A stretch of DNA of 27,464 bases from a virus, in the IMG/VR virus record IMGVR_UViG_3300030098_004416, positions 1 to 27,464 of that record, one strand, 5' to 3'. Shown here one piece after another: positions 1-27,464 of this stretch (positions are counted from its first letter, which is position 1; each line of letters opens with the position of its first letter). The notes beneath the pieces were generated by a model, which searched no databases, was not told the origin of the DNA, and saw only the letters and a list, made by a program, of their open reading frames with translations. Made by a program: the position numbers and the translations under genes.

Positions 1-1271
1 TTTGCATAACTTTGTCGGTGAACCTTTGGTAGATCGTCCAAGTCCAACAGCACATCTTCATCAATCAAGCACTCTTTGACCTGCTCATCGGTCAGAATAA
101 CCATTGTCATCCTGTTGTGGTCTTTGATATACTCCCTGATACGAGTCTGCATACGATCTTTGTGACGGTAATACTGGATGTCTTGACCAACAGGCACTCT
201 GGTTGACGTACCTTTGTCGGTGCTTCTGTAACTTCGTTGAAAGTATGTAAACTCTTTAGAGGTTTCGGGCAGAAGATATTGATCGAGGTCTGTCTTGATG
301 TGTCTACCAAGCGCACCGGCTTGTAGGCTGTTCGCCATGACAGCACGCTTGAAAGCGGTAGGAAGTGCCGAAATCTGCTGACCCGCTTCTTCTGCTAATT
401 TCTCCTTGATTTTTTTTGTCTTGTCTTTGATAGCCTGTTTTGTTTTCTCGTCCATAGCAAGATTCTCACGGGCAGTGTCAAAGCTCAGTTCTCCCAACTC
501 GAACTTGAGATACCCCTCGGTCCCAAAATCGTCCAACTCTGGAGGAATTTGGTACGCAATGTTTCCCATGAGTGCCACCATCCTACCCCATGAAGTAGAC
601 AGGCCGAAATCTTCTCCCTTAAAGATATAACCGTTGCGAGTATCGTCAATCGTCTTTTGAACACTTTCGTCATTGATTTCCGGTACAGTGCCTTCCCAAA
701 ACTTGAACACGTACTCCGCTTCGTTTGAGAACTGCCACACTCTATCTTCTACGCTCAAGCTGATTTCCAAACCGTTGTCTTCGTCGGTTTCGGACTCTGT
801 GAGCAAAGAGACTACGGGCTTGCGGTCATTGTCTCGGTAACAGGTGTAGGTACGCACAACCCCATTGTGGTAACTTTTAACGGTAAAACTATCCGTCATA
901 GAATACGGAGACAGACTGCCAATACCGAAACAGCCAATAACCTCGTTACTGTCTCGCTTGGTGCTAATACCAATACCAGCAAAAATGTTACGCACTTCAT
1001 GGTCTGTGAGTCCGGTTCCAAAATCCCGAATACAGAAGTATGGTTCTAGTTGCGTAGGAAGATGAACCTTGAACGGAATATGCGTAGTGCCTGCTTCGAC
1101 ATGCGAGTCGTGAGCATTGCAGGATAGTTCTCGGATTACTGCTCGCTCTTTGTGAGAGTAAACCTTGTCAGCAAACATATCAACGATGAATGCGATATCG
1201 CCAACGTTGAAGTCGGATGTCTCAAAGTTGCCACAGACAGCAACGTCTTGTTTTTCTGCGTAAAGTTTCAT
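1..1271 (-). CDS. rIIA: rIIA-like GHKL-ATPase protein, 3' end outside window
   Basis: 423 codons are open from ATG 1271 to the window edge with no stop, so the C-terminus is missing. The N-terminal domain has GHKL (Hsp90/MutL-type) ATP-binding motifs: an N-box RELSCNAHDSH (residues 48-57), RDFGTGL (82-88) and GCFGIGSLSPY (113-123). Order and spacing match the start of T4 RIIA (RELxxNxxDAH, CRDFGPGM, GGFGLGSKSPF). In T4, RIIA is a membrane-associated early protein involved in rapid lysis and exclusion phenotypes; its biochemical role is still unclear, and the function here is inferred. AGGA lies 8 nt before the ATG. It is read from promoter 1311-1338. An rIIB-like partner might lie beyond the edge. 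Confidence 0.88.
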   Translation of the reverse strand, partial: MKLYAEKQDVAVCGNFETSDFNVGDIAFIVDMFADKVYSHKERAVIRELSCNAHDSHVEAGTTHIPFKVHLPTQLEPYFCIRDFGTGLTDHEVRNIFAGIGISTKRDSNEVIGCFGIGSLSPYSMTDSFTVKSYHNGVVRTYTCYRDNDRKPVVSLLTESETDEDNGLEISLSVEDRVWQFSNEAEYVFKFWEGTVPEINDESVQKTIDDTRNGYIFKGEDFGLSTSWGRMVALMGNIAYQIPPELDDFGTEGYLKFELGELSFDTARENLAMDEKTKQAIKDKTKKIKEKLAEEAGQQISALPTAFKRAVMANSLQAGALGRHIKTDLDQYLLPETSKEFTYFQRSYRSTDKGTSTRVPVGQDIQYYRHKDRMQTRIREYIKDHNRMTMVILTDEQVKECLIDEDVLLDLDDLPKVHRQSYA

Positions 1272-1310
1272 CTAATCGTCCTAAAATGGTTGGTTGGTTG
1301 GTATGCCTCG

Positions 1311-1338
1311 ATTATAACATAGTTATCGTCGAAGTCAA
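1311..1338 (-). promoter_or_regulatory. sigma-70 promoter for rIIA-like gene
   Basis: On the minus strand: -35 TTGACT (1333-1338), 16-nt spacer containing CGATA, -10 TATAAT (1311-1316). The start codon is 40 nt downstream. Confidence 0.85.
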
Positions 1339-1418
1339 GCGGGTACTTTAGTTTTTTTAGAAAAAAAAATGGAAAGGTGGGATTTACATTTTACCCACAA
1401 ATTTCAGCACCAGTTGTG

Positions 1419-1499
1419 TCAGTCGCCTACTTTAACCACTATCTCAACCATGTATGGCACTTGCCCGTCCAGTTGAGAATCGTGTACTGTTACCGTCAC
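1419..1499 (-). CDS. possible 26-aa peptide
   Basis: GTG-start reading frame of 26 codons (begins VTVTVHDSQ, ends VVKVGD) in the 250-nt leader between promoter 1565-1592 and promoter 1311-1338. GGAG sits 7 nt before the GTG. This is the only frame in the interval with a ribosome site and protein-like composition. Very short and unrecognised, so it may be chance; the rest of 1340-1564 shows nothing I can support. Confidence 0.25.
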   Translation of the reverse strand: MTVTVHDSQLDGQVPYMVEIVVKVGD

Positions 1500-1564
1500 T
1501 GGTTTGCTCCGGCATTTTCAGTCACTTTCCTATCAAGCGAGAGCGACTCGCCTGACATATTTCC

Positions 1565-1592
1565 ATTATATACTATGTATCGTCATTGTCAA
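1565..1592 (-). promoter_or_regulatory. sigma-70 promoter overlapping a stop codon
   Basis: -35 TTGACA (1587-1592), 16-nt spacer with CGATA, -10 TATAAT (1565-1570). The TGA of the -35 box is the stop codon of the gene at 1589-1816. Confidence 0.85.
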
Positions 1593-1816
1593 GGAGTTTC
1601 TTGAGGATTTCTGGAATAATTTTCCCAATCTTCGTTATACGCTCCTGTTTCGCTATCAAAGATATTTTCAAACCGAAAAGTTATATCCCCTTCTCTTATT
1701 CTTTCAATGAGTTTTTGTTTTGCTTGTTCGATTAAGGTGTCTGGATCAGTGCCAATTGGAGCGTCAACCACAATGATACTGTCAAGACCAAAATCATAGG
1801 ATACATTTTTACTCAT
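1589..1816 (-). CDS. hypothetical protein, 75 aa
   Basis: Last gene of the long minus-strand operon read from promoter 3902-3929. Begins MSKNVSYDF; GGGAG lies upstream of the ATG. No family recognised. Soluble and acidic toward the C-terminus (residues NEDWENYSRN). Its TGA stop is inside the -35 box of the next promoter, so gene end and promoter are fused into one compact junction. Confidence 0.75.
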   Translation of the reverse strand: MSKNVSYDFGLDSIIVVDAPIGTDPDTLIEQAKQKLIERIREGDITFRFENIFDSETGAYNEDWENYSRNPQETP

Positions 1817-1834
1817 CGTCCAAAATCTCCCTTT

Positions 1835-2005
1835 TCAAAATTCTTTGTGGTCCCATTCAAATTGTTTTTGTTTTCCGTCTTGATGTATTGAGATAGAGTA
1901 GAAGTCTAGGTTATCGTCACTCATTAACTCGTTCAGGTATTCGTAAACATCGTCTTTAGTAACGCCTGATCTATTAAACTGTAGCTCAATTTTAACAGTG
2001 GTCAT
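1835..2005 (-). CDS. hypothetical protein, 56 aa
   Basis: Start chosen at ATG 2005 (MTTVKIELQF), where GGAG lies 6 nt upstream; a longer frame runs back into the preceding gene but lacks a ribosome site. The start overlaps the end of the gene at 1992-2210 by 14 nt, implying translational coupling. Alternating hydrophobic and charged residues in the first 12 positions suggest a beta strand. No family recognised. Confidence 0.75.
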   Translation of the reverse strand: MTTVKIELQFNRSGVTKDDVYEYLNELMSDDNLDFYSISIHQDGKQKQFEWDHKEF

Positions 2006-2210
2006 CTTCAACTCCATAATTTTCGTTGGTAAAATCTTCTGCTTCGCATCCATGATGCGAAAGGTTTGCATGAAATACGTCACTATCTTCTAACATGATA
2101 GAATAAACGTCATCGTATACAAACTGGGTGAGTTCCTCGTATGACATGTTATTAACAACAAAATCTGCCAAATTCTTAATCATCTCATGCGTTGGTACTG
2201 TGTTACTCAT
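1992..2210 (-). CDS. hypothetical protein, 72 aa
   Basis: Start at ATG 2210 (MSNTVPTHEMIKN). The ATG overlaps the stop of the preceding gene in the 8-nt junction ATGAGTAA, the coupling signal used repeatedly in this operon. Predicted mostly helical and acidic, ending EDDHC. No family recognised. Confidence 0.78.
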   Translation of the reverse strand: MSNTVPTHEMIKNLADFVVNNMSYEELTQFVYDDVYSIMLEDSDVFHANLSHHGCEAEDFTNENYGVEDDHC

Positions 2211-2382
2211 CTTCAACATCCTCAATCTCACTAAGCAAACAAATACAACCGTTTTCATCTGCACCAAAGTGGTGTCTGGCAAACTTAATTGCTTCCTCTC
2301 TGGTGTCAAAATAATCGTAGGTAATCCATTCCGCTTCTGCATCATGTCCATTTGGCACATCTATGGCGTATGTCTTACTCAT
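2203..2382 (-). CDS. hypothetical protein, 59 aa
   Basis: Start at ATG 2382 (MSKTYAIDVPNGHDAE), again inside an ATGAGTAA junction with the upstream gene. Contains YFDTREEAIKFA followed by a beta-like stretch, a pattern common in small phage proteins that rearrange sensory or modifier-type folds. Ends EDVEDE. Function unknown. Confidence 0.78.
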   Translation of the reverse strand: MSKTYAIDVPNGHDAEAEWITYDYFDTREEAIKFARHHFGADENGCICLLSEIEDVEDE

Positions 2383-2566
2383 CTTCAAGTCCCTCAAATA
2401 CATTATTAACAAAAAAATCTTCAACTGTTGCGATTGCGGTTTGTTGGCGGGCCTGTTCGTCTGATAAGTGTGGATCATTTGCGATTATGCTATCATCCAA
2501 TACATTATCAGTAGCCAATTCCATCACAATGTCCACTGCCTCTTCTAATTTCATAAAGTCACTCAT
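2375..2566 (-). CDS. hypothetical acidic protein, 63 aa
   Basis: Start at ATG 2566 (MSDFMKLEEAV), coupled to the upstream gene by ATGAGTAA. Helical, strongly acidic, ending EGLEDE. Function unknown. Confidence 0.77.
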   Translation of the reverse strand: MSDFMKLEEAVDIVMELATDNVLDDSIIANDPHLSDEQARQQTAIATVEDFFVNNVFEGLEDE

Positions 2567-2774
2567 CTTCAATCTCCGAATTAATTGAGATAAACATTGT
2601 TCCTGCATCAATTATACCATCCGATTCCTCAAACACAACCAGTTCGGCGGGATAATATTCGCCCTTTTCTGCGTCATATACCATCACTGTGGAATCAATA
2701 AAACTGCGACTGTCTTCCTTTTCATCTTTTCTGTCAATTTCCATCGCGAGTTCTCCCCAATTCATTCTACTCAT
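2559..2774 (-). CDS. hypothetical acidic protein, 71 aa
   Basis: Start at ATG 2774 (MSRMNWGELAME) with GGAG 7 nt upstream. First protein gene after the embedded tRNA-Leu. C-terminal half is beta-like (VMVYDAEKGEYYPAELVVF); ends EIEDE. No family recognised. Confidence 0.77.
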   Translation of the reverse strand: MSRMNWGELAMEIDRKDEKEDSRSFIDSTVMVYDAEKGEYYPAELVVFEESDGIIDAGTMFISINSEIEDE

Positions 2775-2801
2775 CGTCAAGCTCCTAAATATGGTTGGTT
2801 A

Positions 2802-2884
2802 TGCGGGAAGGGGGACTTGAACCCCCACGTCCAAAGGACACTAGATCCTAAATCTAGCGCGTCTGCCGATTCCGCCACTCCCGC
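2802..2884 (-). tRNA. tRNA-Leu(UAG)
   Basis: Full class II cloverleaf. Acceptor GCGGGAG pairs with CTTCCCGC and the discriminator is A. The D-arm contains GGCGGAATCGG. Anticodon stem CTAGA/TCTAG closes a seven-base loop TTTAGGA, giving anticodon TAG for CUA codons. The T-arm reads GGGGGTTCAAGTCCCCC. CCA is not encoded. The gene sits inside a protein operon: its 5' end shares one base with the TAG stop of 2884-3069, and the next start codon is 28 nt past its 3' end. No separate promoter was seen, so it should be cut out of the operon mRNA. Confidence 0.95.
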
Positions 2885-3069
2885 TAAATCTCTTCGAGAG
2901 AGTCTCGTATTAATTCAATCAGTTCTTTTAGTTGGTCGGGCGTCATTTCTACACCACGTTCCGCCATAATCTGTCGTATATTATATGGTTCTTTATCGTA
3001 ATTGTCAAGTGCAAACTTTAAAAAAAGTCGATTCTCTTTTATATAATTGAGCCAAGTGTCCGTTTCCAT
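2884..3069 (-). CDS. hypothetical protein, 61 aa
   Basis: Begins METDTWLNYIKEN; the ATG overlaps the TAA of the upstream gene (TAATG). Helical throughout, with a C-terminal stretch TPDQLKELIELIRDSLEEI resembling an amphipathic helix. Followed directly by tRNA-Leu. Function unknown. Confidence 0.78.
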   Translation of the reverse strand: METDTWLNYIKENRLFLKFALDNYDKEPYNIRQIMAERGVEMTPDQLKELIELIRDSLEEI

Positions 3070-3254
3070 TATCCATTACCTCGTGGCGAGTACAGGCTAT
3101 TCAGCATCAGTATGGATTGTTTTACAGAATCGTTATCTGTAGTGTCTGCTATTTCCTCTACGAGTTCCTCAAACATACACTTTGCTTCATCTTCAGGAAG
3201 ATAAGAATTTACTATATCTTTTATGTTTCTTGCTTCTTTGTTTGTGATTGGCAT
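3069..3254 (-). CDS. hypothetical protein, 61 aa
   Basis: Start at ATG 3254 (MPITNKEARN), preceded by GGAG at 6 nt; longer in-frame readings overlap the upstream gene and lack a ribosome site. Helical and acidic (EEIADTTDNDS). Function unknown. Confidence 0.78.
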   Translation of the reverse strand: MPITNKEARNIKDIVNSYLPEDEAKCMFEELVEEIADTTDNDSVKQSILMLNSLYSPRGNG

Positions 3255-3256
3255 AT

Positions 3257-3472
3257 TTATCTCCAAAGGAAAAAGTCTAATATCTTGGAAGCGAAGGATT
3301 TTTTTGTTTTGACTCCGTATTTGTCTCGCGCTATCTTTCTCTCCTCTTTTTTTATTTCTCGCATGATGTCTTTGTTGTTGCGTCTCCAAGTTTCTAGTGA
3401 GAGATTATACTCTTCATCTGTTTGCCTAGAATAAACGCTCATGCGATCATTGTCATTCTCGTTTGTAGTCAT
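3257..3472 (-). CDS. hypothetical basic protein, 71 aa
   Basis: Start at ATG 3472 (MTTNENDNDRMS), overlapping the end of the cupin gene by 20 nt, with AGG 7 nt upstream. The C-terminal half is very basic (REIKKEERKIARDKYGVK) and ends in a hydrophobic tail ILDFFLWR, which could bind nucleic acid or membrane. Unrecognised. An internal Met at residue 11 is an alternative start. Confidence 0.72.
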   Translation of the reverse strand: MTTNENDNDRMSVYSRQTDEEYNLSLETWRRNNKDIMREIKKEERKIARDKYGVKTKKSFASKILDFFLWR

Positions 3473-3890
3473 CTTCGTACCTGATAATGTCGTCCTCGTT
3501 ACATGCACCATATTGTAACTCTGCCACAACACACATGGTCGAGCTTCGGTTACAAAGTCGGTGTACACTAGTTTTTGGAATAAGAATTACATCGCCCTCG
3601 GTCATTTTAAATTCAGCATCATCTAGCTGACAGACGCATTCGCCACTCACAACAACCCAGAATTCATTTCTATCATTATGTGATTGCAGGGATAGCCTTG
3701 AGTTGGGGGTGACAGAAATAGTTTTGAAAACAACGTTATCTGTTCTGTAAAAATCAGTATACGAACCCCACGGTTTTCTGACTCTCAACTGACTGGCAGA
3801 CATGTTGTGTCGAAGTTTTTCCTCTCCGATTCCCATTGCTTCTCCTTCTATTACAGGAAATTGATCTCCTAAAGGTATTTTGTCTTCCAT
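3453..3890 (-). CDS. mannose-6-phosphate isomerase type II cupin
   Basis: 145 aa. Matches the stand-alone C-terminal isomerase domain of ManC/AlgA-type enzymes: RKPWGSYTDF (38-47), RLSLQSH (65-71), EFWVVVSGECV (76-86), EGDVILIPKTSVHRL (98-112) and a terminal EDDIIRYEDDY. The family interconverts mannose-6-phosphate and fructose-6-phosphate, feeding GDP-mannose synthesis. In the usual metal motif HxHRxEHW the second His is Asp and the last is Phe here (HNDRNEFW); H71, E76 and H110 remain, so metal use may differ. No pyrophosphorylase domain is present. First gene after promoter 3902-3929; GGAG 7 nt before the ATG. A GDP-mannose dehydratase lies at 19,334. Confidence 0.87.
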   Translation of the reverse strand: MEDKIPLGDQFPVIEGEAMGIGEEKLRHNMSASQLRVRKPWGSYTDFYRTDNVVFKTISVTPNSRLSLQSHNDRNEFWVVVSGECVCQLDDAEFKMTEGDVILIPKTSVHRLCNRSSTMCVVAELQYGACNEDDIIRYEDDYKRE

Positions 3891-3901
3891 GCCATGTCTC
3901 C

Positions 3902-3929
3902 ATTATAAACTACGTATCGTCATTGTCAA
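3902..3929 (-). promoter_or_regulatory. sigma-70 promoter for the cupin-tRNA-small gene operon
   Basis: -35 TTGACA (3924-3929), 16-nt spacer with CGATA, -10 TATAAT (3902-3907). It reads about 2.3 kb covering ten genes and tRNA-Leu. Confidence 0.88.
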
Positions 3930-3946
3930 GTCAAAACTTTAGACAA

Positions 3947-4108
3947 TTACACATTTCTAGTTGTCAACATCCTTGCTGCAACTCTGACTGCTTGTTCGTG
4001 ACAGCTAACACACCTGTAAACGGTTCCTCTGTTGGTTGAAACAGGATAATAATCGCTGGTCTTTTTGTCACAATCTATGCACTGTTTTTTTTCTTTCTTT
4101 TTGTTCAT
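3947..4108 (-). CDS. zinc-ribbon miniprotein, 53 aa
   Basis: Begins MNKKKEKKQ and carries CIDC (10-13) and CVSC (33-36), the two knuckles of a zinc ribbon separated by 19 residues. The basic N-terminus suggests nucleic-acid or protein binding (inference). Stops 18 nt before the -35 box of promoter 3902-3929. No CGATA-type promoter and only a weak ribosome site upstream. Confidence 0.72.
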   Translation of the reverse strand: MNKKKEKKQCIDCDKKTSDYYPVSTNRGTVYRCVSCHEQAVRVAARMLTTRNV

Positions 4109-4603
4109 AAAAGTTGGTTTTTCTTTTTTAAATGCAGGGCTAGGACAATTTACACACTACATAATACACCTAGACTAATACTACAACACATATAAATATA
4201 CCATATAGTACTGTAAAAATGCTAGTAGTGTAAGAATAAGTGTTTTTCAGAGATGTCTCACCTAACCTCGTGTTCCCGCAATAAGTAATGATTGGGTTTT
4301 AATCCCACAAAGTTGCCTCAAAAAGATGTCATTATGGGCGCAAAAGCCACAAAGTTGAAATAGAGTAGTGTCAATATGGCTGACTTCCTATGAATATAAG
4401 GTGTATATGTGACTTAATTACATTTTGTATGATGGTTTAGCTAAGACAAATGATTGTTTGGCTGCGACACATCAATTATTGGGGCATAAAACAAAGACTT
4501 TTTGTTAGTCTGCTCCAAGTCCGTAAGGACAAAGACTTTGTGTACTTTATATGTGGGATAAATGTTGTCGTACCTAAAATCCTTTCCGTAAGAGATAAAG
4601 AAA
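4109..4603. other. non-coding strand-switch region
   Basis: 495 bases with no convincing gene. AT-rich stretches at 4185-4215 include TATAAATA, the T4 late-promoter core, on the plus strand. The decamer CACAAAGTTG repeats near 4310 and 4352. A candidate late promoter lies at 4393-4408. The leader of the plus-strand gene can fold AGACT/AGTCT (4495-4511) and a GTAA-capped hairpin GTCC/GGAC (4519-4530). Confidence 0.5.
4393..4408 (+). promoter_or_regulatory. candidate late promoter (AATATAAGGT motif)
   Basis: AATATAAGGTGTATAT, nearly identical to AATATAAGGTATATA at 17,764-17,778. Both precede the only two places where plus-strand transcription begins in the window, and neither is preceded by a TTGACA box. 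Proposed as the target of the phage sigma factor at 18,031 (inference). It is 196 nt upstream of the start codon. Confidence 0.45.
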
Positions 4604-4945
4604 ATGCAATTAGACAAAAATAAGATACTCGGAGAAGTACAGGAACATTTTGGAAGCAAAAATTACGCTGACGGTTCGTATGGTTTAGCTTCAGAATGTG
4701 TTGATCTTGGGCAAGAGTGGCTTGACACTTATGATGGTGACTTTGGGGCGTTGTCAAGAAAAAGTCCCAAACAAATGAAAAAAGAGTTGAAACAGTATTA
4801 CAAAGGAAGACTTGATTATGCATCCTACAATGCAACTTTTATTCCTACATTTATATGGATGTGGATAGCTCAAGCAATTATTACATGGGTGGTGACAAGA
4901 ATCATTAACAACATTTGGGGACAAATTGATGGTAGGTATCTATAA
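4604..4945 (+). CDS. membrane protein, 113 aa, isolated plus-strand gene
   Basis: Begins MQLDKNKILGEVQ. The N-terminal 80 residues are soluble and mixed helical; residues about 83-107 form one hydrophobic segment (ATFIPTFIWMWIAQAI...) with Arg and Asn at its end, so a single C-terminal membrane anchor is likely. No family recognised. The only plus-strand gene in the left 17.5 kb; it converges on tRNA-Ile, whose 3' end is 2 nt past its stop. Ribosome site is weak (AAGAGA). Likely expressed late if the AATATAAGGT motif is a promoter. Confidence 0.82.
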   Translation: MQLDKNKILGEVQEHFGSKNYADGSYGLASECVDLGQEWLDTYDGDFGALSRKSPKQMKKELKQYYKGRLDYASYNATFIPTFIWMWIAQAIITWVVTRIINNIWGQIDGRYL

Positions 4946-4946
4946 G

Positions 4947-5019
4947 TAGGGCTGGTGGGAATCGAACCCACGACCACCGCTTTATAAGAACGGCACTCTT
5001 ACCTCTGAGTTACAGCCCC
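4947..5019 (-). tRNA. tRNA-Ile(UAU)
   Basis: 73-nt cloverleaf. Acceptor GGGGCTG/CAGCCCT with one G-U, discriminator A. D-stem ACTC/GAGT. Anticodon stem CCGTT/AGCGG with loop CTTATAA, anticodon TAT reading AUA. T-arm GTGGGTTCGATTCCCAC. CCA is not encoded. A UAU anticodon reads AUA without the lysidine modification needed by tRNA-Ile(CAU). It has its own promoter 16 nt upstream. Confidence 0.94.
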
Positions 5020-5034
5020 ATGGTCTCTGCATCA

Positions 5035-5062
5035 ATTATACATTATATATCGTCAAAGTCAA
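5035..5062 (-). promoter_or_regulatory. sigma-70 promoter for tRNA-Ile
   Basis: -35 TTGACT (5057-5062), 16-nt spacer with CGATA, -10 TATAAT (5035-5040). Predicted transcript start is about 9 nt before the tRNA. Confidence 0.87.
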
Positions 5063-5093
5063 GCCCAAACTTTAAAGATTTTTGTGTTTTTTG

Positions 5094-5373
5094 GCTGACT
5101 CTCGCTGTGCCCGCCAGTCTAAAAGGAAGGGGAAAGACAAAGTTACAAAGTGTCGGCATTTAAAAATAAGTGCCTACGAAATGTAACAAAAAGTGCTGAC
5201 TATCATCAAGACCAGCAGTCTGAGACAATTAGAAACGACAAAATTGTGCAAATTCGCTGACTGTCTTCATGGCCCCGAGTCTAAAAAGAAGGGGAAGGAC
5301 AAAATGAAATCCCTCAATTTCGCTGACTATCACCATGCCCACCAGTCGGGACGGAAGGGGAGCGACAACGTGA
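5094..5373 (-). repeat. array of four GACT-N15-AGTC repeat units
   Basis: Four copies of a 23-nt imperfect hairpin unit GACT-N15-AGTC at 5097-5119, 5198-5220, 5259-5281 and 5325-5347, every one exactly 23 nt and followed on the minus strand by AGC. Within the N15, positions 5 (G), 7 (C) and 14 (A) are constant. Units A, C and D also share a block reading TTCCCCTTC plus T/A-rich bases before GACT on the minus strand. Spacings are 101, 61 and 66 nt. A fifth copy is at 11,463-11,485. The region is read from promoter 5474-5502 and lacks a credible gene. Function unknown. Confidence 0.75.
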
Positions 5374-5473
5374 AACGTCGGGGTGATGACCTCACAAAAT
5401 GTTGGGGGAAAATTTCAGATTTTTGTGGCAGGAAAAGTTAATCGTCCTAAATCCTTACAGAGCACGAACTTAC

Positions 5474-5502
5474 ATTATACCATATACATCGACCAAAAGC
5501 AA
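5474..5502 (-). promoter_or_regulatory. sigma-70 promoter for the repeat array
   Basis: -35 TTGCTT (5497-5502), 17-nt spacer with CGATG, -10 TATAAT (5474-5479). Weaker -35 than its neighbours. Reads into the repeat array and on to tRNA-Ile. Confidence 0.65.
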
Positions 5503-5599
5503 CCCCAGACTTGAGCTAAATCCTTACAGGTTAATAACTTACGACACAATCATAAATACTTTGTTTCTGAATGGTATGAAATTTGCACTGAGAAATTGA

Positions 5600-5683
5600 C
5601 ATAAGTCCTTATAGGGAAACAACTTAGGGCGCCGGGGGCGGCCCCGCTCGCCGTAAGTCCTTACGCCATAAGGGTTTACGTCG
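5600..5683 (-). repeat. three-arm palindromic element, copy 1
   Basis: Arm ATAAGTC..., central GC-rich hairpin CGGGGGCGGCCCCG, arm CGTAAGTCCTTAC/GTTTACG. Lies just past the DUF932 terminator. The interval 5503-5599 shows no gene. Confidence 0.85.
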
Positions 5684-5696
5684 ATTATGAAAACTT

Positions 5697-5736
5697 AAAA
5701 AAAAACCGCCCTACCCCCTTGACAAGGGTAGAGCGG
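5697..5736 (-). terminator. Rho-independent terminator of DUF932 gene
   Basis: Eleven-pair stem CCGCTCTACCC with GGGTAG.GGCGG (one G-U) around a TTGTCAA-type loop, followed by nine T on the minus strand. Starts 24 nt after the stop codon. Confidence 0.92.
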
Positions 5737-5759
5737 CTACAACAACAACGAAAGGAACA

Positions 5760-6650
5760 CTACGCGACCAGTTCCATCACCAGCGATTCAGCCTTTCGGA
5801 CGTTAGCGTCCCGTGAGGCTCGCAGGATTCTGTCAAAGTCAGATTTGAAACCGGTTTTTGCTTGGGCATCGTGCTGAACATAACCCTGAACAGCGTTGTA
5901 CGCTTCCCAAGCGGATACAGTGAAACCGTCATCCATTGCCGGACGACCAGTGCGGAACCGTTCAGACTGCAATCGTTTGAAGATTGCTTCGGTTCGCATA
6001 CGGTGAACCGTTGCAGCTCGCTGAGTTGCGTCCGCTGCTGGTTCAGGATAGATGGAGTTCAGGAAGTTGACCATCTGAACATCACGAGATTCCAGATTCT
6101 GAATAACATCCGTAAGCGTAGCCCACGAATCCTTCAAGACTCCGAACGTTGCAATAAGGTCATCCATCTGAGAACGCAAGCCGGAAGTGTGACGAATGGA
6201 AACGGTTGTACCGCTCACCTTTGTCATCATCGCCAGATTGCTACAAGCGTCCCTGTAGTAGCCCATAGTAGCCCGGAATGCTTTACCATCGTATCCCGCG
6301 TTGATAATAACGCGAGGCCAAATATTATCCCGCTCACCGAACACGCTCAAACGGTCGTGCTTAGTGGGCTGAATGGACACATAGTGTCCTTCCCTGAAAT
6401 GACAATCAACGTCAATTTCACCGTCGAACGCTTCGGCGGCTGATTCGACAAGCGCGAGAACGTCATCGGTTTGGTGCGGAACATATCGCGCCGTCACCGA
6501 ACCGTTTCCGACAACGGATTCGCTGTCAGACCGAAACAAAGCATACCACGGAGTACGCATACCATCCGGTCCACTTAGCGGGAACTTGTCAACGGTGAAG
6601 TTGAAAGAGTCAGAAACTTTCTGAGAGACCTGAGTAGAGAGAACTTGCAT
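5760..6650 (-). CDS. DUF932-family phage protein, 296 aa
   Basis: Sequence matches the DUF932 (phage/plasmid-like, LGT-type) family: FREGHYVSIQPTKH, then WPRVIINAGYDGKAFRATMGYYRDACSNLAM (written in part; the YR-x2-CSN motif is characteristic) and a helical C-terminal half with EAYNAVQGYVQHD. Family function is not established; members are common in phages and mobile elements. AAAGG is 8 nt before the ATG. A single-gene unit bounded by promoter 6692-6719 and a strong terminator, and the longest complete early gene in the window. Confidence 0.82.
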   Translation of the reverse strand: MQVLSTQVSQKVSDSFNFTVDKFPLSGPDGMRTPWYALFRSDSESVVGNGSVTARYVPHQTDDVLALVESAAEAFDGEIDVDCHFREGHYVSIQPTKHDRLSVFGERDNIWPRVIINAGYDGKAFRATMGYYRDACSNLAMMTKVSGTTVSIRHTSGLRSQMDDLIATFGVLKDSWATLTDVIQNLESRDVQMVNFLNSIYPEPAADATQRAATVHRMRTEAIFKRLQSERFRTGRPAMDDGFTVSAWEAYNAVQGYVQHDAQAKTGFKSDFDRILRASRDANVRKAESLVMELVA

Positions 6651-6691
6651 CGTAAAAACCTTTCGTTGAAACTAAAAACCTTACACTGTCC

Positions 6692-6719
6692 ATTATACAA
6701 TATGAACGGCGAATGTCAA
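6692..6719 (-). promoter_or_regulatory. sigma-70 promoter for DUF932 gene
   Basis: -35 TTGACA (6714-6719), 16-nt spacer (CCGTT instead of CGATA), -10 TATAAT (6692-6697). Confidence 0.88.
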
Positions 6720-6727
6720 GAAAATTA

Positions 6728-6931
6728 TTAGGATTTGGCAGGATCTAAAAACATCTTATCCCAGCACGCCGAACATGTGCCAGAGATGAACATCTCACGC
6801 TGATCGGGGTCGAGATACGGCATCGCGTTCTGAATCAGCTCGCCCTCCGCCCACGATTCCACGTCGCTCGGCTTGGCATCGATGGCCGATTCCTGTCCAC
6901 AGTGGACACATTCCAGATGATACGTTTCCAT
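6728..6931 (-). CDS. zinc-binding protein, 67 aa
   Basis: Start at ATG 6931 (METYHLECVHCG), with AGGA 9 nt upstream; longer readings would begin at or before the predicted transcript start. CVHC (8-11) and CSAC (near residue 55) form a probable zinc site. Ends DPAKS just before the -35 region of the next promoter. Function unknown; phage zinc miniproteins often bind host polymerase or nucleic acid (inference only). Confidence 0.8.
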   Translation of the reverse strand: METYHLECVHCGQESAIDAKPSDVESWAEGELIQNAMPYLDPDQREMFISGTCSACWDKMFLDPAKS

Positions 6932-6964
6932 TTCGCTTTCCTTTCTTGTTGTCATTACTCCCCC

Positions 6965-6992
6965 ATTATACAATATATATCGGCATTGTCAA
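6965..6992 (-). promoter_or_regulatory. sigma-70 promoter for zinc protein gene
   Basis: -35 TTGACA (6987-6992), 16-nt spacer with CGATA, -10 TATAAT (6965-6970). Confidence 0.88.
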
Positions 6993-7030
6993 GCCCTGAC
7001 TTGAGAAAAACCCATCAGAAAAATATAATT

Positions 7031-7113
7031 GACGTAAGTCCTTTAGCGCCAACGACTTAGGTCGCCGGGGGCTGCCCCGCCAGCCTTAAACCTTTACCAC
7101 ATAAGGACTTATA
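7031..7113 (-). repeat. three-arm palindromic element, copy 2
   Basis: CGTAAGTCC.../GACTTAGG arm, central CGGGGGCTGCCCCG, and a third arm TTAAACC.../AAGGACTTA. The end of the membrane peptide gene (7109) overlaps the third arm. Confidence 0.87.
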
Positions 7114-7207
7114 TCATTTCCTTCGCAAGCTGAACAACGCATCCCGCCAGAATACAAATTCCGACAAACGTCAACAACACCAAAGCGTCTTCAATTGTTT
7201 GCTTCAT
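7109..7207 (-). CDS. single-pass membrane peptide, 32 aa
   Basis: Begins MKQTIEDALV; residues about 9-27 are hydrophobic (VLLTFVGICILAGCVVQLA), followed by KEMI. AGGAAAGACA precedes the ATG. It overlaps the end of the preceding gene by 17 nt in another frame, so it is probably coupled. Last gene of the unit from promoter 8322-8349. Function unknown. Confidence 0.68.
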   Translation of the reverse strand: MKQTIEDALVLLTFVGICILAGCVVQLAKEMI

Positions 7208-7403
7208 TGTCTTTCCTCATTGGTATTTTGTGAACCACATAACTATATTTGTGGTCACACGTTTTTGATCCGCAAGTGGGAACCTGATTCACTCCGCAAT
7301 CTCTGGCATATGCTTTCGCTTTGTTTTCATCAGTGAAGGCACACACCGGATTGCTACCGTGGTAGTCATCGCCCCATTCCATTACAAGATATACGTCCAT
7401 CAT
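7191..7403 (-). CDS. hypothetical protein, 70 aa
   Basis: Begins MMDVYLVMEWGDD at 7403; the start overlaps the upstream stop (TAATG) and GGTGG gives a ribosome site. Contains FTDENKAKAYARDC and three further Cys/His residues (CGSKTCDHKYS), a possible small metal site. Layout (beta strand, then helix carrying EnKAkaya) is typical of small phage proteins of unknown role. Confidence 0.78.
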   Translation of the reverse strand: MMDVYLVMEWGDDYHGSNPVCAFTDENKAKAYARDCGVNQVPTCGSKTCDHKYSYVVHKIPMRKDNEANN

Positions 7404-7822
7404 TACCACCATGAAGTATAAACGACTTTGTAACCATCCGCAAGGTATTGACGAGCTTGGCGGATAAACTCTTGATCTTGCCATGTGTAATAATCGTCAG
7501 AGTTCTCACCAAAGAAGAACCCCTGAGTGGCGGGTAGATCCCGATTGCCCAGATCAATTTCCAGAGCGGCCAGATCCTCAAACGTCAACTCAACATCCAC
7601 ACAGTTGAATTCACCTTCGCCGCCCCTCTCACGCCAAAGAGCTTCCATCCAACCTTGAAGATTAGGATGCTTACGCCAATAGGCGATTTCCTTGGACTCC
7701 TCATATTCAATGGATGTTCGGGGTTCCGTATAAAGAACACCATCCGCACCGGTGTAGGTGAACTCCTCCGTGATTTCCTGCGGCTCACCCTTGCGAGCAA
7801 AAGCGTATTGATCAAGTCCCAT
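7403..7822 (-). CDS. MGLDxY-family phage protein, 139 aa
   Basis: Starts MGLDQYAFARKG and contains EIAYWRKHPNLQGWMEALW (residues about 46-64), the signature of a family widespread in phages and sometimes annotated, without good support, as phosphoglycerate kinase. A later segment YYTWQDQEFIRQARQYLADG and terminal YTSWW also fit. Function unknown. GGAG is 8 nt upstream. Second gene of a four-gene unit. Confidence 0.83.
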   Translation of the reverse strand: MGLDQYAFARKGEPQEITEEFTYTGADGVLYTEPRTSIEYEESKEIAYWRKHPNLQGWMEALWRERGGEGEFNCVDVELTFEDLAALEIDLGNRDLPATQGFFFGENSDDYYTWQDQEFIRQARQYLADGYKVVYTSWW

Positions 7823-7840
7823 TTTTAATTCTCCAAGCTT

Positions 7841-8281
7841 TTAAGATCCAGTAGAAGCACTATATAGATAATTATAGGCCAGAACACTATCAGGAGCGAT
7901 ATCCACATACTCTCCGCAGTCCACAGCTTGACCCGTTTCAAGGTCCGTCCAGTGGTCCGTTTCGTAGGGGTTATAGTAACATTCACCCCATCTAAAATCA
8001 AGCATACCTTTCCAAGATTCTTTCGCATCAACCACAAACCCTTCAATAAAAGCGTGGACGTTCTTTTTTTCCTCTTTTCGGACTCGTTCTTGCCCTTTTG
8101 GGTTTACGATTGTTTTAAAATCCCGCAACACTACGTTGTCGGCGTGGCACTTGACGAGACCGCCTTGCTGAACACTCAGACACCCTTTGTGGAGATTGCG
8201 ATACACGCGGACCTTTTTGGCAGGATCAATATGATCCAAAACTTCTCGACTAACTTCCACTCGCGGTTTTTTGTTGCTCAT
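7841..8281 (-). CDS. conserved phage hypothetical protein, 146 aa
   Basis: Start placed at ATG 8281 (MSNKKPRVEVS). A longer frame begins at ATG 8323, but that ATG lies inside the -10 hexamer of promoter 8322-8349, so the transcript would start after it. Contains VYRNLHKGCLSVQQ, HADNVVLRDF and RKEEKKNVHAF, a pattern I recall in uncharacterised phage proteins. C-terminal part is acidic and aromatic. Function unknown. Confidence 0.8.
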   Translation of the reverse strand: MSNKKPRVEVSREVLDHIDPAKKVRVYRNLHKGCLSVQQGGLVKCHADNVVLRDFKTIVNPKGQERVRKEEKKNVHAFIEGFVVDAKESWKGMLDFRWGECYYNPYETDHWTDLETGQAVDCGEYVDIAPDSVLAYNYLYSASTGS

Positions 8282-8321
8282 TCCAAGTGCCTTTTGAAAA
8301 ACTTTGTTGCTGTCTATTGCC

Positions 8322-8349
8322 ATTATACCATCCGTGTACTGAATGTCAA
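8322..8349 (-). promoter_or_regulatory. sigma-70 promoter
   Basis: -35 TTGACA (8344-8349), 16-nt spacer without CGATA, -10 TATAAT (8322-8327). Reads the four-gene unit 8281-7109. Confidence 0.85.
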
Positions 8350-8364
8350 GAATAAAACTTGCCC

Positions 8365-8444
8365 CTTATACTCTCTCCCCTTGCGGGGTTGTAGGCGTGG
8401 ACATTTGACGCCTCGTTGTTCAGTCTTTCGACCTACAGTATAAG
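8365..8444 (-). ncRNA. structured RNA candidate with GNRA tetraloops, 80 nt
   Basis: On the minus strand a perfect 8-bp closing stem CTTATACT/AGTATAAG (8437-8444 with 8365-8372) encloses three hairpins in order: GTC-GAAA-GAC, AGGCGT-N8-ACGCCT and CCCC-GCAA-GGGG. Two loops are GNRA tetraloops, which favour RNA function. It begins one base after the tRNA-like RNA and shares its promoter (8625-8652). No open reading frame. No known RNA family recognised. Confidence 0.65.
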
Positions 8445-8445
8445 C

Positions 8446-8606
8446 TAACGGTGGCGGGATTCGAACCCGCATCTCTCATTCAACCGACTCTAGAGCCGGT
8501 TGTGACCACTCAACGGTTGATTAATCCGCATCGTTGCGATTGTCGGGGTAATCACTCCCATCAGATCGCTGGTCACTGAGCGTGTGAACCTTTCCACCAC
8601 ACCGCC
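8446..8606 (-). ncRNA. tRNA-like RNA with branched insertion
   Basis: A canonical T-arm GCGGGTTCGAATCCCGC is followed by CACCGTT and discriminator A. The 5' GGCGGTG at 8606-8600 can pair with CACCGTT (two G-U), and a Leu-like D-arm GTG-GAAAGGTTCA-CAC follows. A 75-nt insertion (8502-8576) closed by GTGACCA/TGGTCAC then intervenes before an anticodon-like arm ACCGG/TCGGT with an eight-base loop CTCTAGAG. An anticodon here would be CUA or a four-base CUAG. Alternative: a 73-nt degenerate tRNA starting at 8518 with mismatches in the acceptor. No CCA. It starts about 12 nt after its predicted transcript start. Confidence 0.6.
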
Positions 8607-8624
8607 TCATTGTTTCTTTCCCTT

Positions 8625-8652
8625 ATTATACTTTATTATCGTCATTTGTCAA
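8625..8652 (-). promoter_or_regulatory. sigma-70 promoter for the RNA-only unit
   Basis: -35 TTGACA (8647-8652), 16-nt spacer with CGATA, -10 TATAAT (8625-8630). The unit downstream contains only the tRNA-like RNA and the 80-nt structured RNA. Confidence 0.88.
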
Positions 8653-8691
8653 GCAAAAACTTTACCGCATTCTGCCGCTTTTTTGAAATTG

Positions 8692-8773
8692 GCGTAAGTC
8701 GTTACTCGTAAAGGGTTTACGATTCGCGGGGCTGCCCCGCCCGACGTAAGTTGTTGTCAGGCAAGGACTTACG
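8692..8773 (-). repeat. three-arm palindromic element, copy 3
   Basis: CGTAAGTCGTTAC.../GGGTTTACG, central CGGGGCTGCCCCG, CGTAAGTTG.../AAGGACTTACG. Between the pseudoknot terminator region and promoter 8625-8652. Confidence 0.88.
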
Positions 8774-8776
8774 GAG

Positions 8777-8857
8777 AAAATAAAAATGGGGTTTGCCTTT
8801 TATGACTACGTCTCGCATACCCCAAAGGTAAAACGTAGCCCCTAGTGGCCAGCTAGG
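8777..8857 (-). terminator. pseudoknot-type 3' region and terminator
   Basis: After the stop of 8853-9131 the minus strand has hairpin CCTAG/CTAGG (8841-8857), then CTACGT (8838-8833) pairing with ACGTAG (8811-8806). The loop segment GGGGTATGC (8823-8815) can pair with GCAAACCCC (8796-8788), 8 of 9 pairs, which makes an H-type pseudoknot. A T-rich tract (8787-8777) follows, so the second stem may terminate transcription. Confidence 0.55.
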
Positions 8858-9131
8858 ATTTTATAAAGGGCTTGACAAGCGAACCAAGGAAGGGGATTTT
8901 CACGCCCCAGTTTTGACGCTCGCGGTAGAAAGCTTTGACGCCTTGCGTAGTTGTCACCGTGTCAAGGTCACGCGACCGTTTAAATTCAGTGTCGAATTTA
9001 CGATACGCCCCGCAAATAGTATCCCACGAAAGCGGCTGCTTTTCAGTGTTACGCCGGGACTCCAACACGCCCCAACGGAATTTAGAACCTTCGACGGGCT
9101 GACGATAGGAAAACAAAACCAAACTCTTCAT
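8853..9131 (-). CDS. hypothetical basic protein, 92 aa
   Basis: Begins MKSLVLFSYRQPVEG; AAAGG lies 6 nt before the ATG. Basic, with KRSRDLDTV in the middle and a C-terminal hydrophobic-basic tail IPFLGSLVKPFIKS that might touch membrane. No family recognised. Second gene of the unit from promoter 9227-9254. Its stop lies in the 3' hairpin. Confidence 0.78.
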   Translation of the reverse strand: MKSLVLFSYRQPVEGSKFRWGVLESRRNTEKQPLSWDTICGAYRKFDTEFKRSRDLDTVTTTQGVKAFYRERQNWGVKIPFLGSLVKPFIKS

Positions 9132-9134
9132 TGA

Positions 9135-9203
9135 CTACCTTTCAAAGTGTGAACTCAAAAAACATGCTAGTGTCGCAACGATCAAAATCAATATGTATAC
9201 CAC
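9135..9203 (-). CDS. possible membrane peptide, 22 aa
   Basis: GTG-start frame: the first 16 residues are hydrophobic (VYILILIVATLACFL), then SSHFER. AGGGACGG precedes the start. It is the first frame after promoter 9227-9254 and stops 4 nt before the ATG of 8853-9131, so it could also be a leader peptide for that gene. Size makes it uncertain. Confidence 0.45.
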   Translation of the reverse strand: MVYILILIVATLACFLSSHFER

Positions 9204-9224
9204 ATTTCCGTCCCTTTCCTGTAT

Positions 9225-10016
9225 CTATTTTACCATAAGTTTCTCCGTTGTCAATCTCTTTTTGCGGGAATAGGAGCCTTTTCCCTTCAATGCTTTCAAC
9301 GCTTCCGATGCTTCCGATCCCTTTGGTTGTGTGCCATGAATCAGCAACGCGAAATCCTGATTTTTCAAGCTAGGTCGTGCCGCATGGGAATCGTCATGGT
9401 CGATATCAAGATCGCCCGCTTCGGCTTCACTGAATACAACCTTTGCAGATCGCAAACCGTGTTCCGCAATCATGTCGTCATTGCGTCCACCATAACTCGC
9501 AGTCAGTACAAAGTTGTCCAGATTGTCAGTGTACTCGCGGTATTCTGTCCAGTAGGGAAGCGACTTCGTGTAAGCATAGAACAATCGGTCAGTGTGCATC
9601 ATTGCCATATTGATCCACGCGAACATATAATCAGAACTAAAGAAATCGCCAGCAACGTGAATTCGGCAGATGCCGAGATTATCGGGCATAGACTGATTCA
9701 GTTCGTGAATCATGTCGTTAAGATGCAAACCACGCAACGTATCAAAATTGTGCTTGCGTGAATTATATACGTTGGTATACTGTACTTCCTGCGATGCGGA
9801 GAAGCAGCGGAATTGCGTATGCGGACCATCTTTGATAGTGCGTTTACCGGATTCGGAAACGACGGCTTTGGAAAGGCAGTCATGAGCAAACGGGCAAGAA
9901 TAACCGGAAAGCAAATCGAGCGAGTAAATCTTACGCTTGTGATCGAGAAACGGCTTCAGCTCATCGACCTGTTTGAGGGCTTCGGTTTTGGCGTTTGCGT
10001 TTGAGAACTTCAGCAT
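9225..10016 (-). CDS. Cys-containing phage protein, possibly Gp88-like, 263 aa
   Basis: Begins MLKFSNANAKTEALK. SLDLLSGYSCPFAHDC (residues about 32-47) with Cys spaced C-x5-C, then FRCFSASQEVQYTNVY, then RIHVAGDFFSSDYMFAWI (about 117-134) and FYAYTKSLPYW. This arrangement recalls the phage Gp88-type family (Cys-rich N-terminus followed by a conserved GDF motif); that assignment is from memory and uncertain. Biochemical role unknown. Single gene from promoter 10,054-10,081. Its last codons and TAG stop contain the -10 box of promoter 9227-9254. C-terminal tail is very basic (KGKGSYSRKKRL). Confidence 0.75.
   Translation of the reverse strand: MLKFSNANAKTEALKQVDELKPFLDHKRKIYSLDLLSGYSCPFAHDCLSKAVVSESGKRTIKDGPHTQFRCFSASQEVQYTNVYNSRKHNFDTLRGLHLNDMIHELNQSMPDNLGICRIHVAGDFFSSDYMFAWINMAMMHTDRLFYAYTKSLPYWTEYREYTDNLDNFVLTASYGGRNDDMIAEHGLRSAKVVFSEAEAGDLDIDHDDSHAARPSLKNQDFALLIHGTQPKGSEASEALKALKGKGSYSRKKRLTTEKLMVK
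9227..9254 (-). promoter_or_regulatory. sigma-70 promoter inside a coding end
   Basis: -35 TTGACA (9249-9254), 16-nt spacer without CGATA, -10 TAAAAT (9227-9232). It lies entirely within the last ten codons of the gene at 9225-10,016. Confidence 0.75.
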
Positions 10017-10053
10017 GATGTGTTTCCTTGTGTGTGGTGTGTTTCTTTCCCCT

Positions 10054-10081
10054 ATTATACATTATATCGACGAAATGTCAA
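10054..10081 (-). promoter_or_regulatory. sigma-70 promoter
   Basis: -35 TTGACA (10,076-10,081), 16-nt spacer with CGATA, -10 TATAAT (10,054-10,059). Reads the gene at 9225-10,016. Confidence 0.88.
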
Positions 10082-10120
10082 GCAAATCTTTAGACAATCT
10101 GCGTGTTTTTTATCTTTCGT

Positions 10121-10202
10121 CGTAAGTCGTTATCAGCAAAGGACTTACGTCGCCGGGGGCTGCCCCGCCGTCCCTAAGTCGTTTGATACCAAGGGTTTAC
10201 GT
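10121..10202 (-). repeat. three-arm palindromic element, copy 4
   Basis: Perfect arm CGTAAGTC/GACTTACG, central CGGGGGCTGCCCCG, third arm CTAAGTCG.../GGGTTTACG. A good representative copy. Confidence 0.9.
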
Positions 10203-10209
10203 CAATTGT

Positions 10210-10253
10210 AAAAAAGAGAAGCCACCCCGGCTTACTCAGTCGGGATGGCTCTT
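10210..10253 (-). terminator. Rho-independent terminator
   Basis: Stem GAGCCATCCCG with CGGGGTGGCTTCTC around a CTGAGTAAGC-type loop, followed by TTTTTT on the minus strand, 23 nt past the stop at 10,276. Confidence 0.9.
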
Positions 10254-10275
10254 CACACAACACGAAAGGCGTTCC

Positions 10276-10479
10276 CTACAGGGAACCAACACACTTCGAA
10301 ACGGAAAGCGACCGGATTTTACCATTGCTTTCCTGAACAGTAATCCCTCGACCATTTGGGCCGGTGAAGCTACGCAGCTTGACACCAGTTACAGTTCGGA
10401 GATTGTTCCTAGTTCCGCGACTAGGATAAAGGACATTGATCTTACGACCGTTACGCTTGTGATATAGATCTTGCATCAT
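10276..10479 (-). CDS. hypothetical basic protein, 67 aa
   Basis: Start at ATG 10,479 (MMQDLYHKRNGRK), AAGG 7 nt upstream. Beta-rich and basic: RKINVLYPSRG, LRTVTGVKLRSF, GRGITVQESNGKIRSLSV, suggesting a small barrel such as an SH3/KOW-like fold (inference). Third gene of the unit from promoter 10,892-10,919. It overlaps the upstream gene by 29 nt. A strong terminator follows. Confidence 0.76.
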   Translation of the reverse strand: MMQDLYHKRNGRKINVLYPSRGTRNNLRTVTGVKLRSFTGPNGRGITVQESNGKIRSLSVSKCVGSL

Positions 10480-10624
10480 GGATAAACCTTTCGACTTGTG
10501 AAAAAGAAAATTGTTTGACACCTTTTGCAGTGTCGATCAAAACGTGGTCGTTATTGATGGCTACGACTTTGCCAGCAGGAAACTCTGTGCCGATTGAAAC
10601 AACCGGCTTTTGACAATTACTCAT
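10451..10624 (-). CDS. hypothetical beta-rich protein, 57 aa
   Basis: Start at ATG 10,624 (MSNCQKPVVSIG), coupled to the upstream gene by an ATGAGTAA overlap (an ATG 3 nt earlier is possible). Contains FPAGKVVAINNDHVLIDTAKGVKQF, written here in part; its strand-turn-strand pattern resembles the neighbouring 67-aa protein. Function unknown. Confidence 0.75.
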   Translation of the reverse strand: MSNCQKPVVSIGTEFPAGKVVAINNDHVLIDTAKGVKQFSFSQVERFIHDARSISQA

Positions 10625-10850
10625 CATTTGTGTTTTCATCCTCCGTTAGTTGTTTGGCTTGCTCCAGTCGCTTTTGTGCTAAACCGGTCAGCTTTTCTCC
10701 GAGACGTTCATGCAGTCGCTTCATGATTTCTTCCGACAGTTCCACCTTGATAGAACCGCCCTTTACTGTCAGCTCAAGTTCGCCGTCTCCCCATGAGCTA
10801 AGATACACGCTGTCAACAGGACCAGCATTGATGATGGTTTCAATCTTCAT
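10617..10850 (-). CDS. hypothetical protein, 77 aa
   Basis: Begins MKIETIINAGPVD; GGAG lies upstream. N-terminal beta strands (VYLSSWGDGELELTVKGG) followed by a long charged helix (ELSEEIMKRLHERLGEKLTG...), ending NTNDE. First gene of its unit. Helical part could mediate oligomerisation. No family recognised. Confidence 0.8.
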   Translation of the reverse strand: MKIETIINAGPVDSVYLSSWGDGELELTVKGGSIKVELSEEIMKRLHERLGEKLTGLAQKRLEQAKQLTEDENTNDE

Positions 10851-10891
10851 TCTTGAAATCTCCTAAAGTGTTGTGAATCGGTTATACTACC

Positions 10892-10919
10892 ATTATACTA
10901 TATTATCGACCAATGTCAA
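10892..10919 (-). promoter_or_regulatory. sigma-70 promoter overlapping a stop codon
   Basis: -35 TTGACA (10,914-10,919), 16-nt spacer with CGATA, -10 TATAAT (10,892-10,897). The TGA inside the -35 box ends the gene at 10,916-11,077. Confidence 0.88.
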
Positions 10920-11077
10920 GCAGAAACTTCAGCCTTTTCCGAAACTTCCAAAACGATTTCCGAACTTTTCGCCAGCTCTGAATCCTTGTCAATGTAGATA
11001 GACCCGGACACGTCGCCAGTTGCTGAAAATCGAACTTTGCTCTTTGTCTCTTTGTCTTTCGCAAATGTGATGGACAT
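10916..11077 (-). CDS. hypothetical protein, 53 aa
   Basis: Begins MSITFAKDKETKSKVRF; AAAGGA lies about 9 nt upstream. Continues SATGDVSGSIYIDKDSELA and ends EKAEVSA. Beta-rich with charged strands, a layout seen in small phage single-strand-binding-like or structural proteins, but no family is recognised. Its TGA stop is part of the next -35 box. Confidence 0.76.
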   Translation of the reverse strand: MSITFAKDKETKSKVRFSATGDVSGSIYIDKDSELAKSSEIVLEVSEKAEVSA

Positions 11078-11094
11078 AGAATGTCATCCTTTCT

Positions 11095-11280
11095 TTAAGA
11101 CTCGTTTTGCCATACGCTACGCTGCGCTTGGCGTGTACGCTGCCGTCGAGGCCGGTGGTCATGTACCCCACTGCCGCTGATGTGGGCTTGGTGGCCGATA
11201 CTAACCCTGCCGACCTTGACGACAATTTGGTTGCTTTCCCGTTTGGGCATCTGAACTGGTTGTGGTTTCTTTCTGCTCAT
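11095..11280 (-). CDS. small basic phage protein, 61 aa
   Basis: Start at ATG 11,280 (MSRKKPQPVQMPKRE). The C-terminal part GVHDHRPRRQRTRQAQRS, rich in Arg and preceded by ISGSG, resembles a recurrent tail motif of small uncharacterised phage proteins. Basic overall, so nucleic-acid binding is plausible (inference). It overlaps a second frame (11,201-11,359) by 80 nt; I judge this one more protein-like in its second half. Confidence 0.65.
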   Translation of the reverse strand: MSRKKPQPVQMPKRESNQIVVKVGRVSIGHQAHISGSGVHDHRPRRQRTRQAQRSVWQNES

Positions 11281-11359
11281 TTCGCACTCTCTCAATCTCT
11301 CTTTGTGCTGCTTCAAACCGGCGTTTCTGTGCCATGCTTGCGAACTGTTTTTGTTCCAT
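11201..11359 (-). CDS. possible overlapping protein, 52 aa
   Basis: Frame MEQKQFASMAQKRRFEA... with a helical, charged first half and a low-complexity end (KQPNCRQGRQG). First frame after promoter 11,387-11,414; an in-frame ATG at 11,380 sits at the predicted transcript start. It may be a real gene, a leader for the next one, or the 5' half of a frameshifted gene. Confidence 0.45.
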   Translation of the reverse strand: MEQKQFASMAQKRRFEAAQREIERVRNEQKETTTSSDAQTGKQPNCRQGRQG

Positions 11360-11386
11360 GTTGTGAACTCTTTCTTTCATGCTTCT

Positions 11387-11414
11387 ATTATACTTTATTT
11401 ATCGTCATTGTCAA
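11387..11414 (-). promoter_or_regulatory. sigma-70 promoter
   Basis: -35 TTGACA (11,409-11,414), 16-nt spacer with CGATA, -10 TATAAT (11,387-11,392). Reads 11,359-10,916. Confidence 0.87.
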
Positions 11415-11462
11415 CCGATTTCTTTAGTTTTTTTTGAAATTTGGCTGACTCGCTGACTCGCT

Positions 11463-11485
11463 GACTATTCACAAGACAAGCAGTC
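11463..11485 (-). repeat. fifth GACT-N15-AGTC unit
   Basis: Same 23-nt unit as the four at 5097-5347, including the constant G, C and A inside the N15. It lies 3' of the structured RNA at 11,501-11,592 and is followed on the minus strand by three direct copies of AGTCAGC. Confidence 0.72.
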
Positions 11486-11500
11486 TGGTTGTTTTAGCAA

Positions 11501-11592
11501 GGACAGACGGCTCCGCAGCGTTGCAACGTCTGAGGCCGGATTGCCTATACGGAGTTAAGAGGGTGCATCTGTGGCCCTCATCCGTCTGCCTT
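11501..11592 (-). ncRNA. structured non-coding RNA candidate, about 92 nt
   Basis: Nine-pair closing stem GGCAGACGG/CCGTCTGTC (11,590-11,582 with 11,510-11,502; one G-U). Inside, GAGGG/CCCTC forms one hairpin and CTCCG/CGGAG closes a second, larger one containing CGTTGCAACG. Thus a three-way junction is predicted. Promoter 11,601-11,628 places the transcript start about 4 nt before the closing stem. No reading frame. No known RNA family recognised. Confidence 0.72.
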
Positions 11593-11600
11593 ACTCCTCT

Positions 11601-11628
11601 ATTATACATTATATCGGCTATTTGTCAA
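11601..11628 (-). promoter_or_regulatory. sigma-70 promoter for the structured RNA
   Basis: -35 TTGACA (11,623-11,628), 16-nt spacer with CGATA, -10 TATAAT (11,601-11,606). Confidence 0.88.
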
Positions 11629-11665
11629 GCAGTTCTTTAACGATTCTGGAAAGTTTTTAAAACTG

Positions 11666-11747
11666 ACGTAAGTCGTTGTGGGGTAAGGGTTTACGCTTCG
11701 CGGGGCTGCCCCCGGCAACGTAAGTCGTTACGCTGTAAGGGGTTATG
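11666..11747 (-). repeat. three-arm palindromic element, copy 5
   Basis: CGTAAGTCG.../GGGTTTACG, central GCGGGGCTGCCCCCGGC, CGTAAGTCGTTACG.../AAGGGGTTA. Confidence 0.87.
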
Positions 11748-11886
11748 CCGCGTTTATACCCCAGTGGCAGACGTTAGGCTTTCACTTTACCAAAGGGGAG
11801 CGGCGTTATATTATACTAGGCGGCAGGTACGGCTGGAGGCTTGTCGTCTCACCCTCACACGCTTTACCGACGACTTGACCTTGCCC
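11747..11886 (-). other. structured 3' region without gene
   Basis: 140 nt after the zinc protein stop. GTCGTC/GACGAC (11,869-11,874 with 11,843-11,848) forms one hairpin and GCCGC/GCGGC with inner CCCC/GGGG (11,747-11,804) another. An isolated TATAAT occurs without a -35 box. May be a 3' UTR or an RNA processed from it. Confidence 0.4.
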
Positions 11887-12045
11887 CTAGTTAAAGTTAA
11901 AAAATTCTGATTCTAAAATTGTATCTTCGTGATCATCTTCGTGATCATCTTCACGATCACATGAGTGGCAGCAAGTGCCGCCAGCCTTATCCTCAAAACA
12001 CAGAGAGATTTCCCCACAGTAATCGCAATCGGTAACAAAGCTCAT
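11887..12045 (-). CDS. zinc-ribbon protein with EDDH repeat, 52 aa
   Basis: Begins MSFVTDCDYCGEIS. Pairs CDYC (7-10) and, further on, CCHSC (25-29) form a probable zinc site. Then comes REDDHEDDHED, encoded by tandem copies of GATGATCACGAA, an acidic/His stretch that might bind metal. GAGG precedes the ATG. It follows the HAD gene closely and shares its promoter. Confidence 0.74.
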   Translation of the reverse strand: MSFVTDCDYCGEISLCFEDKAGGTCCHSCDREDDHEDDHEDTILESEFFNFN

Positions 12046-12055
12046 TGTTTTTCCT

Positions 12056-12571
12056 CTAGACTTGATAAGACTTCACGCCAATTTCTTGAGCGGCTTCAAC
12101 GTTTGCCGTGTCATCATCATAGAAATAGATTTTATCATACGATTCCATGATTGTCAACAGCACTTTTCGTTTATTTCGGGAAATGTCAGAACCTGAATCG
12201 CCCACACAATGAACGGCAGTCGCTTCGATGCCAAACTGATTCAAAAATCCCTGAATCGCATCAGCAATAGAATTACTGCGAGCAGTCAGAATAAACAGGT
12301 TATGACCCTCTCTGTAAATCTCTTGAGCGAGTTCGATCAATTTGGTTGGCTTGCCATTAAGAATGAACTCGGGATTTTTAAACTGAGAGAAATCGAATTC
12401 CTCATCCTTTTGCAATTCGTAGGTGTTGAACTCAGCGGGTGTTAACCGCTTGGCCACCTTGCGAGTAGCGCCACCAAAATAACCTTCACGATTAATTGGA
12501 GCAAGTACCAGAACGCAAGCGTCAGTCATCGCCAGAGTGTCATCAAAGTCAAAAACGAATGCTTTTCTCAT
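12056..12571 (-). CDS. HAD-superfamily phosphatase, 171 aa
   Basis: Begins MRKAFVFDFDDTLAMTD. Motif I DFDDT with D8 and D10 as nucleophile and acid/base; motif II ILTARSN near residue 95; a conserved Lys in NKRKVL; motif III FYDDDTANVEAA near the C-terminus. Enzymes of this subclass hydrolyse phosphate esters, in phages often 5'-nucleotides or nucleic-acid ends, so a nucleotide or repair role is plausible. ATG 12,583 (four codons earlier) would sit at the predicted transcript start, so 12,571 is preferred, though neither has a good ribosome site. Confidence 0.84.
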   Translation of the reverse strand: MRKAFVFDFDDTLAMTDACVLVLAPINREGYFGGATRKVAKRLTPAEFNTYELQKDEEFDFSQFKNPEFILNGKPTKLIELAQEIYREGHNLFILTARSNSIADAIQGFLNQFGIEATAVHCVGDSGSDISRNKRKVLLTIMESYDKIYFYDDDTANVEAAQEIGVKSYQV

Positions 12572-12589
12572 GTTGTTTTTCATACGGGT

Positions 12590-12618
12590 ATTATATAGTA
12601 TATATCGGCATTTTGCAA
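12590..12618 (-). promoter_or_regulatory. sigma-70 promoter for HAD gene
   Basis: -35 TTGCAA (12,613-12,618), 17-nt spacer with CGATA, -10 TATAAT (12,590-12,595). Confidence 0.82.
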
Positions 12619-12658
12619 CCCCAATCGCCACCTATTCGGGAAAGTTTTTAAAAGTTGT

Positions 12659-12738
12659 CGTAAGTTGTTACACAGTAAGGGTTTACAGTTCGCGGGCCTG
12701 CCCCCGGCGACGTAAGTCTTTACGCCACAAGGGGTTAG
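12659..12738 (-). repeat. three-arm palindromic element, copy 6
   Basis: CGTAAGTTG.../GGGTTTAC, central CGCGGGCCTGCCCCCGGCG, CGTAAGTCTTTACG.../AAGGGGTTA. On the minus strand it is followed by AAAACTTT upstream of promoter 12,590-12,618. Confidence 0.86.
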
Positions 12739-12741
12739 GGC

Positions 12742-12837
12742 TTAATTGCGCGTGTGGATGATAATATAAACAGCGAAAGCAATGTAAGACCACACGGCTA
12801 CAACTTCACACATTCCAACAATTTTGTTTCGTATCAT
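12742..12837 (-). CDS. single-pass membrane peptide, 31 aa
   Basis: Begins MIRNKIVGM; residues about 11-27 are hydrophobic (VVAVWSYIAFAVYIIIH), ending TRN. GGAG 9 nt before the ATG. Third gene of the unit from promoter 13,469-13,496; positive residues at both ends leave topology open. Function unknown. Confidence 0.68.
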   Translation of the reverse strand: MIRNKIVGMCEVVAVWSYIAFAVYIIIHTRN

Positions 12838-12843
12838 CTTTAT

Positions 12844-13047
12844 TTACTCCATTGCTTCGCATTGCTCATCGGTTGCAATTAACACGTCAATAGGTTCAAA
12901 TCCTGTGGGACAATTTTCTACAGTCCACTCACCAAAATCGCTGGGGGTTATATGCCGGGGAACTTTAAGCATAACAACGGAATCGGTGAATTCTCGCATA
13001 CACTTACATATCAGGTTGAGACCTTCTGGCAAATCTTCGTATTGCAT
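12844..13047 (-). CDS. hypothetical protein, 67 aa
   Basis: Start at ATG 13,047 (MQYEDLPEGLNL), GGAG upstream, 4 nt after the preceding stop. Contains ICKCMREFTDSVVMLKVP and ENCPTGFEPIDVLIATDEQC, with four Cys that could bind metal. Function unknown. Confidence 0.78.
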   Translation of the reverse strand: MQYEDLPEGLNLICKCMREFTDSVVMLKVPRHITPSDFGEWTVENCPTGFEPIDVLIATDEQCEAME

Positions 13048-13051
13048 AACT

Positions 13052-13429
13052 TTACTCCATGAAGTCTTCTTCTTCGAATTCAATTGACGGGCAAGAGTTG
13101 CAGAATGCCATTTCGTTTTTGTACAACTGCAATTCGTCCACTGCTCCATCGTAGCGGATTTCCTCGTCAGTTTCAAACTGCTTGCGGTATCGTTCGACGT
13201 TTTCCGCTTTGATGTTTTTCAGTTTACGGTGTTCGGTCATACCGTCACGCTTGTCGCATAGTTCTTCAAGGCGTGCGAGAGTACGACAGCCGCGAATGTT
13301 GTCCCGGAATTCTTCCGGCAGCAGATGGTTCGGAACCGTAATCAGTTCCGCGAACGCTTGCCGAAGATCGGCGGTAAGCTCTTGGATGTTTCGGAATCCG
13401 CAATAAGGTTGTGTTGAATCGTAGTTCAT
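13052..13429 (-). CDS. hypothetical Cys-containing protein, 125 aa
   Basis: Start at ATG 13,429 (MNYDSTQPYCGFRN), GAGG upstream. Helical throughout (LTADLRQAFAELI, KAENVERYRKQFETDEEI). A C-terminal FCNSCPSIEFEEEDFME contains CNSC. A treble-clef or small zinc site with Cys10 is possible. No family recognised. Confidence 0.8.
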   Translation of the reverse strand: MNYDSTQPYCGFRNIQELTADLRQAFAELITVPNHLLPEEFRDNIRGCRTLARLEELCDKRDGMTEHRKLKNIKAENVERYRKQFETDEEIRYDGAVDELQLYKNEMAFCNSCPSIEFEEEDFME

Positions 13430-13468
13430 TTCGTTTCCTCGTGTTGTTGTTGTGACTGTCATACGTGT

Positions 13469-13496
13469 ATTATAGCATCCGCTGCGGGAATGTCAA
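13469..13496 (-). promoter_or_regulatory. sigma-70 promoter
   Basis: -35 TTGACA (13,491-13,496), 16-nt GC-rich spacer without CGATA, -10 TATAAT (13,469-13,474). Reads 13,429-12,742. Confidence 0.87.
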
Positions 13497-13505
13497 GCCC
13501 TATTC

Positions 13506-13622
13506 TTACTTTTTTTTCGAAAGGCAGGGAATGCAGATTCCCCGGTCTCGCGGGATCATCCTAACCTTACCGCATTTTTTACATGGGAGATTGTTTGAGA
13601 CTTTGATAACTTTCGGGTTCAT
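13506..13622 (-). CDS. zinc-ribbon miniprotein, 38 aa
   Basis: Begins MNPKVIKVSNN. CKKC (14-17) and CIPC (30-33), 12 residues apart, make a compact zinc ribbon with a basic end SKKK. AGGAAAGCGAA precedes the ATG. A single-gene unit from promoter 13,663-13,691. Likely nucleic-acid binding (inference). Confidence 0.76.
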   Translation of the reverse strand: MNPKVIKVSNNLPCKKCGKVRMIPRDRGICIPCLSKKK

Positions 13623-13662
13623 TTCGCTTTCCTCTCGTTGTGTTCTTGCTTCTTGTGCGAGT

Positions 13663-13691
13663 ATTGTACTTTATATATCGACACACCGCAA
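13663..13691 (-). promoter_or_regulatory. sigma-70 promoter
   Basis: -35 TTGCGG (13,686-13,691), 17-nt spacer with CGATA, -10 TACAAT (13,663-13,668). Confidence 0.75.
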
Positions 13692-13739
13692 GCCCAGTCG
13701 CCACATATTCGGGGGAGAATTTAAAAGTTTTTTATAATT

Positions 13740-13823
13740 GACATAAGCCCTTTGGTGGTAAGGGTTTACGTTTCGCGGGGCTGCCCCGCAAGCCCTAAGT
13801 GCTTACGCACAAAGGACTTACGT
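13740..13823 (-). repeat. three-arm palindromic element, copy 7
   Basis: AAGCCCTT/AAGGGTTT arm in place of AAGTC/GACTT of other copies (paired changes), central GCGGGGCTGCCCCGC, CTAAGTGCTTACG.../AAGGACTTACG. Confidence 0.88.
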
Positions 13824-13828
13824 CGACT

Positions 13829-14110
13829 TCAGAGCGGCAGTTTACCTTCAACGATCCCGCCATGAGCCTCGAACTCTCGCTCGAAAATTTCGCGTGGGAC
13901 ATATGGGTAGACGGTATCGCATGGGTCTTTAAACTCATCGCCCTCCATGTATCCCAGCAATTCTTTGCCGGGAATCATGCTGGGGAATCCGCCTTCCATA
14001 TGGGTATGCGGTCCTTCGCTCTGTCGTGGCGTACAATAGGAGAAGTGGTGAGCCTGAACAGAAATAGAGAAACCGTCAGCACAAACGATTCGGGGATTGT
14101 GATCTGTCAT
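13829..14110 (-). CDS. conserved phage hypothetical protein, 93 aa
   Basis: Start at ATG 14,110 (MTDHNPRIVCADGF), GAGG upstream. FSISVQAHHFSYCTPR, EGGFPSMIP, LLGYMEGDE and DTVYPYVPREIFEREFEAHGGI (shown in part) follow an order I recall in a phage family of unknown function, in which YCxPR and YxxVP are conserved. Second gene of its unit. Confidence 0.78.
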   Translation of the reverse strand: MTDHNPRIVCADGFSISVQAHHFSYCTPRQSEGPHTHMEGGFPSMIPGKELLGYMEGDEFKDPCDTVYPYVPREIFEREFEAHGGIVEGKLPL

Positions 14111-14124
14111 TTTTTTCCTCTGTA

Positions 14125-14445
14125 TCAAAGGTCGTATTGGCCATGATCCCAATCATCGCCATCCATGTAGTCCTGCCATTCGTCGTATTCGCTTGGCTGT
14201 CCGTCGTCTTCTTCGTCGTACTCATCTTCTTCGTCGTACAATCCGAGATAGTCAACGAACTCATCAAACTCGTCATGCCGTGGACACCACGCCGGATCAG
14301 TTCCCAAAGATGCCGACAGAATCCGTTGCTGTTCGTCTTCCGAATAAGATTCGTCCTCAAAAATAAAATCTTCCAACTGTTGCAGTTCGTATGCCTCTTC
14401 GCGGATGGTCAGTTCGTCGTTGATGTCTTCGAAGGACTTGCTCAT
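14125..14445 (-). CDS. very acidic protein, 106 aa
   Basis: Begins MSKSFEDINDELTIRE. The second half is dominated by Asp and Glu (DEEDEYDEEDDGQ), giving a strongly negative, probably disordered tail. Such proteins can mimic DNA or bind basic host proteins; here this is inference. AAGG precedes the ATG. First gene after promoter 14,484-14,511. Confidence 0.8.
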   Translation of the reverse strand: MSKSFEDINDELTIREEAYELQQLEDFIFEDESYSEDEQQRILSASLGTDPAWCPRHDEFDEFVDYLGLYDEEDEYDEEDDGQPSEYDEWQDYMDGDDWDHGQYDL

Positions 14446-14483
14446 GGTTTTTTCCTTTTCGGGAGTGAAGTGGTTGTGCCTTG

Positions 14484-14511
14484 ATTATACACCATAGAGG
14501 CCGAATGTCAA
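14484..14511 (-). promoter_or_regulatory. sigma-70 promoter
   Basis: -35 TTGACA (14,506-14,511), 16-nt spacer without CGATA, -10 TATAAT (14,484-14,489). Confidence 0.87.
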
Positions 14512-14534
14512 GCGTTTTTTTCAAATGTGCGAGA

Positions 14535-14759
14535 TTATTCGCAGGCTGTACCGTATCGCTTGAAGTAAGATTCCATCGCGTCCAGCTTCGCTTGCGAAAC
14601 CTCCGCGACACTGATAACCTCGCAGCTATCATGAAAATCGTTATATCGGAACACCGTTTCACCGTGTTCGTTTTGTCGTAGCCGGTCACGACCTACATGC
14701 ATGAACGTAGTTGGGCGATTAGTACAGGGGCAGATTGCTTTGACGTTGAAATACTTCAT
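14535..14759 (-). CDS. hypothetical protein, 74 aa
   Basis: Begins MKYFNVKAICPCTNRP; CPC (10-12) plus a later C45 may bind metal. FMHVGRDRLRQNEHGE then a helical end SQAKLDAMESYFKRYG. AAAGG upstream. Single-gene unit. No family recognised. Confidence 0.78.
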   Translation of the reverse strand: MKYFNVKAICPCTNRPTTFMHVGRDRLRQNEHGETVFRYNDFHDSCEVISVAEVSQAKLDAMESYFKRYGTACE

Positions 14760-14789
14760 TTTAAAACCTTTCGTTTGTGTTATGTGTTA

Positions 14790-14818
14790 AGTGTACCATA
14801 AGTATCGGCGTTTGTCAA
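14790..14818 (-). promoter_or_regulatory. sigma-70 promoter
   Basis: -35 TTGACA (14,813-14,818), 17-nt spacer with CGATA, -10 TACACT (14,790-14,795). Confidence 0.75.
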
Positions 14819-14827
14819 TACCTATCT

Positions 14828-14959
14828 TTAAAGAATATCTGTTTTTATCCAGAAAAATTCTTTCTCATCCATTCGCTCAACGTGTGCGGGAATGTCCCGC
14901 TTATCGGTGATGATGCTGATGGTCTTGCCGTTGTCGTTTGTGAAAGTCATTTGAATCAT
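14828..14959 (-). CDS. hypothetical protein, 43 aa
   Basis: Begins MIQMTFTNDNGKTIS; beta hairpin, then AHVERMDEKEFFWIKTDIL. AAAGG is 7-8 nt upstream. Single-gene unit from promoter 14,987-15,015. Short but well supported by promoter, ribosome site and composition. Function unknown. Confidence 0.74.
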   Translation of the reverse strand: MIQMTFTNDNGKTISIITDKRDIPAHVERMDEKEFFWIKTDIL

Positions 14960-14986
14960 TATTTTACCTTTGTTTGTTATGCTTTA

Positions 14987-15015
14987 AGTATATCATATAT
15001 ATCGGCATTTGTCAA
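14987..15015 (-). promoter_or_regulatory. sigma-70 promoter
   Basis: -35 TTGACA (15,010-15,015), 17-nt spacer with CGATA, -10 TATACT (14,987-14,992). Confidence 0.82.
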
Positions 15016-15063
15016 GGGGTATCATCATCTTTTTGTGGAATATTTTAAAAGTTTTCCAGAATC

Positions 15064-15147
15064 GTTGTAAGTCGTTGGTGTCAAAGGACTTACGCCTCGC
15101 GCGGCAGCCCCCGGCGACCTAAGTCGTTACGGGGTAAGGGTTTACGG
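15064..15147 (-). repeat. three-arm palindromic element, copy 8
   Basis: TGTAAGTCG.../GGACTTACG, central CGCGCGGCAGCCCCCGGCG, CTAAGTCGTTACG.../AAGGGTTTACG; abuts the stop of 15,149-15,466. Confidence 0.86.
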
Positions 15148-15148
15148 C

Positions 15149-15466
15149 TCAAAGGCCGAAGGAATTGTAAACCTCTTCCCACTCGTCTACCAACGCATCT
15201 TCCTCTACAGGCATCTGTGCGTCCATATACAGATAGTCCAAATATTCTTCGCTGCGACGATCAGACTCCGCACACCAGTACGCCCACTCAAGACGCAATT
15301 GCTCCAGCGGCATCGCCATGTAATCAAAGCGGACACGGAACCCCTGTACATCTTTCGATAGGTCCGAAATGGTACTGTAAAGATCTTCCCGCTCCCGCAT
15401 TTCTGCGGCGGCTTCGTAGTCGGCGGCGAATTCGTCAGAGTGAAGCTGAGTTGCGAAGCTGTTCAT
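15149..15466 (-). CDS. hypothetical acidic helical protein, 105 aa
   Basis: Start at ATG 15,466 (MNSFATQLHSDEF), AAAGG upstream. Long acidic helices (ADYEAAAEMREREDL, LEQLRLEWAYWCAES) and an acidic C-terminus (VEEDALVDEWEEV). Single-gene unit, with its stop 1 nt from copy 8 of the palindromic element. No family recognised. Confidence 0.79.
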   Translation of the reverse strand: MNSFATQLHSDEFAADYEAAAEMREREDLYSTISDLSKDVQGFRVRFDYMAMPLEQLRLEWAYWCAESDRRSEEYLDYLYMDAQMPVEEDALVDEWEEVYNSFGL

Positions 15467-15504
15467 GGTAGACCTTTCAAAAGTGATTGACTTGGAACTC
15501 GGGA

Positions 15505-15533
15505 ATTGTACCACACAGGGCGAAGGGTGTCAA
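15505..15533 (-). promoter_or_regulatory. sigma-70 promoter overlapping a stop codon
   Basis: -35 TTGACA (15,528-15,533), 17-nt spacer without CGATA, -10 TACAAT (15,505-15,510). The TGA in the -35 box ends the gene at 15,530-15,685. Confidence 0.8.
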
Positions 15534-15685
15534 GCGTGTTCGCACATTTTTTTTGCCCTTTGCTGACATTCTTTCAGCCAGCCGCGATTGCTCGCGTTGC
15601 CCGTCCAAACCTGCACGACTTCACCGGCAGAATTGAAAACGCGGACTGCCCAGTGCCGACTGTAGTGTTGAACGTGAAACGTCAT
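15530..15685 (-). CDS. hypothetical basic protein, 51 aa
   Basis: Begins MTFHVQHYSRHWAVRVF; a strand-turn-strand start (VRVFNSAGEVVQVWTG) and a basic C-terminal helix (RGWLKECQQRAKKM). GGAGG upstream. Single-gene unit. The domain-like beta-beta-helix layout suggests a DNA- or RNA-binding miniprotein (inference). Confidence 0.75.
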   Translation of the reverse strand: MTFHVQHYSRHWAVRVFNSAGEVVQVWTGNASNRGWLKECQQRAKKMCEHA

Positions 15686-15724
15686 TCTAAAACCTCCAAA
15701 AGTGATTGACTTCGTTATGCGGGT

Positions 15725-15753
15725 ATTGTACTATATATATCGTCATTTTGCAA
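15725..15753 (-). promoter_or_regulatory. sigma-70 promoter
   Basis: -35 TTGCAA (15,748-15,753), 17-nt spacer with CGATA, -10 TACAAT (15,725-15,730). Confidence 0.8.
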
Positions 15754-15801
15754 GCCTGCGGGCCATCTATTCGGCAAAGAATTATAAAGTTTCCCAAAGT
15801 T

Positions 15802-15884
15802 GTTGTAAGTCGTTGCTATCAAAGGAGTTACGGCTTCGCGGCCAGCCCCGCTGGGCGTAAACCCTTTAAGGGTAATGAGTTATG
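15802..15884 (-). repeat. three-arm palindromic element, copy 9
   Basis: TGTAAGTCG.../AAGGAGTTACG, diverged centre CGCGGCCAGCCCCGCTGGGCG, GTAAACCCTTT.../AATGAGTTA. The most diverged copy, but the arms still pair. Confidence 0.8.
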
Positions 15885-15980
15885 TCAAAAAGCCCCTTTA
15901 TCCTGTAGCCACTGCATAACACAAAGAAACACGCCAGCGAAAACGATGTAAATCATGACTTCCTGAAAAGATGCGATCAT
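15885..15980 (-). CDS. single-pass membrane peptide, 31 aa
   Basis: Begins MIASFQEVM; residues about 9-24 hydrophobic (MIYIVFAGVFLCVMQWL), ending QDKGAF. AGAGGG before the ATG. Second gene of the unit from promoter 16,223-16,251. Function unknown. Confidence 0.68.
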   Translation of the reverse strand: MIASFQEVMIYIVFAGVFLCVMQWLQDKGAF

Positions 15981-16029
15981 TTTACCCTCTGCTCTATGTC
16001 GGAAAATGTAAGGTGAGACACTGCGAAGA

Positions 16030-16188
16030 TTACGCAAAATGCCACCGGGCTGATAATACCTCATCCTCAGCGAAGTGGCGATTTACCACCATCATCACAG
16101 CGGCATCTATGTTGCCATCCTCGACGTGTGACATATCGACGGGAAGAATCTCGCAACCGTTTGGCGTGTGAACAATAATCTCGACCAT
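16030..16188 (-). CDS. hypothetical protein, 52 aa
   Basis: Begins MVEIIVHTPNGCEIL; beta hairpin, then a mixed segment NIDAAVMMVVNRHFAEDE. AGAGGG precedes the ATG. First gene after its promoter. No family recognised. Confidence 0.74.
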   Translation of the reverse strand: MVEIIVHTPNGCEILPVDMSHVEDGNIDAAVMMVVNRHFAEDEVLSARWHFA

Positions 16189-16222
16189 CTTTGAAACCCT
16201 CTAATTGACTTGTGAAGTGTGG

Positions 16223-16251
16223 ATTGTACTATTATTATCGGCAGATTGCAA
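16223..16251 (-). promoter_or_regulatory. sigma-70 promoter
   Basis: -35 TTGCAA (16,246-16,251), 17-nt spacer with CGATA, -10 TACAAT (16,223-16,228). Confidence 0.8.
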
Positions 16252-16260
16252 GCTCAACCG

Positions 16261-16386
16261 TTAGCTTTTCAGTTCCTCTTCTGCATTTTTCACAAGAATT
16301 TCCCACCACTCAAAAGAGATAAAATAATCAGGCCGCAGAATCCGGGTCAGTTTCAGGTGTAGCTGATATCGTTCTTGGTCAGTCAT
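16261..16386 (-). CDS. hypothetical protein, 41 aa
   Basis: Begins MTDQERYQLHLKLTRIL; helical with an aromatic patch DYFISFEWWEIL and a charged helix to the end. AAGG upstream. Single-gene unit. Function unknown. Confidence 0.73.
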   Translation of the reverse strand: MTDQERYQLHLKLTRILRPDYFISFEWWEILVKNAEEELKS

Positions 16387-16422
16387 TTGGTTTCCTTTTT
16401 CGTTGTTGCTTGTCATATGGGT

Positions 16423-16451
16423 ATTCTATCATAGATTATCGACCATGTCCA
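16423..16451 (-). promoter_or_regulatory. sigma-70 promoter
   Basis: -35 TGGACA (16,446-16,451), 17-nt spacer with CGATA, -10 TAGAAT (16,423-16,428). Confidence 0.75.
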
Positions 16452-16499
16452 GAGATATCCTTAGATTTTACCCTCTGATTTTAAAAGTTTTCCAATATT

Positions 16500-16583
16500 G
16501 CCCTAAGTCGTTATATGGTAAAGACTTACGGCTTGGGCGGCAGCCCCGAACGACCTAAGTCGTTACAGGGCAACGGGTTACGT
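16500..16583 (-). repeat. three-arm palindromic element, copy 10
   Basis: CCTAAGTCG.../AGACTTACGG, centre GGGCGGCAGCCCCG, CCTAAGTCGTTAC.../GGGTTACG; touches the stop of 16,583-16,723. Confidence 0.86.
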
Positions 16584-16723
16584 CATTTCTCGTAAACCGC
16601 CACACAATACTGGCAATGGCGTGCCAGCTTCATGTAGTTGTCATCGAGGTGCTTCTGTGCAGCCTCGCGGGTCTCAAAGTGAAGCTGGAAAAGATCGAAG
16701 CCATCGAAAGCAATGTAAAACAT
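16583..16723 (-). CDS. hypothetical protein, 46 aa
   Basis: Start at ATG 16,723 (MFYIAFDGFDLFQ), GGGAG upstream; a longer in-frame reading overlaps two upstream genes. A beta start, the helix TREAAQKHLDDNYMKLA, then a beta end YCVAVYEK: a compact beta-alpha-beta shape like other small proteins here. Third gene of its unit. Confidence 0.74.
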   Translation of the reverse strand: MFYIAFDGFDLFQLHFETREAAQKHLDDNYMKLARHCQYCVAVYEK

Positions 16724-16725
16724 AT

Positions 16726-16830
16726 TCAAACTCCCATATTCTGCAAACAAATGATCAGATACCACCATCCACCAAAACCCAAAAGCCCCATAATCAGAGC
16801 GATCACACATTGTTTAGTTTCTTCCTGCAT
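16726..16830 (-). CDS. single-pass membrane peptide, 34 aa
   Basis: Begins MQEETKQCVIAL; residues about 9-28 hydrophobic and Gly/Trp-rich (VIALIMGLLGFGGWWYLIIC), ending LQNMGV. Overlaps the preceding gene by 17 nt, as 7109-7207 does with its upstream gene, and stops 2 nt before the next ATG. Confidence 0.7.
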   Translation of the reverse strand: MQEETKQCVIALIMGLLGFGGWWYLIICLQNMGV

Positions 16831-17002
16831 CACGCACCTCAGCCCAAAACTCTCGCCAATCTTCTTCGCGTTGCTCTACTTCGTCAACGCACGCCCAAAG
16901 TTCCCAACGTTCACGCTCACATTCAGCGGCCCATTCCTGAGCCATGTGGTATTCTTGAGCATCCATCTCATCACACTGAATCTGGCAAAAAAAGTCGTCC
17001 AT
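16814..17002 (-). CDS. acidic Trp-rich protein, 62 aa
   Basis: Start at ATG 17,002 (MDDFFCQIQCDEM), GGGAG 7 nt upstream. One long acidic helix rich in Glu and Trp (EWAAECERERWELWACVDE), then WREFWAEVRDAG. Could form an amphipathic or coiled helix. First gene after promoter 17,045-17,073. No family recognised. Confidence 0.77.
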   Translation of the reverse strand: MDDFFCQIQCDEMDAQEYHMAQEWAAECERERWELWACVDEVEQREEDWREFWAEVRDAGRN

Positions 17003-17044
17003 CTCAAAACTCCCGAACAAAAGAAACTAAACTTGAGATGATGT

Positions 17045-17073
17045 ATTCTATAGTATATTATCGACCATGTACA
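17045..17073 (-). promoter_or_regulatory. sigma-70 promoter
   Basis: -35 TGTACA (17,068-17,073), 17-nt spacer with CGATA, -10 TAGAAT (17,045-17,050). Confidence 0.72.
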
Positions 17074-17111
17074 GGCTATTCTTTAAGTATTTGGGAAAGT
17101 TTTTTAAGATT

Positions 17112-17195
17112 GCCCTAAGTCATTACCACCAAAGTACTTACAGCTTGCGGGGCAGCGCGGTAAGCCCTAACCCCTTACGGGGAAAGGACTTGCGC
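17112..17195 (-). repeat. three-arm palindromic element, copy 11
   Basis: CCTAAGTCATTAC.../AAGTACTTAC, diverged centre GCGGGGCAGCGCGG, CCCTAACCCCTTAC.../AAGGACTTGCG. Rightmost copy; none occur in the plus-strand operon. Confidence 0.82.
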
Positions 17196-17216
17196 TTACA
17201 ACAACACGCATTTATG

Positions 17217-17471
17217 TTATACCGTGCCGATTGGCCCGATGTGCTTACGTACACCGTCCCTCGGAGGAAGGTCCATAATCCTATCGACTACAGACTCAGC
17301 CTGTGCGCGAGTCTCGCAGCGAACAACGTCGGCGGTTACTGGCGTATCGTACACCAGTTTGCCGTTGTACATTACGGCTATCTCATAATCGTGGTCAGAG
17401 AATCGCACCACGCTTGCGGTGTATCCGTTTGAGAACGTGGTGTGGTTTACGCTGCGGTTGAGAATGCTCAT
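17217..17471 (-). CDS. hypothetical beta-rich protein, 84 aa
   Basis: Start at ATG 17,471 (MSILNRSVNHTTF), AAGG upstream. Antiparallel strand pattern (TASVVRFSDHDYEIAVMYNG, then KLVYDTPVTADVVRC) followed by a helix ETRAQAESVVDRIMDLP and a basic tail. First minus-strand gene at the strand switch, from promoter 17,512-17,539. No family recognised. Confidence 0.8.
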   Translation of the reverse strand: MSILNRSVNHTTFSNGYTASVVRFSDHDYEIAVMYNGKLVYDTPVTADVVRCETRAQAESVVDRIMDLPPRDGVRKHIGPIGTV

Positions 17472-17511
17472 TGTACTTCCTTCGTTTTGAATTGTTGTTT
17501 TGTATGCGAGT

Positions 17512-17539
17512 ATTATACTATATCGACCACAATAGTCAA
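17512..17539 (-). promoter_or_regulatory. sigma-70 promoter, rightmost of the series
   Basis: -35 TTGACT (17,534-17,539), 16-nt spacer with CGATA, -10 TATAAT (17,512-17,517). Confidence 0.87.
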
Positions 17540-17763
17540 TACTCTTGAGCATAAAATCAAAAAAAGGAGGAAAGTTTTTGCCGGTGGGGGTTTTTTGTTC
17601 ACCACGGACCCCCCGCCGTGAAGGGAAAAATCGGGGGGTGGTGTAAACACAATTCAGAAAAAATATCAATTATGTCTTACCCAATTGTATCCGACATGAC
17701 CCTGATTCGCCCCCAATCGACCCTTTGCGGTGGTTTATTGTGCCAATTTACCGATTTTGGTGT
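17540..17763. other. divergent strand-switch region with G/C-tract hairpin
   Basis: No gene seen. CACCA...CCCCCCG (17,600-17,615) can pair with CGGGGGGTGGTG (17,632-17,643), and GGTGGGGG (17,583-17,590) competes for the same C tract. Neither strand has a U-tract directly after the hairpin, so it is not a plain terminator. It may serve replication or insulation between early and late transcription. Confidence 0.5.
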
Positions 17764-17778
17764 AATATAAGGTATATA
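17764..17778 (+). promoter_or_regulatory. candidate late promoter of the packaging operon
   Basis: AATATAAGGTATATA, 36 nt before the first start codon of the plus-strand operon and matching 4393-4408. No TTGACA-type box upstream. Confidence 0.5.
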
Positions 17779-17813
17779 GCAAGCTTTACTTTTTATCACA
17801 GGAGAAATGGAAC

Positions 17814-18047
17814 ATGGGCAGCAAAAAGAAATCGAAACAAATCCAAACGAAACTACGGGCGGTGAGCGTCGATTCTCTGTCTAAAGCAGTTTCATTTGAA
17901 CTAAATATCCCAGACCCCGAGGAGTCGCCCGATTTAGAAGGTATGTCAAACTCTTCAGAATGGGCTGGACCATCGCCCCCACATATAATTGACGGACAAC
18001 TATTTGAAGAAAGAGAGAAGGCAAGGAAAAATGGAAATACCCACTGA
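17814..18047 (+). CDS. hypothetical protein, 77 aa
   Basis: Begins MGSKKKSKQIQTK; GGAG lies 9 nt upstream (a closer ATG at 17,807 is too near it). Basic N-terminus, acidic Pro-rich middle (IPDPEESPDLEGM), basic end. Probably partly disordered. First gene of the plus-strand operon and overlapping the sigma gene by 17 nt. Function unknown. Confidence 0.75.
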   Translation: MGSKKKSKQIQTKLRAVSVDSLSKAVSFELNIPDPEESPDLEGMSNSSEWAGPSPPHIIDGQLFEEREKARKNGNTH

Positions 18048-18549
18048 CCTAGACAAGGACTATGTTGTAGAAACAATTCTGAAAGTCTGCAAAAAGCTAG
18101 CCCCCAAGTTTGTTTTTGCCTCATATGAGATAGATGATATTGAGCAGGAAGCATTCTTGATGGGTGTGGAGGCACTAAGCAGGTACGACTCTAGCAAACC
18201 TCTTGAAAACTTCATGTACGCCCACATCAACAACAGATTGAAGAATTTTAAACGAGATAATTATTACAGATTTGATTACGGCAACGCCCAGAAAATACAA
18301 GACCGTAAAAAGAGCATTCTTGAGCCAATAGACATAGCCGCCCTGTACTCACTCTCTACAGAAGATGAAACAATCTCAAATGCCCACATGGCAGAGATGA
18401 TTGAACTCATAGACAAAAAGCTCCCCTCAGAATTACGCGGTGATTACTTAAGATTACAAACAAACGCTCCTTTGCCCAAAGGCCGTAAGGCCATGATTAT
18501 CGAGGTGATTGAGAAGATTATCAATGGAGAGTATGATGAAGAAGGGTAG
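18031..18549 (+). CDS. phage RNA polymerase sigma factor, gp55-like
   Basis: Start at ATG 18,031 (MEIPTDLDKDYV), AAGGA upstream. 172 aa. A region 2-like core: IDDIEQEAFLMGVEALSRYD (residues about 34-53), KPLENFMYAHINNRLKNFKR (57-76) then DNYYR, matching the polymerase-binding and -10 recognition part of sigma-70 family proteins. Regions 3 and 4 are reduced, as in T4 gp55, which directs polymerase to TATAAATA late promoters. Likely role: late transcription of this operon and perhaps of 4604-4945 via AATATAAGGT sites (inference). Confidence 0.8.
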   Translation: MEIPTDLDKDYVVETILKVCKKLAPKFVFASYEIDDIEQEAFLMGVEALSRYDSSKPLENFMYAHINNRLKNFKRDNYYRFDYGNAQKIQDRKKSILEPIDIAALYSLSTEDETISNAHMAEMIELIDKKLPSELRGDYLRLQTNAPLPKGRKAMIIEVIEKIINGEYDEEG

Positions 18550-19327
18550 ATTCTCTACAGAAGAAATGTCTTTTATCGAGGCGAATGCCGAGGTTCTTTC
18601 TCCAGAATCCATAGCTAAAAAACTAGATCGTGACCCTGACTCGATCAGAGACTGGATAGGAAAAAATATAGGCTTTTCAGCCAAACAGAAAAAAGAGGCG
18701 GCTGTTGCAAATGAACTCAAAGAGAAGCCTTACTATAAAGAGTTGTCTAATCAATTTTCCAGTGAAGAGTTAGAGATGTTTGAGTTTCACTTCAAAAAGA
18801 TGTGGAGCCAGTTCAAGGACGATGTGTTTCATACAGAAGAAATGCAAATTATTGACACAATCAAGCTGGAAATCCTGATGAACCGTATATTAAAAGCACA
18901 ACGAGACAATCAGAACGAGATAGTAGTAGCTGAAAGATTGGTGCGAGAAGAGAAAAGCAGAGACAAAGACCAGCGGGACATGGATTTAGTGATCAATCTA
19001 GAGCGTCAGGTGGCCGTTATGCGGGCCTCTCAGGAAACCCTCTCTAAAGACTACAAAGATCTCCAAGCGCGCAAGGCGACAATGCTCAAGGATCTCAAGG
19101 GCACGAGGGAGCAGCGAGTCAAAGCTATCGAAGACTCAAAACTAACCTTCGCATCACTTGTGAAGAAAATTGCAACTGATCCTCAATATCGTAGCGATTT
19201 GGGTATAGAGATGGAAAAGATGCGATTAGCAATGAACGCCGAGAAAGAACGTTTGTCAGAATACATGACGTTTGAAGATGGGCAGGTAGATCAGCCATTT
19301 TTAACACCGGAAACAATAAAGGAATAG
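18533..19327 (+). CDS. HTH and coiled-coil protein, candidate small terminase
   Basis: Start at ATG 18,533 (MMKKGRFSTEE), GGAGAG just upstream, overlapping the sigma gene by 17 nt. 264 aa. Residues 8-45 resemble a helix-turn-helix (FSTEEMSFIEANAEVLSPES, KKLDRDPDSIRDWIG). Middle and C-terminal parts are long charged helices (LVREEKSRDKDQRDMDL, EMEKMRLAMNAEKERL), a probable coiled coil. DNA-binding plus oligomerisation and position upstream of TerL fit a small terminase, but the gene is not adjacent to TerL and could be a regulator. Confidence 0.62.
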   Translation: MMKKGRFSTEEMSFIEANAEVLSPESIAKKLDRDPDSIRDWIGKNIGFSAKQKKEAAVANELKEKPYYKELSNQFSSEELEMFEFHFKKMWSQFKDDVFHTEEMQIIDTIKLEILMNRILKAQRDNQNEIVVAERLVREEKSRDKDQRDMDLVINLERQVAVMRASQETLSKDYKDLQARKATMLKDLKGTREQRVKAIEDSKLTFASLVKKIATDPQYRSDLGIEMEKMRLAMNAEKERLSEYMTFEDGQVDQPFLTPETIKE

Positions 19328-19333
19328 GACTAT

Positions 19334-20458
19334 ATGAAGGCAATTATTTTCGGAATTACGGGACAAGACGGAAGCTATCTGTCCGAGCTTTTACTAGACA
19401 AAGGATATGATGTTGTAGGAGTCACGCGACGAGTAAGTGTAGACACACTTCAAAGAATTAGTCATATCCTGCCCCAAATTAATGTTGTCGAAGGAGACAT
19501 AACAGACGCTTTTAGCGTTTCAAACATCATCAAAGAGCACAAGCCCGATGAAATCTACAACCTCGCGGCGCAATCTCACGTTGCCACATCCTTTACCCAG
19601 CCGTCTCTGACTTGGGATGTGACCGCCGGAGGATGCTTGAATATACTTGAAGCTATACGGTATTCTGGAAGACTAGATAAAATTAAGTTCTATCAGGCCA
19701 GTAGTAGCGAAATGTTTGGTAAAAACTTTGACAAAAGGCCGTGTAACAACGGGTGTGGTCGTCAAGGGCTGTGTGTCAAGTATCAGGACGAAAAAACCGC
19801 ATTTGCCCCGCAAAGCCCATACGCCATAGCCAAGCTGGCTTCCCATCATCTGGTAAGAAACTACAGAGATTCATATGGTGTGTTTGGGTGTAGTGGTATT
19901 CTGTTTAATCACGAAAGTGAACGACGGGGCGAGAAGTTTGTCACACGGAAAATTACAAAATGGATTGGTGATTACGTTAAGTGGCTAGAAGGTTGCGAAT
20001 TTGGCTCGACAGGGATTGCACTACCAGAACACGAAGATATGGTTAGGATTCACGGAAGACCGTTAAACAAACCAGAACTGCCAAAGTTACGTCTAGGCAA
20101 CCTAGAGGCACGTCGAGACTGGGGACACGCAGAAGACTACGTTCGCGCGATGTGGATGATGTTACAATCAGAAAATCCTGAAGATTATGTTGTGGCTACC
20201 GGCGAAACACATTCTATCAAGGACTTTTTAAGCGTGGCGTTTGAACACATCGGAGAATCAGACTGGAAGGACTATGTTGTTGTAGATCCAAAATTTTACA
20301 GACCGGCAGAAGTGGACTTTTTGCTAGGGTCTCCGCAGAAAGCAAAATCCAACTTAGGGTGGAAACCTGAGATTTCTTTCACAGAACTGGCACAAAGAAT
20401 GGTGGAGCACGACATAAATGAGACGAAATTACAACGATCCAGCTTACAAACAGTTTAG
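19334..20458 (+). CDS. gmd: GDP-mannose 4,6-dehydratase
   Basis: 374 aa extended short-chain dehydrogenase. NADP-binding GITGQDGSYLSELL (7-20), catalytic SSSE (123-126) and YAIAK (Y163, K167), NHESERRGEKFVTRKI (192-207), and C-terminal FYRPAEVDFLLGSPQKAK. Converts GDP-mannose to GDP-4-keto-6-deoxymannose, the precursor of fucose, rhamnose-type and perosamine sugars. Odd: residues 135-152 form a Cys-rich insertion with C137, C141 and C147 not typical of the family, possibly a metal site. Lies among DNA-packaging genes; the mannose isomerase cupin is 15 kb away. It may feed glycosylation of virion or host surface, or of nucleotides. Confidence 0.93.
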   Translation: MKAIIFGITGQDGSYLSELLLDKGYDVVGVTRRVSVDTLQRISHILPQINVVEGDITDAFSVSNIIKEHKPDEIYNLAAQSHVATSFTQPSLTWDVTAGGCLNILEAIRYSGRLDKIKFYQASSSEMFGKNFDKRPCNNGCGRQGLCVKYQDEKTAFAPQSPYAIAKLASHHLVRNYRDSYGVFGCSGILFNHESERRGEKFVTRKITKWIGDYVKWLEGCEFGSTGIALPEHEDMVRIHGRPLNKPELPKLRLGNLEARRDWGHAEDYVRAMWMMLQSENPEDYVVATGETHSIKDFLSVAFEHIGESDWKDYVVVDPKFYRPAEVDFLLGSPQKAKSNLGWKPEISFTELAQRMVEHDINETKLQRSSLQTV

Positions 20459-20681
20459 GACCGAAGTTTTAAAGCGGGACAAGTTTACTTGTCAAATGTG
20501 TAAAGCTAAGGGGAGAAAAGTAAGGCTACACGTACACCACATAATGAAATGGGCATCGGCTTCTTCCCTGCGATTCGATGTAGATAACGGTATAACTCTG
20601 TGTAGAAATTGCCACGAAGACATTAATGGCAAAGAAAACCACTATATAAGCTATTTTCTAGAAATAATCAAGAAAGGTTAA
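20418..20681 (+). CDS. HNH endonuclease, 87 aa
   Basis: Complete small HNH domain: CQMC (25-28), HVHHIMKW with catalytic H40/H41, N57 in DNGITL, CRNCHE (62-67). The four Cys hold a structural zinc. Overlaps the end of gmd by 41 nt in another frame. In many phages an HNH protein acts with terminase in packaging; here four genes separate it from TerL. It could also be a homing-type nuclease. Confidence 0.92.
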   Translation: MRRNYNDPAYKQFRTEVLKRDKFTCQMCKAKGRKVRLHVHHIMKWASASSLRFDVDNGITLCRNCHEDINGKENHYISYFLEIIKKG

Positions 20682-20685
20682 TCAA

Positions 20686-20988
20686 ATGTTTGACAAGCAG
20701 CCGACACTTCACTCGGATCACTTAACGGATGCGGAAAACAAAATTAACAACATTAATCCCGGAGAAACAATCCATATTGAAAATATAGACGGGGAGTGTT
20801 TTAATATTTTGTACGATAAATTTAAACCTCGTAGAAAATCGGGCTGTTTACAAATGTCATACGATCACGGTACGCGCCAAGTTGCTGCCATCTGTACAGC
20901 CACTCCAGAACCAGCACCAGAACCAGCACCAGAACCAGCACCAGAGCCGTCCCCACCAACCCCGGAACCTCCTACACCGAGCGAATAG
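20686..20988 (+). CDS. protein with PEPA repeat tail, 100 aa
   Basis: Begins MFDKQPTLHSDHL. N-terminal two thirds is a folded-looking domain (HIENIDGECFNILYDKF, QMSYDHGTRQVAA); the last 28 residues are a PEPAPEPA-type repeat ending PTPSE, encoded by tandem 12-nt units at 20,907-20,945. Proline-rich tails act as extended linkers or anchors. Five nt separate its stop from the next start. No family recognised. Confidence 0.8.
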   Translation: MFDKQPTLHSDHLTDAENKINNINPGETIHIENIDGECFNILYDKFKPRRKSGCLQMSYDHGTRQVAAICTATPEPAPEPAPEPAPEPSPPTPEPPTPSE

Positions 20989-20993
20989 GCTAA

Positions 20994-21488
20994 ATGCGTA
21001 ATTATACTGTAATAAAAGACACAAGAGAGCAGGATGGATGGATTTTTTCCCCATACGATAGATGTGATGGTATGGAGATTAACACCTTGCATACGGGCGA
21101 TTACACCCTAAAAGGTTTCGAGGACGTTGTTTGCGTAGAAAGAAAAGCTTGTACTTCAGAAATCGCTATGAACTTGGGACGGAAAAAGAAACCCTTCCAA
21201 GCAGAAATGGAGAGAATGAAAGATTTTGATTTTTCATTTATTATATGTGAATTTGATATGAATGCTCTTTTAAACTACCCCGAAGGCTCTCGCGTTCCCA
21301 AAAATGCAAGATCCAAGGTCAAAGTTACGGGCAAGTATCTACTTAAATGTTTACTAGAATTTCAAATTTGGTACGACACGAAAATTATCTTTTGCGGAGA
21401 CAAAGGCAGTGCTTTTTTAGTCTGCAATAGTCTATTCAAAAGACTCAATGAGCTTTTCTATACAGGGAATAAAGATGGCGTCGACTAA
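20994..21488 (+). CDS. ERCC4-type nuclease, 164 aa
   Basis: Has the XPF/ERCC4 nuclease signature: IKDTREQDGW (7-16), TGDYTL (34-39), CVERKA (48-53) carrying the ERK core, then FSFIICEFDM and KYLLKCLLEFQIWYDTKIIFC. No helicase or HhH domain is present. Such stand-alone domains in phages are predicted to cut branched DNA, so a role in resolving replication or recombination junctions before packaging is likely. Confidence 0.88.
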   Translation: MRNYTVIKDTREQDGWIFSPYDRCDGMEINTLHTGDYTLKGFEDVVCVERKACTSEIAMNLGRKKKPFQAEMERMKDFDFSFIICEFDMNALLNYPEGSRVPKNARSKVKVTGKYLLKCLLEFQIWYDTKIIFCGDKGSAFLVCNSLFKRLNELFYTGNKDGVD

Positions 21489-21810
21489 TAAAAAATTACC
21501 AACCGTGGCTTATGTATTGGGACACGAATACACAATAGAGGTGATGTCGGACGCATTATTTAGGGAAAGAGAAGCATACGGGGATTGTGACAACGAACGA
21601 AAAAGAATCAGAGTTTATTGCGGAACCGCTGTGTCTGTTACTAGAGATACGCTATTACACGAAATACTGCACGCCGCATTTTCTCTGCTTTATGTTAACC
21701 CGAGGGAAGACGACGAGGAAAAAATTGTTTCCAGACTAGCAACGTTACTTATAGGTTTCTTCGATGACCCAAGGAATCTTAAGGTTAAAAACTTCATACT
21801 GGGTCACTGA
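21475..21810 (+). CDS. zinc metallopeptidase-like protein, 111 aa
   Basis: Start at ATG 21,475 (MASTNKKLPTVAY), AGGGA upstream, overlapping the nuclease gene by 14 nt. Motif LLHEILHAAFS (61-71) gives HExxH (H62, E63, H66), the zincin signature; the context resembles ImmA/IrrE- or SprT-like phage peptidases. A third zinc ligand is likely in the acidic stretch REDDEEK. Possible roles are cleaving a regulator or a virion protein; not resolved. Confidence 0.8.
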   Translation: MASTNKKLPTVAYVLGHEYTIEVMSDALFREREAYGDCDNERKRIRVYCGTAVSVTRDTLLHEILHAAFSLLYVNPREDDEEKIVSRLATLLIGFFDDPRNLKVKNFILGH

Positions 21811-21821
21811 AGGGAAGGATT

Positions 21822-22745
21822 ATGAATCGCCTTTTTTTGTCGACGCTATTTGTTATAGTTTTTTCTTGTCCGCTTCTTGCTCAAAACAAGGTCGCGCAAC
21901 ACCTACAAGACGTGAGTGTGACGATCAAAGCTGGCGGTTCTGAGGGTTCCGGAGTTATCATTTCACGAGAAATGGCTCTAACCAAGGATGCAAAAGAAAA
22001 AGTCAAGGTTAACTTTGTTTGGACCTGCGCTCATGTGGTAGACGGGCTAAGATCTACACGTACCGTGATTGACGGACAGGGTAAAAACAAGACTGTTATT
22101 GAGTTCAAAGATGCTCAAGTTGTTAAAGAGTTGGTAGAGGGTGGCAGAAAAGTAGGTGAGCTAAAAATGGACGCCAAGGTTATTCTGTATTCTGATGCCA
22201 CAGACGGTGAGGACTTGGCTCTCCTAATGGTCAGAAAAAGGGGCTTTGTTGATCAAAACACAGAGTTTTATCTAGGGGCACAAAATGTAGAGATTGGTGA
22301 ACCCCTGCTTCACGTCGGTTCGCTTCTTGGGCAGGCTGGAGCTAATTCTATGACAAATGGTATAATGTCCCAAGTTGGCAGAGTATTAAATATTGGCTCC
22401 GGAGACGGTACAGTGTTCGATCAGACTACTGTTACCGCTTTTCCGGGGTCATCGGGTGGGGGCGTCTTTCTGAAAGATGGCAAGTATGTTGGGATGCTTG
22501 TAAGAGGATCTGGCGAAACGTTTAATCTGATTGTTCCGGTCAGGAGAATGCTCAAGTGGACAAAAAAGAGGAGCATTGAATGGGCAATAGACACATCGAA
22601 ACCGATGCCCACTATTGCCGAGATCAACAAGATTGAGCCGGAAGATGCAGAACTAGATCACAAAGAAGCCAGCGGCTCCAAGTCTACTCTGTTTCCGTTT
22701 TTAATTCGGACATCGCCAAAACTAAAGGCTGAATCTAATAAATGA
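21822..22745 (+). CDS. trypsin-like serine protease with signal peptide
   Basis: 307 aa. N-terminus MNRLFLSTLFVIVFSCPLLAQ has a basic start, hydrophobic core and a cleavage-type LLAQ end. The chymotrypsin-fold triad is visible: H71 in TCAHVVDG, D131 in GEDLALLMV, S211 in FPGSSGGGVF. No PDZ domain; the C-terminal 70 residues have no recognised fold. Exported protease in a packaging operon is unusual: it may act in the periplasm at lysis, or be cargo. ATGA overlap with TerL. Confidence 0.86.
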   Translation: MNRLFLSTLFVIVFSCPLLAQNKVAQHLQDVSVTIKAGGSEGSGVIISREMALTKDAKEKVKVNFVWTCAHVVDGLRSTRTVIDGQGKNKTVIEFKDAQVVKELVEGGRKVGELKMDAKVILYSDATDGEDLALLMVRKRGFVDQNTEFYLGAQNVEIGEPLLHVGSLLGQAGANSMTNGIMSQVGRVLNIGSGDGTVFDQTTVTAFPGSSGGGVFLKDGKYVGMLVRGSGETFNLIVPVRRMLKWTKKRSIEWAIDTSKPMPTIAEINKIEPEDAELDHKEASGSKSTLFPFLIRTSPKLKAESNK

Positions 22746-24724
22746 CACAAGATATCAGCAAAGTAGAAGACGCTTGGCTTGGAATTGAGGTTGATGAGTC
22801 GCAACTATTTAATCCCATGGATTTTGTAGTTAGCGGCTCCAACAGAGACGATTTACTAGAGCGTATAGCTTGGCTTATGGTACGTCCGGAGTACTTCTCC
22901 TTCGTATGTAAGTCGATTCTTAACATAGAGCTGTTGCCCTTCCAGTCTCTGATACTGCATGAAATTTGGAACAGAAAGTTCCCCATGGTCATCGGCTCTC
23001 GGGGTATGGGTAAATCGTTTATACTTTCAGTATATCCCATGCTTAGAGCGCTTTTTATGCCACGAAGAAAGATAGTGGTAGTTGGTGCGGCTTTCAGACA
23101 GTCTAAAGTTTTGTTTGAGTACATGGACACCATCTGGAAAAACGCTCCGATTCTGAGAGATTTATGTGGTAGCAACAGCGGTCCCAGAAGAGATGTTGAC
23201 CGGTGTGTCATGCATATAAATGACAGCACTATAACGTGTCTCCCTCTTGGGGATGGTTCTAAAATCAGAGGCCAAAGAGCGAACGACATTATTGCGGATG
23301 AATTTGCATCTATTCCTCGTGACATTTTTGAAAACGTGGTCGCTGGATTTGCTTCAGTGGCGGCCTCTCCTTCAGAAAAGGTTAGAAGTAAAGCTAGACA
23401 AAAGAAAATGCTAGAGCTGGGCATGGATGTCGCTGAGAAGTCGGCATCTACTATAGAAAAGTCCAACCAGATCATTCTTTCTGGAACTGCATATTATGAC
23501 TTTAATCATTTTGCCGATTATTGGAAGCAGTATAGAGACATAGTAAATAGTGGCGGAAACATAAGCAAATTGCAGGAAGTGTTCACAGGAGAAGTTCCCG
23601 AAGATTTTGACTGGAGAGAATATTCCGTAATTAGGATGCCGGTGGACACGCTTCCGGAAGGTTTCATGGATGAGGGTCAGGTTAGCCGAGCAAAGGCTAC
23701 GGTCCACTCGGGCATATACAACATGGAGTATGGTGCCTGCTTCACGACCGACAGTCAGGGATTTTTCAAGCGTAGCTTACTCGAATCTTGCACAACATCT
23801 CCCACCGCTCCGGTATCTCTTCCTTCCGGTGAGATATCCTTTGAATCTATGCTAAAAGGTTCCCCGGATCAAAAATATGTTTTTGGCGTTGACCCGGCGT
23901 CTGAAGTTGACAACTTTAGCATTGTCGTGTTAGAGGTTAGGGGCGACCATCGAAGGATTGTCCACTGTTGGACAACGAATAGACAGCAACATAAAGATAG
24001 ACTTAAATCAAAAATAGTCAACGAGGATGATTTTTATTCATACTGTGCAAAAAAGATTAGACAGCTTATGAGAGTGTTTCCCTGTTCTGAGATAGCGCTC
24101 GACGCTCAGGGGGGCGGTATAGCCGTGATGGAAGCTTTGCACGATAAAGATAAGATTCCGGAAGGTGAAGTCCCTATTTGGCCGACTATAGACGAAAACA
24201 AAGCGAAAGACACAGATGATCATTCCGGACTTCATATATTAAGATTGTGTCAGTTTGCTAGAGCGGACTGGCTCGCAGAAGCTAATCATGGACTGAGGAA
24301 AGACTTTGAAGACAGAATTCTTTTGTTTCCCTTCTTTGATGCGGCTAGTATTGGACTTTCTATAGAGCACGACAAGATGTCGGGTAGAAAGTACGATACG
24401 CTTGAAGATTGCATCATGGAAATAGAAGAACTTAAGGACGAGTTGTCCATGATTGTCCTGACTCAAACGTCGACTGGTAGAGAGCGATGGGACACGCCGG
24501 AGATAAAAGTCGCTGCGGGTAAAAAAAGCAGGCTACGCAAAGACCGATACTCGTCTCTACTAATGGCTAACATGTCCGCTAGATGCATGTCTGTAGAAAA
24601 GTCCATTTCTGAATTTAATACTATTGGCGGGTTTGCAAAATCTGACACCAGCTCCAGACTTGATAATAGCCAACTTTATCATGGTCCGGCTTGGTTTGCT
24701 GAAAAAATGCAGAACATCTACTAG
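22742..24724 (+). CDS. terL: terminase large subunit
   Basis: 660 aa. ATPase domain: Walker A GSRGMGKS (85-92), preceded by PFQSLILHEIW; Walker B IIADE (183-187) with catalytic Glu. Nuclease domain (RNase H-like) begins near residue 380: FGVDPASEVDNFSIVVLEV, then ALDAQGGGIAVMEAL (about 452), supplying the metal-binding acids. Drives ATP-powered DNA translocation into the prohead and cuts the concatemer. Start ATG overlaps the protease stop (ATGA). Ends in TAG. Typical length for a myovirus TerL. Confidence 0.95.
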   Translation: MTQDISKVEDAWLGIEVDESQLFNPMDFVVSGSNRDDLLERIAWLMVRPEYFSFVCKSILNIELLPFQSLILHEIWNRKFPMVIGSRGMGKSFILSVYPMLRALFMPRRKIVVVGAAFRQSKVLFEYMDTIWKNAPILRDLCGSNSGPRRDVDRCVMHINDSTITCLPLGDGSKIRGQRANDIIADEFASIPRDIFENVVAGFASVAASPSEKVRSKARQKKMLELGMDVAEKSASTIEKSNQIILSGTAYYDFNHFADYWKQYRDIVNSGGNISKLQEVFTGEVPEDFDWREYSVIRMPVDTLPEGFMDEGQVSRAKATVHSGIYNMEYGACFTTDSQGFFKRSLLESCTTSPTAPVSLPSGEISFESMLKGSPDQKYVFGVDPASEVDNFSIVVLEVRGDHRRIVHCWTTNRQQHKDRLKSKIVNEDDFYSYCAKKIRQLMRVFPCSEIALDAQGGGIAVMEALHDKDKIPEGEVPIWPTIDENKAKDTDDHSGLHILRLCQFARADWLAEANHGLRKDFEDRILLFPFFDAASIGLSIEHDKMSGRKYDTLEDCIMEIEELKDELSMIVLTQTSTGRERWDTPEIKVAAGKKSRLRKDRYSSLLMANMSARCMSVEKSISEFNTIGGFAKSDTSSRLDNSQLYHGPAWFAEKMQNIY

Positions 24725-24784
24725 TTTGTGTATAGTAGTATTGTTAATCGCATCAGCAATACCATTGATTGGAGAACAATAGAA

Positions 24785-26902
24785 ATGTCCGACTCGTCAC
24801 TCTACAGAACATGGGACAGCGACTCTCAAAGACAAGAAGCCTACAAGTCAACAGCCGACAACATAGAGGCTTACGACGGTATCCAGAAGGCCGTAGCATA
24901 CGGTAGAAGAACTAGCTACATAGATATCGAGCCTAACCGTTCTGTACGCACGAGCTTTTTACGAGAAGACTACGACAATTTTCGTCCGGGTGAGTCTGTC
25001 TCGAACCGCCAAAAGCGCATCATAAAGATGAGTATGCAGGCGTATGACAAAGTTGGAATCATACGAAACGTTATCGATCTGATGAGTGACTTTGCTGCGC
25101 AAGGATTAACACTAGTCCATCCCAATAAAACCATAGAAAAGTTTTACAGAAAATGGTTTGTTCAGGTTAATGGTGCTGATAGATCGGAAAGATTTCTGAA
25201 CTACCTATATCGGTGTGGAAATGTGGTTGTTCAAAGAAGAACAGCAAAGATAAATCGCCAAAAGGAACAGGAACTCAAAAGGTCTGGCGGTGCAGACTTG
25301 CAGCTATCCGATATCAAAGTGCCTCGCAGAGAAGTTCCTTGGGTTTATGATTTTCTAAACCCTCTCGCCGTTGAGGTGGCCGATTATGGAACCCATACCA
25401 TCGGTAAGCCACAATACAACTTGAACCTTTCCAAATATACATCGGAATCGTTGGTAAATAGCTCCACGACCAACAAAAGCGTTTTCAAAACCTTGCCTAT
25501 TGACCTACAAAAAAGACTTGGCCAAGGTGAGAGAAAAATTCCACTAGACTCAGACAAGGTTGGATTTTACTATTATAAAAAAGATGACTGGCTCATGTGG
25601 GCCAACCCGATGATTTATGCTATTCTTGACGACATTATGATGTTGGAAAAGATGAAGCTGGCAGATTTAGCAGCCTTAGATGGAGCAATTTCTAACGTTC
25701 GCCTTTGGACTGTGGGCGATTTGGATCATAAGATTATTCCCACTAAAGCCGCCATCAACAAGCTGAGAGATATCTTGGCTAGCAATGTTGGCGGAGGAAC
25801 TATGGACCTTGTTTGGGGTCCAGAGTTGAAGTTCTCGGAAAGTCAGTCTCAGGTCTACAGATTTTTAGGTGCAGAAAAGTATCAACCGGTTCTTACAAGC
25901 ATTTATGCAGGGCTTGGTATTCCCCCCACCCTGACCGGAGCCTCTACTAGTGGCGGATACACTAACAACTACGTGTCTCTCAAAACTCTGATCGAGCGAC
26001 TTGAATATGGTCGTGAAATTCTGTGTCAGTTTTGGAGACATGAAATAGAAATGATCCGAAAGGCCATGGGATTCCGTTTTCCTGCTGAAATTCATTTTGA
26101 CTCTATCGTACTTTCTGACGAAGCTGCCGAAAAACAGCTTCTTATTCAGCTAGCAGACAGAGATATTATCTCTCAGGAAACACTGCTTGAAAGATTTAGA
26201 GAGCTTCCCAGTATCGAGAGAGTTCGTGTTCGCAGAGAAGAAAGAGAGCGAAACAATGATGTTAGCGCTCCCAAGAAGGCTGGACCGTATCACAATCCTC
26301 AGCATGTAAATGATGTCGCTAAGATTTCTCTCACAAAAGACATTCTTGATTCCGATGAGTATTTAGAAAAACTAGGGTTGCCTCCGTCACCAGCAGAGGA
26401 ACCACAAACTCCCGAAATTGACCAAAAGAGTGAGCCTGACAATAGTGAGCAGTATGACCCAGAGGAACCAAATGGTCGTCCAAGATTTTCTAAAGATCAG
26501 ACGAAGAGAAAGAAAAAGCGGGTACTTCCTCGTAGTGGAGATGCAACCACGGCTACTTTGTGGGCAATGGATGCTCAATCACAAATATCAGATGTTCTGT
26601 CTCCGATAGCTCTGGCGCATTTTAACAAGAAGAATGCTAGAAGTTTAAACAAGGCGGAAGTGGACCAGTTGGAATACTTAAAGATGTGTGTGCTGACTAG
26701 TATGACCCCGTATATGGAAATTACTCCGGAGATAGTTAAACAGTTGTTAGATATGGGCACAAAGCCGTCTGAGGAGTTTAATTCCGTTGTCGCTGCAAAA
26801 ACGGATTCGTTTGTATACGCTAATAATAGGCGTCCCAACACATCCGAGATGCGATATATTTACGCTTCCACATTTGCCGACGTGTTCGATTTTTCTGAAT
26901 AA
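24785..26902 (+). CDS. portal protein
   Basis: 705 aa from ATG 24,785 (MSDSSLYRTWDSD), where GGAG is 9 nt upstream; a GTG at 24,728 in frame would add 19 codons but has no ribosome site. Portal features: N-terminal YDKVGIIRNVIDLMSDFAAQ, KKDDWLMWANPMIYAILDDI, then AGLGIPPTLTGASTSGGYTN (about residues 384-403) and a helical EMIRKAMGFRFPAEIHF stem. The C-terminal 200 residues are charged. Forms the dodecameric vertex where DNA enters. Directly after TerL, the usual order. Confidence 0.9.
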   Translation: MSDSSLYRTWDSDSQRQEAYKSTADNIEAYDGIQKAVAYGRRTSYIDIEPNRSVRTSFLREDYDNFRPGESVSNRQKRIIKMSMQAYDKVGIIRNVIDLMSDFAAQGLTLVHPNKTIEKFYRKWFVQVNGADRSERFLNYLYRCGNVVVQRRTAKINRQKEQELKRSGGADLQLSDIKVPRREVPWVYDFLNPLAVEVADYGTHTIGKPQYNLNLSKYTSESLVNSSTTNKSVFKTLPIDLQKRLGQGERKIPLDSDKVGFYYYKKDDWLMWANPMIYAILDDIMMLEKMKLADLAALDGAISNVRLWTVGDLDHKIIPTKAAINKLRDILASNVGGGTMDLVWGPELKFSESQSQVYRFLGAEKYQPVLTSIYAGLGIPPTLTGASTSGGYTNNYVSLKTLIERLEYGREILCQFWRHEIEMIRKAMGFRFPAEIHFDSIVLSDEAAEKQLLIQLADRDIISQETLLERFRELPSIERVRVRREERERNNDVSAPKKAGPYHNPQHVNDVAKISLTKDILDSDEYLEKLGLPPSPAEEPQTPEIDQKSEPDNSEQYDPEEPNGRPRFSKDQTKRKKKRVLPRSGDATTATLWAMDAQSQISDVLSPIALAHFNKKNARSLNKAEVDQLEYLKMCVLTSMTPYMEITPEIVKQLLDMGTKPSEEFNSVVAAKTDSFVYANNRRPNTSEMRYIYASTFADVFDFSE

Positions 26903-26949
26903 ATACCAAACATTTTATTTTTTGTGTATTATCGTTGTGGAGGCCAAAA

Positions 26950-27464
26950 ATGAAAATATATGAATCTGAAATAAAAGACGGTCTAGGCGATCTTCTTTTA
27001 AAAGAAAACAGTATCGCGTGTTGTGCTGTTGCAGAGACATACAAACCCGAATCTTCGCAAGAGAACGTCGATAATCTCAAAAAGATAATCGCACAAAACT
27101 CTAGCGCGGGAGAAGTTGCGCTGGCTCAGAATGAGGATCAGATAGATCTTTACTATCTAAAATCAATTCTGGTTAGTACTGGCTGGAACAAAAACGACGA
27201 CGTGTTTGATTCTCAGGAGTTGTGGTCTGCCCGAGACACGCCAGAAGACAAACCATTCAATTTCATGCACGACGAGAAAGACATTATCGGACATATAACC
27301 GGCAATGTTGTCGTTGATTTTGATGGGGCCGAAATAGATACAGAAACCGAAGAGATACCCAACGCTTTCAATATCCTAACCACGTCTGTTATTTACACAG
27401 AGTGGAGCGATAAAGATCAGCGAGACAGGATGCAAAAAATCGTTTCCGAGATAGAGGAGGGAAA
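26950..27464 (+). CDS. prohead protease-like capsid maturation protein, partial
   Basis: Begins MKIYESEIKDGLGD; GGAGG 7 nt upstream; open to the window edge (171 codons). Contains TGWNKNDDVFDSQELW, then FNFMHDEKDIIGHITGNVV and ILTTSVIYTEW. HDxxxxIGxI followed by a Ser-containing strand matches the core of phage prohead proteases (HK97-type His and Ser), and position after the portal fits. The catalytic assignment H in FMHDE and S in TTSVIY is tentative. Confidence 0.7.
   Translation, partial: MKIYESEIKDGLGDLLLKENSIACCAVAETYKPESSQENVDNLKKIIAQNSSAGEVALAQNEDQIDLYYLKSILVSTGWNKNDDVFDSQELWSARDTPEDKPFNFMHDEKDIIGHITGNVVVDFDGAEIDTETEEIPNAFNILTTSVIYTEWSDKDQRDRMQKIVSEIEEG

Follow-up and report, generated by a model that had tools for sequence, protein, structure and literature searches.

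The 27,464 nt window analysed here (the whole stretch of DNA under study) is part of a 40,790 bp IMG/VR record from an uncultivated, tailed virus of bacteria and carries a 161 nt RNA gene with its own promoter, the anatomy of a tRNA body and no anticodon arm, and a syntenic relative encodes an RNA of similar predicted layout. We consider it fairly probable that this is a processed, separately transcribed, tRNA-bodied non-coding RNA of a tailed phage, in which the insert would act as the effector. With tRNA-like ends and a branched 98 nt domain replacing the codon-reading loop, it probably belongs not with the working tRNAs but with the stable non-coding RNAs first known from phage T4. Phage RNAs with tRNA ends are already known as a kind, what is new is the intact tRNA body with a branched domain substituting for its anticodon loop, and the recurrence of tRNA-ended RNAs across a phage group.

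The RNA occupies the positions given by the earlier note, which named no strand, and is read from 8606 to 8446 on the minus strand (Table 1). Its parts follow in the order GGCGGTG, TG, D-arm, G, CTCA, 98 nt, TGAG, AGAT, T-arm, CACCGTT, A. The acceptor halves pair as had been claimed (GGCGGTG/CACCGTT, 7/7, with two G-U pairs at the tip), and the T-arm (GCGGG-TTCGAAT-CCCGC) is indeed perfect. Acceptor stem, D-arm and T-arm are accompanied by the canonical tertiary partners of a tRNA, which can be read from the sequence as U8-A14, A15-U48, G18-U55, G19-C56, G26-A44 and U54-A58, whereas an anticodon arm with a 7 nt loop and U33 is absent, 98 nt standing in the place of the loop. The D-arm resembles the 5′ half of a tRNA-Leu when compared with the tRNA-Leu encoded in the window itself (2802-2884), with which the RNA has a D-arm, G26 and A73 in common; unlike that tRNA, it has no anticodon loop, a variable region of 4 nt and the 98 nt insert. 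The element is preceded, at a distance of 18 nt, by a sigma-70 type promoter, and the gene next after it is served by another promoter with 12/12 consensus matches (8349-8322), we therefore regard the RNA as its own transcription unit.

Table 1. Coordinates of the window RNA, its promoter and its parts, and of other tRNA-ended RNAs and candidates in the phage group.
Feature	Location	Strand	Description
tRNA-bodied RNA	8446-8606	-	161 nt; from sequence, fold and T-arm survey
Sigma-70 type promoter	8625-8652	-	TTGACA (8652-8647), 16 nt, TATAAT (8630-8625); 12/12 consensus matches
Acceptor stem, 5′ half	8600-8606	-	GGCGGTG; 7/7 pairs with 8447-8453, two G-U
D-arm	8582-8597	-	GTG/CAC stem; A14 and G18G19 in the loop (GAAAGGTTCA); read from sequence
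Anticodon stem, 5′ strand	8577-8580	-	CTCA; pairs with TGAG in MFE fold
Insert domain I	8502-8576	-	Branched 75 nt domain with GTGACCA/TGGTCAC as closing helix; from fold
Insert domain II	8482-8501	-	Hairpin AACCGGCT-CTAG-AGTCGGTT; 8 bp stem and tetraloop, MFE and centroid alike
Anticodon stem, 3′ strand	8475-8478	-	TGAG; from MFE fold; TGAATGAGAG found again ahead of T-arm-like sequence in L105
T-arm	8454-8470	-	GCGGG-TTCGAAT-CCCGC; from sequence and T-arm survey
Acceptor stem, 3′ half	8446-8453	-	CACCGTT and discriminator A73; CCA not encoded; from sequence
Family A copy	L094:9753-9907		
Family A copy	L105:186-339	-	
Family A copy	L132:373-526		
Family A copy	L133:122-277	-	
Family A copy	L202:2825-2976	-	
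Family A copy	L164:12636-12794		
Further tRNA-ended RNA (G004)	L185:17155-17286		132 nt; perfect acceptor and T-arm, promoter just upstream, by gp88-like gene
Candidate (G017)	L123:121-253	-	133 nt; 7 bp acceptor, perfect T-arm; T-arm lost in MFE fold

In the MFE fold, the 98 nt in place of the anticodon loop form the GTGACCA/TGGTCAC domain and the CTAG-tetraloop hairpin. CTCA pairs with TGAG, the 5′ strand following the D-stem GTG/CAC and G26 and the 3′ strand ending up 4 nt before the T-stem, so that the 75 nt block and the CTAG hairpin both come to lie inside the anticodon stem. The block and its closing helix are as the earlier note described them, but the note had set the insert between the D and anticodon arms, whereas in the MFE fold CTCA/TGAG encloses block and hairpin together. 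Because CTCA/TGAG is short (4 bp), this placement rests on the fold together with good tRNA spacing (G26 and the 4 nt variable region). The supposed eight-base anticodon loop with CTAG at its centre folds instead into a tetraloop, as CTCTAGAG is its own reverse complement and two extra pairs close CTAG on an 8 bp stem; for the inner branching of domain I, MFE and centroid disagree. The folding energy of the whole RNA is modestly low (z = -1.9 against shuffles). One true copy of the exact RNA is known, and its anatomy comes from predicted folds and metagenome assemblies. Its exact hairpin pattern found no match in viral contigs, BLAST against phages returned just short T-arm matches to unrelated tRNAs, Rfam gave no match at relaxed E-values, and the phage's own 40.8 kb record holds no antisense complement longer than 12 nt.

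Relatives found through terminase and gene-neighbour searches belong to a large group of uncultivated phages, and most members that share this neighbourhood carry no such RNA in the slot. G030 (L152) is the closest syntenic relative. Its downstream gene shares 84% amino acid identity with that of the window, and the promoter block is kept (identity about 85-90% by eye), followed by a 158 nt stretch (AAGACGG...CCGTCTT) quite unlike the window RNA in sequence. In the unconstrained MFE fold of this stretch, a 7 bp closing stem and 2 nt lead into a D-like arm, two domains follow, and a 6 bp hairpin abuts the closing stem; the 158 nt contain no TTCRA loop and so no T-loop. Folding reaches z = -3.0, a value as low as this being found in 1 of 300 shuffles, whilst a 7 bp closing stem arose by chance in 61 of 2000 shuffles (3%) and, given the stem, a layout with D-like and T-like hairpins in 42 of 600 (7%). 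The two layouts are similar, not identical, as the two domains of the window RNA are enclosed by a further stem. We read the G030 RNA as a probable diverged relative of the window RNA, on the strength of synteny, promoter identity and predicted fold in a comparison chosen after the fact. As the RNA in this slot has no T-loop, it is the layout, and not a tRNA, that seems to be kept.

Neither default ARAGORN nor the Rfam tRNA model (RF00005) calls the window RNA, and among the four readings offered by the earlier note (suppressor or frameshifting tRNA, spliced tRNA, tRNA mimic) that of a tRNA mimic fits best. It is unlikely that we are looking at a tRNA, perhaps a tRNA-Leu, which was broken by an insertion and is decaying without function. 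Such a history would agree with the tRNA-Leu-like 5′ half, the two G-U pairs at the acceptor tip, a G31-A39 mismatch and the absence of the gene from other syntenic relatives, but the acceptor, D, T and insert stems are intact, the promoter is perfect, and a promoter and similar layout are kept in G030. Removal of the 75 nt block, moreover, leaves 8 nt from the D-stem to the anticodon stem and 12 nt ahead of the T-stem, hence no normal tRNA is recovered by joining its flanks. The earlier note had named a normal tRNA at this place in homologous phages, with the present copy decayed, as a refutation; the nearest normal tRNA ahead of this downstream gene, a tRNA-Asp in G002, is unrelated in sequence and follows a different gene there.

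Quite improbable, too, is a tRNA with an intron of about 90 nt in the anticodon loop that is spliced to a normal tRNA. The insert sits exactly at the tRNA intron position, and ARAGORN, run as the earlier note had proposed, does report the RNA once introns are allowed, as a tRNA-Val(cac) with a 69 nt intron; the anticodon stem of this call is poorly paired, and it was rejected. Splicing is disfavoured because no junction yields a normal 17 nt anticodon arm (5+7+5) with U33, which appears only with a 4 bp stem, at several junctions. Rfam holds no intron match, the RNA at this slot in G030 is without a T-loop, and the insert is below the size of group I and II introns.

A bacterial Y RNA of YrlA type or a reduced tmRNA is very unlikely. 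Both classes are tRNA mimics, relatives of the phage have true tmRNA genes, and Y RNAs have been reported from mycobacteriophages according to a source cited in PMC12282133, but there is no Rfam match to YrlA (RF02553) or tmRNA, a D-stem is present, no credible tag frame is found, and the 10 records searched, possibly fragments, contain no TROVE/Ro protein. ARAGORN's tmRNA candidates inside the RNA were discarded, having no credible tag. An amber-suppressor or four-base-decoding (frameshifting) tRNA with anticodon CTA or CTAG, suggested by the CTAG at a hairpin tip ahead of the T-arm, is scarcely credible, since no anticodon arm remains (the 4 nt CTAG loop caps an 8 bp stem inside another stem, preceded by 8 nt and the 75 nt domain and followed by 12 nt) and UAG is an ordinary stop, with TAG ending 9 of the 26 genes whose stop is read in the window, the terminase gene included.

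A survey of the phage group (2.1 Mb) for strict T-arms outside ARAGORN tRNA and tmRNA calls returned 14, against 0 in a reversed-sequence control, which argues that the window element is more than chance; some of the 14 are tmRNA ends, and the window RNA is one of few with a full acceptor partner and an upstream promoter. A second slot, beside a gp88-like gene in six relatives, carries a tRNA-ended RNA of ~155 nt which we refer to as family A. Five copies (L094/L131, L105, L132, L133 and L202) were aligned, and the sixth (L164, in G002) matches less well and has an altered T-loop. In the five-copy alignment 92% of cells pair and 8 of 26 pairs show changes in both partners, a figure reached by 0 of 500 shuffles and a signal destroyed by sliding the partners. 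The L202 copy has a different interior in the same framework. Family A often has its own promoter, its 3′ GCCA is mostly encoded, and it has no match in Rfam. Like the window RNA, it occurs in this phage group with tRNA-type ends and an anticodon stem around a variable interior, but in place of a normal elbow its D-loop is paired to sequence ahead of the T-arm. The window RNA is not among the matches of the family A covariance model (R1) at E-values up to 5, the two are therefore separate kinds, alike in design. A third RNA with tRNA ends, preceded by a promoter, occurs in G004 (L185, Table 1). A pattern of TGAATGAGAG plus T-arm gave one real match, in L105, where T-arm-like sequence, perhaps of a truncated copy, stands without 5′ acceptor or D-arm; a match in L139 is coding sequence and was rejected. 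T-arm matches in L108, L112, L116 and L124 were set aside as tmRNA 3′ ends (L108 and L124 by ARAGORN, the others by eye). In L108, L124 and L130, ARAGORN predicts tmRNA genes, each with a tag peptide of its own; the L130 gene is called as permuted.

The best precedent is RNA C of phage T4 (rnaC, species 1 RNA), a 139 nt RNA which adjoins the tRNA genes, is expressed late and has no known role (PMC9697503, PMC3014915), as is likewise the case for RNA D (PMC3014915, PMC9697503); a change in the rnaD region was seen in an evolution experiment with a T4-like phage (PMC12685909). In our analysis, T4 RNA C runs through a long branched helix and a hairpin into a perfect T-arm (CCGGG-TTCGAAT-CCCGG), and it has no match in Rfam, the tRNA model included. 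Both it and the window RNA are branched RNAs of 120-160 nt from tailed phages and carry a perfect T-arm of tRNA type at the 3′ end. However, T4 RNA C has no clear D-arm and no full 7 bp acceptor and lies in a tRNA array, whereas the window RNA has an acceptor, D- and T-arm and its own promoter; no sequence relation is shown. In the literature searched, with most subscription journals outside the search, no such RNAs are described beyond T4 RNA C and D and the Y RNAs.

If the window RNA is a processed, tRNA-bodied RNA, transcription from its own promoter would begin about 11 nt ahead of the tRNA-like 5′ end, and host RNase P, 3′ maturation and CCA-adding enzymes would presumably trim it by way of the tRNA body. 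These trimming steps follow from the known needs of RNase P and the CCA-adding enzymes. Its production would resemble the presumed making of T4 RNA C, a stable RNA whose 3′ end is of tRNA type. The body would protect the RNA as it does a tRNA, and the function would lie in the 98 nt branched domain, for which a protein or RNA bound during infection is the most likely partner. The RNA could even be charged, a guess prompted by A73 and the tRNA-Leu-like 5′ half. In engineered 'tRNA scaffold' RNAs, a foreign RNA is stabilised by a tRNA whose anticodon loop it replaces; those are man-made, by a technique present in the literature (e.g. PMC3753655), and the window RNA would be a natural case. We suggest, tentatively, that in these phages the tRNA body may be a natural scaffold on which effector RNAs change fast: processing and stability would stay with the ends, whilst the domain standing in for the anticodon loop is swapped, perhaps to act as a decoy for tRNA-targeting enzymes or defences of the host. 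Stable tRNA-ended phage RNAs date back to T4 RNA C and D and still lack an assigned function, and their recurrence at fixed slots in one phage group, with a tRNA-like layout kept and the interior changing, gives a comparative handle on this old question. Standard tRNA finders miss such RNAs.

The genes on either side (7841-8323 and 9225-10016) match mycobacteriophage L5 gp82 (PF25735) and GP88 (PF17338). The former probably starts further in, at M15, as the -10 box TATAAT of the promoter at 8322-8349 (minus strand) overlaps the ATG at 8323; its homologues align from about residue 16. A related terminase occurs on one 7 kb contig of a Flavobacteriales MAG, too weak a link for naming a host. The minus-strand gene at 12056-12631 encodes a HAD phosphatase-like protein which matches the polynucleotide kinase family phrog_415, a possible link to RNA repair. 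A further branched fold, closed by CTTATACT/AGTATAAG, is predicted in the ~100 nt past the element (8350-8445, minus strand) and is absent in G030. Inverted intergenic sequences of the form CGTAAGTCCTT...AACTTACG occur at 8680-8760 and at many loci across the phage group.
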